64,000 nt of DNA from Ectothiorhodospira shaposhnikovii (lineage in GTDB: Bacteria > Pseudomonadota > Gammaproteobacteria > Ectothiorhodospirales > Ectothiorhodospiraceae), in NCBI RefSeq assembly GCF_022227765.1, contig NZ_JAJMLZ010000002.1, forward strand, positions 124,001 to 188,000, read 5' to 3'. Every line of letters begins with the position of its first letter. Within the stretch, counting starts at the first letter, position 1. Positions 1 through 64,000 of this stretch are shown one piece after another. Below the pieces are notes generated by a model, which was not told where the DNA came from, did not search any database, and saw only the letters and a list, made by a program, of their open reading frames with translations. Position numbers and translations under genes: made by a program.

Positions 1-192
1 GATCCAGGGGTGGGTCAGCGCCGATCCCAACGCCCTGGGGTGGGGTGTGCGGGCGATGCTGCCGTCCGCGTCCACCCGCAGGCTCTCCTTTTCCAGACCG
101 ATGCGGGTACCCCGCAGGCATCGGGCACCGCCCAGGTTCAGGATCTGCTGCAGGCGTGTTTCACAGTGGGTGTACAACGTCGACGTCTCCAT
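1..192 (-). CDS. gshA: Glutamate-cysteine ligase, N-terminal fragment
   Basis: This is the first 64 codons of a gene that runs off the left edge. The N-terminus carries [10 protein letters not shown] followed by [16 protein letters not shown], which is the signature opening of the proteobacterial GshA family (ATP-dependent ligation of glutamate and cysteine, first step of glutathione synthesis, cytosolic). The ATG at 192 begins METSTLYTH. The gene is divergent from the mtfA-type gene at 299, leaving about 100 bp for both promoters. The identification rests on the conserved first block only, because the catalytic core is outside the window. Confidence 0.8.
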
Positions 193-298
193 GGGGGCCT
201 TCCTGAATACCCCATCATCATACTATGGTCATGGCTGAAAACTTCAGTGCCACACGCCATAATCCCCCCTGATCCGCCCCGACCTGGCGCAGCCCCGC

Positions 299-1081
299 AT
301 GATCCCCCTGTTCAAATCCTGGCGCAGACACCGCACCCTGGCCCGGGCGCCCATCCCGGACAGCCTCTGGCATGCCGGGCTGGCGGCCCAGCCCATGCTC
401 GTCGGCTTCAATGGTACCGAGCGGGCGGAACTGCGCCGCCTGGCCACCCTGTTCCTGGACGAAAAGCACCTCCATGGCGCCCATGGCCTGGAGATCACGC
501 CCGCCATGGCCCTGCATATCGCCCTGCAGGCGTGCCTGCCCATCCTCCGGCTGGGTATCGACTGGTACGACCAGTGGTCCACCATCATCGTCTATCCGGA
601 CGACTTCCTACCCCGACGGGAGATCATGGACGATGACGGCATCCTGCACCTGGACGAGAGCCCCTACAGCGGCGAGGCCTGGGAACGGGGACCGGTGCTG
701 CTATCCTGGGCGGCGATGGCCGCGGGGGAGCCGCTGGCCATTCATGAATTCGTCCATACCCTGGACCTGCGCAACGGCGTGGCTAACGGCATGCCGCCCC
801 TGCACCCGGAAATGTCCATCCAGGACTGGACCCGGGCCATGAGCAGGGCCTACGATGAACTCCATGCCCGGCTGGACCGGGACGAGCCGGTGGAACTGGA
901 TCCCTATGCGGCCAGTGATCCGGGTGAATTCTTTGCCGTGATGAGCGAATATTTCTTTGCCGAACCCTGGACCCTGGCGCAATCCTGTCCGGATGTCTAC
1001 GGGCAATTCCGCCAATTCTACCGTCAGGACCCGTTGGCCAGGCTGCCGCGGGGTCCCGGCATCTTGCACGTTAAGGAGTAA
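299..1081 (+). CDS. mtfA: MtfA-type zinc peptidase (M90 family)
   Basis: The 260-residue protein contains the zinc-peptidase motif HEFVH at residues 149-153 and a downstream EFFAVMSEYFF block, the arrangement of the MtfA (Mlc titration factor A, peptidase M90) family. In enterobacteria MtfA is a cytosolic aminopeptidase that binds the glucose regulator Mlc. No Mlc or PTS gene is visible here, so the partner in this organism is unknown. The stop is 3 bp before the DUF2058 gene, so the two are probably cotranscribed. Length matches the family. Confidence 0.85.
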   Translation: MIPLFKSWRRHRTLARAPIPDSLWHAGLAAQPMLVGFNGTERAELRRLATLFLDEKHLHGAHGLEITPAMALHIALQACLPILRLGIDWYDQWSTIIVYPDDFLPRREIMDDDGILHLDESPYSGEAWERGPVLLSWAAMAAGEPLAIHEFVHTLDLRNGVANGMPPLHPEMSIQDWTRAMSRAYDELHARLDRDEPVELDPYAASDPGEFFAVMSEYFFAEPWTLAQSCPDVYGQFRQFYRQDPLARLPRGPGILHVKE

Positions 1082-1084
1082 GAC

Positions 1085-1645
1085 ATGACCCAGACCCTCC
1101 GCGAGCAGTTGCTCCAGGCCGGACTGGTCACCGAAGAACAGGTCAAGCAGGTCGAACAGGCCAAGGCCCCCAAACCCCGTCAGGGCGAACGCGGGGGACC
1201 ACGCAACGGCAAGCCGGGCAAGGGTGGCGGCCATGGGGCCGGGCCCGGACGCCGGGACCCGCGGACCCGGAACCGCGGGTCCGGCAAGTCCCGGGAGCAG
1301 ACACCTCCCGGCACCCCCCGAAGACAACAGGCCTCGACGGCGGCACCTCGGGCCGGCGCCGCTCCCGATGCCCGCGCCCTCAAGCAGCAGCTACGGACAC
1401 TGGTGGCCGCCCATCGGGTGAACAAGGAGGAAGCCGATGTGGCCTATCATTTCCAGGTGGGCACCACCATCAAGCACCTCTACGTGACGGCCGAACAACA
1501 AGCGGCCCTGGCGGAGGGGCGGCTGTGCATCGCCTTTCTGGATGGCCGACGCAACCTGCTGCCCGTGGAGCAGGGGCGCGAGATCCTGCGCATCGATCCA
1601 AGCCGCACGGTGATCTTTCCCGGCGATGACGACGCCACCCCATGA
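1085..1645 (+). CDS. DUF2058 family protein (YaiL-like)
   Basis: The 186-residue protein starts MTQTLREQLLQAGLV and continues with a Lys/Arg/Gly-rich low-complexity linker (about residues 25-95). It ends with a folded domain containing KEEADVAYHFQVG and IKHLYVT. This is the layout of the DUF2058 family, annotated as nucleoprotein or polynucleotide-associated proteins, whose biochemical role is not settled. The basic linker suggests nucleic-acid contact, which is inference. An AAGGAG ribosome-binding site lies just before the ATG. The stop overlaps a possible ATG of the next gene (ATGA at 1642-1645). Confidence 0.8.
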   Translation: MTQTLREQLLQAGLVTEEQVKQVEQAKAPKPRQGERGGPRNGKPGKGGGHGAGPGRRDPRTRNRGSGKSREQTPPGTPRRQQASTAAPRAGAAPDARALKQQLRTLVAAHRVNKEEADVAYHFQVGTTIKHLYVTAEQQAALAEGRLCIAFLDGRRNLLPVEQGREILRIDPSRTVIFPGDDDATP

Positions 1646-1704
1646 CCCGGCCACTGAATCGACCGGGGCCGGGACCCTCACTGCTCTTCATACAGGCTCA
1701 AGAC

Positions 1705-2133
1705 ATGCGACGCCAAAGAACCAAGCCGACCGTTTTTCTCACGGCCCTGCTGCTGATCGCCCTGACGGGATGGCACATGACGGCCTGGGCCGCACCCTCC
1801 GGCGGGGGAGCCACCTGGCCGGGCTATATCCCCCTGCAGCCGGCCCTGGTGGTGAACCTGGACAACCCCCGGCGGGCCCAGTATCTACAGCTCAATGCCC
1901 AGCTCTATGTGGAGACGGCACAGGAGGCCCAACTGGTGGAACACCACATGCCGGTGATCCGGCATCACCTGATCCTGTTCTTCGGCGGCCGCGACCCGGA
2001 GCTGGTGCAGACCGCCGCGGCCCGGGAGCAACTGCGTACCGAGGCCCTGGAGACCCTGCGTCGGGTCATGACCGAGCACACCGGCTCACCGGCCGTCAAT
2101 GGACTTTACTTCACCGGTTTCATCGTGCAGTAG
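1705..2133 (+). CDS. FliL-like exported protein
   Basis: A hydrophobic signal or anchor segment (VFLTALLLIALTG) is followed by a FliL-type domain: YIPLQPALVVNL, then YLQLNAQLYVET, then a helical segment ending in GLYFTGFIVQ. FliL proteins sit in the inner membrane around the flagellar stator and share this beta-strand, helix, strand order. No flagellar gene is nearby, so this is probably a FliL-domain protein outside the flagellar regulon. The start at 1705 places the charged MRRQRTK directly before the hydrophobic segment. An alternative ATG at 1642 overlaps the upstream stop and adds 21 residues. Its 3' end overlaps the convergent ABC-F gene by 48 bp. Confidence 0.7.
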   Translation: MRRQRTKPTVFLTALLLIALTGWHMTAWAAPSGGGATWPGYIPLQPALVVNLDNPRRAQYLQLNAQLYVETAQEAQLVEHHMPVIRHHLILFFGGRDPELVQTAAAREQLRTEALETLRRVMTEHTGSPAVNGLYFTGFIVQ

Positions 2134-4032
2134 ATCCGCAGCCGCCGCCTCAAGGGCCTCGCAGGCCTCCAGCCAGGCGGATTCCACCTCGGCCAGCCGC
2201 CGGGCGGTTTCCGCCTGGCGGCCCAGCAATGACTGCAGGCGTTCCCTGGCGGATGCCTCATAGATCGCCGGGTCCGCCAGAGACTGATCCAGGGTCTGCT
2301 TTTCCCGCTCCAGGGTTTCGTGTTCCCGCTCCAGGCGCTTCACCTGGTCCCGCAGGGGCTTGAGCCGCTGCCGGAGCGCCGCCTCGTCCCGCTTGCGCGC
2401 CTTGCGCGCCGCCGCGCTCTGTTCGCCGCCGGTCTCCCGGGCATCACCGCCCCCCTGGGTTCGCTCCCGGGCCGCCAGCCAATCCCGGTAATCGTCCAGG
2501 TCGCCCGCAAAGGTCTGCGCACCGCCATCGGCCACCAGCAGGAATTCATCACAGACACTGCGCAGCATGTGCCGGTCATGGGACACCAGCACCACCGCCC
2601 CCTCGAAGTCCTGCAGGGCCTGCTCCAGGGCATGACGCATCTCCATGTCCAGGTGGTTGGTGGGTTCGTCCAGCAACAGCAGGTTGGGTCGCTGCCAGAC
2701 CAGCAGGGCCAGCACCAACCGGGCCTTTTCCCCGCCGGAGAAAGGTGCCACCGGGGCCAGGGCCTGATCCCCCACGAAACCGAAACCACCCAGAAAATTG
2801 CGCAGTTCCTGTTCCCGTATCCGGCTGTCCAGGCGCTGCAGATGCAGCAGGGGGCTGGCCTGGGGATCCAGTTGCTCCAGCTGGTGCTGAGCGAAATATC
2901 CCACCGCCAGATCGGGCGCCGGTTCCCGGGTGCCGGTCAGGGGCGCCAGGTCACCGGCCATGATCCGGATCAAGGTGGACTTGCCGGCCCCGTTGGGGCC
3001 GAGCAATCCCAGGCGAGCCCCCGGGTGCAGGGAAAATTTCACCGCCTGGATCACCGCCGTCCCGCCGTACCCGCCGGCCACCCGATCCAGCTTCAGCAGG
3101 GGATCGGGTAATCGCGCCGGTTCACGAAAGGCAAAGCGAAACGGCGAGTCCGCATGGACCGAGGCCACCCGGGTCATGCGCTCCAGGGCCTTGAGGCGGC
3201 TCTGGGCCTGGCGCGCCTTGCTGGCCTTGGCCCGGAATCGGGCCACGAACTTCTCCATGTGCTCGATTTCCCGCTGCTGGCGTTCATGCAGGGCCTGCTG
3301 ACGGGCAAGGGCCTCGGCGCGGGCCAGTTCGAAGGCGGAGTAGTCGCCGGTGTAGAGCCGGATGCCGCCCTGTTCGATATGGGCCACATGGGTCACCACC
3401 CGGTCCAGGAAGTCGCGGTCATGGGAGATCAGCAGCAACGTGCCCGGATAGGCGGCCAGCCATTGTTCCAGCCACAGCACCGCCTCCAGATCCAGATGGT
3501 TGGTGGGTTCGTCCAGCAACAGCAGGTCCGACCGGCACATGAGGGCGCGGCCCAGGTTCAGGCGCATGCGCCAGCCGCCGGAAAAGGAAACCATGGGACG
3601 CCGTTCGTCCCCCGGCTGGAAACCCAGGCCATGGAGCAGCCGGCTGGCCCGGCTTTCCGCGGTCCAGGCGTCAATGGCGTCCAGACGGGCATGCAGTTCC
3701 CCCACCCGGGTGCCCTCCCCGGCGGCCTGCGCCCGAGCCAGTTCCTCCTGTAGTCGACGCAACTCGCCGTCACCGTCCATCACGTAATCCAGGGCGCTGC
3801 GCTCGCTGCCTTCCACTTCCTGGGCCACATGGGCGATGACCCAGTCCGAGGGCAGACTGCATTCCCCCTGATCGGGGGCCAGTTCCCCCCGCAGCAGGGC
3901 AAACAGGCTGGACTTGCCGGTGCCGTTGGCGCCGGTCACGCCCACCCGCCAGCCCGGGTGAATGGTGAGGTCCGCGTCCTGGATCAGGACCCGGGTGCCA
4001 CGTCGCAGGGAGAGATGTTCGAGTCTGAGCAT
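2086..4032 (-). CDS. ABC-F family ATPase, YheS-like
   Basis: The 648-residue protein has two ABC ATPase domains without membrane segments. The first has Walker A GANGTGKSS, signature FSGGWRMRL and Walker B LLLLDEPTNHLD. The second has GPNGAGKST, FSGGEKARL and LLLLDEPTNHLD. A charged linker lies between them and a coiled-coil tail (REHETLEREKQTLDQS) closes the protein. This is the ABC-F architecture, closest to YheS (E. coli YheS is 637 residues); members act on the ribosome E site to relieve stalled translation. The start MLRLEHLSLRRG at 4032 fits the family, while an in-frame upstream ATG would add 34 residues that look noncoding. Confidence 0.9.
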   Translation of the reverse strand: MLRLEHLSLRRGTRVLIQDADLTIHPGWRVGVTGANGTGKSSLFALLRGELAPDQGECSLPSDWVIAHVAQEVEGSERSALDYVMDGDGELRRLQEELARAQAAGEGTRVGELHARLDAIDAWTAESRASRLLHGLGFQPGDERRPMVSFSGGWRMRLNLGRALMCRSDLLLLDEPTNHLDLEAVLWLEQWLAAYPGTLLLISHDRDFLDRVVTHVAHIEQGGIRLYTGDYSAFELARAEALARQQALHERQQREIEHMEKFVARFRAKASKARQAQSRLKALERMTRVASVHADSPFRFAFREPARLPDPLLKLDRVAGGYGGTAVIQAVKFSLHPGARLGLLGPNGAGKSTLIRIMAGDLAPLTGTREPAPDLAVGYFAQHQLEQLDPQASPLLHLQRLDSRIREQELRNFLGGFGFVGDQALAPVAPFSGGEKARLVLALLVWQRPNLLLLDEPTNHLDMEMRHALEQALQDFEGAVVLVSHDRHMLRSVCDEFLLVADGGAQTFAGDLDDYRDWLAARERTQGGGDARETGGEQSAAARKARKRDEAALRQRLKPLRDQVKRLEREHETLEREKQTLDQSLADPAIYEASARERLQSLLGRQAETARRLAEVESAWLEACEALEAAAADLLHDETGEVKSIDGR

Positions 4033-4157
4033 GGCGACGGAGTGTATCAGTCCGGCCGGGCGGACCGCAGCACGACTTTCCGGCGCCGGTGGGGAAAATC
4101 CGGCCCACGGCGGCGTCATTTTTCCGCCACACATCCACCTTTAAAACTCAAGTATAT

Positions 4158-4173
4158 GTTTTTACTTAAAAAC
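4158..4173. repeat. AT-rich inverted repeat in a divergent promoter region
   Basis: GTTTTTA-CT-TAAAAAC forms a perfect 7+2+7 inverted repeat inside the only strongly AT-rich stretch (about 4,140-4,180) between the divergent ABC-F and diguanylate cyclase genes. It could be an operator or part of overlapping promoters. No transcription factor family is recognised. Confidence 0.35.
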
Positions 4174-4234
4174 AATTAGTGGCATGGAATTCGCTTAACT
4201 GTTTGCACAGAGGAACAGCGCCGAGACAGGACCC

Positions 4235-5173
4235 ATGATCCGTCACATCATCCAGGCCCCGATTGAATCCCGCTACCAGGCAGGCAATGCCGTGGTCAAG
4301 ACCCCGCGTTTCCTGGGTGGCCCCGTCACACCCCCCGGCCCGGCCGAGCTGATCGACACCCCCAGGCTGCTGCACCGGCTGCAGACCACCCTGGACCTGG
4401 ACGAACTGATGGATATCTTTTCCAACTCCATCGCCTGGCGTATTCCCCACGACGGCCTGACCTTCGACCGCGAAGACCGGGGCATCCATCTGAGCCGTGG
4501 GCGCCTGTCCCGGCACAGCTGCCGCTACCACCTGATGGTGGATCAGCATGAACTGGGAGAACTCAGGCTGCTGCGGGGACGCAAGTTCCGGGAATCGGAG
4601 CTGGCCGCCCTTGAGGAGGCCCTGACCGCGCTGATCTATCCGCTGCGTAATGCCCTGCTCTATCACGAAGCCCTGCAGGCCGCCCAGACGGACCCGCTCA
4701 CCGGTCTGCAGAACCGGGCCGCCATGAACCGGGCCGTGGAGCGTGAACTGGCCGTGTGCCGCCGTACCGCGCAGCCCCTGGCCATGCTGGTGCTGGACGT
4801 GGACCATTTCAAGCGCATCAATGACCATCACGGCCATCATTCCGGCGATCAAGTGCTGATAGCGGTGGCGCGGCGTCTACAAGAGGTGACCCGCAAGAGC
4901 GACATGGTGTTCCGCTTCGGCGGCGAGGAGTTCGTCATCCTGATGGCCGGCACCGACACCCAGGCCGCGGCCCAGGGTGCCGCCCGCGTCCATGAGGCCA
5001 TCCGCAACCACCCCCTGTCCCTGGGGGACGGGGGCCACGTGGAGGTCACCGCCAGCATCGGCGTGACCGCCTACCGGGAGGAAGATACCCCCCACAGCCT
5101 GTTCCAGCGGGCAGACCAGGCCATGTACCGGGCCAAGCAGACCGGCCGCGACCGGATCGAATGGGCGGACTGA
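4235..5173 (+). CDS. Diguanylate cyclase (GGDEF)
   Basis: The C-terminal half is a GGDEF domain with the active-site sequence GGEEF at residues 229-233. Five residues upstream is an intact product-inhibition I-site, RKSD, so the enzyme is predicted to make cyclic di-GMP from two GTP and to be feedback inhibited. The N-terminal 140 residues have no recognised motif; weak GAF-like character (TLDLDELMDIFSNSI, then a strand-rich segment) suggests a small sensor domain. There is no membrane segment, so it is cytosolic. The ATG follows an AGGA ribosome-binding site. It is convergent with oxyR, with 6 bp between the stops. Confidence 0.9.
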   Translation: MIRHIIQAPIESRYQAGNAVVKTPRFLGGPVTPPGPAELIDTPRLLHRLQTTLDLDELMDIFSNSIAWRIPHDGLTFDREDRGIHLSRGRLSRHSCRYHLMVDQHELGELRLLRGRKFRESELAALEEALTALIYPLRNALLYHEALQAAQTDPLTGLQNRAAMNRAVERELAVCRRTAQPLAMLVLDVDHFKRINDHHGHHSGDQVLIAVARRLQEVTRKSDMVFRFGGEEFVILMAGTDTQAAAQGAARVHEAIRNHPLSLGDGGHVEVTASIGVTAYREEDTPHSLFQRADQAMYRAKQTGRDRIEWAD

Positions 5174-5179
5174 GCCGAC

Positions 5180-6115
5180 TCAGGCGACGCCCCTGATACG
5201 CTCCAGGCAGGGCACATGGGTCTCCAGGATGGCCTGCCGGATCACCTCGATGGCACGCGGGCGCGGGAAACTGCTACGCCAAGCCAGGGCCACCTGGCGC
5301 TCGGGTACGGGGTCATTGAAACGCCGGATGGCCAGCAGGTGCTGGGCATAGCGATCGGCCCCCGCCGCTGAACAGGGCAGGATGGTGACCCCCATGCCGG
5401 TCACCACCATGTGACGAATGGTTTCCAGGGAACTGCCCTCCACCGAATGCTGAATGCGGTTGCCCGACGTCACCGCGGAATGACAGGCGGGACAGGCTCG
5501 CAGCACCTGCTCCCGGAAACAGTGCCCCGCTCCCAGCAGCAGCAGGTTCTCCTCGGCCAGTTCATCAATGTCCAGCTTCTGCCGGCGGGCCAGCGGATGA
5601 TCCGCCGGCAGCACGGCGACAAAGGGCTCGGCATACAGGGGCAGGGTCACCACCCCCGGCTGCTCGAAGGGCAGCGCCACGATAATGGCGTCCAGATCCC
5701 CCTGCCGAAGTCCCTCGGCCAGCCGGGAGGTATAGTTTTCCTCGATGATCAGGGGCAGTTGCGGCGCCCGACGGTGCACCTCCGGCACCAGATGGGGGAG
5801 CAGATAGGGGCCGACGGTATGGATGGCGCCCAGGCGCAGGGGCCCGGCCAGCTGATCCTTGCCTTGGCGGGCCAGATCCACCAGGGTATCCACCTCCTCC
5901 AGGATGCGCTGGGCCTGCTGTACCACTTCCTCGCCCACCGGCGTGATGGACACCTCGGTCTTGCTGCGTTCGAACAGCATCACCCCCAGTTCCTCCTCCA
6001 GCTTCTTCACCGCCACGCTCAGGGTCGGCTGGCTCACATGACAGGCCTCGGCGGCCCGGCCAAAGTGCCGCTCCCGTGCCACCGCCACGATGTAACGCAA
6101 TTCTGTCAGGGTCAT
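5180..6115 (-). CDS. oxyR: Hydrogen-peroxide sensor and LysR-type regulator OxyR
   Basis: The 311-residue protein begins with a LysR winged helix (MTLTELRYIVAVARERHFGRAAE) and keeps the two redox cysteines in GHCFREQVLRAC. They fall at residues 199 and 208, the same numbers as in E. coli OxyR. Oxidation to the disulfide switches the tetramer to an activator of catalase, peroxidase and thiol-repair genes. It is divergent from the adenylate cyclase at 6261. No catalase or alkyl hydroperoxide reductase gene is adjacent, so its targets lie elsewhere. Confidence 0.93.
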   Translation of the reverse strand: MTLTELRYIVAVARERHFGRAAEACHVSQPTLSVAVKKLEEELGVMLFERSKTEVSITPVGEEVVQQAQRILEEVDTLVDLARQGKDQLAGPLRLGAIHTVGPYLLPHLVPEVHRRAPQLPLIIEENYTSRLAEGLRQGDLDAIIVALPFEQPGVVTLPLYAEPFVAVLPADHPLARRQKLDIDELAEENLLLLGAGHCFREQVLRACPACHSAVTSGNRIQHSVEGSSLETIRHMVVTGMGVTILPCSAAGADRYAQHLLAIRRFNDPVPERQVALAWRSSFPRPRAIEVIRQAILETHVPCLERIRGVA

Positions 6116-6260
6116 GAGATCATCCCGTCATTGATCAACCAGGGGCGTCGCTGCTGCTCCCCGAGTGTAACCCAGCGCATCGGCAAGTCATCCTGTCCGG
6201 AACAAAACCCGTGATATCATCACGCCATCCATACCGCCACCCCATGCATCCGAGACCGCC

Positions 6261-7697
6261 ATGGCATCTCCCCTCCTCAGGCTGAGGCGCCATCTCACCG
6301 CATATCGGCCGGCTCACCTGCCGGTTGCCCACAAGCTTGGCCTGAGCATTTCGCTGCTGATCATCGGTTGCGTGACCCTGCTCGGTCTGGTGATCATCAA
6401 CCAGCAGAGCCGGCTGCTCCATGAACAGATGGACGGCTTCGGCCAGGCCATGGTGGAACAGCTGGCGGCAACCTCCAGGGAACTGGTGCTGGCCGATGAC
6501 AGCCTGGCCCTGAATGCCCTGATCATCAATCTGGCCGGCAGCCCCAGAGTCATGGGAGCCGCCGTCTACCATCGCGACGGTCATCCCCTGGCCCGTTCGG
6601 GACTGGTCCCGGAGACATTGGACCAGCCGGTGGCGCCCCCCCATCACCCCCAGGTCTCCGGTTATGCGGGCGACATCCGGTTTCAGGATGTCCGTCTGGG
6701 CAGCGCGGTGGTGACCCTCAGCCAGGTGGAACAGTACACCGCCGTCCGCCATGCCGTCACCGCCATCGCGCTCTCCACCCTAATCATCAGTCTGCTGGCC
6801 GGGATTGCCGCCTTTCTCATGGGCAAGCACCTCTCCCGCCCCATCGACCAACTGATGCTCGCCACCCGGGCCATCGGCGCCGGTGATTACCGCTATCGGC
6901 TGGAAACCCGACGCCGGGACGAGATCGGACAACTGATGACGGCCTTCAACCGGATGGCCCGGGGACTGGAGGAAAAATCCCAAGTGGAAGGGGCGCTGAG
7001 CCGCTATGTCTCGGTCGGCGTGGCGCGCAAGATCATGAACAATCTGGATCAACTGGAACTGGGCGGCCATCAGGTGGAAGCTTCCGTACTGTTTGCCGAC
7101 ATTGCCGGCTTCACCTCCCTGTCCGAGCAGCTGCCGCCCGATCAGGTGGCACGACTGCTGAACGAGTATTTCAGCTACGTGAGTCGCATCGCCCATTGCT
7201 ACCGGGGTACCATCGACAAATTCCTGGGTGATGGGGTGATGGTGGTGTTCGGTGTCACCGAGGAAGACCCGGACCACCGTTTCCATGCCATCGCCTGCGG
7301 GGTGATGCTGCAGCGACTGGTATCCCGGCTGAACCGGATACGGGTCGCCGCCGGTCAGTTGCCGGTGCGCTTCCGGGTGGGCGTGAACAGTGGTCTCATG
7401 CTGGCGGGCAACATGGGGGCGGACGATCGCATGCAGTACACGGTGGTGGGGGACACGGTCAATCTGGCGGCTCGCCTGATGGGTTCGGGAGACCCGGGGC
7501 AGATCATCATCCCCGCGGCCCTGATGGAGGACACCGAGCTGGCAAGGGCCCTCCACACCCGACCCCATGGCTATCTGTCCCTGCGCGGGAAGGAGGCCCC
7601 GGTCAATACCTGCGTGGTCGAGGACGTGAGCGAACCCCATCGCCCGCTGATGGAACGTCATATCCATGCGCTGATCACCGGGGAATCCCCCTCATGA
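6261..7697 (+). CDS. Membrane adenylate/guanylate cyclase with HAMP domain
   Basis: The 478-residue protein has two membrane helices (about residues 28-49 and 170-190) flanking a periplasmic sensor of about 120 residues. A HAMP segment follows (LSRPIDQLMLATRAIGAGDY), then a class III cyclase catalytic domain. The metal-binding aspartates are in VLFADIAGFTSLSE and in KFLGDGVMVVFG. The lysine in TIDKFLGDG and the YTVVGDTVNLAARL block are as in bacterial adenylate cyclases, so cAMP is the likelier product. The signal sensed is unknown. Its stop overlaps the ATG of the lipoprotein gene (ATGA at 7694), so the two are probably coupled. Confidence 0.9.
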   Translation: MASPLLRLRRHLTAYRPAHLPVAHKLGLSISLLIIGCVTLLGLVIINQQSRLLHEQMDGFGQAMVEQLAATSRELVLADDSLALNALIINLAGSPRVMGAAVYHRDGHPLARSGLVPETLDQPVAPPHHPQVSGYAGDIRFQDVRLGSAVVTLSQVEQYTAVRHAVTAIALSTLIISLLAGIAAFLMGKHLSRPIDQLMLATRAIGAGDYRYRLETRRRDEIGQLMTAFNRMARGLEEKSQVEGALSRYVSVGVARKIMNNLDQLELGGHQVEASVLFADIAGFTSLSEQLPPDQVARLLNEYFSYVSRIAHCYRGTIDKFLGDGVMVVFGVTEEDPDHRFHAIACGVMLQRLVSRLNRIRVAAGQLPVRFRVGVNSGLMLAGNMGADDRMQYTVVGDTVNLAARLMGSGDPGQIIIPAALMEDTELARALHTRPHGYLSLRGKEAPVNTCVVEDVSEPHRPLMERHIHALITGESPS

Positions 7698-8779
7698 CCC
7701 TGCTACGGACCCTCGTGACGTTGCTGCTTGCCCTGGGCCTGACGGGTTGCGCCATCGTGCTGGTCCAGCCCTACAGCCCCGAGCAACGCCTGCAACTGGC
7801 CCTGCAACGGGGCGACATCGTCCTGGTGCGGGAGATCATGGCCGTCCTGCCGGCGGACGAGGATGATGCCGACCGGGCCGCCCTGCGGGCCTGGCTGGAG
7901 CGGGCCGAACGACACGTGGAGCAGGCCATGCTGATGCAGGCGGCCGGACACCTGCGGCGGGAACAGTGGACCCAGGCCCAGGCAAGTTACGACCATGGGC
8001 TGGCGGTGCGCCCCGACAGCGAGATCCTCAAGGCGGCCCGGGCCCGTGCCATCAAGGAACAGCAGGAGCATCTCCAGCACCTGCGGGTCAGACTGCTGCT
8101 GTCCCAGGGGCGCGCCCTGACCACCCTCACCCCCCTCTATGCGCAGGTCCTGAGGGCCGATCCCGAAGACCCGTCGATACGACAGGCACTGGCGCAGGCA
8201 CAACAGGATACCGGACAGGTGGCCGAGGGCCTGCTGCAACTGGGCCTGTCCGCCATGGACGAAGCGGATCTTGCCCTTGCGGTGGAAGCCCTGAGCCTGT
8301 CCCAGGCCCTGGTTCCCGACGCAACGGCGGAAGCGGCGCTGCAGTCGGCCCAGGCCGCACAGACCCGGCAACAGGCCCTTGAGCGGCGGGCCCACCAAGC
8401 CCAGTTGCAGGCCCAATGGGCACAACGCACCCAAGTGCTGTTCAGCAATTTCGAGGGTGCAATGGAAGCCGGCGACCTGCCCGCGGCCCGGCGTCACCTG
8501 CTGGCACTGGAACAGGCCCAGCCCCGGGATGCCACGGTGCGACGCCTGCGTCGGGAGCTGGCCAAGGCGGTGGATGCGGAGGTGACCCTGGGACTGGAGA
8601 CGGGACGGCGCCTGTATCTGGACGGCAAGATCCCGGAAGCCCTGGAAACCTGGCGCAACCTGCTGGAGCTGCGCCCCGACCATCCGGACCTGCAGGCGCA
8701 CATCAACCGCGCGGAGCGGGCCCTGGAGTCCCTGCGCCGCCTGGAACCCGGCGGCCCCGGGGCCGCCGGCACGCCATAG
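7694..8779 (+). CDS. TPR-type lipoprotein
   Basis: A lipoprotein signal peptide ends in the lipobox LTGCAI at about residues 16-21. The remaining 340 residues are alpha-helical and Ala/Leu/Gln-rich, with repeated tetratricopeptide-like units such as QAQASYDHGLAVRPDSEILKAA and a long probable coiled coil in the middle. It should sit in the periplasm, anchored to a membrane, as a protein-binding scaffold. Four-base overlap with the upstream cyclase suggests a functional pair, possibly as a partner of its periplasmic sensor; that is inference. No named family was recognised. Confidence 0.75.
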   Translation: MTLLRTLVTLLLALGLTGCAIVLVQPYSPEQRLQLALQRGDIVLVREIMAVLPADEDDADRAALRAWLERAERHVEQAMLMQAAGHLRREQWTQAQASYDHGLAVRPDSEILKAARARAIKEQQEHLQHLRVRLLLSQGRALTTLTPLYAQVLRADPEDPSIRQALAQAQQDTGQVAEGLLQLGLSAMDEADLALAVEALSLSQALVPDATAEAALQSAQAAQTRQQALERRAHQAQLQAQWAQRTQVLFSNFEGAMEAGDLPAARRHLLALEQAQPRDATVRRLRRELAKAVDAEVTLGLETGRRLYLDGKIPEALETWRNLLELRPDHPDLQAHINRAERALESLRRLEPGGPGAAGTP

Positions 8780-8784
8780 TCGGG

Positions 8785-9999
8785 TCAGCTCCCCAGCAAA
8801 CGCTCGGCGATGCGAAAGCCCGCCGCGTAGGTGCCGATGGCCGAACCCAGGGTCGTGAACAGGAATACCAGCAACACCCGCGAAACCCGGTTCCTCCACC
8901 AGCCCCGCAAGTGGGCGGTGTCCTGTCGCAGTCGGGAGAAATCCCCCACCGTGGGCTTGCGCAGGAAGGTTTCCACCGCCGCGGCCACGAAACCGACCCC
9001 GATGGTGGGATTGAGGGAGGTGAGCGGCGCGGCCAGGGCGGCCGTGATCACGGTGATCGGATGCCCGCCGGCAATCAGGCCGCCGATGCCGGCCAGGGTG
9101 CCGTTGATGAGCACCCAGTCCCTCACCAGCTGCCAGCCCAGATCCGGATTACGGCTGAAACCCAGGATGAAGCCCGATATCACCAGGGCCACGATCAGCC
9201 AGGGCAGAACCTTGGGCCACAGGGCGGGGAGGGGCTCCTGATCCAGCCGCTGGATCAGCGCCGCCGGAGATTCAGTGGCGGTGCCGACCAGGGCCTGGCG
9301 GATGCCCTGCAGATGACCCGCCCCCACCACGGCCAGGATGTGCCGGTATTGCCCTTCCCGGGCCTCCTGTCGGAGACGGGCGGCCATGTACTCATCCCGT
9401 TCCTGGATCAGGGGCGTGTAGAGGGCCCGGGATTCCTCGGCGAACTGGGTGAAGGTGGATTCCAGCACGTCACCCTGCTTGAGGCGCTCGATTTCCTCCT
9501 CCGAGATCTTTTCCTTGCTCACCACGCTGGCCATCAGGCCCGTGAACAGGTTCATGCGCCGCCACCAGGGGACGTTGCGGTAGCAGCGCTTGAGGGTGGT
9601 GCCCACTTCCCGGTCGATGAGCAGTACGGGCAGGTGAGCGGCACGGGCCTCGTCAATGGCTGCCCGCATCTCGGCACCGGGCTCGATGTCGAACTGCTCT
9701 GCCAGGCGCTGCTGATAGGCCCCCAGGGCCAGGCTGGCGGTCACCATGGGGACCTTGCCCTGGCGCAACACCTGGAACAGATTCATCCGCGACAGGGCGT
9801 CCGGATCCAGAATGGCATGATGGCGACTGGGACACAGCTCCACCGCCACCGCATCGAAATCCCCGCTCCGCAGCAACCGGCTCACGGTATCGGCGGACAC
9901 CCGGGAGACATGGGCGGTACCCAATACCGTAATCCGGGTACCATCAAGGGTCAGGGTGAACCGGGGTTCATCCGCGGAAGAAGCGACTTGAAGATCCAT
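8785..9999 (-). CDS. TraB/PrgY-family membrane protein
   Basis: The 404-residue protein opens with the TraB-type block ITVLGTAHVSRVSA and continues VAVELCPSRH and LLIDREVGTTLKR. The C-terminal third is hydrophobic with about four membrane helices (VLPWLIVALVISGFILGF, GTLAGIGGLIAGG, VLLVFLFTTLGSAIG). This is the TraB/PrgY layout, in which plasmid members block pheromone activity; chromosomal bacterial members have no established function, although the fold is related to TIKI/GumN-type metalloproteases. It follows the pentapeptide gene on the same strand at a 94-bp gap that holds GC-rich hairpins. Confidence 0.85.
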   Translation of the reverse strand: MDLQVASSADEPRFTLTLDGTRITVLGTAHVSRVSADTVSRLLRSGDFDAVAVELCPSRHHAILDPDALSRMNLFQVLRQGKVPMVTASLALGAYQQRLAEQFDIEPGAEMRAAIDEARAAHLPVLLIDREVGTTLKRCYRNVPWWRRMNLFTGLMASVVSKEKISEEEIERLKQGDVLESTFTQFAEESRALYTPLIQERDEYMAARLRQEAREGQYRHILAVVGAGHLQGIRQALVGTATESPAALIQRLDQEPLPALWPKVLPWLIVALVISGFILGFSRNPDLGWQLVRDWVLINGTLAGIGGLIAGGHPITVITAALAAPLTSLNPTIGVGFVAAAVETFLRKPTVGDFSRLRQDTAHLRGWWRNRVSRVLLVFLFTTLGSAIGTYAAGFRIAERLLGS

Positions 10000-10093
10000 G
10001 CAGGGTGTCCAGGGCGTGAAACGGAAGACGGCCCCGACGGGGCCGGGGTCGTCACCATAGCAGGGTGACCGGGGTTAGACCATCCTCGGCGAG

Positions 10094-11020
10094 TCAGGGC
10101 TCCAGACACGTCCCCACGGAACCGGCGGCACAGATCCTGCCGTCCACCCAGACCGCCCGTCCGAGGTTGGCGCCGGAGAGGTCCGCCCCGCTCAGGTCGG
10201 CACCCCGCAGATCGGCATAGCTCAGATCCGCTCCCGTCAGTCGTGCCCGGATCAGGCGGGCCTCCACCAGGATCGCCCCGGTGAGTCGGGCCTCGCTCAG
10301 ATCCGAGTCCGTGAGGCGGGTCTGGCGCAGGTCGGCATAGCTCAGGTCCGCACCGACCAGGCGGACCTGCTCCAGACGCCCGGCAAGCAGGTCCGCATTG
10401 CTGAGCACGGCCCCACTCAGGTCGGCCCCGCGCAGGTCGATCCCCACCATGCGGCAATAACTCCAGTTCACCCCGGGCGCGGCGGGGGCCAGACAATCCG
10501 GTGGCGGCGGGGGCGGCGCGCGCCCCGACGAAGCCACCCACAGCCCGGCCAGCAGGAGCACTCCCAGCACCCCGCCCACGCCCCAGACCACCCAGGGCCT
10601 GGGAGGACGGTCACGGGCAGGTCGTTCCAGAAGCTCCGCCCTTTGCTGGCGGAAACTCAGGATCTCGGCCGGTTCGGGCCGACGGCGATCCTGACTTGCG
10701 CGGGCTTCCAGGGGCACCTCGTCCTCCCCTTCCGGCATCTGCGCGCGCCGCTCCCGCAGGCGTTCATCCTCCCGCAGACGGGCCTGCAGGAGCCGCAATC
10801 GGCCTTCCGGCGAGTGGGTATCCAGCAATTCCTCGGGCACCAGATGGGGGTGCTCGGCGATGCACTTCCAGTGCTCGCCGTCGGTGCTGATCTGATCCTC
10901 GATATCCAGGCGACCCAACAGCAGGTAACGGGATACCAGGCGACCGGGATGGGGACCGCTGACCCGGCCGTCGCGGCGCGTGAACCACAACTGGTGACCA
11001 CTGTCCTTGGAGGCGTCCAT
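10094..11020 (-). CDS. GYF-like domain, membrane helix and pentapeptide-repeat protein
   Basis: Three parts are visible. An N-terminal stretch of about 55 residues (LWFTRRDGRVSGPHPGRLVSRY) resembles the GYF_2/DUF4339 fold that reads flexible peptides. After a charged linker comes one membrane helix (WVVWGVGGVLGVLLLAGLW). The C-terminal 110 residues are consecutive pentapeptide repeats of the A(D/N)LxX type, predicted to form a right-handed quadrilateral beta-helix in the periplasm. The start used is MDASKDSG; an in-frame ATG 54 bp upstream is possible and neither has a convincing ribosome-binding site. It is the last gene of a probable operon behind two Slp lipoproteins. Function unknown. Confidence 0.7.
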   Translation of the reverse strand: MDASKDSGHQLWFTRRDGRVSGPHPGRLVSRYLLLGRLDIEDQISTDGEHWKCIAEHPHLVPEELLDTHSPEGRLRLLQARLREDERLRERRAQMPEGEDEVPLEARASQDRRRPEPAEILSFRQQRAELLERPARDRPPRPWVVWGVGGVLGVLLLAGLWVASSGRAPPPPPPDCLAPAAPGVNWSYCRMVGIDLRGADLSGAVLSNADLLAGRLEQVRLVGADLSYADLRQTRLTDSDLSEARLTGAILVEARLIRARLTGADLSYADLRGADLSGADLSGANLGRAVWVDGRICAAGSVGTCLEP

Positions 11021-11083
11021 GGGGGAGATATTGACGCCGGAGGCACCGGCAACGCAAGCCGCAAGGCGGCCCATGGGGCCGGG

Positions 11084-11623
11084 TCAGTTCCTGAAGATCA
11101 CACCGATGCCGATGTTGAAGCAGGGACCGGCAGGGGCCGGCGCGACCAGTTCCCGGGGCCAGAGGTGGAATTCCTCCACCGCCACAAGGGGATAGAGGTA
11201 GGGCGATTCCCCGACCTTGCCCGATACCGTGCCCTCGATCCGGCCGGTCACGGTCAGGCGCCGGCCGGGCTCGAAGTCCACGGTCTCCAGATAGCCGGGA
11301 ACATGGGCCAGGAACCGGCCCTGGGGCATGCGGGTGGTCGCGGGGCCCTGGCCGCGGTCGAGGGGATAGCCCAGCACCTCGAACTCGGTGACGTCCGCCA
11401 GATTGCGGGCATGGACGATGACTCCACCCCACAGCACCCGGGTACCGGCCGGCACCCCGGCATCCCGGACCGCCGCCACCGGTGTCAGGTCGGCATCCAC
11501 CCCACCGGCATCGAAACGGGGGCCGGTGGCGCAACCGGCAAGGAACAGCAGGAACGACATCGGCAGCCACCACGGGAGCACTCCCCGGGGCGACGTTTTC
11601 CTGGCAAGGGCATCATGCATCAT
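11084..11623 (-). CDS. Slp-family outer-membrane lipoprotein (second copy)
   Basis: A lipoprotein signal with lipobox FLAGCATG precedes a domain with VLWGGVIVHARN, FEVLGYPLD, GRFLAHVPGYLE and LTVTGRIEGTV, the conserved order of the Slp starvation-inducible lipoprotein family. The start at 11623 overlaps the upstream stop (TGATG), suggesting coupled translation; an ATG 12 bp further up is also in frame. It is a paralogue of the gene at 11,623-12,177 and matches it along the whole domain. Slp proteins are periplasm-facing outer-membrane lipoproteins of unclear function, linked to stress and starvation. Confidence 0.85.
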   Translation of the reverse strand: MMHDALARKTSPRGVLPWWLPMSFLLFLAGCATGPRFDAGGVDADLTPVAAVRDAGVPAGTRVLWGGVIVHARNLADVTEFEVLGYPLDRGQGPATTRMPQGRFLAHVPGYLETVDFEPGRRLTVTGRIEGTVSGKVGESPYLYPLVAVEEFHLWPRELVAPAPAGPCFNIGIGVIFRN

Positions 11624-12177
11624 CAGTACCGCCATGGCCGGTAATAGGGGTGATGGAAGGGATACCAGGGATCATACAATGGAGAATGGAAGGGTGGCGG
11701 ATAATGGTAATAGGGATCGCGAACCGGCACCGGCCGCGGGGCCCACAGGTGGGTGCCGATGGTCCGGACCAGGGGGAAGGCATACCGGTACTCACCGATG
11801 GGTCGATGCACCACCCCGTCCAGTCGACCGGTGACGGTGAACTCCCTGCCCTCGGCATGGACCACCGGGTCCAGAAAACCCTGGACATGGGCCAGAAAAC
11901 GCCCCTCGCTCGCATCCACTTCCCGGGGGCGCCCCCGCCCGTCCAGGGGTCTGGCCACCACTTCCACCAGGGTGTGATCCGGACGGTTCTCCACCGCGGC
12001 GATCACGCCGCCCCAGCGCACCTCCCGTCCCTGCCAGCCCTCGGGGTCGGCCCGCACCACCGAAAGCACCGGGATCTCATCGGGGACATCGGCAATGGCC
12101 GCGGGAGGCCGGGACGCGCAGCCGCTCAGCAGGACACCGCAAAGCAGCAGGACAAACATCCAGATGCCGTATCTCAT
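11623..12177 (-). CDS. Slp-family outer-membrane lipoprotein (first copy)
   Basis: After a lipoprotein signal with lipobox LLSGCASR come the Slp blocks VRWGGVIAAVEN, VEVVARPLDGRG, GRFLAHVQGFLD and FTVTGRLDGVV. The C-terminus is a Tyr/Pro/His-rich tail (DPYYHYPPPFHSPLYDPWY) that is lacking in the second copy. The start MRYGIWMF at 12177 has GAGG about 7 nt upstream. It heads the run of two Slp genes and the pentapeptide gene. The tail might bind metal or the cell wall, but nothing proves either. Confidence 0.85.
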   Translation of the reverse strand: MRYGIWMFVLLLCGVLLSGCASRPPAAIADVPDEIPVLSVVRADPEGWQGREVRWGGVIAAVENRPDHTLVEVVARPLDGRGRPREVDASEGRFLAHVQGFLDPVVHAEGREFTVTGRLDGVVHRPIGEYRYAFPLVRTIGTHLWAPRPVPVRDPYYHYPPPFHSPLYDPWYPFHHPYYRPWRY

Positions 12178-12293
12178 GGACCTCACCTCACGCACGGGCA
12201 ATCTCCGCCACGGCCGGCATACCCGGTACAGGCCGACATGGCGTTAGAATCCGTGTTTCCTTCGACAGCCCAGCGGCAGAAACATTCCCCGTC

Positions 12294-14795
12294 ATGCCCC
12301 ACCCTCCCCAGCCCATTGATACCGTCCTGCCCCAGGTCATGCAGGCCCTTGCCGAGCAGGGTGCCGCCGTGCTGCAGGCCCCGCCGGGGGCCGGCAAGAC
12401 CACCCGGGTGCCCCTGGCGGCCCTGCATGCCCCCTGGTGCACCGGCACCATCCTGATGCTGCAGCCACGACGGCTGGCCACCCGGGGCGCGGCCCGGTTC
12501 ATGGCCGAATTGCACGGGGAGGCGGTGGGCGAAACCATCGGCTATCAGACCCGGCTGGAGCGCCACGTCGGTCCCCGCACCCGGGTGCAGGTGATCACCG
12601 AAGGCATTCTCACCCGCCGCCTGCAGCAGGACCCCGCCCTGGAGGGGGTGAGCCTGGTGATCTTCGATGAATTCCATGAACGCAACCTGGCTTCGGATCT
12701 GGGATTGGCCCTGTGCCTGCAGTCCCGGGGCCTGCTGCGGGAGGATCTGCGAATACTGGTGATGTCCGCCACCCTGGACGTGGCCCCGGTGGCCCGGCTC
12801 ATGGGCGACGTACCGGTGATCCATAGTGAGGGACGCCGATTCCCGGTGGACATCCGTCACCTGGAACCGTCGCGACGGGGTCATGCCGATCTGGAAGCCC
12901 GGATGACCACGACCCTGCGGCAGGTGCTGACGGAGGAAACCGGCAGCGTGCTGGCCTTCCTGCCCGGACAGCGGGAGATCGAGCGGGTGGCCCAGGCCCT
13001 GGACGGCACCGACCTGCCCACGGACGTGAACATTCACCCCCTCTACGGCAACCTGCCCCCGGAAGCCCAGCAGGCGGCCATCGCCCCCTGCCCCGCCGGA
13101 CGCCGCAAGGTGGTGCTCACCACCGACATCGCCGAAACCAGCCTGACCATCGACGGCGTGCGGGTGGTGGTGGACAGCGGCCTGGCCCGGCGGCCCCGGT
13201 TCGACCCCGCGTCCGGTCTGACCCGACTGGAGACGGTTCGCATCAGTCGCGCCTCGGCCGTCCAGCGCAGCGGGCGGGCGGGCCGCCTGGAACCGGGCGT
13301 GTGCCTGCGCCTGTGGACCACCAGTGACGAAGCCGCCATGCCGGAACACAGTCCGGCGGAGATCCTGGAAGCGGATCTGGCCCCCCTGGCCCTGGAACTG
13401 GCCCGCTGGGGCGCCGATGCCGGGGAACTGGCCTGGCTGGACCCGCCGCCGACGGCGGCACTGGCCCAGGGCCGTGATCTGCTGCAGAGACTGGGGGCGC
13501 TGGACGATGACGGACGCCTGACCGCCCACGGCGAGGCCATCGCCGCCCTGGGGACCCATCCCAGGCTCGCTCATCTGATGCTCGGTGGTCGCCGTCTGGG
13601 ACTGGACACCCTGGCCTGCCGGTTGGCGGCCCTGCTGGAGGAACGGGACATTCTCGGCGGCCTGGACGGCCCCGCCGAGGCGGACGTGCACCTGCGACTG
13701 GAAGCCCTGGAGGGTCGCGGCGTGCCCGGTCACCGGGTCCACCGGGGTAGTCGGGAACGGGTGCTGCGACAGGCCCGGCGCTTTGCCGCCGCCCTGGCGC
13801 GCCGCCCCTCGCCCCCGTCCGAGGGGCTGGCCCCGCCCCGGGAACCCGCCGGACTGCTGCTGGCGCTGGCCTATCCGGACCGGATCGGACAACGTCGTCC
13901 CGGCGGCGAGGCCCGTTACCGGCTCTCGGGAGGGCGCGGGGCCGCCTTCAGTCGCCATGAATCCCTCTCCGGCCAGGAATGGATCGTGGTCCCCAACCTG
14001 GACGGTGCCGGACGGGAGGCACGGATCTTTCTGGCCGCGACGCTGGACCGGCAGGACCTGGAGGTCCATCTGGCCCGGCTCATGGAGCGACGGCAACAGG
14101 TGGTCTGGGACGGCCGGGCCGGGGCCGTCACTGCGCGGCAGGACATCCGCCTGGGGGCACTGACCCTGGAGACCCGACCGCTGTCATCACCGGACCCGGA
14201 GCGGATCCGCGCCGCCCTGCTGGAGGGCATCCGGGACACGGGACTGGCCTGTCTGCCCTGGAGCCGGGACACGCAAGGGCTGCGGGAACGGGTGAACTTT
14301 CTGCACCGAACCTTGGGACCCCCCTGGCCGGATCTGTCGGACGCGGTCCTGCTGCAAGGCCTGGAAGATTGGCTGGGGCCCTGGCTGGAGGGCATGAGCC
14401 GGCTGACCCACCTGGACCGCCTGGACCTGACGGCCATCCTGCGCGGCTGCCTGGACTGGCCGCTGCCCCAGGAACTGGACCGGCTGGCCCCCACCCACCT
14501 GTCTCTGCCGGGGGGACAGCGGGTCAGGCTGGATTACGGCCAGGGGGAGGTGCCGGTGCTGGCGGCCCGCCTGCAATGGCTGTTCGGCATGAGGGAAACC
14601 CCCTGCATCGCCGGCGGCCGGGTCCCGCTGCTGGTGCATGTCCTGTCGCCGGCCCAGCGACCGGTCCAGATCACCCGCGACCTAGCCGGTTTCTGGACAC
14701 GGACCTATCCGGACGTGAAGAAGGATCTGAAGGGACGCTATCCCAAACACGCCTGGCCGGACGATCCCCTGGCAGAGATCCCGGGCCGGCGCTGA
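12294..14795 (+). CDS. hrpB: ATP-dependent helicase HrpB
   Basis: The 833-residue protein has the DEAH-type helicase core. Walker A is APPGAGKTT, the DExH box is FDEFHERNL, motif III is MSATLD, motif V is TDIAETSLTIDGV and motif VI is QRSGRAGRL. The family-specific C-terminal HrpB domain is present (PGGQRVRLDYGQG and a closing TYPDVKKDLKGRYPKHAWP). Length is typical of HrpB (about 800-840). Its in vivo RNA or RNP substrate is not well defined. It is divergent from the Slp operon. Confidence 0.93.
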   Translation: MPHPPQPIDTVLPQVMQALAEQGAAVLQAPPGAGKTTRVPLAALHAPWCTGTILMLQPRRLATRGAARFMAELHGEAVGETIGYQTRLERHVGPRTRVQVITEGILTRRLQQDPALEGVSLVIFDEFHERNLASDLGLALCLQSRGLLREDLRILVMSATLDVAPVARLMGDVPVIHSEGRRFPVDIRHLEPSRRGHADLEARMTTTLRQVLTEETGSVLAFLPGQREIERVAQALDGTDLPTDVNIHPLYGNLPPEAQQAAIAPCPAGRRKVVLTTDIAETSLTIDGVRVVVDSGLARRPRFDPASGLTRLETVRISRASAVQRSGRAGRLEPGVCLRLWTTSDEAAMPEHSPAEILEADLAPLALELARWGADAGELAWLDPPPTAALAQGRDLLQRLGALDDDGRLTAHGEAIAALGTHPRLAHLMLGGRRLGLDTLACRLAALLEERDILGGLDGPAEADVHLRLEALEGRGVPGHRVHRGSRERVLRQARRFAAALARRPSPPSEGLAPPREPAGLLLALAYPDRIGQRRPGGEARYRLSGGRGAAFSRHESLSGQEWIVVPNLDGAGREARIFLAATLDRQDLEVHLARLMERRQQVVWDGRAGAVTARQDIRLGALTLETRPLSSPDPERIRAALLEGIRDTGLACLPWSRDTQGLRERVNFLHRTLGPPWPDLSDAVLLQGLEDWLGPWLEGMSRLTHLDRLDLTAILRGCLDWPLPQELDRLAPTHLSLPGGQRVRLDYGQGEVPVLAARLQWLFGMRETPCIAGGRVPLLVHVLSPAQRPVQITRDLAGFWTRTYPDVKKDLKGRYPKHAWPDDPLAEIPGRR

Positions 14796-14803
14796 ACAAC
14801 GGG

Positions 14804-15661
14804 TCAGGACGGGTGCAGGACCAGGGCCTCCACCTCCACCACCTGCTGCTGGGCCCGTTCGATGAGGGAGCGCACCACGCCGGGTTCCAGACCGACCCGC
14901 TCCCAGACCCGGGGGTCGATCGGTGGGGCATCGCCGGGGTCCTGGGTATCCAACTCGGCCATGTGGGCCACGCTGTTGGCAATGTGGACCAGGGCCACCT
15001 CCACGGGATGATCCGTGGCATTCATGGGTTCGTGGTGATAGCGGATGCAGTCCTGAAGCTTTTGCGGCAGATTGAGGCGGGCCGCCAGCGCCCCACCCAC
15101 CTGGGCGTGATCATGACCGAGGATCTTGCGCTCGGCTTCGTGGGGCGGCAGGGTACTCAAATGCTGCAGACCCAGCAGGAAGGCCTCATGGGCCTCGTCC
15201 GGCTCCCGATTGAAGATCAGCAACCGGCCGATGTCATGGAGCAGGCCGGCGATGAACATGGACTCGCCGTGACGCAGGTTCAGGTCTTCGGCCAGGATCC
15301 GGGCGATGAGGCCGCAATAGACACTGTGCCGCCAGAAGGCCTCCATGGACATGAGTTCGTTGGGGATGCGGTCAAAGGCCCGGCCCACGCTGGTGGCCAG
15401 CACCAGATCCCGGATCTGGGAGGTCCCGATCACCGCCACGGCGCGGGTGATGGTCTCCACCCGATGGGACAGACCGTAGAAGGGACTGTTGGCCAGTTGC
15501 AGCAGACGAATGGTCAGGGCCGGGTCCTGGCTGATCAGGCGGCCGATATCCGCCGCCGTGCTGTCCGGGTCATTGACCATGGCATTCAGGCGCACCGCCA
15601 CCGCTGGCAACGAGACCAGTCCCGTGGCTTCTTCCACCAGTTGTTCGATGCTCAGTGACAT
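14804..15661 (-). CDS. HDOD-domain signalling protein
   Basis: The 285-residue protein begins MSLSIEQLVEEATGLVSLPA after a GGGGGTGA ribosome-binding site. It contains the HDOD core ISQDPALTIRLLQLANSPFYG and VAVIGTSQIRDLVL. A degenerate HD-type pair is seen in FIAGLLHDIGRLL and LGHDHAQVGGALAARL, and the cognate YHHEP is present. HDOD proteins usually act as non-catalytic signalling modules in motility, phosphorelay or c-di-GMP circuits. It lies 67 bp downstream of the tail-anchored response regulator on the same strand, so an operon is likely. Confidence 0.88.
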   Translation of the reverse strand: MSLSIEQLVEEATGLVSLPAVAVRLNAMVNDPDSTAADIGRLISQDPALTIRLLQLANSPFYGLSHRVETITRAVAVIGTSQIRDLVLATSVGRAFDRIPNELMSMEAFWRHSVYCGLIARILAEDLNLRHGESMFIAGLLHDIGRLLIFNREPDEAHEAFLLGLQHLSTLPPHEAERKILGHDHAQVGGALAARLNLPQKLQDCIRYHHEPMNATDHPVEVALVHIANSVAHMAELDTQDPGDAPPIDPRVWERVGLEPGVVRSLIERAQQQVVEVEALVLHPS

Positions 15662-15728
15662 GCTCACCCCCGCCGTGGTTGCCCACCTATCATACACCCG
15701 GGAACCCGGGCCGCCATGTCGGCATCGC

Positions 15729-16985
15729 TCATCCCAGCAGGGTCCCCAGCCAGAATGCCAGACCCAGCGCCGCAAGGCCCCCCACCGAAACGATCAACCA
15801 AAGCCGGCGGCGCCGGGCACGGCTGCGCTCCTCTTCCCACCGCGCCACCGATTCCGCACCCTTGCGATCGCTTCTAGAGGTCTCCCCCATGCCGGCGGAG
15901 GGCGTGGGGGCCGGTTGTTCGGCGCCCGCCGACGGCGAAGCCTCCGCCGGCGCCCGGGGAGCCGCTTCGGCGACCTGGGTCATGACCTGAGCCAGCCGCG
16001 CCTCCAGTTGCCGACAACGTTCCTCCAGCTGCTGCTCCCGCTCCCTGTGGGCGCCGCGCAACCGCCCCGCATCCGCCCGGGCCTCGTGCACTTCCTGATG
16101 GGCGGCGGCCAGCGCCTGTTCCAGCTCTTCCAGACGGCGGCTGACACTCAGTAGCTCGTCCTCCGCCTGCAGACGGGCCAGTTCCTCCGCCTTGATCCGG
16201 GCTTCCTGATTGCGTGCCTGACGATCGGGGCCATCCCCTCGCCCGCGGGCCTGAGCCAGTTCCGTGGCCGCCTGCTCCAGGTCCCGGTTCAGACCCTGGA
16301 TACGCGCCTCCAGCTCGTTGTTGCGGGCCTGCTGCTGTTCCAGCGCCGCCGCCAATCGCTGCTCACCGGCACGGGCCGTGGTCAGGGCCTGTTCCTGCTG
16401 CTTCAGACGCACCTGCATTTCCCGTTCATCCGAGGTCTGCTGACGCAGCATCAGCTCGGTGCGCACCTGCTTGAGTTCCTTCTCCAGCTGGTCCCGCGCC
16501 TTGAGCGCCGCCGCGGCCTGACTCAGGGCCTGAGACAGCTGATCACGCAGGGACTGCAGTTCCCCCGCCGGGGCCGGCGCGACCGCCGGGGAGGGAGCCC
16601 CCAATAGTCGCTCCGTGAGCTTGAGCACTTCCTCGCCACGAAACGGCTTTTTCAGCATCTCGTCGGCGCCATGCTCGCGGACCCGTTGCGCGGTGCCCAC
16701 GTCATCCTCGTTGCCGGTCACCACCACCACCGGCAGCTTCCGGATATGCGCATCCTCGCAGTCACGCACCCGCTTGAGCAGGCCGTAACCGTCCAGTCCC
16801 GGCATGGACAGATCGGTGAAGATAGCGGCGATGGCGGGTTCGCCCCGCAGCAGGCGCCAGGCCGCCTCCCCGTCCTCGGCCTCAAGGACTTGATAACGGG
16901 TATTGAGAATCTTGTTCAATGCCTGTCGCATGACCCTGGAATCATCCACGACCAGAATCGTGACTGCATGCGCTGATGAACCCAT
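15729..16985 (-). CDS. Tail-anchored response regulator with long coiled coil
   Basis: Residues about 8-125 form a receiver domain with acidic pocket VVDDS, phospho-acceptor Asp in FTDLSMPGLDGYG, the Thr in VVVTGNED and the Lys in EMLKKPF. Residues about 150-345 are a Gln/Glu/Ala/Arg-rich coiled coil. A Pro/Ala-rich linker follows, and a single hydrophobic helix (LWLIVSVGGLAALGLAFWLG) ends the protein. That makes it a receiver held at the inner membrane by its C-terminus, with no DNA-binding or enzymatic output. AGGAGA precedes the ATG. The downstream HDOD gene is a plausible partner. Confidence 0.82.
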   Translation of the reverse strand: MGSSAHAVTILVVDDSRVMRQALNKILNTRYQVLEAEDGEAAWRLLRGEPAIAAIFTDLSMPGLDGYGLLKRVRDCEDAHIRKLPVVVVTGNEDDVGTAQRVREHGADEMLKKPFRGEEVLKLTERLLGAPSPAVAPAPAGELQSLRDQLSQALSQAAAALKARDQLEKELKQVRTELMLRQQTSDEREMQVRLKQQEQALTTARAGEQRLAAALEQQQARNNELEARIQGLNRDLEQAATELAQARGRGDGPDRQARNQEARIKAEELARLQAEDELLSVSRRLEELEQALAAAHQEVHEARADAGRLRGAHREREQQLEERCRQLEARLAQVMTQVAEAAPRAPAEASPSAGAEQPAPTPSAGMGETSRSDRKGAESVARWEEERSRARRRRLWLIVSVGGLAALGLAFWLGTLLG

Positions 16986-17166
16986 CGATCCTTTCTCCTG
17001 CCCGACATGAGCATTGCTGTTGTTTTAACGGTTGAGTGTAGCGCCTGACACCCCGGGTTGCCCTTCGACTGGTCAGTGCACGGCCTCCTTCCGTCGGTCG
17101 CTTGATCCCTTGCGGCACTCAAGCCATTATCGGTCAGGTCATTTTCGTGCTGAAGGAGAAACCGGC

Positions 17167-17862
17167 ATGACGGAAACCGTCGTCATCACGGGTGCCAATC
17201 GGGGCATCGGACTGATGTTTGCACAGCAGTACGCCGAGGCGGGCGCCCGGGTGCTGGCCGCCTGTCGCCACCCGGAGCAGGCCCGGGAGCTGAGCCGACT
17301 GGCCGCCAAGACCCGGGGCCGGGTCAGCGTACACCCCCTGGATGTCACCAATCCGGCACAGATCCAGGCGCTGGCGGGCATCCTGACGGATACGCCGGTG
17401 GACATCCTGATCAACAATGCCGGCAGCTATGGTCCCGCGAGTGCCTTCGGCGACACGGACGTGGAAGGGTGGCTGGAGACCTTCCGGATCAATACCGTGG
17501 CACCGCTGAAGATCATGGAGGCCCTGGTGGAGCCGGTGGCCTCCGGCCGGCGACGCCTGATGGTGAACATCTCCAGCAAGATGGGCAGCATGGCGGACAA
17601 CGGTTCCGGCGGTTCCTACATCTACCGTTCCACCAAGGCGGCCCTGAATGCCATCACCGTCAGTGCGGCACGCGACCTCGGGGCGCGGGGCATCACGGTG
17701 GTGGCCCTGCACCCCGGCTGGGTGCGGACGGACATGGGCGGCCCCGATGCGGAGATCACCACGGAGCAGAGCGTGACCGCCATGCGTCAGACCATCAGCC
17801 ATCTCACCCTGGTGGACAGCGGCCGGTTCATCGACATCGACGGCAGCGACATCCCCTGGTGA
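17167..17862 (+). CDS. Short-chain dehydrogenase/reductase
   Basis: The 231-residue protein starts MTETVVITGANRGIG after an AAGGAG ribosome-binding site. It shows the cofactor motif TGANRGIG, the NNAG motif (ILINNAGSYG), catalytic Ser in VNISSKMGS and YRSTK in place of YxxxK. The sequence HPGWVRTDMGG is typical of the small C-factor-like or sepiapterin-reductase-like SDR group. The substrate is unknown. It may be cotranscribed with the FKBP gene, whose GTG start lies 4 bp beyond the stop. Confidence 0.87.
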   Translation: MTETVVITGANRGIGLMFAQQYAEAGARVLAACRHPEQARELSRLAAKTRGRVSVHPLDVTNPAQIQALAGILTDTPVDILINNAGSYGPASAFGDTDVEGWLETFRINTVAPLKIMEALVEPVASGRRRLMVNISSKMGSMADNGSGGSYIYRSTKAALNAITVSAARDLGARGITVVALHPGWVRTDMGGPDAEITTEQSVTAMRQTISHLTLVDSGRFIDIDGSDIPW

Positions 17863-17866
17863 CCCG

Positions 17867-18451
17867 GTGCTGAGTCTACTGCGCAACGTGCTGTTCCTGG
17901 CGGCCCTGAGCCTGGTGCTGCTGGTGGCCCTGTTCCTGGGCGCCCGCAGTTGCGGACTGACGCCGGAACAGGCCGAGGAGGCCCGCCTGTTGGTGGAGAT
18001 GAACATCGAGGACGGCGAGGCCTATCGCAGCCGCAACGGCCGGCGGGACGGCGTGGTGACCCTGTCCAGCGGTCTGCAGGTGGAGATGCTGGCCCAAGGT
18101 GACGGACCCGTGCCGACCCTGGAAGACCGGGTGGTGGTGCATTACCGGGGCCTGCACCTAGACGGACGGGTGTTCGACAGTTCCTGGCGCCGGGCGGTGC
18201 CGTCGGTGGTGGCGGTACGGGATACGATCCCGGGCTGGCGGGAGGCCCTGGTGCACATGCCGGCGGGCAGCCGGGCCCGGCTGGTGGTGCCCCACTGGCT
18301 GGCCTACGGCGAGGGACGGGCCGGCGCCGTCATCGGGCCGGGGGAAACCCTGATCTTCGAACTGGAACTGCTGGAGGTGCTGGTTCCCGGCGAACCGGAA
18401 GACCCGCCCCCGGCGGACCCCATGCAGCAGACGGTACCGGGCATCGGCTGA
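17867..18451 (+). CDS. FKBP-type peptidyl-prolyl isomerase
   Basis: A GTG start (VLSLLRNVLF) leads into a hydrophobic N-terminal helix (FLAALSLVLLVALFLGA), then a short helical spacer and an FKBP domain: GDGPVPTLEDRVVVHYRG, DGRVFDSSW, IPGWREALVHMPAGSRARLVVP and LIFELELLEV. These match the order of FkpA/Mip-type FKBPs, though the dimerisation helix is short. It should act on periplasmic proteins while tethered to the inner membrane. The start is uncommon but no ATG alternative preserves the hydrophobic segment. Confidence 0.85.
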   Translation: MLSLLRNVLFLAALSLVLLVALFLGARSCGLTPEQAEEARLLVEMNIEDGEAYRSRNGRRDGVVTLSSGLQVEMLAQGDGPVPTLEDRVVVHYRGLHLDGRVFDSSWRRAVPSVVAVRDTIPGWREALVHMPAGSRARLVVPHWLAYGEGRAGAVIGPGETLIFELELLEVLVPGEPEDPPPADPMQQTVPGIG

Positions 18452-18493
18452 ATCGCGGCCGGCCACCCGGGCTTTTTACGAGGTGCCACGTCC

Positions 18494-19090
18494 ATGCAAG
18501 GCAGCAACGTCATCAGGGCCGAGGGCGCGGGTTCCCCGGCGGTGGGACTCATGGCCGGGATCACCTGGCTGGGGATCTGCGTATTCCTGTTCCTGGACAT
18601 CTCGCCATCCGCCGATGGCGACTGGATCGAGTGGGCGGTGATCGCCGTGTTCGGTCTGGCCGGACTGACCCTGGTGGCCCAGGGCATTCGCCAGTGGCTG
18701 GAGAACCGGCGCTGGGGACAGGTGGTGTTCCGCATGGACCCCTTCCCGGCCCGGCTGGGAGAGAGACTGTCGGGGATGATCCAGTTGCCCCACGGCCTGG
18801 AGGGTGGGCGGGAAGTGATCCTGTCCCTGTCCTGCATCGAGACCCAGGAACGGGAGCAGGACCGCTGGCGCAAGGTACTCTGGAACGAGACCCAACCCGC
18901 CGCCCGTACCGCCGGAGTGGGTCGCAGCAGCCGGCTGGGCGTGGATTTCCCGTTACCCACGGACCAGCCCCCCAGCAGTAGCTCCCGGTTGCCGGAATCG
19001 GTGCGGGTGCGCTGGGAGCTGGGTCTGGAGGTGAAGGGGCGCACCGGCCGGCTGCGACGACGGTTCGTGGTGCCGGTGGAGGCGCGTTAG
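18494..19090 (+). CDS. Two-helix membrane protein of unknown function
   Basis: The 198-residue protein has two membrane helices near its N-terminus (VGLMAGITWLGICVFLFLD and WAVIAVFGLAGLTLVAQGI). A soluble beta-rich domain follows, with FRMDPFPARLGERLSGMIQLP, VILSLSCIET and VRVRWELGLEVKG. The latter resembles the arrestin-like or DUF3592-associated domains found in some membrane proteins, but the match is too weak to name. An ACGAGGTG segment precedes the start. It follows the FKBP gene on the same strand and converges on the GNAT-nitrilase gene. Confidence 0.65.
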   Translation: MQGSNVIRAEGAGSPAVGLMAGITWLGICVFLFLDISPSADGDWIEWAVIAVFGLAGLTLVAQGIRQWLENRRWGQVVFRMDPFPARLGERLSGMIQLPHGLEGGREVILSLSCIETQEREQDRWRKVLWNETQPAARTAGVGRSSRLGVDFPLPTDQPPSSSSRLPESVRVRWELGLEVKGRTGRLRRRFVVPVEAR

Positions 19091-19105
19091 CCCCTCCTCC
19101 TCCGG

Positions 19106-20647
19106 CTATCGCTTCCAGCGCACCTCGTACAGGTCCAGCCGCCGATCCACCAGGTTGCGCACGGCCCCGTGGGTGCGCAGTTCCTTGAGATTGTCCAGAT
19201 CCAGGTCGGCGATCAGGGTCATCTCGGTGTTGGGGGTGGCCTCGGCGGCCACCGCGTCATGGGGGAAGGCGAAGTCCGAGGGCGTGAACACCGCCGCCTG
19301 GGAATACTGCATGTCCATGTTCTCCACCTTCGGCAGGTTGCCCACGCTGCCGGAGATGACCACATAGCACTCGTTCTCGATGGCCCGGGCCTGGGCACAG
19401 CGACGCACCCGCAGGTAGGCGTTCTTGGTGTCGGTCCAGAACGGCACGAACAGGATCTGCAGACCCTGGTCCGCCAGCAGGCGGGGCAACTCGGGGAACT
19501 CCACGTCGTAGCAGATCAGGATGCCGATCTTGCCGAAGTCGGTCTCGAAGATGCGAACCTCGTCCCCCCCCTTCAGGCCCCAGTAGGATCGCTCGTCCGG
19601 GGTGATGTGCAGCTTGTACTGCTTGTCCCAGCTACCGTCCCGGCGGCACAGGTAGGAGACGTTGCGCAGTTCCCGACCATCGTACTCGGGCATGCTGCCG
19701 GCGATGATGTTGATGTTGTAGGCCAGGGCCAGGTTGACCATCTCCTGGCGCAGGGTGTCGGTGTAGTCGGCCAGATGACGCACCGCCTCGGCGGTGTTGT
19801 CCTGGTTGAACTGGCCCATCAGCGGACCATTGAAGAATTCCGGAAACAGCACCACGTCGGCCTGATAGCCGGACACCGCGTCGACGAAATATTCCACCTG
19901 CTGCAGCAGTTCGTCGAGGGATTTCAGCGGCCGCATCTGCCACTGCACCGCCCCCACCCGCACCACCTGCTTGGTGGCGCCGATGAGGGTTTCCTTCTCC
20001 TCGTAGTAGATGTTGATCCACTCCAGCAGGGTGGCGTAGGCGTGGGATTCCTTGTCGTCGGGCAGGTAGTCGTTGATGATCCTGCGCACATGGAAGTCGT
20101 TGGACAGCTGGAAGGTGAGCACCGGGTCGGTGACCTCATGGGACTTCACCAGTTCCACATACTGCTGGGGGCTCATCTCCTCCCGGTAACGGGCATAGCC
20201 GGGGATGCGGCCGCCGGCGACGATAGCCCGCAGGTTGAGCTTTTCGCACAGTTCCTTGCGGGCGTCGTAGAGACGGCGCCCCAGGCGCATGCCCCGGTAT
20301 TCCGGGTCCACGAACACGTCCACGCCGTAGAGGGTGTCGCCGTCCGGGTCATGGGTGGTGAGAAAGCCCTTGCCGGTGATCTCCCAGTATTTGTGACGGT
20401 CGCCCCAGCGCCGGTAGTCCACGATCAGGCTGATGGCCGCCGCCACCACCCGGCCATTGTCCTCGATGCAGATCTGGCCTTCGGGAAAGCGCTGGATCTG
20501 GGATTCGAACTGCTCCCGACTCCAGGCGCCGTCCAGATTGGGATAGACGGCCTCCATGATGTGATGGATGTCGTCGTAATCGGCCAGACGGGTGTTGCGC
20601 AAAAGCAGGCGATGCGAGTCGTATTCCGTGTCGCGGGACTCAGGCAT
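19106..20647 (-). CDS. GNAT acetyltransferase-nitrilase fusion
   Basis: The N-terminal 200 residues form a GNAT domain with the acetyl-CoA loop block VDVFVDPEYRGMRLGRRLYDARKEL split by its usual beta bulge. Residues about 230-510 are a carbon-nitrogen hydrolase with Glu in LFPEFFNG, Lys in YKLHITPDE and Cys in ILICYDVEFPE, the complete catalytic triad. Such fusions are common in proteobacteria and annotated as bifunctional N-acetyltransferase/amidohydrolases; the substrate is not known. It starts 35 bp after the metH stop on the same strand and may be its operon partner. Confidence 0.88.
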   Translation of the reverse strand: MPESRDTEYDSHRLLLRNTRLADYDDIHHIMEAVYPNLDGAWSREQFESQIQRFPEGQICIEDNGRVVAAAISLIVDYRRWGDRHKYWEITGKGFLTTHDPDGDTLYGVDVFVDPEYRGMRLGRRLYDARKELCEKLNLRAIVAGGRIPGYARYREEMSPQQYVELVKSHEVTDPVLTFQLSNDFHVRRIINDYLPDDKESHAYATLLEWINIYYEEKETLIGATKQVVRVGAVQWQMRPLKSLDELLQQVEYFVDAVSGYQADVVLFPEFFNGPLMGQFNQDNTAEAVRHLADYTDTLRQEMVNLALAYNINIIAGSMPEYDGRELRNVSYLCRRDGSWDKQYKLHITPDERSYWGLKGGDEVRIFETDFGKIGILICYDVEFPELPRLLADQGLQILFVPFWTDTKNAYLRVRRCAQARAIENECYVVISGSVGNLPKVENMDMQYSQAAVFTPSDFAFPHDAVAAEATPNTEMTLIADLDLDNLKELRTHGAVRNLVDRRLDLYEVRWKR

Positions 20648-20682
20648 GGGAACTCCGATGGATGTGGCGGTGTGGATACGGT

Positions 20683-24444
<3,762 letters not shown>

Positions 24445-24516
24445 GAACATCTATCCGGTTGCGTCAAAGTTTTCCAGCATAACATGCTTGCCGGAACCAT
24501 TCGTAGGCGCCCGCAA

Positions 24517-24530
24517 CTGATCCAGGTCAG
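24517..24530 (+). promoter_or_regulatory. FNR/DNR-like operator
   Basis: CTGATCCAGGTCAG resembles the FNR/ANR/DNR box (TTGAT-N4-ATCAA) with three mismatches, and its outer CTGA/TCAG arms are symmetric. Its centre is about 41.5 bp upstream of A24565, the first base of a stable hairpin RNA. That is the classic class II activation distance. A weak -10 (TAGCCT, 24553-24558) keeps the three most conserved positions. The site could instead serve the divergent metH promoter. Confidence 0.45.
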
Positions 24531-24564
24531 AGATTTACGGCTGACTCTGAACTAGCCTCGAAGC

Positions 24565-24673
24565 ATGGTTGAAGGATGTTTACCGGGTCTCCTGGTCCTT
24601 GACCATCCGCCCGTTTGATTGGCGGGTTTCCATCCTCACACGGTTTCGGGCCGCCCCTGGCGGCCCTTTTTTT
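24565..24673 (+). ncRNA. Candidate oxygen-responsive small RNA with intrinsic terminator
   Basis: No protein gene fits here, yet the sequence reads as a complete small RNA. AUGGUU-g-AAGG pairs with CCUUGACCAU (24597-24606), and inside it ACCGGG-UCU-CCUGGU (24582-24596) forms a capped stem. CCGCC and GGCGG make a second hairpin (about 24607-24625). A CU-rich unpaired stretch (UUUCCAUCCUCAC) follows, then the terminator GGGCCGCC-CCT-GGCGGCCC plus seven U. The FNR-like box upstream suggests induction at low oxygen. It lies between the divergent metH and bpt genes. The assignment rests on structure and geometry only. Confidence 0.5.
24648..24673 (+). terminator. Strong Rho-independent terminator
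   Basis: GGGCCGCC pairs perfectly with GGCGGCCC across a 3-base CCT loop, followed by seven T residues. No protein-coding gene on this strand ends upstream (the next one upstream on this strand ends at 19090), so it most likely ends a noncoding transcript rather than an mRNA. It sits 35 bp before the bpt start. Confidence 0.85.
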
Positions 24674-24708
24674 ACCTTCTCACTGGCCAAAGGATCCGGA
24701 CTCACACC

Positions 24709-25419
24709 GTGTCCCGACATGAATCCCTGATCTTCTACGCCACGGCGCCGGATACCTGTCCTTATCTGGAAAACAGGAAGATGGTGAGCCTGTTTGCCGA
24801 TCCGGGCGGACCGATGAGCGTGGCCGTCTACGGGGAACTGCTTCAGCACGGATTTCGTCGCAGTGGCAGTCATGTGTATCGGCATCAGTGCCCACAGTGT
24901 CGGGCCTGTGTGCCCTACCGGATACCGGTGGCGAAATTCACGCCGGATCGCGGTCAGCGCCGGGTGCTCAAGCGTAATGCCGGGCTGTCGGTCACGATCC
25001 GGGAAGTGGGTTTTGATCCGGCCCATTACCGCCTGTACACGGCCTACGTGAACCACCGCCACCGGGGCGGCGGCATGGACAACCCCACGCCGGAAAGCTA
25101 CCTGGGATTCGTGACCAGTCGCTGGTGCCGCACCTGGCTGGTGGAGTTCAGGGAAGAGGATTCGCTGCTGGGTGTTGCGGTGGTCGACCGGCTGCCGGAT
25201 GCCCTGTCGGCGGTATACACCTTCTTTGACCCGGCGGCCCAGGCACACAGCCTGGGTACCCTGGCGATCCTGTGGCAGATCCGGCAGGCGCGGGAGGAAG
25301 GCCTGACCCATGTCTATCTGGGCTACTGGAATGCCCAAAGCCCCAAGATGGCCTACAAGAACCGCTTCCAGCCGGGGGAAGGACTGATCAACGGCATCTG
25401 GACACCCGTCACCACCTGA
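24709..25419 (+). CDS. bpt: Aspartate/glutamate leucyltransferase
   Basis: The 236-residue protein has the Bpt hallmarks: CPYLENRKMVSLFADP near the start, YRHQCPQCRACVPYRIPV (paired cysteines), and the C-terminal GNAT-like blocks TFFDP and LGTLAILWQIRQAREEGL with YLGYWNAQSPKMAYKNRFQP. It transfers Leu to proteins with N-terminal Asp or Glu, an N-degron step leading to ClpS/ClpAP. The start is taken as GTG (VSRHESLIFY) because it lies after the terminator and gives the usual family length; upstream ATG codons would read through the terminator hairpin. Confidence 0.88.
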   Translation: MSRHESLIFYATAPDTCPYLENRKMVSLFADPGGPMSVAVYGELLQHGFRRSGSHVYRHQCPQCRACVPYRIPVAKFTPDRGQRRVLKRNAGLSVTIREVGFDPAHYRLYTAYVNHRHRGGGMDNPTPESYLGFVTSRWCRTWLVEFREEDSLLGVAVVDRLPDALSAVYTFFDPAAQAHSLGTLAILWQIRQAREEGLTHVYLGYWNAQSPKMAYKNRFQPGEGLINGIWTPVTT

Positions 25420-25471
25420 AGGCGCCCCGAACCACGCATCCCGGCAAACATCGGTTGTCGGCCCGGCTTTC

Positions 25472-26236
25472 TTACGGGTTGAGCAGCGTCAGGGCCTCGG
25501 CATGCAGCTCCGGGGTGGCCGCCGCCAGCACGCTGGTGGTTTCCAGAGTCAGGGGGCCGCCCTGAAGATCGGTGAAGATTCCACCCGCTTCACGCACAAT
25601 CACCGCCAGTGCCGCAATATCCAGGATGTTGACGTCCGATTCCACCACCAGATCGATGCGCCCGGAGGCCAGCAGGTGGTAGTGGTAGAAATCCCCGTAA
25701 CCCCGGGTCCGGTTGACCCGCTGGACGATGCGCGCCAGGCCCTGCCAGCCGGGACCACCGGCCAGGGTCTTGACATTGCCGATGGACAGGGTGGCCGCCT
25801 CCAGGGTGCGAATATCGCTCACCCGGATGGCCTCCCCGGCCAGGAAGGCGCCGCCGCCCGTTTCCGCATAGGCCATCTCCTCGAACTCGGGGGCATTGGA
25901 GACGCCGGCCACCAGTTCGCCGTCACGGCGCAGGGCGATCTGGGTGGAGAAGAAGGGATAGCGACGCACGAAGCTCTTGGTGCCGTCGATGGGGTCGATG
26001 AGCCACAGACAATCCGAATCCATGCGCTCCTGCCCGGTTTCCTCGCCATAGATGCCATGATCGGGAAAGGCGGCGGTGATGATGGACTTAATGGCCTTTT
26101 CCGATTCCAGATCGGCCACCGTCACCGGCGTCTGGTCCGGCTTGATTTCCACCGCCACATCCTGGCGATAGTAGCGCTGGATCACGTCCTGGGCACTCAG
26201 GGCGGCGTCGATGGCGGTCTTCAGGAATGGGGTCAT
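25472..26236 (-). CDS. Inositol-monophosphatase-family phosphatase, HisN-like
   Basis: The 254-residue protein has the two metal-binding motifs of the family: GEETG, and WLIDPIDGTKSF (DxDGT-type), with the third Asp in VESDVNILDIAAL. KSFVRRYPFFSTQIAL follows, which is closest to the histidinol-phosphatase (HisN) subgroup, although 3',5'-bisphosphate nucleotidase remains possible. No his gene is adjacent. The start MTPFLKTAID has a GGGAGC ribosome-binding site. It lies 60 bp downstream of the CobC-like gene on the same strand. Confidence 0.82.
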   Translation of the reverse strand: MTPFLKTAIDAALSAQDVIQRYYRQDVAVEIKPDQTPVTVADLESEKAIKSIITAAFPDHGIYGEETGQERMDSDCLWLIDPIDGTKSFVRRYPFFSTQIALRRDGELVAGVSNAPEFEEMAYAETGGGAFLAGEAIRVSDIRTLEAATLSIGNVKTLAGGPGWQGLARIVQRVNRTRGYGDFYHYHLLASGRIDLVVESDVNILDIAALAVIVREAGGIFTDLQGGPLTLETTSVLAAATPELHAEALTLLNP

Positions 26237-26295
26237 GGCAGCTCCCGGCAGCGATGGAAAGGGCGCAAGGTTAGCATGAGCCGCGGGGGCTGCGA

Positions 26296-26910
26296 TCAAG
26301 CGGAGTCGGCCAGATGCCGGCGATTGACGAATTCCAGCATCATGCCCCGGTCATCCCGCCGCAGGCGCGTCACACCCGCGTAGGGAATCTTGATGCGGTA
26401 CATGGCCTCGGTGGGCACCTCCAACGCGGCACAGACGGCCGCCCGGATCACCCCCGCGTGGGTCACCACCAGCAGGTGCTCCCCCTCATGCCGGCGGATC
26501 AGGTCATCCAGCGCCCCATCGACCCGTCGGCGAAAGTCTTCCAGTGGCTCGGCGCCCCGGGGGCGGGCCCGCATGGGATCACGGAAGAAGGCGAGGAACG
26601 CCTCCGGGCTGTTTTGCCGAAGCTCCGTCGGGGTACGCCCCTCCCAGCTGCCGAACCCCACTTCCCGCAGATCCGGTACCTGGGTGAGTGGCAGATTCAG
26701 GGCACGGGACAGCGGCGCCGCGAAATCCAGGCAGCGACGCATGGGGGAACTGATGATCCGGCTCCAGGGACCCGAGGTCGGGGCGCGACCGCCCACGGCC
26801 CGCCACATCTGCTCCAGGCCCTGCTCGCTCAGGGGGTCATCCACGCCGCTGCCCCGGTAGCGTTCGCCGCCGGCCGGTTCACCATGGCGCAGAAGGTCGA
26901 TACATGTCAT
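26296..26910 (-). CDS. Histidine phosphatase (CobC-like)
   Basis: The 204-residue protein has the histidine-phosphatase signature LLRHGEPAGG, the second catalytic block ISSPMRRCLDFA, acidic REVGFGSWEGR and the second histidine in LLVVTHAGVIRA. These match alpha-ribazole-5'-phosphate phosphatase (CobC) and general phosphoglycerate-mutase-like phosphatases. The only other B12-linked gene near is metH, and ampE shares distant kinship with CbiB/CobD, so a cobalamin role is possible but unproven. It lies 68 bp downstream of ampE. Confidence 0.8.
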   Translation of the reverse strand: MTCIDLLRHGEPAGGERYRGSGVDDPLSEQGLEQMWRAVGGRAPTSGPWSRIISSPMRRCLDFAAPLSRALNLPLTQVPDLREVGFGSWEGRTPTELRQNSPEAFLAFFRDPMRARPRGAEPLEDFRRRVDGALDDLIRRHEGEHLLVVTHAGVIRAAVCAALEVPTEAMYRIKIPYAGVTRLRRDDRGMMLEFVNRRHLADSA

Positions 26911-26978
26911 GGGGGAAAATCCTGCTCAAGCCCTGCCGGGCCATGGGGCACCGGCAGGGCCATCGAAACGACGAGGCG

Positions 26979-27854
26979 CTAGCCGCTCACCCCGACGATG
27001 GTGAGCAGCGCCAGAATGGCCACGAAGGCGATCACGCTGCGAAATACCAGACTGGAAGCACGCTCCACCGCGGAACGGGCCTCCAGGGGCGCCTTGAGTT
27101 CTTCCTCGGTGAGCTGGATGGCCTCGCAACCGGCATCCCGCAACAGGGCCTCGTTCTCGGCCGCCATGTTGCCCCAGCTGCCCAGAATGCCGGCACGCAG
27201 CACGGGGAAGGCCCGGTCGAAGCTGCCGGTCAGGGCGTAGAACAGGGCCACCAGACGGGCGGGAATCCAGTCCAGCAATCCCTGCAGCTGGGTGGCGGTC
27301 TGCTGGAAGCCGTCCGGCTCCGCCCCCCGGGGTGCGCGCATCAGGTTGGCCAGACGATACAGCAGGGCACCCACGGGCCCCAGCACCACAAACCAGAACA
27401 GCACGGCAAAGAGACTGCCGTTGCTGCCGGTGAGCATTGTCTGCAGGACGGCCCGGGCGCGCTCGGCGGCATCATCCGGGACCTGATCTCCCAGCAGGTT
27501 GCGGGCATGCTTCATCTCCCGCTCCTCGTCCTTCATGGCACCGGCCTCCAGGAAGGCGTCCACTTCCTTGCCCAGGTTGCGGGGCCCGATGCTCAGCAGC
27601 AGCACGGCCAGGGCGATGAGCACGCCCACCAGGCCACCCAGGATCCCGCCGACAAGTTGCATGAGAATGACCAGCACCACCAGCGGGATGGCCACGGTGA
27701 TGACCAGTGTCGGCGTGGCGCCAAGACCGAACCCTTCGCAACGTCCTCGTACCAGGCTGGTATATCGATCCAGCCAGGAGAAGTGTCTCAGGTTTTCGAC
27801 GGCATTCGTGAAGCGTTCCACAAATAGTGTGACAAGTATGATGAACAGTGACAT
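26979..27854 (-). CDS. ampE: AmpE-family inner-membrane protein
   Basis: The 291-residue protein has membrane helices near residues 1-12, 50-88 (GATPTLVITVAIPLVVLVILM and LGGLVGVLIALAVLLLSIGP), 145-170 and at the C-terminus (VFRSVIAFVAILALLTIVG). It also has the family blocks RNLGKEVDAFLEAG and LLDWIPARLVALFYALTG. AmpE proteins belong to the CobD/CbiB-like family and are encoded after ampD, with a role in beta-lactamase regulation or muropeptide sensing. The order ampD then ampE is kept here, though a repeat element lies between them. Confidence 0.88.
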   Translation of the reverse strand: MSLFIILVTLFVERFTNAVENLRHFSWLDRYTSLVRGRCEGFGLGATPTLVITVAIPLVVLVILMQLVGGILGGLVGVLIALAVLLLSIGPRNLGKEVDAFLEAGAMKDEEREMKHARNLLGDQVPDDAAERARAVLQTMLTGSNGSLFAVLFWFVVLGPVGALLYRLANLMRAPRGAEPDGFQQTATQLQGLLDWIPARLVALFYALTGSFDRAFPVLRAGILGSWGNMAAENEALLRDAGCEAIQLTEEELKAPLEARSAVERASSLVFRSVIAFVAILALLTIVGVSG

Positions 27855-28033
27855 GACGGGCTTCCCGGGTTTGAAAAGGTGACTAAAGTTTCGTTGCTCA
27901 AAATCCTGCTTGCAAGTTTCGGCGCTACCGGATTCACTACGAAATCACATGATTTTCTCCAAGCAAAAAACTTGGATTTACTTTTAAAAAGTCCTGAATG
28001 CGCCCATCTGTTGTCGCACCCGGCAAATGCCCT
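27855..28033. other. Noncoding stretch between ampE and the repeat
   Basis: No coding region was found. The sequence is more AT-rich than its neighbours and contains the hairpin CCAAG-CAAAAAA-CTTGG near 27,959-27,975. It probably includes the ampE leader. Nothing else was recognised. Confidence 0.5.
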
Positions 28034-28034
28034 C

Positions 28035-28097
28035 ACTCCCGCGAAAACGGGAGTCCAGAACATCCAGTCCGCGATGGATTCCCGCTTGCGCGGGAAT
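28035..28097. repeat. Paired-hairpin dispersed repeat
   Basis: Two hairpins face each other. The first is ACTCCCG with CGGGAGT (28035-28054). The second is ATTCCCGC-TTGC-GCGGGAAT (28078-28097). CCAGAACATCCAGTCCGCG lies between them. The ATTCCCGC...GCGGGAAT unit is a type seen in many proteobacterial genomes (compare the Neisseria dRS3 element). As a pair it forms a BIME-like module. It sits between ampD and ampE and may change mRNA stability or transcription in this operon. Confidence 0.7.
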
Positions 28098-28127
28098 GAC
28101 GCATTCAGAACTTCCCATGTCCGGAGA

Positions 28128-28676
28128 TCAGGCATCCGACAATACTTGCAACCTGGACCATTCAAAACAAGGTCCTGGATCAGTCTTTCGGCCCGGAGCG
28201 ATATCGGAATGCCCCACCACCGGGGCATCGGCCAGGCCGGTATAGGTCTTTTTCAGGACGGTGATGAGTCGGGCCAGCCGCTCATACTGGGCACCGGTAA
28301 AGGGATGAACATCACTGCCTTCCAGTTCGATGCCGATGGAAAAGTCATTGCAGCGTTCCCGCCCCTGAAAGCAGGACACCCCCGCATGCCAGGCCCGCTG
28401 GAGAAAAGGGACATACTGCACCATTTCACCATCGCGCCGGATCAGGACATGGGCGGAGACCCTGAGCCCCTGGATCTGGGCGAAGAAGGGATGCCCCTCC
28501 GGCGGCAGGGCATTGGTGAACAGCCGGTCGATCCAGGGTCCTCCGAACTCCCCCGGCGGCAGGCTGATGGCGTGGATGACGATGAGTTCCGGCGTCATCC
28601 CCGGCGGACGCGCATCCTGATTGGGGGAAGGCACCCGTGTTGCGATGTCCAACCAGCCGGTGGTGTCGATGTCCAT
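28128..28676 (-). CDS. ampD: 1,6-anhydro-N-acetylmuramyl-L-alanine amidase AmpD
   Basis: The 182-residue protein has the AmpD core: PELIVIHAISLPPGEFG with the first zinc His, RAWHAGVSCFQGRERCNDFSIGIELEG with the second, and VVGHSDIAPGRKTDPGPCFEW with the third ligand. Length matches cytosolic AmpD (about 183). It cleaves the stem peptide from recycled anhydromuropeptides and so controls AmpC induction through AmpR in many species. The start MDIDTTGWLDI is at 28676. A longer in-frame extension through the rep gene is an artefact. Confidence 0.93.
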   Translation of the reverse strand: MDIDTTGWLDIATRVPSPNQDARPPGMTPELIVIHAISLPPGEFGGPWIDRLFTNALPPEGHPFFAQIQGLRVSAHVLIRRDGEMVQYVPFLQRAWHAGVSCFQGRERCNDFSIGIELEGSDVHPFTGAQYERLARLITVLKKTYTGLADAPVVGHSDIAPGRKTDPGPCFEWSRLQVLSDA

Positions 28677-28745
28677 AAAAGCCCTGAAAGCCTTGAAGTC
28701 CTGATAATTTGATAAAATGCCGCCCCGCCCCACACCCCCGTCGCC

Positions 28746-30746
28746 ATGGACACCCTCAACCCGCAACAACGCGCCGCCATCGAGTACGTGGATGGCCCCT
28801 TGCTGGTGCTGGCCGGCGCCGGCAGCGGCAAGACCCGGGTGATCACGGAAAAGATCGCCCACCTGATCCGTCATCGGGGGCTTTCCCCCAAGCGGATCGC
28901 CGCCATCACCTTCACCAACAAAGCCGCCCGGGAGATGAAGGCCCGGGCCGGCAAGCTGCTGTCCCGGGAGGAAAGCCAGGGCCTGACGGTCTCCACCTTC
29001 CATACCCTGGGCCTGGACTTCATTCGCAAGGAGATCAAGACCCTGGGCTACAAGGCGGGATTTTCCATCTTTGACGCCGCCGACGCCCTGTCCCTGCTCA
29101 AGCAACTCACCCACCGGGACGACGATGGGGTGGAGGCCGAATCCGCCCGCCATCGCATCAGCCGCTGGAAGAACGACCTGCTCACCCCGGAACAGGCCCT
29201 GTCCCGCGCCGAGGATGACCTGGAAGCCGCTCAGGCCCGCCTGTATGCCGCCTACCAGCGGGCGCTCAAGGCCTACAACGCCGTGGACTTCGATGATCTG
29301 ATCGTGCTGCCCGTGCGCCTGCTGGAAGAGAATCCGGAAGTGCGCGAGCGGTGGCGTCATCGCCTGCGCCACCTGCTGGTGGACGAGTATCAGGATACCA
29401 ATACCTGCCAGTACCGTCTGGTCCGCCTGCTGGTGGACGTGGACGCGGGACTCACCGCGGTGGGGGACGACGACCAGTCCATCTACTCCTGGCGCGGTGC
29501 CCGGCCCGAGAATCTGGTGGCCCTGCAACAGGACTACCCTCACCTGAAGATCATCAAGCTGGAGCAGAACTACCGCTCCACCAACCGCATCCTGCAGACC
29601 GCCAACCACCTGATCGCCAATAATCCCCATGTGTTTGAAAAGCGCCTGTGGAGCGGCCTGGGCCAGGGCGATCCCATCCGGGTGCTGCCCTGCAAGGACG
29701 CGGACCACGAGGCAACCCGGGTGGTGTCCGAGATCATGAAGCATCGCTTCAAGCACCGCCTGGAATTCAAGGACTACGCCATCCTCTATCGGGGCAACCA
29801 CCAGGCCCGGGTATTTGAAAAACTGCTGCGGGAAAACAACATTCCCTACAAGGTCAGCGGCGGCCAGTCCTTCTTCGAGAAGGCGGAAGTCAAGGACATC
29901 CTGGCCTACCTGCGTCTGCTGGCCAACCCCGATGACGACAGCGCCTTTCTGCGCATCGTCAATGTGCCGCGACGGGAGATCGGTGCCGCCACGCTGGAAA
30001 AACTGGGAGAGTATGCCGGTCGCCGCCATGTCAGCCTGTTCACCGCCTGTTTCGAGTTCGGCCTGACGGAGACCCTGTCCGCCCGGGCGGCGGAGCGGCT
30101 GCAGGCCTTTGCCCAGTGGCTGCAGGACAAGTCCCGGGCCGCGACCACCGGCGACCCCGCCGCCGTCGCCAAAAGCCTGGTGGAGGAGATGAACTACGAA
30201 ACCTGGCTGCTGGACCAGAGCGCCAACCCCAAGGCGGCCTCGAAACGCATGGAAAACGTGCAGGAAGTGCTGGACTGGATGGGACGCCTGGCCAAGGAAG
30301 GGACCGGCGACGGCAAGAACATCGGGGAAATCGTCGCCCACATGACCCTGATGGACATCCTGGACCGGGCCGGCGGCGAGACCGAGGCCGACGGGGTGCA
30401 TCTGATGACCCTGCACGCCGCCAAGGGGCTGGAGTTTCCCTGCGTCTTTCTGGTGGGCATGGAGGAGGAACTGCTGCCCCATCGGGTCAGCCTGGAGGAA
30501 GACACCCTGGAGGAGGAACGTCGCCTGGCCTACGTGGGCATCACCCGGGCCAGGAAGGCCCTGACCCTGACCTATGCCTGCCGACGCACCCGTTTCGGCG
30601 AGACGGTGGAGTGCGAACCCAGCCGCTTCCTGGCGGAACTGCCCGAGGAACACCTGGAATGGCCCGACGCCCGCCCCCCGGATCCGGAAGAAGTCCGGTT
30701 GACGGGGAAGGCCCACCTGAACAACCTCAAGTCCCTGCTGGGGTGA
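28746..30746 (+). CDS. rep: ATP-dependent DNA helicase Rep
   Basis: The 666-residue SF1A helicase has motif I AGAGSGKTR, motif Ia ITFTNKAAREM, motif II VDEYQDTN, motif III GDDDQSIYSWRGA, motif IV QNYRSTNRIL and motif VI LAYVGITRARKAL. Its length and the N-terminal LNPQQRAAIEYVDGPLLVLAGAG fit Rep rather than UvrD (about 720). Rep removes protein roadblocks ahead of replication forks. It is divergent from ampD, sharing a 69-bp promoter region. Confidence 0.92.
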   Translation: MDTLNPQQRAAIEYVDGPLLVLAGAGSGKTRVITEKIAHLIRHRGLSPKRIAAITFTNKAAREMKARAGKLLSREESQGLTVSTFHTLGLDFIRKEIKTLGYKAGFSIFDAADALSLLKQLTHRDDDGVEAESARHRISRWKNDLLTPEQALSRAEDDLEAAQARLYAAYQRALKAYNAVDFDDLIVLPVRLLEENPEVRERWRHRLRHLLVDEYQDTNTCQYRLVRLLVDVDAGLTAVGDDDQSIYSWRGARPENLVALQQDYPHLKIIKLEQNYRSTNRILQTANHLIANNPHVFEKRLWSGLGQGDPIRVLPCKDADHEATRVVSEIMKHRFKHRLEFKDYAILYRGNHQARVFEKLLRENNIPYKVSGGQSFFEKAEVKDILAYLRLLANPDDDSAFLRIVNVPRREIGAATLEKLGEYAGRRHVSLFTACFEFGLTETLSARAAERLQAFAQWLQDKSRAATTGDPAAVAKSLVEEMNYETWLLDQSANPKAASKRMENVQEVLDWMGRLAKEGTGDGKNIGEIVAHMTLMDILDRAGGETEADGVHLMTLHAAKGLEFPCVFLVGMEEELLPHRVSLEEDTLEEERRLAYVGITRARKALTLTYACRRTRFGETVECEPSRFLAELPEEHLEWPDARPPDPEEVRLTGKAHLNNLKSLLG

Positions 30747-30761
30747 AGGTATCGGAAGTGT

Positions 30762-32480
30762 TCAACGGCTGAGTTTGAGACCCACCCGGGCGATCCTGTC
30801 CGCCGCCATCTCCCGCACCACCAGCTCCACCTCGCCGCACTGCAGCCGGTCCCCCACCACCGGCTGGGTGTTCAGGCGATCCAGGATGAATTCCTCCAGG
30901 GTCATGCCCTTGGCGGATTCAGGCAGCTTGAGGCCGTAGATCAGGGACAGATCCTCCACCTTGGCGTAGCCGTTGAGCACGAACTCGCCGAAGAACTTGC
31001 GTTCGGACAGGCGTTCCGGCGCCGAACTGGCCACGAACAGGCGATCCAGCACCTTCAGGTCATCGGGGGGGGCCAGCAGGTAGAGGTAATCCCCCGCCCG
31101 CAGGTCCAGCATGTCCAGGGTTTCCAGGATGACCTTGTCGCGGACATGGGCCACCACCCGCACGCTGCGCGGCAGGGTGAAGCTGGTCCATTTTTCCCGG
31201 ACCACCGGGGTATTCTCCGCCAGCCGGTAAGCCACCAGTTCCAGCTCCTGTTGACCGGGGATATCCAACTCCACCCGCTGCACCATATGGGTGGTGGGCG
31301 GCACTTCCAGCCGCAGCCAGCGGGCCACCGGCGTGATGGTCCAGCCCTGGACCATCAACGAAATGATGACCACGAAGAAGACGATGTTGAACAGCATCCC
31401 CGCCGCCTCGATCCCCGCCAGCATCGGGAACAGGGCCAGGATGATGGGCACGGCCCCCCGCAGGCCCACCCAGCCGACGAAGACCTGCTCCCGCCAGGGA
31501 AAGTTGAAGGGCAGCAGACACAGCCACACCGCCAGGGGCCGGGCCACCAGGATCAGCACGGCGGCGATCAGCAGGGCATCCACGGCCACGGGCATCAGCT
31601 CCGAGGGTGTCACCAATAGCCCCAGCATCAGGAACATGCCGATCTGGGCCAGGCTGGCGATCCCGTCGTGGAAACGGTTCACGTACTGGGCGGCCTGCAT
31701 GGGGCGGTTCCCCACCACCAGGCCCGCCAGATAGATGGCCAAAAACCCGCTGCCCTGCAGCACCGAGGCCAGGCCGAAGATGGACAGTCCTCCGGCCAGG
31801 GCCACCAGGGGATAGAAACCCTGGGAGATCTCCAGCCGGTTGATGAGCCAGACCAGTCCCAGGCCGCCGAGGATGCCCACCAGGGCGCCCAGCCCCATCT
31901 GGCGAATGAATTCCCACAACACGGTGAGCCCCATGTTGCCGTGGCCGCCCACCAGCAGTTCGATGAGCACGATGGTGAGAAAGATGGCCATGGGGTCGTT
32001 GGAGCCGGACTCGATCTCCAGGGTGGAGCCCACGCGCTGCTTCAGCTCAAGCCCCCGGGAATGGAGCAGGGAAAAGACGGCGGCGGCATCGGTGGAACCG
32101 ACGATGGCCCCCAGCAGGAAGCCCAGCATCCAGTTGATCTCCAGCCACCAGGCGGCGAAGGCGCCGGTGATGCCGGCGGTGATGATCACGCCGATGGTGG
32201 CCAACCCCAGGGCCGGGCGCAGCCCCACCCGGAAGCTGTCGATGGGCGTGCGCATGCCGCCGTCGAAGAGAATGATGGCCAGGGCCAGGCTGCCGAACAG
32301 GTGGGCCATCTGGATATCTTCGAACTCGATCCCGCCCGGACCCTGCTCCCCCAGGAGCATCCCGATGAACAGGAACACCAGCAGCAGGGGGACTCCCAGG
32401 CGTCGCGTGATGACGCTGGAGAGGACGCTGCCCAACAGGATGAGGCTGCCGAAGAAGATGATTTGGTTAGTGAGGTCCAT
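30762..32480 (-). CDS. nhaP2: K+/H+ antiporter, NhaP2/CvrA type
   Basis: The 572-residue protein has about 12-13 membrane helices, with the CPA1 antiporter blocks FLFIGMLLGEQGPGG, IILFDGGMRT and GSTDAAAVFSLL. They are followed by a cytosolic RCK_C/TrkA_C-type domain (PQSARV-like LPRSVRVVAHVRDKV and DYLYLLAPPDDLKVLDRLF) and a CorC/HlyC-like tail (AESAKGMTLEEFILDRL, VGDRLQCGEVELVVREMA). That is the NhaP2/CvrA architecture. It exchanges cytoplasmic K+ or Na+ for H+ and helps survival at high pH or high K+. Another ATG lies 4 nt upstream, out of frame. Confidence 0.9.
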   Translation of the reverse strand: MDLTNQIIFFGSLILLGSVLSSVITRRLGVPLLLVFLFIGMLLGEQGPGGIEFEDIQMAHLFGSLALAIILFDGGMRTPIDSFRVGLRPALGLATIGVIITAGITGAFAAWWLEINWMLGFLLGAIVGSTDAAAVFSLLHSRGLELKQRVGSTLEIESGSNDPMAIFLTIVLIELLVGGHGNMGLTVLWEFIRQMGLGALVGILGGLGLVWLINRLEISQGFYPLVALAGGLSIFGLASVLQGSGFLAIYLAGLVVGNRPMQAAQYVNRFHDGIASLAQIGMFLMLGLLVTPSELMPVAVDALLIAAVLILVARPLAVWLCLLPFNFPWREQVFVGWVGLRGAVPIILALFPMLAGIEAAGMLFNIVFFVVIISLMVQGWTITPVARWLRLEVPPTTHMVQRVELDIPGQQELELVAYRLAENTPVVREKWTSFTLPRSVRVVAHVRDKVILETLDMLDLRAGDYLYLLAPPDDLKVLDRLFVASSAPERLSERKFFGEFVLNGYAKVEDLSLIYGLKLPESAKGMTLEEFILDRLNTQPVVGDRLQCGEVELVVREMAADRIARVGLKLSR

Positions 32481-32553
32481 GCATAAACTTTATCAGCCTT
32501 ATTAAAAAATGGCATGAGTTTAAAAATGTTCTGAACAGAGCCCCATCCCGCGC

Positions 32554-32616
32554 AAAAAAAAAGGGCCGGATATCCGGCCCCAAGCGTGCGAGAAGAGGAG
32601 AAATGCGACACACGCC
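32554..32616 (-). ncRNA. Candidate Fur-repressed small RNA with anti-Shine-Dalgarno loop
   Basis: Downstream of a Fur-box promoter, a short transcript of about 60 nt can be read on the minus strand. It starts near GGCGUGUG (32616). AGGCGUGUG pairs with CGCACGCUU (32582-32590), using two G-U pairs. This leaves an 18-nt loop holding CUCCUCUUCU (32591-32600), the complement of a ribosome-binding site. A terminator follows at once. No reading frame fits. The class is like RyhB/PrrF only in control logic; the sequence resembles none I know. It lies between copA and nhaP2. Confidence 0.55.
32563..32581 (-). terminator. Rho-independent terminator after copA and the small RNA
   Basis: GGGCCGG-ATAT-CCGGCCC is a perfect 7-bp stem on the minus strand, preceded by a further G and followed by nine T residues (32554-32562). 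It would end the copA mRNA and the candidate small RNA and separates both from nhaP2. Confidence 0.85.
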
Positions 32617-32620
32617 TTAA

Positions 32621-32648
32621 ATAATAATCTTTCTCATTATCATGTCAA
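32621..32648 (-). promoter_or_regulatory. Sigma-70 promoter overlapped by a Fur box
   Basis: On the minus strand a consensus -35 TTGACA (32643-32648), a 16-bp spacer and the -10 TATTAT (32621-32626) form a strong promoter. The spacer and -10 are covered by GATAATGAGAAAGATTATT (32623-32641), which matches 15 of 19 positions of the E. coli Fur box. Repression by iron-loaded Fur and induction in iron starvation are expected. It lies just after the copA stop. Confidence 0.75.
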
Positions 32649-32663
32649 CCGATTTTTGGAAAT

Positions 32664-35138
32664 TTATTCCGCCGGGGCAAAGCGCTTGAGTCGCAGCGCA
32701 TTGGTCAGCACCGAGACCGACGACAGGGACATGGCCGCCGCCGCAAAGACCGGCGACAGCAACAGCCCAAAGAACGGGTAGAGCACGCCGGCCGCCACCG
32801 GCAACAGGGTGGCGTTGTAGGCAAAGGCCCAGAACAGGTTCTGCTTGATATTGCGGATGGTGGCCCGGGATAAGGCGATGGCATGGGCCACCTGGCGCAG
32901 ATCGTCGGACATCAGCACCACCCCGGCCGATTCCATGGCCACGTCCGTACCGGAACCGATGGCCAGCCCCACGTCCGCCGCCGCCAGGGCCGGCGCATCA
33001 TTGATGCCGTCGCCGACGAAGGCCACCTTGTCCCCGGAGGCCCGCAGACGCTGCACCGCGTCCACCTTGCCCTCCGGCAGCACCTGGGCCACCACCTCGT
33101 CAATGCCCAGCTGCCGGGCCACCGCCCGGGCCGTGCGCTCATCGTCGCCGGTGATCATCACCACCTTGAGTCCCAGGGACTTGAGACGGGCCACGGCCGC
33201 GGCCGACGACGGCTTGGGCGGGTCGGAGATCCCCAGCAGGGCCGCCGGTCGGTGATCCACCGCCACCAGCACCGGGGTACTCCCCTGCCCCGCCAGCCTT
33301 GCCACGGCTTCCTGGGCGTTTCCCAGGTCAACGCCCGCTTCGGCCAGGAAACGGGGCGAACCGATGATCAACGCATGACCGTCCACCCGGCCCTGAAGTC
33401 CGCGTCCGGTCAGGGACTCGAATCGCTCCACCTCAGGCAGGGTCAGCCCCCGCTCCCGGGCACCACGCACCACCGCCTGGGCCAGGGGGTGTTCCGAGCG
33501 GGACTCCAGGGCCGCCGCCAGGGTCAGGACCCGGGCCTCGTCCCAGTCCTCCAGCACCGTGATCCCGGTCAGTTCGGGCCGCCCCCGGGTCAGGGTGCCG
33601 GTCTTGTCCAGGGCCACCACCTGGACATCCCGCAGGGACTGCAGGGCATCACCGCCCCGGAACAGCACCCCCATCTCCGCCCCCTTTCCGGTACCCACCA
33701 TGATCGAGGTGGGGGTGGCCAGCCCCATGGCGCAGGGGCAGGCGATGATGAGGACCGCCACCGCATTCACCAGGGCCAGGGTGAGTGCCGGCGCGGGACC
33801 GAAGAAGAACCAGACCAGGAACGTGACCAGGGCGATCCCCATCACCGCCGGGACGAAATACCGGGTCACCTGGTCCACCAGATTCTGGATCGGGAGCCGG
33901 GCGGCCTGGGCGGACTCCACCATGCGAATGATCTGGGCCAGCACGGTGTCCGAACCCACCCGCTGCGCCTTCAGGGTCATGGCGCCCTGGCCGTTGATGG
34001 TGCCGCCCACCAGGGCGGCACCGACCGGCTTGTCCACCGGTACCGGTTCGCCGGTGATCATGGACTCATCCACCCAGGACCGGCCTTCCTCCACCACCCC
34101 GTCCACCGGGATGCGCTCCCCCGGCCGCACCTGAACCCGGTCACCGGGCAGGACCTGATCCACGTCCACCTCGGTCCAGTCGCCGTCGCGCCAAACCCGG
34201 GCGGTGCGGGGACGCAGGCCCATGAGCGTGCGGATGGCCTCGGACGTGGCGCCCTTGGCGCGGGCTTCCAGATACCGCCCCAACAGCACTAAAGTGATGA
34301 TCACCGCGGAGGCCTCGTAGTAGACGTGCACCGACTCCGCCGGCAGGATCCCGGGCAGGAAAGTGGCCACCACGGAATAGCCATAGGCGGCGGAGGTCCC
34401 CAGCATGACCAGGGAGTTCATGTCCGGCGCACCCCGGATCAGGGCCGGGCCGCCCTGGCGATAGAACCGTAGCCCCGGGCCGAACTGCACCCCGGTGGCC
34501 AGCAGGAAGAACAGCAGATACACGGTCTGGGTACCCAGCGCCCCATGCACCATGTGATGAAAGGCGGGGAAGACATGCCCCCCCATGTCCAGCACCAGAA
34601 TCGGCAGGGTCAGGGCGGCCGCCAGGATCAGGGCGCGGCGCAACCGGGACAGCGTCTGCTTGCGCTCGATCCGCTCCCGGTCTTCCCGGTCCGGCCCGGC
34701 CTCGTGGACCCGGCTCTCGTAGCCGGCTTCGGTGATGCGCCGGGCCAGTTCCGCGGCGGAGAGGGCACCGGCGGGGATTCGCACCCGTGCCTGGCCGGTG
34801 GCCAGGTTGACCCTGGCCTCCAGTACGCCCGGGGTCCGCTCCAGCAGGGTCTGCACCCGGCTGCTGCAGGCGGCGCAGCTCATCCCGGAGACATCCAGGA
34901 TCAGGGTATCTTCGGCCACGTCATAACCGGCCTCGCGGACGGCGTGGACCAGGGCGACGACATCGGGCGTGGTCGAGGTGGTGACGGCGGCCTTTTCAGT
35001 GGCCAGGTTGACGCTGACGGTATCGACGCCCGGAAGGGGTTTCAGGGCATCTTCCACCCGCGTGACGCAGGCGGCACAGCCCATGCCGGTAATGGGCAGG
35101 GTCAGTGTGCGGGAAGGGTCATGACTGGAACGGGACAT
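32664..35138 (-). CDS. copA: Copper-exporting P1B-type ATPase
   Basis: The 824-residue protein has two N-terminal heavy-metal-binding domains ([12 protein letters not shown] and [12 protein letters not shown], each with CxxC), then eight predicted membrane helices with the CPC ion motif in [14 protein letters not shown]. The phosphorylation site is DKTGTLTRG, the HP motif is SEHPLAQAV and the hinge is [16 protein letters not shown]. This is the Cu(I) exporter type CopA/CtpA. It pumps Cu+ from cytosol to periplasm. The nearby envelope thiol and TolC genes (38.9-44.3 kb) may belong to the same copper response, but no CueR-type operator was recognised. Confidence 0.92.
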
Positions 35139-35225
35139 GGGGCTTGCCGGAAAAGGGCCAGCGTCCAGATTAATGCCTGAGCGGGGCCCAAGGAAACTGC
35201 CCCGGTCGTTCTCCCCTCACCCCAA

Positions 35226-35248
35226 CCCTCTCCCACAAGGGGAGAGGG
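35226..35248. repeat. GC-rich hairpin repeat
   Basis: CCCTCTCCC-ACAA-GGGGAGAGGG within the run CTCCCCTCACCCCAACC is a dispersed hairpin of a kind found in many proteobacterial genomes. It sits between copA and the OmpA-family gene. In the plus direction it is followed by GCTTTT and could terminate, but no plus-strand gene ends here. Confidence 0.55.
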
Positions 35249-35268
35249 GCTTTTACAGACGCTCTGAC

Positions 35269-35907
35269 TTAGTTGACCCGCTCGGCCATCTCGATGCGGA
35301 TCTCCACGCGCCGGTTGGCGGCGCGGCCTTCCGGGGTGGTGTTGTAGGCCACCGGACGATCATAGGCATAACCGGCGGTTTCCATCAGACGGGCCGGGAT
35401 GCCGCGCTCGACCATGAAACGCTTCACGGACTCGGCACGATCCTTGGAGAGACGATCATTCAGTGCCCGGGAACCGGTGTTGTCGGTGTGACCACTGATC
35501 ACCACCCGCTCCAGACGGGAACCGGCCTGACGGATCCGGTCGGCCACCCGGTTCAGTTCGGTGGCGGCGGCCGGGTTGAGCTGGTGGCTGCCGACGGCAA
35601 ACAGCACCTCGGAACCCAGGGTAATGGTTTCATAGACGGGCTCCGGCGCAGGGGCTGGCGCCGCCGGGGCGGGGGGCGGAGCACGCTCGACGCGGGGCTC
35701 CGGCGCGGGAGCCACGAAACCGGCACAGCCTTCGATGGCGCGATCCAGGCTCCAGCGGGGCGTACGGACACACTCACCGGAACCATCACGCACCACGGTA
35801 CCACGGGGGTCCGAGGCATAGCCGACGTCCGCAAGGGCCACCGGCGTCCCGGCCATCAGCACGGACGAGGCCAGTACCAGGGTGCCGGCAAAAGTTGTCT
35901 TACGCAT
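35269..35907 (-). CDS. OmpA-family outer-membrane protein
   Basis: The 212-residue protein starts MRKTTFAGTLVLASSVLMAG with a signal peptide and an AGGAGA ribosome-binding site. A short domain with two Cys (GECVRTPRWSLDRAIEGCAG) is followed by a Pro/Ala-rich linker and a C-terminal OmpA peptidoglycan-binding domain (LFAVGSHQLNP, VVISGHTDNTGS, LSKDRAESVKRFMVERGI, PEGRAANRRVEIRI). It lacks the eight-stranded barrel of classic OmpA, so it may be a periplasmic peptidoglycan-binding protein. It lies upstream of copA on the same strand and separately from groEL. Confidence 0.88.
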   Translation of the reverse strand: MRKTTFAGTLVLASSVLMAGTPVALADVGYASDPRGTVVRDGSGECVRTPRWSLDRAIEGCAGFVAPAPEPRVERAPPPAPAAPAPAPEPVYETITLGSEVLFAVGSHQLNPAAATELNRVADRIRQAGSRLERVVISGHTDNTGSRALNDRLSKDRAESVKRFMVERGIPARLMETAGYAYDRPVAYNTTPEGRAANRRVEIRIEMAERVN

Positions 35908-35977
35908 GTCGTATGTTCTCCTGAAATAGGGCTGAAAAATGTGGCAGCGCCACACGCGCAATACTAACCCCAAACAC

Positions 35978-36002
35978 AAAGCCCCGCACGAGGCGGGGCT
36001 TT
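35978..36002. terminator. Bidirectional hairpin after groEL
   Basis: AAAGCCCCGC-ACGA-G-GCGGGGCTTT is a symmetric hairpin with short A and T runs at each side. It sits between the groEL stop (36053) and the start of the OmpA-family gene, so it most likely ends the groESL mRNA. Confidence 0.7.
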
Positions 36003-36052
36003 GCTGCCGTTGCTAAAACGGCACGTCATTGCGGTGAATCAGGCCGCGGGGC

Positions 36053-37741
<1,689 letters not shown>

Positions 37742-38032
37742 TCAGCCTTCGATGACGGCCATCACGTCTTCCTCGCGCATCACGAGGAGTTCCTGACCGT
37801 CCACCTTGACCTCGGTGCCGGAGTACTTGCCGAACAGCACCTTGTCACCCACCTTCAGGTCCAGCGGGCGCACATCACCATTGTCCAGGCTCTTGCCCTT
37901 GCCCACGGCAACCACTTCGCCGCGGATCGGCTTCTCGGTGGCGCTGTCGGGGATCACGATCCCGCCGGGGCTGGTGCGCTCTTCTTCCATGCGCTTGATG
38001 ATCACCCGATCATGCAACGGACGGATATTCAT
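37742..38032 (-). CDS. groES: Co-chaperonin GroES (10 kDa subunit)
   Basis: The 96-residue protein starts [29 protein letters not shown], which includes the mobile loop, and continues [10 protein letters not shown] and [18 protein letters not shown]. It caps the GroEL ring. The ribosome-binding site is AAGGAG. It is the first gene of the groESL operon. Confidence 0.97.
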
Positions 38033-38089
38033 GGGCCTTGACTCCTTAGAAGCAGGTTTTGGATTGACTGTGTCTGATCCCAGGGGCTG

Positions 38090-38143
38090 TTAGCACTCCC
38101 CCTTGGTGAGTGCCAATAATAGGGGCGGACTTCCGGATGTCAA
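38090..38143 (-). promoter_or_regulatory. groESL promoter with CIRCE element
   Basis: TTAGCACTC (38090-38098), a 9-nt spacer and GAGTGCCAA (38108-38116) form a CIRCE operator with one arm mismatch against TTAGCACTC-N9-GAGTGCTAA, so HrcA repression is expected. On the minus strand TTGACA (38138-38143), 16 bp and TATTAT (38116-38121) form the sigma-70 promoter directly upstream. CTTGACA and CCCCTATT there also resemble a heat-shock sigma-32 promoter. Confidence 0.85.
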
Positions 38144-38160
38144 GGGGGGGGAGAGGCTGA

Positions 38161-38676
38161 CTACTCCCGGTCCCGGTTGCGCTCCGGAGACTCCACCTCC
38201 GGGCGAACCGGCTCTTCCCGCTCCCATTCCCCTTCGATGGTGCGTCCACGGCCACCCTGCCCCGGCGGCTGCCGGCCCTGGGCCTGATACTGGGCATGGA
38301 CATGGGCATGGGCGGCGAAGACCCCGCGCCGGATCATCCATGCCGCCAGCAATCGGCGGGTGAACGGGAGCAGGCAGGCAAAGCCGATGGCATCGGTGAA
38401 GAAGCCGGGCGTCAGCAACAGGGCACCGCCGATGACCAGGAAGAAGCCCTCCACCAGCTCCCGGGCCAGCAACTGCCCCTGATCCATGCTGCGCTGGACC
38501 CGGGTCAGGGTGGCGATCCCCTGCTGCTTGAGCAGGTAGGCACCGATCACGGCGGTGAGAATGACCAGGCCGACGGTGGGCCAGACACCGATGATTCCTC
38601 CCACCTTGATGAGCACGAAGATCTCGATCAGGGGGATGGTGAAGAACAGCAACAACAGGATGGGAAAGACGGGCAT
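38161..38676 (-). CDS. fxsA: FxsA-family membrane protein
   Basis: The 171-residue protein starts MPVFPILLLLFFTIPLIEIFVLIKVG, has three to four membrane helices (VGLVILTAVIGAYLLK and FFLVIGGALLLTPGFFTDAIGFACLLP) and a charged, Arg/Glu-rich C-terminal tail. These are the FxsA features; overproduced E. coli FxsA relieves F-plasmid exclusion of phage T7, but its native function is not known. As in enterobacteria it lies next to groES, here divergent from the thioredoxin operon. Confidence 0.87.
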   Translation of the reverse strand: MPVFPILLLLFFTIPLIEIFVLIKVGGIIGVWPTVGLVILTAVIGAYLLKQQGIATLTRVQRSMDQGQLLARELVEGFFLVIGGALLLTPGFFTDAIGFACLLPFTRRLLAAWMIRRGVFAAHAHVHAQYQAQGRQPPGQGGRGRTIEGEWEREEPVRPEVESPERNRDRE

Positions 38677-38846
38677 GATGGCGATATCCGTGAGTGGTGG
38701 ATGAACGTCGGATACACCGACAGGTAGAAGGGTCACTTTGGCGGCCTGCCCCCATGAATTCAAGACATACCGTTCCCGTTTTTCGGGATCTCAAGCCGGA
38801 AACACCCACTTGCCAGCCACCCCCGGGATTGGGTAAAACACGGTTA

Positions 38847-38873
38847 TTGACTTATTTCAATTGGAAATATGAA
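38847..38873 (+). promoter_or_regulatory. Promoter with inverted repeat in its spacer
   Basis: TTGACT (38847-38852) and TATGAA (38868-38873) are separated by 15 bp. The spacer is filled by the inverted repeat TATTTC-AATTG-GAAATA (38853-38869). The short spacing with a centred dyad would suit a repressor or a DNA-twisting activator. It lies just upstream of the thioredoxin-TolC operon. The regulator family cannot be told. Confidence 0.4.
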
Positions 38874-38888
38874 GCCTGGAGGCCAGTC

Positions 38889-39452
38889 ATGCGCGTTAAC
38901 GGATCACTGCCGGGGCGTCGGCTCGTCACGGGCCTGTGCCTGCTGGTCCTGCTGTGGAGCCTGTCCGCCCACGGCATGGAACGGGACCCTTACGAGCACT
39001 TCTTCCAGTTCACCTTCGGCGATTTCCAGGAAGAGCTGGACACCGCCCGGGAGGCGGGCAAGAAGGCGGTACTGATCTTCTTCGAGATGGACGAGTGCCC
39101 CTTCTGCCACCGCATGAAGGACACCGTCCTCAACCAGCCCGAAGTCCAGGATTTCTACCGCGAGCACTTCGCCGCCTTTGCCGTGGACGTGGAAGGCGCC
39201 ATCGAGATCACCGACTTCCAGGGCAACCCCACCACCCAGAGCGAATGGGCGTTTCAGGAGAACCGGGTCCGGGCCACGCCGGTATTCCAGTTCTTCGACC
39301 TCGACGGTCGGCCCATCGCCCGCCTGACCGGCCCCACCTCGGGGACCGAGGAATTCATCTGGTTCGGCGAATATGTGGTCGAGGGCCATTATCGGGAGCA
39401 GCCCTTCAGCCGTTACCGGCGTGAACGTCAGGAGCAGGCGCGGGGGTCATGA
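38889..39452 (+). CDS. Periplasmic thioredoxin-fold protein (SoxW-like)
   Basis: The 187-residue protein starts MRVNGSLPGRRLVTG with a signal peptide ending near SAHGM. It then carries the active site DECPFCHRMKD and the cis-Pro block VRATPVFQFFDLDG, so it has a thioredoxin fold with a CPFC centre. The chain resembles SoxW-type and other periplasmic thioredoxins that keep substrates reduced. It has a TGGAGGC ribosome-binding site and overlaps tolC by 4 bp, heading the probable six-gene operon. DsbD three genes on is the natural electron donor. Confidence 0.85.
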   Translation: MRVNGSLPGRRLVTGLCLLVLLWSLSAHGMERDPYEHFFQFTFGDFQEELDTAREAGKKAVLIFFEMDECPFCHRMKDTVLNQPEVQDFYREHFAAFAVDVEGAIEITDFQGNPTTQSEWAFQENRVRATPVFQFFDLDGRPIARLTGPTSGTEEFIWFGEYVVEGHYREQPFSRYRRERQEQARGS

Positions 39453-40774
39453 GCCGACGCATCCTGCCCCTGCTGATCGCCCTGTGCCTCTCCGGCCCGG
39501 CCGGGGCCGACGCCCCCCTGCCCTCACCCCTGACCCTGGAGGCGGCACTGGCCCTGGCCGATCCGGCACACCCCCGCCTGGCCCTGGCCCGCGCCGGGCT
39601 GGACACCGCCCTGGCCGAACAGCGGCTGGCAAACAGCCGCACCGATCTGGAACTGGGCCTGCAACTCAACCCCCGCTGGGTGGAGCCCAATGACCTGGCG
39701 CCGATGCAGGACCATGACGACTCCCGGGCCATCCTGCACGCCCGCAAGACCCTCCATGACTTCGGCCGCACCCGACATCACCTGGCCGCCGCGGAATCCG
39801 CCGTGCAATCCGTGACGTGGGAACAGGATCATGTTCTGGCCGATCACCGCCTGCGGATCATGCAGGGCTTCTTTGAAGTGCTGCTGGCGGACCTGACCTA
39901 CACCCGGGACAACGAGGCCATGGCGGTGACCTTTGTCGAACTCAACCGCCTGCGGGAGCGCCACGGGCTGGGACAGGTCTCCGATATCACCTTGATGGCC
40001 CAGGAAAGCCATTACCAGACGGCACGCCTGCAGCGGCTGGCCAGTCAGCAGCAGACGCGCATCACCCGCCAGCGCCTGGCGGCCCTGCTGGGACGGCCGG
40101 ACCAAGTGCCCGGACGTCTGCGCACCCCGGCCCTGGCAGGCAATGACCGGGAATTGCCCGATGTGGACACCCTCTGGACATTGGCCCGGGAACACAACCC
40201 CCGACGCCGGTCCCTGCAGTTGGCCGTGGAGTCGGCCACGGCCCGGGTGGGCGCACAGCGGGCGGAGCGCAGGCCCACTCTGAGCGCCGAGGCCCAGGCC
40301 GCCTGGTGGCAGCGGGAGTTCGGCGGCGACCGCAATCCCCTCGCCATGGGGCTGGTACTGGACATCCCCCTCTACGACGGGGGCCGGGTGGACGCCCGCA
40401 CAGCCCGGGAACAGGCCGGCCTGCACGAGGCCCGCGCCCGCCTGCGGGATTTCGACCTATCCCTGCGCCAGGCGGTGCTGGAGACCTGGCTGGAGATCCA
40501 GCGCCTCGGGATCCAGCGGGAACAGGCCCGAGTGCAGGCGGATTACCGCGACCTGTATCTGGATCGCAGCCGCAGTCTCTACGAAATGGAAGTGGCCACG
40601 GACCTGGGCGATGCCATGACCTGGCAATCGGAGGCCATGCTGTTCACCGCCGGTACGGAGTTCCAGCTTGCCCTGGCCTGGGCTCGACTGGCTCTCCTGA
40701 CCGGCCAGACCACGGCAGACCCACTGGCACCGGAGCCATTTTCACCCGCGGCCGTGGGGGAGGAGGATTCGTGA
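39449..40774 (+). CDS. TolC-family outer-membrane channel protein
   Basis: The 441-residue protein starts MSRRILPLLIALCLSGPAGADA with a signal peptide. It shows the duplicated helical outer-membrane efflux pattern: LTLEAALALADPAHPRLALARAGLDTALAEQRLANSRTD split by family spacing, and VESATARVGAQRAERRPTLSAEAQ in the second half. Length fits TolC-like factors. It overlaps the start of the following membrane fusion protein (TGATG). It should form the outer-membrane exit duct, but the inner-membrane pump that partners it is not in this operon. Confidence 0.85.
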   Translation: MSRRILPLLIALCLSGPAGADAPLPSPLTLEAALALADPAHPRLALARAGLDTALAEQRLANSRTDLELGLQLNPRWVEPNDLAPMQDHDDSRAILHARKTLHDFGRTRHHLAAAESAVQSVTWEQDHVLADHRLRIMQGFFEVLLADLTYTRDNEAMAVTFVELNRLRERHGLGQVSDITLMAQESHYQTARLQRLASQQQTRITRQRLAALLGRPDQVPGRLRTPALAGNDRELPDVDTLWTLAREHNPRRRSLQLAVESATARVGAQRAERRPTLSAEAQAAWWQREFGGDRNPLAMGLVLDIPLYDGGRVDARTAREQAGLHEARARLRDFDLSLRQAVLETWLEIQRLGIQREQARVQADYRDLYLDRSRSLYEMEVATDLGDAMTWQSEAMLFTAGTEFQLALAWARLALLTGQTTADPLAPEPFSPAAVGEEDS

Positions 40775-41556
40775 TGCGCTCCAAGACTCGCCCCGGCCCG
40801 GCCATCCTGCTGCTCCTGCTGGTGCTGACGGCCACGGCACCGGCACTCCAGGCCGAGGAGATCCCCGCCCGGCTGGCCTGGGCCGACCGCCTGGAACTGG
40901 GCACCCCCCTCTCCGGCACCATCACCCGGGTGCTGGTGAACCCGGGAGATCGGGTGCGCCGGGGCCAGCCTCTGCTAGAGATGGACACCCGTGCCCTGCA
41001 GGCGGAGGAACAACAGGCCCGCGCCCAGGAACACCGCCTGCGGCTGGCCAGGGACGAGGCCCGCCGGGAGCATGATCGAACCCGTGAGATGTACGACCGC
41101 ACCCTCATCGCCGAACGGGAACTGGCCCTGGCCGAGATCGCCCGACGCATGGCCGAGGCGGAACATCAGGCGGCGCAGGCGGCCCTGACCCGGGTGCGGC
41201 TGGACCTGGAACATGCCCGGGTGACCGCCCCCATGGACGCCCGGGTGATCGCCCGCCATGTCGCCCCCGGACAGGTGATACACAATGCCCTGCGGGTACA
41301 GCCGCTGCTGACCCTGGCGGCGGACGGCCCCATGCTGGCGGTGGCGGACGTGGAGGCCGCCGTGCTCGACAGGCTTTCGCCCGGCACCGAGGTGGAGGTG
41401 CGCGTGGGAGACCGACGCCTTGCCGGACGGGTGCGGGGGCTGGGGCTGGAACCGGTGGACGAGTCCCTGCCCCGTTTCCGGCTGGAGGTGGTATTTTCAC
41501 CGCCGGAGGCGCTCGGGCTGCGGGCCGGGTTGACGGCGGTGGTGATCTTGCCATGA
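40774..41556 (+). CDS. Membrane fusion (periplasmic adaptor) protein
   Basis: The 260-residue protein has a signal peptide (AILLLLLVLTATAPALQA) and an HlyD/AcrA-type adaptor layout. The first lipoyl half is LSGTITRVLVNPGDRVRRGQPLLEMD, a helical hairpin covers about residues 75-135, the second lipoyl half is TAPMDARVIARHVAPGQVI, and a beta-barrel follows. It is short for the family (usually 350-400), lacking the membrane-proximal domain. It starts inside the tolC stop, so the pair is coupled. No RND, ABC or MFS pump follows. Confidence 0.85.
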   Translation: MRSKTRPGPAILLLLLVLTATAPALQAEEIPARLAWADRLELGTPLSGTITRVLVNPGDRVRRGQPLLEMDTRALQAEEQQARAQEHRLRLARDEARREHDRTREMYDRTLIAERELALAEIARRMAEAEHQAAQAALTRVRLDLEHARVTAPMDARVIARHVAPGQVIHNALRVQPLLTLAADGPMLAVADVEAAVLDRLSPGTEVEVRVGDRRLAGRVRGLGLEPVDESLPRFRLEVVFSPPEALGLRAGLTAVVILP

Positions 41557-41592
41557 TTCCAAACCTGTTTCCGATCTGAAAAGGCCCACCCC

Positions 41593-41913
41593 ATGAGCGA
41601 CAAGTTGCTGATCCTCACCACCCTCAACGACCCGGTCCGTGCCCGCGAGATTGCCGGTGAACTGGTCAGGCGCCGTCTGGCGGCCTGTGTCAGCATCCTG
41701 CCCGCGGCCACCTCCGTCTATGTCTGGGAAGACGAAGTTCAGGAGGACGCGGAACACGTCCTGCTCATCAAGTCCCGGGCCGATTGCCTCGACACCCTGC
41801 AGCGGACCCTGCAGGCCCTGCATCCCTATGAACTTCCGGAGATCATCGCGGTTCCAATCACCCATGGCCTGGAAGGCTACCTGCGCTGGATAGACGACAA
41901 CACCGACTCATGA
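41593..41913 (+). CDS. cutA: CutA divalent-cation tolerance protein
   Basis: The 106-residue protein has the CutA1 core: LILTTLNDPVRAREIAGELVRRRLAACVSILP split over the usual strands, SVYVWEDEVQEDAEHVLLIKSR and HPYELPEIIAVPITHGLEGYLRWI. It forms a very stable trimer; its role in copper tolerance was proposed in E. coli where it sits next to dsbD, but biochemical proof is weak. It directly precedes dsbD here too (4-bp overlap), the same order as in E. coli. Confidence 0.93.
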   Translation: MSDKLLILTTLNDPVRAREIAGELVRRRLAACVSILPAATSVYVWEDEVQEDAEHVLLIKSRADCLDTLQRTLQALHPYELPEIIAVPITHGLEGYLRWIDDNTDS

Positions 41914-43712
41914 TGCGACGCTCACTGCGATTCCTGCTGCTGGCACTGCTGCTGCCCGCCCTCCCCGCCCTGGCCCAGTTCGGCATGGGAGACGAACTCC
42001 TGCCCCCGGACGAGGCCTTCGCCTTCGATGCCTACCTGGAGGATGAGGACACGGCGGTGGCCCGCTGGCGCATCGCCGAGGGCTACTATCTTTACGGTGC
42101 CCAGTTCCGGTTCGAGTCGCAGACCGAGGGCATCGAACTGGGCGAACCCCGCCGGCCCGCCGGCGTCATCAAGGAAGACGAATTCTTCGGCCAGGTGGAA
42201 ACTTACCGTCATGACATCCGCGTCCACATTCCCCTTCTGCGCGGCGAGGATGCCCCCGACACCCTGATCCTCAAGGCCCGCTCCCAGGGCTGTGCCGACA
42301 TCGGGGTGTGCTACCCCCCCCATTTCCAGACCGTCAGCCTGGATCTCACCGATATCCGCGGCCCCCAGGCCCCGGAACCCCGGCCCGCGACCGGCGGCCC
42401 GCCCGTGACGGAACAGGACCGCATCGCCGCCCAACTGGCGGACGGGCGCATCTGGCTGGTGGCCCTGGTGTTCTTCGGTTTCGGCCTGTTGCTGACCTTC
42501 ACCCCCTGCGTGCTGCCCATGATCCCGATCCTGTCCAACATCATCGTGGGACAGAAGGATCTCACCACCCGCAAGGCCTTCTTCATCTCCCTGGTCTTCG
42601 TCCTGGCCATGGCGCTGACCTATACCGTGGCCGGGGTATTCGCCGGCCTGGCGGGGGCCAACCTGCAGGCGGCCTTCCAGAACCCCTGGATCATCGGCGG
42701 CTTCGTGGCCGTGTTCATCGCCCTGGCCATGGCCATGTTCGGCTTTTATGACCTGCAGATGCCCTCCGGCATCCAGACCCGGCTGTCCGCCCTGTCCGGC
42801 AAACAGCAGGGCGGCACCCTCATCGGCGCCGCGGTGATGGGCTTTCTGTCGGCCCTGATCGTCGGTCCCTGCGTCACCGCCCCCCTGGTGGGCGCCCTGC
42901 TCTACATCAGCCAGACCGGCGACGCGATACTCGGCGGCCTGGCCCTGTTCTCCCTGAGCATGGGCATGGGCCTGCCCCTGCTCGTCATCGGCACCTCCGC
43001 CGGCAAGCTGCTGCCCCGGGCCGGGGCCTGGATGGACGCCGTCAAGGCCGTGTTCGGCGTGCTGCTGCTGGCCATGGGCATCTGGCTGCTGGAGCGGGTG
43101 GTGCCCGCCCAGGTCACCCTGTTCCTGTGGGCCACCCTGCTCATCGTCTCCGCCGTCTACATGGGCGCGGTGAAGTCCCTGCCGGAGAACGCCGGCGGCT
43201 GGCGGGTGCTGTGGAAGGGGCTGGGTCTGGTGATCCTGATCTACGGGATTCTGGTCATGATCGGTGCCGCCTCCGGCGGCCGGGACGTGCTGCGGCCCTT
43301 GAGCGGCATCATCACCGGCACCTCGGCAGCGGTCCAGGCCGAACTGCCGTTCCGCCCGGTGGACAGCCTGGCGGACCTGGAACGGGAGCTGGCCCAGGCC
43401 CGGGAGCTGGGTCAGCCGGTAATGCTGGACTTCTATGCCGACTGGTGCGTGGACTGCGTGCGCATGAAGCGCACCACCTTCCAGGACGGCGACGTGGCCC
43501 GGGCCCTGTCCGGGGTCCGCCTGCTCAAGGCCGACGTCACCGCCAACACCGGCGACCACCGGGAACTGATGCGGGCCTTCAACCTGTTCGGCCCACCGGC
43601 CCTGGTCTTCTATGACGGACAGGGGCAGGAACTGGCCCATCAACGGGTGGTAGGCTACATGAACGCCCGCCAGTTCACCGACCATCTGCAACGTGCCCTG
43701 GGGAGATCCTGA
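41910..43712 (+). CDS. dsbD: Thiol:disulfide interchange protein DsbD
   Basis: The 600-residue protein has all three DsbD parts. The N-terminal periplasmic domain follows a signal peptide and has GCADIGVCYPPHFQT. The eight-helix membrane domain has Cys in FTPCVLPMIPILS and in GPCVTAPLVGAL. The C-terminal thioredoxin domain has CVDC in FYADWCVDCVRMK. It moves electrons from cytosolic thioredoxin to periplasmic partners such as DsbC, CcmG and probably the thioredoxin-fold proteins at 38,889 and 43,715. Confidence 0.95.
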   Translation: MMRRSLRFLLLALLLPALPALAQFGMGDELLPPDEAFAFDAYLEDEDTAVARWRIAEGYYLYGAQFRFESQTEGIELGEPRRPAGVIKEDEFFGQVETYRHDIRVHIPLLRGEDAPDTLILKARSQGCADIGVCYPPHFQTVSLDLTDIRGPQAPEPRPATGGPPVTEQDRIAAQLADGRIWLVALVFFGFGLLLTFTPCVLPMIPILSNIIVGQKDLTTRKAFFISLVFVLAMALTYTVAGVFAGLAGANLQAAFQNPWIIGGFVAVFIALAMAMFGFYDLQMPSGIQTRLSALSGKQQGGTLIGAAVMGFLSALIVGPCVTAPLVGALLYISQTGDAILGGLALFSLSMGMGLPLLVIGTSAGKLLPRAGAWMDAVKAVFGVLLLAMGIWLLERVVPAQVTLFLWATLLIVSAVYMGAVKSLPENAGGWRVLWKGLGLVILIYGILVMIGAASGGRDVLRPLSGIITGTSAAVQAELPFRPVDSLADLERELAQARELGQPVMLDFYADWCVDCVRMKRTTFQDGDVARALSGVRLLKADVTANTGDHRELMRAFNLFGPPALVFYDGQGQELAHQRVVGYMNARQFTDHLQRALGRS

Positions 43713-43714
43713 GC

Positions 43715-44284
43715 ATGTCATCACCACAATCCGGTCCTTCGCGCCGTTATCTGCTGCCGGTCCTGCTGGCGCTCGCCCTGATCTCCGGCACCGCGGCCGG
43801 TTTCGGTTTCAGCCTGTTCTCCTCCGGCAAGCAGGCCGACAGCGCGCTCACCGGGTCCGGGATGCTGGGCCAGCAACGCCCCGACTTTGTCTTGCCCGAC
43901 ATGCAGGGCCGGGAGCGCACCATCGCCGAATGGGACAATCAGGTGGTGCTGGTCAACTTCTGGGCCACCTGGTGCCCCCCCTGCCGCAAGGAGATGCCCA
44001 CCTTCGTGGAGATACAGGAAGCACATGAGGCCGCCGGCTTCACCATCGTGGCGGTGGCCATCGACGAACATCAGGCGGTCCGGGACTTCATGGACACCTA
44101 CATGGTGAATTTTCCGGTGCTCATCGGCGAGGACACCGCCATGGAAGTGGCGCGCCGCTACGGTAACCGCTTCGGCAGCCTGCCCTACAGCGTGCTGCTG
44201 GACCGGGAGGGTCGAATCCGGTATATCCATGCGGGTGAGCTGACGCGGGCGACGCTGGAGCGGGAACTGCGGCCCCTGCTGTGA
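43715..44284 (+). CDS. TlpA/ResA-like thiol-disulfide oxidoreductase
   Basis: The 189-residue protein has an N-terminal membrane anchor (YLLPVLLALALISGTAAGFGF) and a thioredoxin domain with the active site FWATWCPPCRKEMP and the cis-Pro in GSLPYSVLLDREG. These are TlpA/ResA/CcmG-type features, involved in reducing apocytochromes, cytochrome oxidase copper sites or other exported thiols. It starts 3 bp after dsbD, which should reduce it, and closes the six-gene operon. Confidence 0.88.
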   Translation: MSSPQSGPSRRYLLPVLLALALISGTAAGFGFSLFSSGKQADSALTGSGMLGQQRPDFVLPDMQGRERTIAEWDNQVVLVNFWATWCPPCRKEMPTFVEIQEAHEAAGFTIVAVAIDEHQAVRDFMDTYMVNFPVLIGEDTAMEVARRYGNRFGSLPYSVLLDREGRIRYIHAGELTRATLERELRPLL

Positions 44285-44564
44285 CGGCGCAATCCCGAGC
44301 GCGGCGATTCGCCGGCAGGCCGGCTCCCACGGTACACGAAGACCCACCGCAACCCGGACGAGCCCACGAAACCTCTCGGAAAATTATTAGAACATGCCGG
44401 AAACTTCGGCAAAAACCCCATAATCCGGCCCAGACCCTGGACACCACCCCAACCATGAGGCACAATCCCCTGCACCTTGGGGGTATTCATCTTTCCTGCG
44501 ACTGACCGCGGTTTTCACCCCGCAAGGCCCGGCATTTTCCAGTCCTCGCGATGTTGTGAAGCCC
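44285..44564. other. Intergenic region with REP-like hairpin
   Basis: About 280 bp separate the TlpA-like gene from aroQ. They hold a REP-like core, GCGATTCGCCGGCAGGCCGG followed by CTCCCAC (44304-44330), of the type common in Pseudomonas and related genomes. There is no convincing reading frame. A CATAAT sequence (44419-44424) could be a -10 for the aroQ-accBC transcript, without a clear -35. Confidence 0.6.
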
Positions 44565-45008
44565 ATGGCCAAGTTCCTGCTGCTCAACGGTCCCAACCTG
44601 AACCTGCTCGGCACCCGCGAGCCGGGCGTGTACGGCAGCAGGACCCTGGATGACATCGTCCAGGCCCTGACCGAACAAGCCCGACAGGCCGGCCATGACC
44701 TGGACGCCTTCCAGTCCAACGCGGAACACGCCCTGATCGACCGTATCCACGCCGCCCGTCACGAAGGCGTGGACGGCATCCTGATCAATCCGGGCGCCTA
44801 CACCCATACCAGCATCGCCCTGCGCGACGCCCTGCTGGGCGTGGCCATACCGTTCATTGAAGTGCATCTTTCCAACACCTTTGCCCGCGAGTCCTTCCGC
44901 CACCACTCCTACCTGTCCGACGTGGCCGCCGGTGTGATCATCGGCCTGGGCCCCCACGGGTATGCGCTGGCGCTGCAGGCCGCCATGCAACTGACCAACC
45001 GAAGCTGA
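44565..45008 (+). CDS. aroQ: Type II 3-dehydroquinate dehydratase
   Basis: The 147-residue protein starts [24 protein letters not shown], with the active-site Tyr in VYGS, then [29 protein letters not shown] with the catalytic His region, and [18 protein letters not shown]. It catalyses the third shikimate step as a cytosolic dodecamer. The start fits the family; a GTG nine bases upstream is possible. It lies 6 bp before accB, a conserved gammaproteobacterial order. Confidence 0.95.
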
Positions 45009-45014
45009 GACGCC

Positions 45015-45482
45015 ATGGATATCAGAAAAATCAAGAAACTGATCGAACTGCTGGAAGAATCCGGCATCAACGAGATCGAGATCCAGGAAGGTGAAGAATC
45101 GGTCCGCATCACCCGGGCAGCCCCCAACAGCGGCACCGCCTTCATGATGCCGCCCCAGCAGTACATGGTTCCCGGCACCGCGCCCGCCGCCGCACCGGCC
45201 GCGCCGGCACCGGCGCCCGCCGTGGAAGACAAGCCCGCCCTGCCCTCCGGCCACCAGGTCACCGCTCCCATGGTGGGCACCTTCTATCGCGCCCCCACCC
45301 CCGGCGCCCGCGCCTTCGTGGAAGTGGGCCAGTCGGTGAATGCCGGCGATACCCTGTGCATCATCGAAGCCATGAAGATGCTCAACCAGATCGAGGCCGA
45401 CAAGGCGGGCGTGATCAAGGCCATCCTGGTGGAAAACGGTCAGCCGGTGGAATACGGCCAGCCCATGTTCATCATCGACTGA
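45015..45482 (+). CDS. accB: Biotin carboxyl carrier protein of acetyl-CoA carboxylase
   Basis: The 155-residue protein starts [17 protein letters not shown], has an Ala/Pro-rich linker ([18 protein letters not shown]) and a C-terminal biotinyl domain. The biotinylated Lys is in [13 protein letters not shown], and the thumb-containing segment is [19 protein letters not shown]. It carries CO2 between AccC and AccAD for fatty-acid synthesis. It is 26 bp upstream of accC in one operon. Confidence 0.96.
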
Positions 45483-45508
45483 ACGACGACCAGGGGCCAG
45501 ACAAGCAC

Positions 45509-46855
45509 ATGTTCAACAAGATACTGATTGCCAACCGGGGTGAGATTGCCCTGCGGATCCTGCGGGCCTGTCGCGAGATGGGCATCAAGACCGTGGCGGT
45601 GCATTCCGACGCGGACCGGGATCTCAAGCACGTGCGCCTGGCGGACGAGTCGGTGTGTATCGGCCCGGCCCGTTCCATCGACAGCTATCTCAACATCCCC
45701 GCCATCATCAGCGCCGCCGAGGTCACCGACGCCGAGGCCATCCACCCCGGCTACGGTTTTTTGTCGGAAAACGCCGACTTTGCCGAACGGGTGGAATCCA
45801 GCGGCTTCGTCTTCATCGGCCCCCGGGCCGATACCATCCGCCTGATGGGTGACAAGGTCTCCGCCAAGGACGCCATGATCGCCGCCGGCGTGCCCTGCGT
45901 CCCCGGATCCGGCGGCGCCCTGGGGGACGATCCGGAAGAGAACCTGGCCCTGGCGCGCAAGATCGGCTACCCGGTCATCATCAAGGCCTCCGGCGGCGGC
46001 GGCGGCCGCGGCATGCGGGTGGTGCACTCCGACGGCGCCCTTATCAACGCCATCTCCCTGACCCGCAACGAGGCGGCCTCCGCCTTCAACAACCCGACCG
46101 TCTACATGGAGAAATATCTGGAGCGCCCCCGGCACGTGGAGATCCAGGTGATCGCCGACGAACACGGCCACGCGGTCAGCCTGGGAGAGCGGGACTGCTC
46201 CATGCAGCGCCGTCACCAGAAGGTGATCGAGGAGGCCCCGGCCCCCGGCATCACCGAAGAACAGCGCCGCGCCATCGGTGAGCGCTGCGCCGACGCTTGC
46301 CGTCGGATCGGTTACCGGGGCGCGGGCACCTTCGAGTTCCTTTACGAGGACGGGGAGTTCTACTTCATCGAGATGAACACCCGCGTGCAGGTGGAACATC
46401 CGGTGACCGAGATGGTGACCGGCATCGACATCGTGCGGGAACAGATCCGGGTGGCCGCCGGCGAACCGCTCAGCTTCACCCAGGAGCAGGTCAAGATACA
46501 GGGCCACGCCATCGAATGCCGCATCAACGCGGAAGATCCGGCCACCTTCATGCCCTCCCCGGGGACCATCGGCCAGTACCACGCCCCCGGCGGCCCGGGC
46601 ATCCGCGTGGATACCCACATCTATAATGGCTACAAGGTACCGCCCTACTACGACTCCATGATCGGCAAGCTCATCAGCTACGGGGCCACCCGGGAGATCG
46701 CCCTGGCACGCATGCGCGGGGCACTGTCGGAGATCGTGATCGAGGGCATCAAGACCAACATCCCCCTGCACCGGGATCTGATCAACGACGTGGCCTTCCA
46801 GAACGGCGGCACGGACATCCACTACCTGGAAAAGAAACTCAAGGCACAGAGCTGA
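45509..46855 (+). CDS. accC: Biotin carboxylase subunit of acetyl-CoA carboxylase
   Basis: The 448-residue protein starts [21 protein letters not shown] and shows the ATP-grasp motif [12 protein letters not shown], the [20 protein letters not shown] block, and [22 protein letters not shown] with [11 protein letters not shown] at the active site. Length matches E. coli AccC (449). It carboxylates biotin on AccB using bicarbonate and ATP. Its stop overlaps the prmA start (TGATG). Confidence 0.96.
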
Positions 46856-47742
46856 TGATCCAGATCACCCTTCCGGCCACGGCCGAGCAGACCGACACCG
46901 CGGAAGACGCCCTGCTGGATCTGGGGGCCATCTCGGTCATGCTGCGGGATGCCGGGGACTTCCCCCTGCTGGAACCCCTGCCAGGGGAAACCCCCCTGTG
47001 GCCGGATACCCTGGTGACCGGACTGTTTGCCGCCGATGCCGACATCCCCGGCCTCACCGCCGCCCTGGCCCGGACGCTGGGTCTGGAGCCGGCCCGCATC
47101 CACCACGAGATCCTGCCGGACCAGGACTGGGTGCGGGCCTGCATGGATGACTTCAAGCCCATCCGCTTCGGGGAGCGCCTGTGGATCGTGCCCACCTGGC
47201 ACGAGGCACCGGACCCCCGGGCGGTCAACATCCGCCTGGACCCCGGTCTGGCCTTCGGCACCGGCACGCACCCCACCACCGCCATGTGCCTGGGCTGGCT
47301 GGACCGCCACGCCCCCGTGGACCAGGAGGTACTGGATTACGGCTGCGGCTCCGGCATCCTGGCCATCGGCGCCCTGGCCCTGGGTGCCCGCCATGCCTGG
47401 GGCGTGGACATCGACCCCCAGGCCATGACCGCCACCCGGGAGAATGCCGAGCGCAACGGCATCGCGCCGGAGCGACTGCACGCGGTACTGCCCGACGCCC
47501 TGCCGGACGAGATCCGCTTCGACCTGACCATGGCCAACATCCTGGCCGGCCCCCTCATCGCCCTGGCCCCGGCCCTGGGCCGACGCACCCGGGCCGGGGG
47601 GCGCATCATCCTCGCCGGATTGCTGGACCGTCAGGCCGAGGAAGTTGCCTCCGCCCATGCGCCCTGGTTCGAGATGAGCGTGGCCGACCGGCAGGACGGC
47701 TGGACCCTGCTGCAAGGCGTCCGGCACAGCGACACGAGCTGA
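46855..47742 (+). CDS. prmA: Ribosomal protein L11 methyltransferase
   Basis: The 295-residue protein has the PrmA N-terminal substrate domain, the linker RLDPGLAFGTGTHPTTAMCL and the SAM motif DYGCGSGILAIGAL. Motif IV NILAGPLIALAP then follows, in place of the more common NILA(N)PL. It trimethylates L11. It is coupled to accC by overlap and followed 4 bp on by the DUF3426 gene. Confidence 0.94.
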   Translation: MIQITLPATAEQTDTAEDALLDLGAISVMLRDAGDFPLLEPLPGETPLWPDTLVTGLFAADADIPGLTAALARTLGLEPARIHHEILPDQDWVRACMDDFKPIRFGERLWIVPTWHEAPDPRAVNIRLDPGLAFGTGTHPTTAMCLGWLDRHAPVDQEVLDYGCGSGILAIGALALGARHAWGVDIDPQAMTATRENAERNGIAPERLHAVLPDALPDEIRFDLTMANILAGPLIALAPALGRRTRAGGRIILAGLLDRQAEEVASAHAPWFEMSVADRQDGWTLLQGVRHSDTS

Positions 47743-47746
47743 TTCC

Positions 47747-48451
47747 ATGCTCGCCTGCTGCCCCCATTGCCGGCACCGATTCCCCGTCACCGACGCGGAG
47801 CGGGAAGCCTGGGGCGGCCGGGTGAGATGCGACAGCTGCCGCCGGGTATTCGACATCCGGATGGCCGGGGACGAGCCGCCGGAAACCCCTCCCGAGCCGG
47901 CCCCGGAACCGGAAGCCCCCCTGATGATCCCGGCCGTCCTCAAGGACGACCTGGCCAGGGCGCATGCCCCCCCTCGATCCGTGTTCGGCACCCTGGCCTG
48001 GAGCCTGGCCTGCCTGGTCCTGATCCTCGGACTGATGGCGCAACTGGCCTACCATCAGCGGGAATGGCTGCTGACACACCCGGAACTGGAGCCCTGGGTA
48101 CGCCAGGCCTGCGACCGGCTCGGCTGTCCGCTGTCGCCGCGCACCGACCCGGCCTCCCTGCATCTGGTCGGTCGACAGGTCCACAGCCATCCCGGTCACC
48201 CCGATGCCCTGATGATCACCGGTCGCCTGGAAAACCGGGCCGACTTTCCCCAACCCTGGCCGATTCTGGAACTGGTCTTCATGGACATCATGGGCAACCC
48301 GGTGGCCGCGCGGCGATTTTCTCCCGAGACCTATCTGGTCCACCCCCCGGAGGGACTCATGCCGCCGACACAGCCGGCGGAACTCCGCCTGGACGTGGAG
48401 GACCCGGGTCCGGCGGCGGTGTCGTACCGGTTCCGTTTTCTTGCCCCCTGA
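47747..48451 (+). CDS. Zinc-ribbon plus DUF3426 membrane protein
   Basis: The 234-residue protein opens with a four-Cys zinc ribbon of the MJ0042 type (CCPHCRHRF and VRCDSCRRVFDI), followed by a Pro/Glu-rich linker and one membrane helix (FGTLAWSLACLVLILGLMAQL). A DUF3426 periplasmic domain completes it (LHLVGRQVHSHPGHPDALMITGRLENRADFPQPWP split over strands, ARRFSPETYL). The family occurs at this position in many gammaproteobacteria, but its function is not known. Confidence 0.88.
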   Translation: MLACCPHCRHRFPVTDAEREAWGGRVRCDSCRRVFDIRMAGDEPPETPPEPAPEPEAPLMIPAVLKDDLARAHAPPRSVFGTLAWSLACLVLILGLMAQLAYHQREWLLTHPELEPWVRQACDRLGCPLSPRTDPASLHLVGRQVHSHPGHPDALMITGRLENRADFPQPWPILELVFMDIMGNPVAARRFSPETYLVHPPEGLMPPTQPAELRLDVEDPGPAAVSYRFRFLAP

Positions 48452-48543
48452 CCCGCCGCCCGGGAGCAGGGGTTTATAGCCCGCCCCCCACTGGGTATCA
48501 TGGGCGATTCGGCGCAAGCCCCGCATCACACCCCTCAAGACCC

Positions 48544-49530
48544 ATGCACATCGGACCCCACACCGTCGACCCGCCACTGATCCTCGCGCCCATGGCGGGC
48601 ATCACCGACCGCCCCTTCCGTCAACTGTGCCGACAGCAAGGCGCCGGCCTGGCGGTGTCGGAAATGGTCCACTCGGACATGAGCCTGTGGGGGACCACCA
48701 AGTCCCGCCTGCGCCTGGACCAGGACGGCGAGATCGGCCCCCGCAGCGTCCAGATCGCCGGCTATGATCCGGAGATGATGGCCGAGGCCGCCCGGGCCGC
48801 CGTCGACCTGGGTGCCCAGATCATCGACATCAACATGGGCTGCCCCGCCCGCAAGGTGGTCAACCGCAGTGCCGGCGCCGCCCTGCTGGCCGACCCGCCC
48901 CGGGTGGCCCAGATCCTGGCGGCCGTTGTCGCCGCCGTGCCGGTGCCCGTCACCCTCAAGATCCGCCTGGGCGTCGACCGGGATCACATCAATGCCCCCG
49001 ACATCGCCCGCCTGGCCCGGGATCACGGCATCCGGGCTCTCACCGTCCACGGCCGCACCCGCGCCTGCGGCTTCAAGGGGACCGTGGACTACCAGGCCAT
49101 CGCCCGGGTCAGGCAGGCGGTGGACATCCCCATCATCGCCAACGGCGACATCCGCACCCCCGAGCAGGCCCGGCGGGTACTGGAGATCACCGGCGCCGAC
49201 GCCCTCATGATCGGCCGCGGCGCCCAGGGCCGTCCCTGGCTGTTCCGGCAGATCCAGCACTACCTGACCCACGGCGAGCACCTGCCCGATCCCACCCCGG
49301 CCCAGGTCCATGCCCTGCTGCAGGCCCACCTGAGCCATATGTACGATTTCTATGGAGAAAGCCTGGGGGTGCGCACCGCCCGCAAGCACATCGGCTGGTA
49401 TCTGGACGGCCGTCCCGGCGCCGCCGACTGGCGACCCCGCATCCTGCGCGCCCCGGATCGCGCCACCCAGCAACAGCTGATCACCCGCTACTTCCAGTCG
49501 CTCCCCCAAGGCGAGGAAATTGCCGCATGA
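48544..49530 (+). CDS. dusB: tRNA-dihydrouridine synthase B
   Basis: The 328-residue FMN enzyme has LILAPMAGITDRPFRQLCR, NMGCPARKVVNRSAGAALL with the catalytic Cys, LTVHGRTRACGF and NGDIRTPEQARRVLEITGADALMIGRGAQGRPW divided as usual. It reduces U17 of tRNA. It overlaps fis by 4 bp (ATGA), the classic dusB-fis operon in which the dusB promoter drives fis. Confidence 0.95.
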   Translation: MHIGPHTVDPPLILAPMAGITDRPFRQLCRQQGAGLAVSEMVHSDMSLWGTTKSRLRLDQDGEIGPRSVQIAGYDPEMMAEAARAAVDLGAQIIDINMGCPARKVVNRSAGAALLADPPRVAQILAAVVAAVPVPVTLKIRLGVDRDHINAPDIARLARDHGIRALTVHGRTRACGFKGTVDYQAIARVRQAVDIPIIANGDIRTPEQARRVLEITGADALMIGRGAQGRPWLFRQIQHYLTHGEHLPDPTPAQVHALLQAHLSHMYDFYGESLGVRTARKHIGWYLDGRPGAADWRPRILRAPDRATQQQLITRYFQSLPQGEEIAA

Positions 49531-49778
49531 CCCACGAGATCAAGGGAGAGAGTGAAACCCTGGCCAAGGCCGTGCACCAGGCCCTGGACGACTACTTCGC
49601 CCACCTGGACGGCCACGAGCCGGACAACGTCTATCGACTGGTGATGGAAGAGGTGGAGCGCCCCCTGCTGGCCTCCGTGCTCAGGCACTGCGACGGCAAC
49701 CAGAGCCGGGCGGCGCAGTATCTGGGGTTGAACCGGGGGACATTGCGGAAGAAGTTGCGGCAGTATGGGTTGGTGTGA
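49527..49778 (+). CDS. fis: Nucleoid protein and regulator Fis
   Basis: The 83-residue protein has the Fis N-terminal arm, dimer helices (VYRLVMEEVERPLLASVL) and a C-terminal helix-turn-helix (NQSRAAQYLGLNRGTLRKKLRQYGL). It bends DNA and stimulates rRNA operons. Translation is coupled to dusB. In many relatives the next gene is purH; here a PEP-CTERM region follows, so this is the end of the conserved block. Confidence 0.95.
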   Translation: MTHEIKGESETLAKAVHQALDDYFAHLDGHEPDNVYRLVMEEVERPLLASVLRHCDGNQSRAAQYLGLNRGTLRKKLRQYGLV

Positions 49779-49966
49779 GCACTGTCGGAGGACTTGACAA
49801 GAACAGCCCCCAACCAAGCATTAAAGCTTGGAAAACAGCCAACTCAAAGGAAAAAATTGTTTTCTTTCAATAACTAAATCCGTAACCAACAACTTGGCGC
49901 GCTTGGTGCTTTCCATTCACATGGAAAATGATCCAAAACCATTTCACTCCAGGGGGAGCGGCAACA
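49779..49966. other. Leader of the first PEP-CTERM gene and junction after fis
   Basis: This 188-bp stretch holds no gene. It contains the hairpin CCAAGC-ATTAAA-GCTTGG (49814-49831) and the sigma-54 promoter described next. The hairpin centre lies about 75 bp upstream of the -24 element, the range where an enhancer-binding regulator may sit. It could instead end fis transcription, although no T run follows. Confidence 0.5.
49895..49910 (+). promoter_or_regulatory. Sigma-54 promoter of the first PEP-CTERM gene
   Basis: TGGCGCGCTTGGTGCT keeps the -24 TGGC, the -12 GC and the correct spacing of the RpoN consensus TGGCACG-N4-TTGCW; one deviation is the -12 T to G. The start site would be near 49921, giving a leader of about 45 nt. 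RpoN dependence fits the known PrsK/PrsR control of PEP-CTERM genes. Confidence 0.7.
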
Positions 49967-50887
49967 ATGAAAAGCGCCACAAGATACGCAATACTTGCAG
50001 GGTTCGCACTGGGAGGAGTTGCCGGTCAGGCACTGGCATCCCCCTACATCACCCAATGGCGGGTGACGGTTGATACCTTCTTCGACACGGCCACCATTCA
50101 ACCCAGCACCGGAATCCAGTTTTCAGCTGATGGATTGTCATTGAACTGGGGTACAGGCGTTAACGGGGGGCCTCGCAGCGGCTTTGACATCCTTTACGGC
50201 TCAGCCCCCGATTTTGACGGAGCCCGACCGTCAGTCACCACGGTCACTACCTCCATAGAAACACCGCCGGAACAGACTCCCGTGCCTAACGTCTCCGTCC
50301 GGCACAGAAATCAGCCCATCACAGGGACATCACTGCAAAGTGTCGATATTCTTTCTCGCCTTACACTGACTCCCCTGGATCCGATTACCGGAGCTGACCT
50401 AGGTCCGGTGGAACAGACTTTCAAAATCAGCTTCCTCGAAACACCGAATGATCCAGGTTCAACGTGCGCCGATGGAAGCGGCAGGTTTAGCGATCCGTTG
50501 AACGCGAATGGCTGTGCCGATATTTTCGTGATTGACCAAAGCTCCATCAATTTTGAATTCCAGTATGCCAGCATTATCGACGATGGACTTGGCGGTCTTT
50601 CGTTCAGCGAAGATGACACCCAAACTTACTTCATCAGCTTCCTGGAAGTCACGGGCGGCTTGCAGACACTGTCTAGCGGTGCCTGCTTGGCCGTTACTGG
50701 TAGCTCGGCCCCCTGCATCGGCTTTCGGACTGCAGAGGCACAGGATACGGTTTTTCAGTTCGGCACGGTCATCTCCACCACCCCGATACCTTTCAATGTG
50801 CCCGAACCGGGTAGCCTGGCCTTGCTGGGACTGGGTTTAGGCGCCATGGGTATGATGCACCGCCGTAGACGCAGCATCGTTGCCTGA
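49967..50887 (+). CDS. PEP-CTERM protein, THxN family
   Basis: The 306-residue protein has a signal peptide (YAILAGFALGGVAGQALA) and ends in a PEP-CTERM sorting signal: VPEPGS, a hydrophobic helix (LALLGLGLGAMGMM) and HRRRRS. The middle has VRHRNQPITGTSL and LTLTPLDPITGADLG, TFKISFLETPN and TYFISFLEVTGG, which match the THxN family of PEP-CTERM proteins except that RHRN replaces the T-H-x-N motif. It should be processed by an exosortase and held at the cell surface or in the matrix. GGGGGAG is the ribosome-binding site. Confidence 0.85.
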   Translation: MKSATRYAILAGFALGGVAGQALASPYITQWRVTVDTFFDTATIQPSTGIQFSADGLSLNWGTGVNGGPRSGFDILYGSAPDFDGARPSVTTVTTSIETPPEQTPVPNVSVRHRNQPITGTSLQSVDILSRLTLTPLDPITGADLGPVEQTFKISFLETPNDPGSTCADGSGRFSDPLNANGCADIFVIDQSSINFEFQYASIIDDGLGGLSFSEDDTQTYFISFLEVTGGLQTLSSGACLAVTGSSAPCIGFRTAEAQDTVFQFGTVISTTPIPFNVPEPGSLALLGLGLGAMGMMHRRRRSIVA

Positions 50888-50910
50888 GGCATTCCAACGA
50901 CGGACTGGAA

Positions 50911-50947
50911 AGCCAGCGGGGCGACTCTATGAGTCGCCCCGCTGGCT
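50911..50947. terminator. Long bidirectional hairpin terminator
   Basis: AGCCAGCGGGGCGACTC and GAGTCGCCCCGCTGGCT form a perfect 17-bp stem around a TAT loop. It lies between the converging PEP-CTERM gene and prsT and should stop transcription from both sides, though neither side has an immediate T run. Confidence 0.75.
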
Positions 50948-50961
50948 TGTGGGTACATTTT

Positions 50962-53757
50962 TCACTGTAGACGAGCAAGCATTTCTTCCGCCCGTCGACG
51001 CTCTGAAAATTCTCCGGCGTCCGCTAAAATCCCGCGCAAGACCGTAACAGCCTCCCCTTGGCGTCCGTTGCGCTCCAGGGCCACGGCATAGTGATAGCCG
51101 ATTGAAGCCTCATTTGGCAGTGCCTCGCGGGCCTCTCGAATCAAAGCAAGGGCACGCCTCTTGTCCCCATGATCCAGCATCGCCATGCCGTATGTATCCT
51201 TGATATTAGGATCGCCCGGCTGCAATTGATGAGCCCGTTCGGCAAGTTCGAGGGAGCGTGCATCACCGGCAAGCTGATATATATAAGCCAAGTTGTTCAG
51301 TGCCACGGGGTTGTCCGGAAAACGCTCAATCAGATACTCATAATCCTCCCGGGCAGCCGCATAATCACCTGCTCCCAGCAGGCTGGTCGCCAACATCATG
51401 CGTGACGGATGATCCTCGGGATAATTCTCCAGGTGCGCACGCATCTGCTCACGGGCTCCGGCCGTGTCACCGGCACGCTGCCTGGCTTCGAAACGCTTCA
51501 GGGCAACTTCAGTGGAAACCTGGACATTGTAAGAGGAAGCATAAGCTTGGGCTGCCCGGGCGAACTCCCCCTGTGTGGCAAGGATGTCACCTTCCATGAG
51601 ATATCCAGCTGCCCGGGCCGATTCCAACCCCTGCATGCGACGTGCCAGCATCATAGCCTCCCTGTCACGTCCTTCCTGACGCTCCAGGCGAGCCAGCGTA
51701 AGAAGTGCAGCGGCATGATTTTCATCCCGCTCCAGCGCCCGCCCTAGGGAACGCCGCGCGTCATCAAAGCGACCAGTCTGCCCCTGCGCCTGAGCTAGAC
51801 GGAAATACACCTCAGGGGACTCCGGGCGCAATTCGGCCAAACGACTCAAGGTGATGATGCCGAGATCCATCAGACCGGCCGCAAGCTGAGCCACGGACAA
51901 AGCCTCCAGCAACGGCACATTATCCCCATGACGTTCGCGAACTCCATCCAATACCGAGAGGGCCGATTCCGGCTCACCTGCTTGCAGATGGTGGCGAGCA
52001 AGGATGATGCGGGGTTCCAGGGCATTCGGCGCCACGTTCACCGCCCTCCGCAGGAGGGGCACTGCCCGAGCCGAATCACCTTGCTCCACCTCAAATTCCG
52101 CCATAAGTAACAGTAGACGCACACTGTCGGGGTTGGCCTTCAGGCCAGACTCCAGCACTTCGCGGGCCTGATCCGCACCTTCCATTTGCAGCTTGAGCAC
52201 GGCCAGATTGCGAGTAGCCGTGATGTTGCCCGGATCCAAGCGACGGGCCGTCTCAAAGGCTGCGATACCATCCTCGGCGCGTCCAAGTCCGAACAAGGCA
52301 GCGGCTCGCAAATTTTGAACCGAAGCTGCCTGGGGATACTGCACGGCAAACTCATCCGCCCTGGCGAGCGCCTGTTCAAATCGGCGTTCCTCCAGCAGGC
52401 GCACTACGCCCACCAACTTCAGGCCCTCCACCTCGGGGAGCATCTCGCTCAGGGCCTCAAGCTCACGAAAGCCACCCACGCGATCACCGCTCCGCATCAA
52501 CGAACGGGCCAAGTTCATACGTGCCGACGAGGACTCGGGATCCAGGTCGACGCGACGACGCAGCAAATCGATACTGGCCTGGGTATCGCCGCGGGTCGCC
52601 TGCACGCTGGCCATCAAATCCAGAGCGATCCGGTCCGCCTGATCTTCGGCCAGAACACGCCGGAGCAGGACCTCCGCGTCATCCACCTGCCCTGCTTGCA
52701 TGCGCACCGCCGCCAGTAGGCGATTGGCAGCTGCCGATTGAGGGTCAAGACGAAGATATCGGGACAGATGGGTATCTGCCTGCTGGATATTACCCAGGGC
52801 AAAATGGCTGGCCCCGGCATAGAAACGGGCCGACAGAAAATCCGGGTTGAGACGCAGGGTCTCTTCCAGCGCGCTTACGGCCGCCCGATGATCTTGCTCA
52901 TAAAAGCCGAGCAGCCCCGTGACGTAAGCAGTTGCCGGCAGGTCCGGCCCCAACCGGCGTAAGGCCGCCAGATCGTCCTTTGCACCGCTCCAGGATTGCA
53001 GTGCCACACGGGTGAGGGCACGGTTGAAATAACCCATGTAGGGGCTGGGTGTCGCATTAATCACCTGGGTATACGCCTCTTCGGCCTCCTCCAACCTCCC
53101 CTCACTGCGATGGATATCACCCAGCAGAGACCAAGCCAAGGCATGTTCGGGGGCCTCCGCCAGCGCCTCGGCTAACAGGGCTTTGGCGCGATCCATATCG
53201 CCTCGCAGCGCAGACACCTGAGCCATGAAACTCAAGGCAAGTGCGTTGGCGGAGTCTTGCTCAAGCACCGCCTCCAGCGAGGCAACGGCCGAATCCAGGT
53301 CGTTCATACCCAGATGGGCGCGAGCCAGCAGCATATGAAAACCCGCTGGATCATCAAAGTCCTCAGCCTTGTGGGCCTGGAGTTGCGCGCGCGCCGTTTG
53401 AATATCACCCTGCATCAAGCGTGCACGGGCCAAATAAATCACTGCCTCGGGATCGTTCCAGCCCATGGCCTGAGCCCGGGAAAATTCCGACAACGCCGCG
53501 GCCGCCTCACCCAATTCCAGATGGGCACGCCCCAGTTGCCAGCGTGCCTCCACATGATCCGGATTGGCCTGCAACAGGTTGCGGTACTCGATAATCCCGG
53601 CCCGTACCTCACCCGAAGCCAGATAGGCTTGGGCCCGTTCCAGCCGCTCTTCCTCCGTAAGAGTGGCTTGGCCGCAACCGGAGACCCACATCGTTCCCGA
53701 GACCAACAGACCAGCCAAAGTCAGTCTTACAGATCTGGTGAGACACTTCTGATCCAT
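50962..53757 (-). CDS. prsT: PEP-CTERM system TPR-repeat lipoprotein PrsT
   Basis: The 931-residue protein starts MDQKCLTRSVRLTLAG after a GGAGG ribosome-binding site and has a lipobox ending in VSGCGQ. The rest is made of at least twenty tetratricopeptide repeats, such as ARWQLGRAHLELGEAAAALSEF. Size, lipobox and repeat type match PrsT, which is found only in genomes with the XrtA exosortase system; its role in PEP-CTERM protein export or EPS assembly is not proven. It is divergent from the RND pump genes. Confidence 0.88.
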   Translation of the reverse strand: MDQKCLTRSVRLTLAGLLVSGTMWVSGCGQATLTEEERLERAQAYLASGEVRAGIIEYRNLLQANPDHVEARWQLGRAHLELGEAAAALSEFSRAQAMGWNDPEAVIYLARARLMQGDIQTARAQLQAHKAEDFDDPAGFHMLLARAHLGMNDLDSAVASLEAVLEQDSANALALSFMAQVSALRGDMDRAKALLAEALAEAPEHALAWSLLGDIHRSEGRLEEAEEAYTQVINATPSPYMGYFNRALTRVALQSWSGAKDDLAALRRLGPDLPATAYVTGLLGFYEQDHRAAVSALEETLRLNPDFLSARFYAGASHFALGNIQQADTHLSRYLRLDPQSAAANRLLAAVRMQAGQVDDAEVLLRRVLAEDQADRIALDLMASVQATRGDTQASIDLLRRRVDLDPESSSARMNLARSLMRSGDRVGGFRELEALSEMLPEVEGLKLVGVVRLLEERRFEQALARADEFAVQYPQAASVQNLRAAALFGLGRAEDGIAAFETARRLDPGNITATRNLAVLKLQMEGADQAREVLESGLKANPDSVRLLLLMAEFEVEQGDSARAVPLLRRAVNVAPNALEPRIILARHHLQAGEPESALSVLDGVRERHGDNVPLLEALSVAQLAAGLMDLGIITLSRLAELRPESPEVYFRLAQAQGQTGRFDDARRSLGRALERDENHAAALLTLARLERQEGRDREAMMLARRMQGLESARAAGYLMEGDILATQGEFARAAQAYASSYNVQVSTEVALKRFEARQRAGDTAGAREQMRAHLENYPEDHPSRMMLATSLLGAGDYAAAREDYEYLIERFPDNPVALNNLAYIYQLAGDARSLELAERAHQLQPGDPNIKDTYGMAMLDHGDKRRALALIREAREALPNEASIGYHYAVALERNGRQGEAVTVLRGILADAGEFSERRRAEEMLARLQ

Positions 53758-53972
53758 GGCGATACCTCCAAGTGGCCGCTTGTTCAAATAGCTGCGATTC
53801 GGATGAGCATACGCCTTCACAGCCTAACGAGAAACAGTCCCACACAAAGATATCCAGAAAAGATAATTTTACGCTATGCCTTTTCCGGTGATCATCAGCG
53901 AATCAACAAACCCGCAAGCCTCACGGTGTTTCCAGAGGCTATACTGGTCAAGGGAAATCATCGGAACACCAC

Positions 53973-55019
53973 ATGAACGTCGATATCCTGCAGGGCAACA
54001 CCATGATTCGGGGCTTGGTCAGCACTTGCCTACTGATGCTCCTAGCGTTATCGATGGAAATGACCATGGCGGGGGAAAAGCCCATCACCACACGCTCCCT
54101 GCATGACATTGGATTCCATCCGGTGCGCAGCGCCCCAGCCACCGCACTGAGTCTTAACGATACCCAGGTAAGCGCTGAGATTCATGGCGTACTACAGGAG
54201 GTTCTCGCGCGGGTGGGGGAAAACGTGGCGATGGGCGCACTGCTGGCACGACTTGATTGCGAGGAACATGCCCTAGACCTCCAGCAAGTCCGAGCCATGA
54301 CCCAGGCCGCGCGGGCAGACGCCGAGTTCGCACAGTTTCAATTGGGAAGAGCCCAAGAACTGGCACGCCGACAGGCCGTATCTGCCGAGCTCCTGAACGA
54401 GCGCCAAGCTCAGGCCTCGCGTACCCGGGCCGAGGTGCTGCGACTGGAGGCAGCGACCCGTGCTACTCAGCGGCGTGTCAGCCTGTGTGAGATTCGGGCC
54501 CCATTCGATGCCGTGGTCATCGAGCGCTTGGGCAGCATCGGTGAGTTAGTGCAACCCGGCACTCCCATTGCACGGATCCTAGACGCCCGGGACCTGGAGG
54601 TCAGCGGCAACATCCAGCAGCAGGATTTGCCCGCCCTGCAGGCTGCGGGGGGAATCCGGTTCGTCGCCGCCGGCATTCATTATCCGGTTGAGTTACGCGC
54701 CATTTCACCCATCGTGGACCAACGACTTCGCAGCGTGGATGTGCGCTTTGTATTTACTGAAGAATTCGCCCGGCCAGGTCAGGTAGGGCGCATTGAGTGG
54801 ATTACAGATTTGCGTCACGCGCCTGCTGACCTGCTCATACGACGTGACCCAGGCCTTGGAATCTTCGTGGAAGAAGATGGACACGCCAGATTCATTCCCA
54901 TTCCTGGTGTGCGTGAGGGGCAACCCCCTCCGCTGGACCTGCCCGATGACACCCGACTGATCGTAGATGGACGTTTTGGCCTGCAAGACGGTGATCGCGT
55001 CAGCGTCATTTCCCCTTGA
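53973..55019 (+). CDS. RND efflux periplasmic adaptor
   Basis: The 348-residue protein has a signal peptide (GLVSTCLLMLLALSMEMTMA) and an RND adaptor layout with the first lipoyl half EIHGVLQEVLARVGENVAMGALLARLD, a helical hairpin (residues about 105-165), second lipoyl half IRAPFDAVVIERLGSIGELVQPGTPIARI and beta-barrel. It should bridge the permease encoded next to an outer-membrane channel; no TolC-like gene is in this cluster. Its stop lies 12 bp before the permease ATG. Confidence 0.87.
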   Translation: MNVDILQGNTMIRGLVSTCLLMLLALSMEMTMAGEKPITTRSLHDIGFHPVRSAPATALSLNDTQVSAEIHGVLQEVLARVGENVAMGALLARLDCEEHALDLQQVRAMTQAARADAEFAQFQLGRAQELARRQAVSAELLNERQAQASRTRAEVLRLEAATRATQRRVSLCEIRAPFDAVVIERLGSIGELVQPGTPIARILDARDLEVSGNIQQQDLPALQAAGGIRFVAAGIHYPVELRAISPIVDQRLRSVDVRFVFTEEFARPGQVGRIEWITDLRHAPADLLIRRDPGLGIFVEEDGHARFIPIPGVREGQPPPLDLPDDTRLIVDGRFGLQDGDRVSVISP

Positions 55020-55030
55020 CCGGAATTCAC

Positions 55031-58000
55031 ATGTACCGACGCTTCCTGGAAAATCACTTTCTGACCAATGCCATCTTCCTGTTTATCATTATCGTGGGAG
55101 TAATATTTTATTTTCAACTCCCCAGGCAACAGGATCCAACGGTCAATCTCAACTGGGTGGGTGTACAAACCATTATGCCGGGCGCATCCGCCATTGATGT
55201 GGAACGCCAAGTTACCGACGTACTGGAAGAAGCCATAGAACTGGTTGATGACATCCGCTTCATTTCCAGCAACAGCCGACAGGATATTTCTCTAATTCTA
55301 ATCCGCTTCAGGGATATCAATGAGCGCCTCTATAATGAGCGGGTCAATGATCTTCGTCGTGAAATTCAAAATGTTGAAGGCGATCTTCCACCAGAGGCAA
55401 GAAGACCCACAATTACAACCGTAAGCAGTGCCAATGCCTACCCCACCACAATGATTGCCGTGACAGGCCTGGCAGATGATGAAAACATGCGCTTTCAGGC
55501 CCAGCAAATATTGCAGGACCTCAAGCGACTACCGGGCACCGACAGAATAGAAGCCATTGGCCTGCGCGACCCTGAGCTACAGGTCCTTTTCCGGCCGGAA
55601 GCCCTGATGGGGCTTGGACTGCCCCCATCCGCACTCGCGCAGACAGTAAGCACTTACTTTCGCGATCTAGCCGCCGGCACCGTGGGACTGGGAGATCAGG
55701 AATGGCTGGTCAGACTACAAGGGACACAGAACGATCCCGATTACTTGGCCAACCTCCCTCTACTCTCAGCGCATGGAGAGATTCCGCTGCGTAGCGTTGC
55801 CGAGGTCATTCGCGGCCACCAAGAACCCAATCATCTGGCGAAATACCGTCAAGACCCAGCCATCCTGCTACCGATCTTCAAGAAAGACGACGCCAATGAA
55901 ATAGAATTCATCAAACAAATTCAAGCTTACCTGAATGACTACAACCAGCATTCAAGCCAAGGCACGGGAATCACCCTGACACTTTTGGATGATCAGACGC
56001 AGACAACACGCATGGCTATAGAAACCATGCAGCGCAATGCAATCGTGGGATTCCTTTTAGTCCTCTTTACAACTTGGGTCCTCTTAGGTGCTCGTATCGC
56101 CTTCGCTACCTGTCTCAGCCTGGTTTTCGCGCTTGCAGGTACGTTTATGATTCTCGGACTGATTGGGCAGACGCTAAATGTCATCGTGCTGCTCGGACTA
56201 ATGATCGTGCTGGGCATGCTGGTAGATGACACCATCGTGGTAGCGGAAGCCATTCATCGACGAATACAGGAAGGTATGTCGGCCATGGATGCGGCACTAG
56301 ATGCGCTTAATGAGGTTGCCGCACCTATCACTGCGGCCGTCCTTACCACTATTGCCGCTTTCTTGCCACTGATGCTTGTTCCCGGCATGCTCGGTGAATT
56401 CATGAAAGTGGCACCCATTGTGGTATCCATCGCATTATTGCTCAGCCTACTCGAGGCTTTCTGGATTCTACCCAGCCATATTGCTGCATCTAGACCAAAG
56501 GCCGACCGATTTTCACGTCCAGGTCGCTGGCGAAGCACCATCGTACGGGTTGCCAGACTCCACTACGGAAAATGGCTAATTTCCGCACTGAGACGACCAC
56601 GAGTGGTCTTGGCGATATTCGCTGGCCTGTTGATTCTATCCTTGGCCGCAGTCGCCAGCGGCATCATCAGAACAGAGTTTTTTGCAAGCGACTCAGCCCG
56701 TCTATTCTTTGTGAATGTAGAGATGCCAGCGGGTACGCCACTGGAAAAAACCATGAGCACTACCTTGTCTATAGAATCCGCCATAGAAAACCAATTCAAA
56801 CCCGGCGAGCTACGATCCATGGCCAGCTATGCCGGCATCCAATTCACCAATGCCGAAGATCTTCATGGTGCAGCAAAGGGACAAATTCAGATAAGTCTGC
56901 ATCCCCCTGCTCGAAATGGTCGCGGTGTGGATGAAATCATGGAAGCAGTCCGGCATGCGGTGCGGAGCATCCCCGGACCGGATGGCATAACCTTTGAAAG
57001 ACGCATTGCCGGCGCCCCCCCCCTGGGTCGCCCCATCAGCGTCAAGGTAAGAGGCAATGATCTGGAAGAGATCAGGGATGCGGCTGATCGAATCATTGAA
57101 ATACTGGATCTGATCCCGGCTGCCCACGATATCGTTGATGATGCCTACACGGGAGGAATGGAACTCTCCCTGCGCCTCAACCCGGATGCAATCTTACGCG
57201 CCGGACTGAACCCGGCGGAGGTCATTCGTGATCTTCGACTGCTTACCGATGGAGAGGTGGTTGCAAGCATGCGAGACCGTGGCGAGAAAATCGGTGTCCG
57301 GGTGCGTGCGGATACCCAAGCAGTGAAAGATATACAGCGTTTTTTGGAGACTCCCATCAGCCTGCCGGATGGATCTGTCATACTCTTGAGCCAACTGGTA
57401 CATCATGAAGTGGTTCGAGGGGAAGGAAACATCCGTCACTACAACCTGCGCCGAGCCATCACTGTTGAAGCCGCCGTAGACGAGCGGATAATGGATGTAC
57501 CAGGGGTTAACCGGCTTCTGTTGCAGCAATGGAACAGTCAGTTTGCCATGCTGTTTCCGAACGTGGATCTGGATTTTTCGGGTGACTTCGACGACATTCT
57601 AGAGAGCATCGAAGCCATCACCTGGCTCTTCATGCTGGGCCTATTGCTGGTGTACCTGATCCTGGGCACACAATTCCGCAGCTATAGCCAGCCTCTGATC
57701 GTGATGGCTGTCGTACCCATGGCATTGACAGGCGTACTTCTTGGCCTATTGGTTAGCCAACATCCTCTTAGCGTTTACACCATGTACGGAATTGTTGCCC
57801 TCGCCGGTATTGCCGTCAATGGCGCGATAGTCCTGATGTCGGCAGCAAATGACAGACTACGGAGAGGGATGTCAATTTCACACGCAATCTTTCATGCATC
57901 ACGCCGCAGATTCATACCCATCCTCATTACCTCCATAACCACTATTGCCGGCCTCTTCTCACTGGCAATGGGACTTGGAGGCAAGTCACAGATGTGGGGC

Positions 58001-58555
58001 CCATTAGCCAGTGCCATTGTATGGGGGTTGATGATCTCTACCTGCTTGACACTTTTTGTAATTCCAGCAATGTATAGCCTGATTGTCCGACCTCAATCCA
58101 AGATAACCGATTCTGCGGCACTCCCATTGCCAGTCCTTTTACCGACGGAGTCTTCAAAACCAAGAATCAGCCATTTCCTTGACATCCTGAAAAAGGGAGC
58201 ATTAAGTGGTCAGTCACACCCCGGCCTGCCACATGAATTAAAGGAAATAGCAAAATCCCCCAGACTTAAGAAATTATATCAAGAGGGGACCAAGGCACTT
58301 GAGAGACATGATTATGGTGTCGCAATTCGTGAATTTGAGCAGGGTGCCAAAGAGGCTCCAGAAATTGCCGTATTCCATATTTACGCCGCACAAGCACTGG
58401 CAAATCACATGCAACATGACATAGGTTGGGATATCGGTTACATGGCAAGACTTAAAAGATATCTGGCCGCAGCTCAACGACTGAGCCCTCAAGACCCAAG
58501 AATCCCCCTGATTCAACAAAAAATGGCAGAACTGGATTCCGGGGCTAATCGCTGA
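55031..58555 (+). CDS. RND transporter permease with C-terminal TPR-like tail
   Basis: The 1,174-residue protein has the HAE1/AcrB layout: a first helix (AIFLFIIIVGVIFYF), two large periplasmic loops and twelve helices, with the proton-relay block GMLVDDTIVVAEAIHRR. The usual RND length ends near residue 1,040. Here about 130 further residues follow, with helical LYQEGTKALERHDYGVAIREFEQGAKEAPE in a TPR-like pattern and VFHIYAAQALANHM, facing the cytosol. This tail is not usual. Start at ATG 55031; a TTG 15 bp upstream is possible. Substrate unknown. Confidence 0.88.
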   Translation: MYRRFLENHFLTNAIFLFIIIVGVIFYFQLPRQQDPTVNLNWVGVQTIMPGASAIDVERQVTDVLEEAIELVDDIRFISSNSRQDISLILIRFRDINERLYNERVNDLRREIQNVEGDLPPEARRPTITTVSSANAYPTTMIAVTGLADDENMRFQAQQILQDLKRLPGTDRIEAIGLRDPELQVLFRPEALMGLGLPPSALAQTVSTYFRDLAAGTVGLGDQEWLVRLQGTQNDPDYLANLPLLSAHGEIPLRSVAEVIRGHQEPNHLAKYRQDPAILLPIFKKDDANEIEFIKQIQAYLNDYNQHSSQGTGITLTLLDDQTQTTRMAIETMQRNAIVGFLLVLFTTWVLLGARIAFATCLSLVFALAGTFMILGLIGQTLNVIVLLGLMIVLGMLVDDTIVVAEAIHRRIQEGMSAMDAALDALNEVAAPITAAVLTTIAAFLPLMLVPGMLGEFMKVAPIVVSIALLLSLLEAFWILPSHIAASRPKADRFSRPGRWRSTIVRVARLHYGKWLISALRRPRVVLAIFAGLLILSLAAVASGIIRTEFFASDSARLFFVNVEMPAGTPLEKTMSTTLSIESAIENQFKPGELRSMASYAGIQFTNAEDLHGAAKGQIQISLHPPARNGRGVDEIMEAVRHAVRSIPGPDGITFERRIAGAPPLGRPISVKVRGNDLEEIRDAADRIIEILDLIPAAHDIVDDAYTGGMELSLRLNPDAILRAGLNPAEVIRDLRLLTDGEVVASMRDRGEKIGVRVRADTQAVKDIQRFLETPISLPDGSVILLSQLVHHEVVRGEGNIRHYNLRRAITVEAAVDERIMDVPGVNRLLLQQWNSQFAMLFPNVDLDFSGDFDDILESIEAITWLFMLGLLLVYLILGTQFRSYSQPLIVMAVVPMALTGVLLGLLVSQHPLSVYTMYGIVALAGIAVNGAIVLMSAANDRLRRGMSISHAIFHASRRRFIPILITSITTIAGLFSLAMGLGGKSQMWGPLASAIVWGLMISTCLTLFVIPAMYSLIVRPQSKITDSAALPLPVLLPTESSKPRISHFLDILKKGALSGQSHPGLPHELKEIAKSPRLKKLYQEGTKALERHDYGVAIREFEQGAKEAPEIAVFHIYAAQALANHMQHDIGWDIGYMARLKRYLAAAQRLSPQDPRIPLIQQKMAELDSGANR

Positions 58556-58595
58556 GGCCCATCAGCTGGCAAAACGACCTGCCACACCAACAGAT

Positions 58596-59255
58596 CTAGG
58601 CTGAATCGGAATCCAGGCTTTTGATTTTGCGAGCAGGGATACCACCCCATAGCTCACCGGCAGGGATGTTGGTTCCCGTGGTCGCAACCGCTCCCGGAGC
58701 CAGAACCGCTCCAGCACCCATGGTAACCCCTGGCATCACGACACAATTAATCCCTACAACCGCCCTTTCGCCAATGGCAATACGCTTCAGCACAATTTTA
58801 TTTCCAGATATTATATGTGCCGTAATCACCGAATTCTGGCCTACCGTACAGAAATCGCCAAGAGAAATAAGCGGAAAATCGCGGATCGTACCGGCGAATG
58901 CGGGTGACTTGCCTACCTCAGCCCCTAAGATCTTATATATCAATGCCTGGGTGAATACAGTATTGAATGGACGCAATACCTTCTCCGCCAAATCCGTTAA
59001 TACCGCACTTAATTTCCAATAAATAAACTCGTGCGAATCCATGGAGAAAACACCTTCAGGGTACGGATTGAGCCGACGCAAAAACATAAGAAAAAGCCCC
59101 GTATACACCCCATAAGAGATCAAAAAAAACACAATATCAAAAATTACCCCATATTTGGAATCGACCGAAAAAACAAAAGCCGTCACCAAAGAAATGAATA
59201 ACAAAAATGTAATGGATAGACCTGAAAAGAGAAAATCCAAAGGACTGGTTTTCAT
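58596..59255 (-). CDS. Membrane-anchored hexapeptide-repeat acyltransferase
   Basis: The 219-residue protein has two N-terminal membrane helices (FLFSGLSITFLLFISLVTAFVF and GVIFDIVFFLISYGVYTGLFLMF). A left-handed beta-helix follows, made of hexapeptide repeats (KIVLKRIAIGERAVVGINCVVMPGVTMGAGAVLAPGAVATTGTNIP) closing with GGIPARKI. This is the LpxA/CysE-like fold and suggests O-acetylation of a sugar or lipid. It lies within the PEP-CTERM region and may modify its polysaccharide or lipid. The start MKTSPLDFLF is the first ATG. Confidence 0.82.
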   Translation of the reverse strand: MKTSPLDFLFSGLSITFLLFISLVTAFVFSVDSKYGVIFDIVFFLISYGVYTGLFLMFLRRLNPYPEGVFSMDSHEFIYWKLSAVLTDLAEKVLRPFNTVFTQALIYKILGAEVGKSPAFAGTIRDFPLISLGDFCTVGQNSVITAHIISGNKIVLKRIAIGERAVVGINCVVMPGVTMGAGAVLAPGAVATTGTNIPAGELWGGIPARKIKSLDSDSA

Positions 59256-59283
59256 ATCAAGCGCGACTCTCTTTAAAAGCCCC

Positions 59284-59326
59284 AAAAAAAAAGGCCGGCA
59301 TAGAATGCTGACATTCCGCCGGCCTT
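59284..59326 (-). terminator. Rho-independent terminator of the second PEP-CTERM gene
   Basis: On the minus strand AAGGCCGGC pairs with GCCGGCCTT, enclosing a nested GAATG-TCAG-CATTC hairpin, and nine T residues follow. It ends the PEP-CTERM mRNA about 75 bp after its stop and stands 29 bp upstream of the hexapeptide acyltransferase start. Confidence 0.9.
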
Positions 59327-59402
59327 ACAAAAATCACTTCAAAAAACAACAATCTAACTTAAAAAACAGAGAACCAATTAAAACCCGAGTCAGCAGGAAA
59401 GG

Positions 59403-60299
59403 CTAGACTGCGGCAGCATTCATGTTAAAACCCCGGCGTCTCATGGCGAACCCCAAACCAATCAGACCAAGAGCAAAAAGGGCGATTGTGCCGGGCTCTG
59501 GCACGCGACTAAAGGTATTGGATCCCTGAACCTGCAGGAAAAGATCAGGGAATTGAGTTGAATTCGATACATACGGCTGATACGGAGAGGTGGGATCGGT
59601 CGTGCTGGTAAAGAAGCCGGAAGGTATCGTGCCAACCGGAGGGAAAGCGAGCTGAGACGTGAAGTGGAAATTGAAAATCGGCGCTTCCACCCCTTGCAGA
59701 TAGTCTTCGTTGACGAAATCAAGCGCGGTCACAAGTTCAAAGTTAAAGTTGGTGGAACCAGTGCCGGTGCCAGCATCGATCAAGGTGAAGGAGGAAACCC
59801 CTCCAACAACCGAGAAACGGGCTATCTCGATACCATCGGTGAACCCCACCCCGGTGGCCGAATTTGCTGCCACCCCGGAACTGAAATCATCGTAAAACAG
59901 CGAGATGGTGCCGGCCTGTGGAATAAAATTGACACTATTAGGGCCATCGCCAGGAACGGCAAGTTCCAGCAACTGCGCGGCAACAGTGAACTGATAGTTA
60001 GGGCTTTGTGCGCCGAAGATCGTGTTGTTATCCCGATCCAGGAAGGACGTCACCGTGGACTGATAGTACAAATCGAACGGATTAGGGCCGGAAGTAAACG
60101 GATCGGAACCGAACGGACCTTTGCCGACGGCAACCGCATTGGCATCCGTGTACTGGAACTTGAAGACGTTGGAGGCAATCGTGTTTCCAGTACCATCCAA
60201 CACGTTAATATCTTGAAGGGGACCTGCCGCAGCCGGATTCACCGCGATCAGCGCGGCAACAACAGCCGCCGAGGCTCCAATTTTTTTGCAAGTCATCAT
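59403..60299 (-). CDS. PEP-CTERM protein with sigma-54 promoter
   Basis: The 298-residue protein has a signal peptide (CKKIGASAAVVAALIAVNPAAAG) and ends with VPEPGTIALFALGLIGLGFAMRRRG, a textbook PEP-CTERM signal. The mature part is Asn/Phe/Gly-rich with strands (YYQSTVTSFLDRDNN, YQFTVAAQLLELAVPGDG, NFNFELVTALDF), suggesting a secreted beta-rich surface protein. It is not the THxN type. GGAGATC precedes the start (MM). PepA-type flocculation proteins are one possible class, but I cannot show it. Confidence 0.85.
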   Translation of the reverse strand: MMTCKKIGASAAVVAALIAVNPAAAGPLQDINVLDGTGNTIASNVFKFQYTDANAVAVGKGPFGSDPFTSGPNPFDLYYQSTVTSFLDRDNNTIFGAQSPNYQFTVAAQLLELAVPGDGPNSVNFIPQAGTISLFYDDFSSGVAANSATGVGFTDGIEIARFSVVGGVSSFTLIDAGTGTGSTNFNFELVTALDFVNEDYLQGVEAPIFNFHFTSQLAFPPVGTIPSGFFTSTTDPTSPYQPYVSNSTQFPDLFLQVQGSNTFSRVPEPGTIALFALGLIGLGFAMRRRGFNMNAAAV

Positions 60300-60536
60300 G
60301 GACGGATCTCCTCAATTTTTAGCGATACGGCGGCGCGATTGACGGCATCCTGCCAACCCGCCTTCCGTCCAAAACAAATGCAATCATTGGGCCAAAAAAA
60401 ATAATTCCTTATTTTTCATTAACTTTCAGAAAAACCTATCCGCGCCCACCATGAATCAAAAGCAAAAGTGGAAAATTGACCGACACCCGATCTGGACCCA
60501 CTCCTTATCGTAGACATAATCAAGAAGCCCTGAACA
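60300..60536. other. Intergenic region between SDR and PEP-CTERM genes
   Basis: It contains the sigma-54 promoter and an AT-rich stretch (60,395-60,425). No further gene, hairpin or clear enhancer repeat was recognised. The GMC-SDR operon ends at its right-hand border. Confidence 0.5.
60379..60394 (-). promoter_or_regulatory. Sigma-54 promoter of the second PEP-CTERM gene
   Basis: On the minus strand TGGCCCAATGATTGCA matches the RpoN consensus TGGCACG-N4-TTGCW at all the core -24 and -12 positions with the right spacing. The predicted start near 60,369 gives a leader of about 70 nt. A flanking AT-rich run (60,395-60,420) lies just upstream. Confidence 0.8.
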
Positions 60537-61334
60537 TCAAGCCGGAGGCCGAAACATCTTGCCTACCTGCCGTATTACCATGGCCGAGGGGAAAATCCCC
60601 GCGAACAGGCGCTGCATCCATGTACCTTTAGCGGCCACAATCAATGGTTTATCATCGCCCAGCCCGGCAAGGGCCGCTTGCACCATGGCGACCGCAGAAG
60701 CTCTATCCTGAATAGCAGACTCATAGGCTCCCGCTTTTTCATCAAACTCGGTATCCGCGGGCCCGGGAACGAAGGTTTTCACAAGGACACCTCGGCTGAG
60801 CCATTCTCCATACAACGCCTGACTGAATTGATGAAGGCTGGCCTTGGAAGCAGCATAGGCAGCCATATAAGGCACTGGCTGGTAGGCCGCGCCTGAAGAA
60901 ACATTGATGATCAGGCTGGATGCATGACGCGCCAGATCCTCCAGAAACAATCTGCACAACAAAATTGGCGCCGTCACATTCACCTGGATCATGCGCTGAT
61001 AATCCTCGCCAGCACCATCCTCAAAACGCCCCCATCGCCCCATGCCGGCGTTATTACAAAGCAATCGTATGTTGATACCCTCATCGGAGAGGGTTTTCTT
61101 GATTCGGGCTGGCGCGCCAGGATCTGACAAATCCTCCACCAGGGCCTTGGTCTGTACGCCATGGACTTGCTCGATGTCAAGAGCAGTTTCCTCCAAGAGT
61201 TCCCCACGACGAGCCGTCAGTACCACGTTCATTCCCATGGCGCCTAACTGCCTCGCAAACTCTTTACCCAACCCGGATGACGCACCGGTCACCAGAGCCC
61301 AATCACCTCGAAAATCACATAGTTTCAGTGTCAT
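60537..61334 (-). CDS. Short-chain dehydrogenase/reductase in the acyltransferase operon
   Basis: The 265-residue protein has the cofactor motif VTGASSGLG, NNAG in LLCNNAGMG, the catalytic Ser in INVSSGAAY and YAASK as YxxxK. It is closest to SDRs active on fatty or sterol-like substrates (VVLTARRGELLEETA opening and PGPADTEFDEKAG), but the substrate is not certain. Its start overlaps the stop of the GMC gene by 4 bp. A role in oxidising or reducing the N-acyl product made upstream is possible. Confidence 0.85.
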   Translation of the reverse strand: MTLKLCDFRGDWALVTGASSGLGKEFARQLGAMGMNVVLTARRGELLEETALDIEQVHGVQTKALVEDLSDPGAPARIKKTLSDEGINIRLLCNNAGMGRWGRFEDGAGEDYQRMIQVNVTAPILLCRLFLEDLARHASSLIINVSSGAAYQPVPYMAAYAASKASLHQFSQALYGEWLSRGVLVKTFVPGPADTEFDEKAGAYESAIQDRASAVAMVQAALAGLGDDKPLIVAAKGTWMQRLFAGIFPSAMVIRQVGKMFRPPA

Positions 61335-62965
61335 GTTACTTTGCCTTTTTCGCCTAGGTGATCAGCAACACGCAGCGCGTTGGCCGCAATGGTCAATGCC
61401 GGATTGGTTCCACCGCTACTAGGGAACCAGGAAGCATCCACCACATAAAGATTACATGTACCATGAACTCTGCTCCACTCATCAACCACGCTTTTAGCTG
61501 GATCCGTACCTGCGCGACAGGTTCCGCAGACATGAGCGATTCGTTCATTATTATGGGCCTGCTGAATGTGCAGGTAGCGAAGCGGCCTCAGAACACTCTT
61601 GATCTTGCTTCGAAACAAGGCCAGTCGCTCTTCATCATAGGTTGACACATGGTACTTAATTCGAATAACTTCAGGGTCGTCATCGTGAATCATGACGCGA
61701 TTTTCGGAATGAGGGGTATCTTCCATGATACTCGCCAGCACATGAGCCCTAGCAAACAATCGCCCAAAAATTTTCTCCATCAGTGGCCTCATGACCCGAA
61801 TCAATATCACCGGCATGGTTTTCTTGGTTCCCAACTGAAGATCATGAAGCATTTGATCCGCCAGCACAAAACCGGGAGGCATTGACCCAAAGGACTGAAC
61901 GGTACCTAATTTCTGCTGGTCAACACAATAAAAATCGTTGAACGCCAGTTCCTTGGCATTACCCTCGGCAGGGCCAACCCTGGGGAACACGGCATAAAGA
62001 TCAATCAAATGACGCATCAAATACCGGCCCACCTGATCAAAATGATTGCCCACTCCATTTGGCCAGACCACGGAGCGAGAATTCAGGAGAAGTGCCGGCG
62101 TGGCCAGCGCTCCACCAGCCAAGATAACGACGCCACCTCGGATTGTTATCCGGCGATCACCCAAGCGGCCTACCACGCCCGTGGCGCGACCTTCTTCCAT
62201 CTCGATCGATTGGACCTCGAAATTCTCCAATAAAGCCGCGCCTTCCTGGTTCAAGGCGGGCTCCAGACAGATATTATCTGGCTCATGTTTGCAATCCTTC
62301 GCACACAAAAAACCCTGACATCCCACGCATCCATCCACAAAACGACAGCCTTGAGGAAGGCGATACGGCGTAAGACCTTGAGAAGAAAAGTGTTCGTAAA
62401 GAGCTCGAGATTGAGTTGACATATTCGGCAGCGAGCCTGCATCTTCACCACCGCCGGGGCCAAACTGCACCCGATAGAGCTTTTCAGCTCGCACATAATA
62501 CGGTTCAAAACTCTCGTAACTGAATGGCCATTGTGAAGATCGGGCAGGCACCCTATCCAGCGGATGATACCTGCCTGGCAAGAAGTCCTCGGGGAAAAAG
62601 CGCTCAAGCGCCATGCCGTAAAGGGCTGAAGACCCGCCGGCACCAGCGCCTATGAAGGGAATGAATCGGCGAGCATCAGCATCGGAAACATCCTCTATCT
62701 CATGATAAAATCGACCGGCCGCGCGAAGGGTTTTAGCATGTCTGGGAGCAGGTACCGCAGGTCTGCCCAGCCAAGACTCGGCATATTGGCCGCGCAAGGA
62801 CTCCCGCTTTTTGGAGGCCCCCTTTTCGCAAAAAAGAATTCGCCAACCCATGCGAGCCAATGCATGGCCGATTGTGGCGCCACCCATGCCGGTACCGACC
62901 ACAATAGCATCCCATTGCGCATTAATAAGATCATCAACCGCTTCCCCATCAAGCCCTTGCCCCAT
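61331..62965 (-). CDS. GMC-family FAD oxidoreductase with Cys-rich loop
   Basis: The 544-residue protein has an N-terminal FAD motif (WDAIVVGTGMGGATIGHALARMG) and the C-terminal GMC block LYVVDASWFPSSGGTNPALTIAANALRVADHL. Between them, near residue 215-240, is a Cys-rich segment, CRFVDGCVGCQGFLCAKDCKH, which resembles the CxxC-rich loop of long-chain alcohol oxidases and related GMC enzymes. It should oxidise an alcohol or lipid group using FAD. It is translationally coupled to the SDR and lies 79 bp after the N-acyltransferase gene. GAGAGGG is the ribosome-binding site. Confidence 0.85.
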   Translation of the reverse strand: MGQGLDGEAVDDLINAQWDAIVVGTGMGGATIGHALARMGWRILFCEKGASKKRESLRGQYAESWLGRPAVPAPRHAKTLRAAGRFYHEIEDVSDADARRFIPFIGAGAGGSSALYGMALERFFPEDFLPGRYHPLDRVPARSSQWPFSYESFEPYYVRAEKLYRVQFGPGGGEDAGSLPNMSTQSRALYEHFSSQGLTPYRLPQGCRFVDGCVGCQGFLCAKDCKHEPDNICLEPALNQEGAALLENFEVQSIEMEEGRATGVVGRLGDRRITIRGGVVILAGGALATPALLLNSRSVVWPNGVGNHFDQVGRYLMRHLIDLYAVFPRVGPAEGNAKELAFNDFYCVDQQKLGTVQSFGSMPPGFVLADQMLHDLQLGTKKTMPVILIRVMRPLMEKIFGRLFARAHVLASIMEDTPHSENRVMIHDDDPEVIRIKYHVSTYDEERLALFRSKIKSVLRPLRYLHIQQAHNNERIAHVCGTCRAGTDPAKSVVDEWSRVHGTCNLYVVDASWFPSSGGTNPALTIAANALRVADHLGEKGKVT

Positions 62966-63044
62966 GCCAAGCCCTCTCTTTATTCACCTATTCAAGCCAT
63001 AATAGCCCGAGTGTTTCATAAAGAGCATAGCGAAGATTTTGCAT

Positions 63045-63929
63045 TTATATGCATGTACCTCCGAGAGTGGAGTGTTTCGGCAAAATGTCTTCGCGAGTTT
63101 GCTGACTCATTGAAGCCGTCATCGCCAAGGAATCGGGGGAAACCTCGGCGCGGTAGGGAAACCTCAAGCCTCTATGCTCACACCCCTGACCCACACGCTC
63201 GATCTGAAACTGAAATCTCCGCAAAATGCGCGCCAGAGAGGGCCGAACCAGAAAAAACAGTGCCTCGACTCCTTTCTGACTGGCTGTCCTTATCGCTGCT
63301 CGGAACAGCACAGCGATCACCGCATTGCCATCCACATTAGGTGCAGTACACGAGCCCCAATGCTTCGAGTCCAAGCAATGGCGAAATCGCTGATCCAGTT
63401 CACCACGCAAAGCACGGATATCAAGGCACTCACCACTGTCGGCCCCGCCTGACCAAGAGTACCATGGTCGCATTTTCATGCCTCGAATAACACCTTCGTT
63501 GCGTAACAGCGAGCGGAAGCCATCACTGGGAAAAACTGAATCACATCTTTCTGGTGCACGGCGCGCTGCAACCCGATCGCTATTTCGGCGTCGATAAACC
63601 GAGGGGATGCAGACTCGGGAGATTTCATAAGCCCTTTCGGCCTTGAATCTGTCTACCTCTGCCTCGGGGCTCAAAAGACTGAAAAATGGCAACCCTCTCT
63701 CCATGGAGGGAATAAGCCGCATGGTGCCGATCCACTGTTCCGTCGGTCGATGACGCACCAGAAAGGGAATGGCATGCTCATCCCACTCGTCGCGCTCCAG
63801 ACCATCGGGATAGGCATGGGGATCCTCGTACCCGGTCTCAAGACAATACACCTGATATCGGATACGGTGGTGAATACGACGCGTTTCCCTCGTGTCGGCA
63901 ACGACAACTTCGTAGTCATTCTCGATCAT
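63045..63929 (-). CDS. PEP-CTERM/exosortase-associated N-acyltransferase
   Basis: The 294-residue protein starts MIENDYEVVVADTRE, with the family's hallmark IRYQVYCLETGYE, IGTMRLIPSMERGLPF, AYEISRVCIPSVYRRR, then VIAVLFRAAIRTASQKGVEALFFLVRPSLARILRRFQFQIERVG. These match TIGR03694-type acyltransferases found with exosortase systems and related to autoinducer synthases. Published work links this group to long-chain N-acyl amino acid synthesis. A linker of about 65 residues follows the YRRR block. The start at 63929 is the first ATG; a TTG lies three codons earlier. It heads the GMC-SDR operon. Confidence 0.88.
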   Translation of the reverse strand: MIENDYEVVVADTRETRRIHHRIRYQVYCLETGYEDPHAYPDGLERDEWDEHAIPFLVRHRPTEQWIGTMRLIPSMERGLPFFSLLSPEAEVDRFKAERAYEISRVCIPSVYRRRNSDRVAARRAPERCDSVFPSDGFRSLLRNEGVIRGMKMRPWYSWSGGADSGECLDIRALRGELDQRFRHCLDSKHWGSCTAPNVDGNAVIAVLFRAAIRTASQKGVEALFFLVRPSLARILRRFQFQIERVGQGCEHRGLRFPYRAEVSPDSLAMTASMSQQTREDILPKHSTLGGTCI

Positions 63930-64000
63930 TTTGGTCAACTTCGCGTGATTTATGGGCGCATTGAGTGTAATCAGAGGACCACCCTACAAGCCAAACGTAG
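63930..64000. other. Upstream flank at the window edge
   Basis: These 71 bp precede the N-acyltransferase start. No gene or sigma-54 promoter was recognised in them; the promoter of the operon is probably here or just beyond the edge. Confidence 0.4.

Follow-up and report, generated by a model that had tools for sequence, protein, structure and literature searches.

In the genus Ectothiorhodospira, a locus between a copA-like and an nhaP2-like gene is, judged from its conservation, a real and genus-restricted small RNA (sRNA) gene, whose product probably acts in trans as a Fur-repressed, iron-sparing sRNA blocking the translation of HiPIP. Its predicted pairing stands out by its concentration on this one protein family, through the motifs GCGAGA and AGGAGAA in the HiPIP leaders. 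The class of action is a known one, the RNA lies outside every known sequence family tested and it would have a new target. We know of no Fur-repressed iron-sparing sRNA described in anoxygenic phototrophs, and a literature search found no paper joining HiPIP, sRNA and iron. Should HiPIP prove to be the target, the reaction centre's soluble electron donor would come under post-transcriptional control by iron supply, and silencing of HiPIP may make the cells switch to a heme carrier under iron scarcity.

Proposed mechanism

In the presence of iron, Fe-Fur would occupy the box lying over the promoter spacer and the -10, and transcription would be blocked. When iron is short, an RNA of 60-66 nt would accumulate, whose exposed C/U loop and adjoining UCUCGC would pair with a two-part site in the HiPIP leader, in which AGGAGAA covers the ribosome-binding site and GCGAGA precedes it. 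The duplex would stop translation of this [4Fe-4S] carrier, donor to the photosynthetic reaction centre, and iron would be spared. Secondary targets may include further Fe-S genes that have strong ribosome sites, with nuoA as the first candidate. From the gene, its box and the statistical complementarity we infer Fur binding, expression, duplex formation and repression. A more ambitious formulation, to which we give slightly less than even credence, holds that this new sRNA family ties photosynthetic electron flow in purple sulfur bacteria to the iron status of the cell by directly silencing most HiPIP isozymes through a duplex at GCGAGA and the ribosome site, as an independently evolved anoxygenic counterpart of IsaR1.

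Organization of the sRNA gene

The window, i.e. the whole stretch of 64,000 nucleotides of the E. shaposhnikovii genome that was analysed, contains the features collected in Table 1. The initial annotation had announced a minus-strand promoter TTGACA-16 bp-TATTAT, a 15/19 Fur box across its spacer and -10, and a 60-nt transcript with an 18-nt loop hairpin and a terminator with nine T. All were found, the transcript and its two structures if the RNA ends at the T-run; the letters of the box were confirmed, and they suggest Fur control.

Table 1. Features of the sRNA locus in the window
Feature	Coordinates	Strand	Basis and characteristics
Predicted sRNA	32554..32614	(-)	Start placed ~7 nt past the -10, end at the T-run; 73-120 bits with models R1/R2 in 9 congeneric genomes
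5' hairpin, AGGCGUGUG-18 nt loop-CGCACGCUU	32582..32617	(-)	Minimum free energy structure
Intrinsic terminator, GGGGCCGGAUAUCCGGCCC + T9	32554..32581	(-)	GC-rich stem; 100% paired across species
Predicted pairing region, UUCUCCUCUUCUCGC (loop and start of 3' stem arm)	32588..32602	(-)	Reverse complement holds GCGAGA + AGGAGAA
Sigma-70-type promoter, TTGACA-16-TATTAT	32621..32648	(-)	Consensus 11/12; both hexamers invariant in 9/9 species
-35 hexamer, TTGACA	32648-32643	(-)	Followed by a 16-nt spacer
-10 hexamer, TATTAT	32626-32621	(-)	
Fur-like box, GATAATGAGAAAGATTATT, over spacer and -10	32623..32641	(-)	19-mer, 15/19 versus consensus
copA-like heavy-metal P-type ATPase gene	32664..35138	(-)	ORF and tblastn; upstream neighbour of the sRNA in 9/9 species
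nhaP2-like cation/proton antiporter gene	30762..32480	(-)	ORF and tblastn; flanks the other end of the sRNA in 9/9 species, inverted in 3

The hairpin and terminator fold of this 60-66 nt RNA was obtained with the molecule ended at the T-run, a different structure being returned when the sequence past the terminator was included. The 5' stem counts 9 bp, with two weak end pairs, and carries the C/U loop UCGCAUUUCUCCUCUUCU. Across species 86% of its cells are paired and the inner 4 pairs are invariant. The outer pairs are lost in several species, so that the exact stem length is not conserved, and no compensatory change was seen in this stem among the species aligned. Compensatory changes affect 4/8 pairs of the terminator. 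The most conserved stretch of the sRNA is UUCUCCUCUUCUCGC together with GUGUGUCG, and the part invariant across species reads UUCUC...CUCUUCUCGCA. A reading of the element as a small protein gene was ruled out, since the species differ by a 2-nt indel in their loops, which breaks any reading frame.

Predicted pairing with HiPIP leaders

In purple sulfur bacteria the reaction centre receives its electrons from HiPIP, of which most Ectothiorhodospiraceae possess 3-4 isozymes (PMC8877833, PMC7889895). Pairing was scored over 1.66 Mb (about half) of the genome holding the window (G000) and 0.8 Mb (about a quarter) of the genome of a second species (G007), and all ranks refer to this sample. It comprised 1353 and 699 gene starts respectively, called by a simple script from ORF length, GC3 bias and SD match, some of them wrong, and each was scored against the loop of its own species. 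A sequence motif first identified the HiPIP genes, and their number in the genome of the window, exactly four, was confirmed with Pfam PF01355.

The first of the 1353 gene starts belongs to a HiPIP gene (AAAGCGAGAUAGAGGAGAAC, -25.1 kcal/mol), and two further HiPIPs are in the top 20. The HiPIPs reach a mean log rank of -4.76; 60 shuffled cores average -1.23 (sd 0.54), and no core among them performed as well. Because HiPIP was singled out only by the scan itself, k-mer and family tests were then added as a safeguard. In a blind k-mer count, GCGAGA was the most HiPIP-specific 6-mer in the 60 nt before the start (4/4 versus 13/1353 genes, p 5e-9) and AGGAGAA the top HiPIP-specific 7-mer (4/4 versus 27/1353, p 1e-7); the sRNA contains the exact complement of each, in the correct order. 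Among the 38 families with at least 3 members, HiPIP alone displayed significant pairing (p ~3e-6, all 4 paralogs), the next family being at 0.02. Each half of the sRNA site gives the HiPIP signal alone, with p 5e-5 for the non-SD half UCUCGC and 7e-4 for the other. With the variant loop of G007, the three HiPIPs of this species fall in the top 2.6, 4.3 and 6.2%.

GCGAGA is found in at least 4 HiPIP paralogs in most species and absent from some HiPIP copies, including all three examined in another species (G009). In the sole congeneric genome without the sRNA, the HiPIP leader is also without GCGAGA. The four HiPIPs are not fully independent, because the genes are paralogous and their leaders resemble one another slightly more than random pairs do (0.62-0.68 versus 0.58, sd 0.04), and part of the HiPIP signal may reflect this shared ancestry of the leaders. 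When the full-length molecules were cofolded, a situation in which the hairpin must melt, 3/4 HiPIPs paired no better than with shuffled loops.

One HiPIP gene of the E. mobilis-type genomes (L218, L223) has GCGAGACCGAGGAGAA ~74 nt upstream of its start, which amounts to the two-part motif displaced well upstream of the ribosome site.

Other candidate targets

The initial annotation expected the loop to block the translation of many AGGAG-type mRNAs. This expectation holds only in part, the generic breadth being unsupported: CUCC is lost in 3/9 species, with CUCUUCUCUUCUC in its place, and the pairing concentrates on HiPIP. Generic anti-SD action was rejected on the absence of any excess of loop complements over a reversed control, the 12-nt loop complement AGAAGAGGAGAA having 8 sites in the genome of the window versus 13 for the control.

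A reading which we consider unlikely retains Fur repression and makes the sRNA broad-acting, its loop masking purine-rich SD sequences, above all those of nuo and Fe-S operons, and attributes the HiPIP signal to inherited similarity of the leaders. It agrees with the C/U-rich character of the loop, kept in all species, with the rank of nuoA, 6th of 1353 in G000 and member of the top-scoring ortholog pair of G000 and G007, and with the presence of NifJ, MiaB, ferredoxin and other Fe-S genes among the high scorers. However, 5 of the 60 shuffled cores place nuoA as high, and the enrichment of Fe-S genes taken broadly is weak (AUC 0.63, p 0.012; p 0.09 in the second species). The specificity for HiPIP, moreover, also comes from the half of the sRNA site that does not match SD sequences, and the distance between GCGAGA and AGGAGAA in the HiPIP leaders varies from 0 to 18 nt. 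Fe-S proteins as a whole were rejected as the target set, their weak enrichment being confounded by SD strength.

Two other ribosome sites complementary to the loop were observed. In a tusA-dsrE-hdr (sulfur oxidation) cluster (G000:C1:216241; L081 ~1501-1530), the ribosome site of tusA reads GACGAGGAGAAA, which complements the sRNA loop at 11/12 positions, and the ortholog of this gene in G007 scores well too. A 12-nt stretch perfectly complementary to the loop, GAAGAGGAGAAA, occupies the ribosome site of a cyclopropane-fatty-acyl synthase-like gene (G000:C1:334314; L082).

Promoter and Fur-like box

The box of the sRNA is the top match to the Fur consensus in the whole 64-kb window. Sites scoring at least 15/19 number six in 1.66 Mb of the genome, the sRNA box included, versus 0, 0 and 1 in shuffled sequences, and another of the six sits before a TonB receptor gene. 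In the other species tested the box scores 13-15/19. Fur-family proteins encoded in the genome of the window are a 163-aa Fur, of canonical length, and a second, 190-aa paralog. We consider the sRNA gene very probably Fur-repressed.

This second Fur-family protein leaves some room for a different regulator, such as the 190-aa paralog itself, to read the box, or for the gene to be unregulated and the RNA to answer another signal, and the fall of the box to 13/19 in the type-C species (G006, G007, G009) points the same way. We judge this improbable, more so than the broad-acting reading, as the box has classic Fur letters and similar sites are present at genes for TonB receptors elsewhere in this genome.

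Elsewhere in the window, both hexamers recur at the same spacing (TTGACA-16-TATTAT) in a promoter-like site at 38116-38143 (-), just upstream of groES/groEL. A 15/19 Fur-like site at G000:C39 ~155203 (stretch L186) precedes a small c-type cytochrome gene by 29 nt, and the TonB receptor gene close by also has a Fur-like site.

Conservation and genomic context

The whole cassette is kept in 9/10 Ectothiorhodospira genomes, with 80-98% identity (BLASTN, 58 genomes), the membership of one genome (G005) in the genus being by database grouping. Outside the genus the same search gave nothing convincing, with two short matches of 25-27 nt (E near 0.005), and the core pattern, run against 84,980 species genomes, matched seven records, all Ectothiorhodospira. 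The element is above chance because the cassette is kept in these 9/10 genomes and compensatory changes occur at 4 terminator pairs.

The initial annotation had tied its proposal to conservation of the stem and loop between copA and nhaP2 in relatives, and conservation at this position, traced by tblastn in 9/9 species, bears it out. Its description of a complete sRNA gene, based on structure, is now reinforced as that of an independent gene by the conserved promoter, the covariation of the terminator and the synteny. The -35, the -10 and their 16-nt spacing are invariant in 9 species and the Fur-like box is conserved, whereas the sequence from the copA stop to TTGACA and that past the terminator diverge. 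It is therefore very unlikely that the element is a copA 3' UTR with its terminator, or a processed fragment, with promoter and Fur-like letters supplied by AT-rich intergenic DNA, even though in 9/9 species it immediately follows copA on that gene's strand, and a strong terminator closes it.

Two covariance-type searches used a model of the transcript alone (R1) and one including the promoter (R2). Matches of R1 outside the genus were rejected as distant homologs, since they reach at most 33 bits and look like ordinary terminators on inspection; R2 found nothing beyond the nine congeneric copies in 47 genomes.

Relation to known iron-responsive sRNAs

An Rfam 15 scan of the window brought no family to its gathering score, with RyhB and other curated sRNAs unmatched, in agreement with the initial statement that no known sequence matches. 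The nearest family is PrrF (RF00444), with 34.6 bits here and 28.5-35 in relatives for a gathering threshold of 90, listed as a sub-threshold match in 6/9 species. The RF00444 model takes in promoter and Fur box and shares UCUCCUC with the Ectothiorhodospira sRNA. Membership in PrrF, AniS or suhB was rejected, the sub-threshold matches resting on promoter, C/U stretch and terminator.

The control logic, likened from the start to that of RyhB and PrrF, is indeed similar, with a Fur-like box over a conserved promoter. PrrF1 and PrrF2 of Pseudomonas also have a Fur box over the promoter, a short RNA with a terminator and a CUCCUC-containing segment; unlike them, the Ectothiorhodospira sRNA is single copy, 60-66 nt long and endowed with another pairing core, and it gives no hint of sdh/sodB core targets. 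RyhB of Enterobacteria shares the Fur-repressed iron-sparing logic, whereas Rfam scans gave no sequence or structural match to it, and its typical targets sodB and sdhC, considered as candidates and set aside, have unremarkable ranks (0.29 and 0.47) and are not strong targets here. To our knowledge, neither synteny nor sequence is common to IsrR or FsrA and the Ectothiorhodospira sRNA.

The anti-SD feature, which the initial annotation set against RyhB/PrrF, has precedents: besides the CUCCUC of PrrF, the Fur-repressed FsrA of Bacillus and IsrR of Staphylococcus have C-rich single-stranded regions that pair with Shine-Dalgarno sequences (PMC9410917). Both hosts are Firmicutes, and IsrR, set apart by its description, is longer and has three C-rich regions (PMC9410917). 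BrrF of Burkholderia is a lineage-restricted PrrF analog whose sequence is unlike other Fur-regulated sRNAs (PMC7377471); it differs from the Ectothiorhodospira sRNA by its position downstream of hemP, the lack of a Fur box of its own and other targets. The cyanobacterial IsaR1 is an iron-stress sRNA lowering iron-rich photosynthetic proteins (PMC7247011). It is likened to the present RNA by function, its host being oxygenic and its targets ferredoxin and cytochrome b6f, versus HiPIP here.

A conserved box on the promoter, an independent gene and above-chance predicted pairing with iron-protein mRNAs (HiPIP) make the sRNA a probable member of the functional class of Fur-repressed iron-sparing sRNAs. 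By analogy, the best reading is that it would work like RyhB, PrrF and IsaR1, with a logic most like that of IsaR1, as a member of no known sequence family tested. Lineage-specific RNAs, unrelated to one another, recur in this Fur-repressed, iron-sparing regulatory slot.

In other families of the class, matches of the R1 model at L043 (1501-1591) and L057 (~1450-1551) display CCCCCUCC loops, GUGUCACAC-type stems and a terminator, and these hairpins are possible unrelated anti-SD sRNAs.
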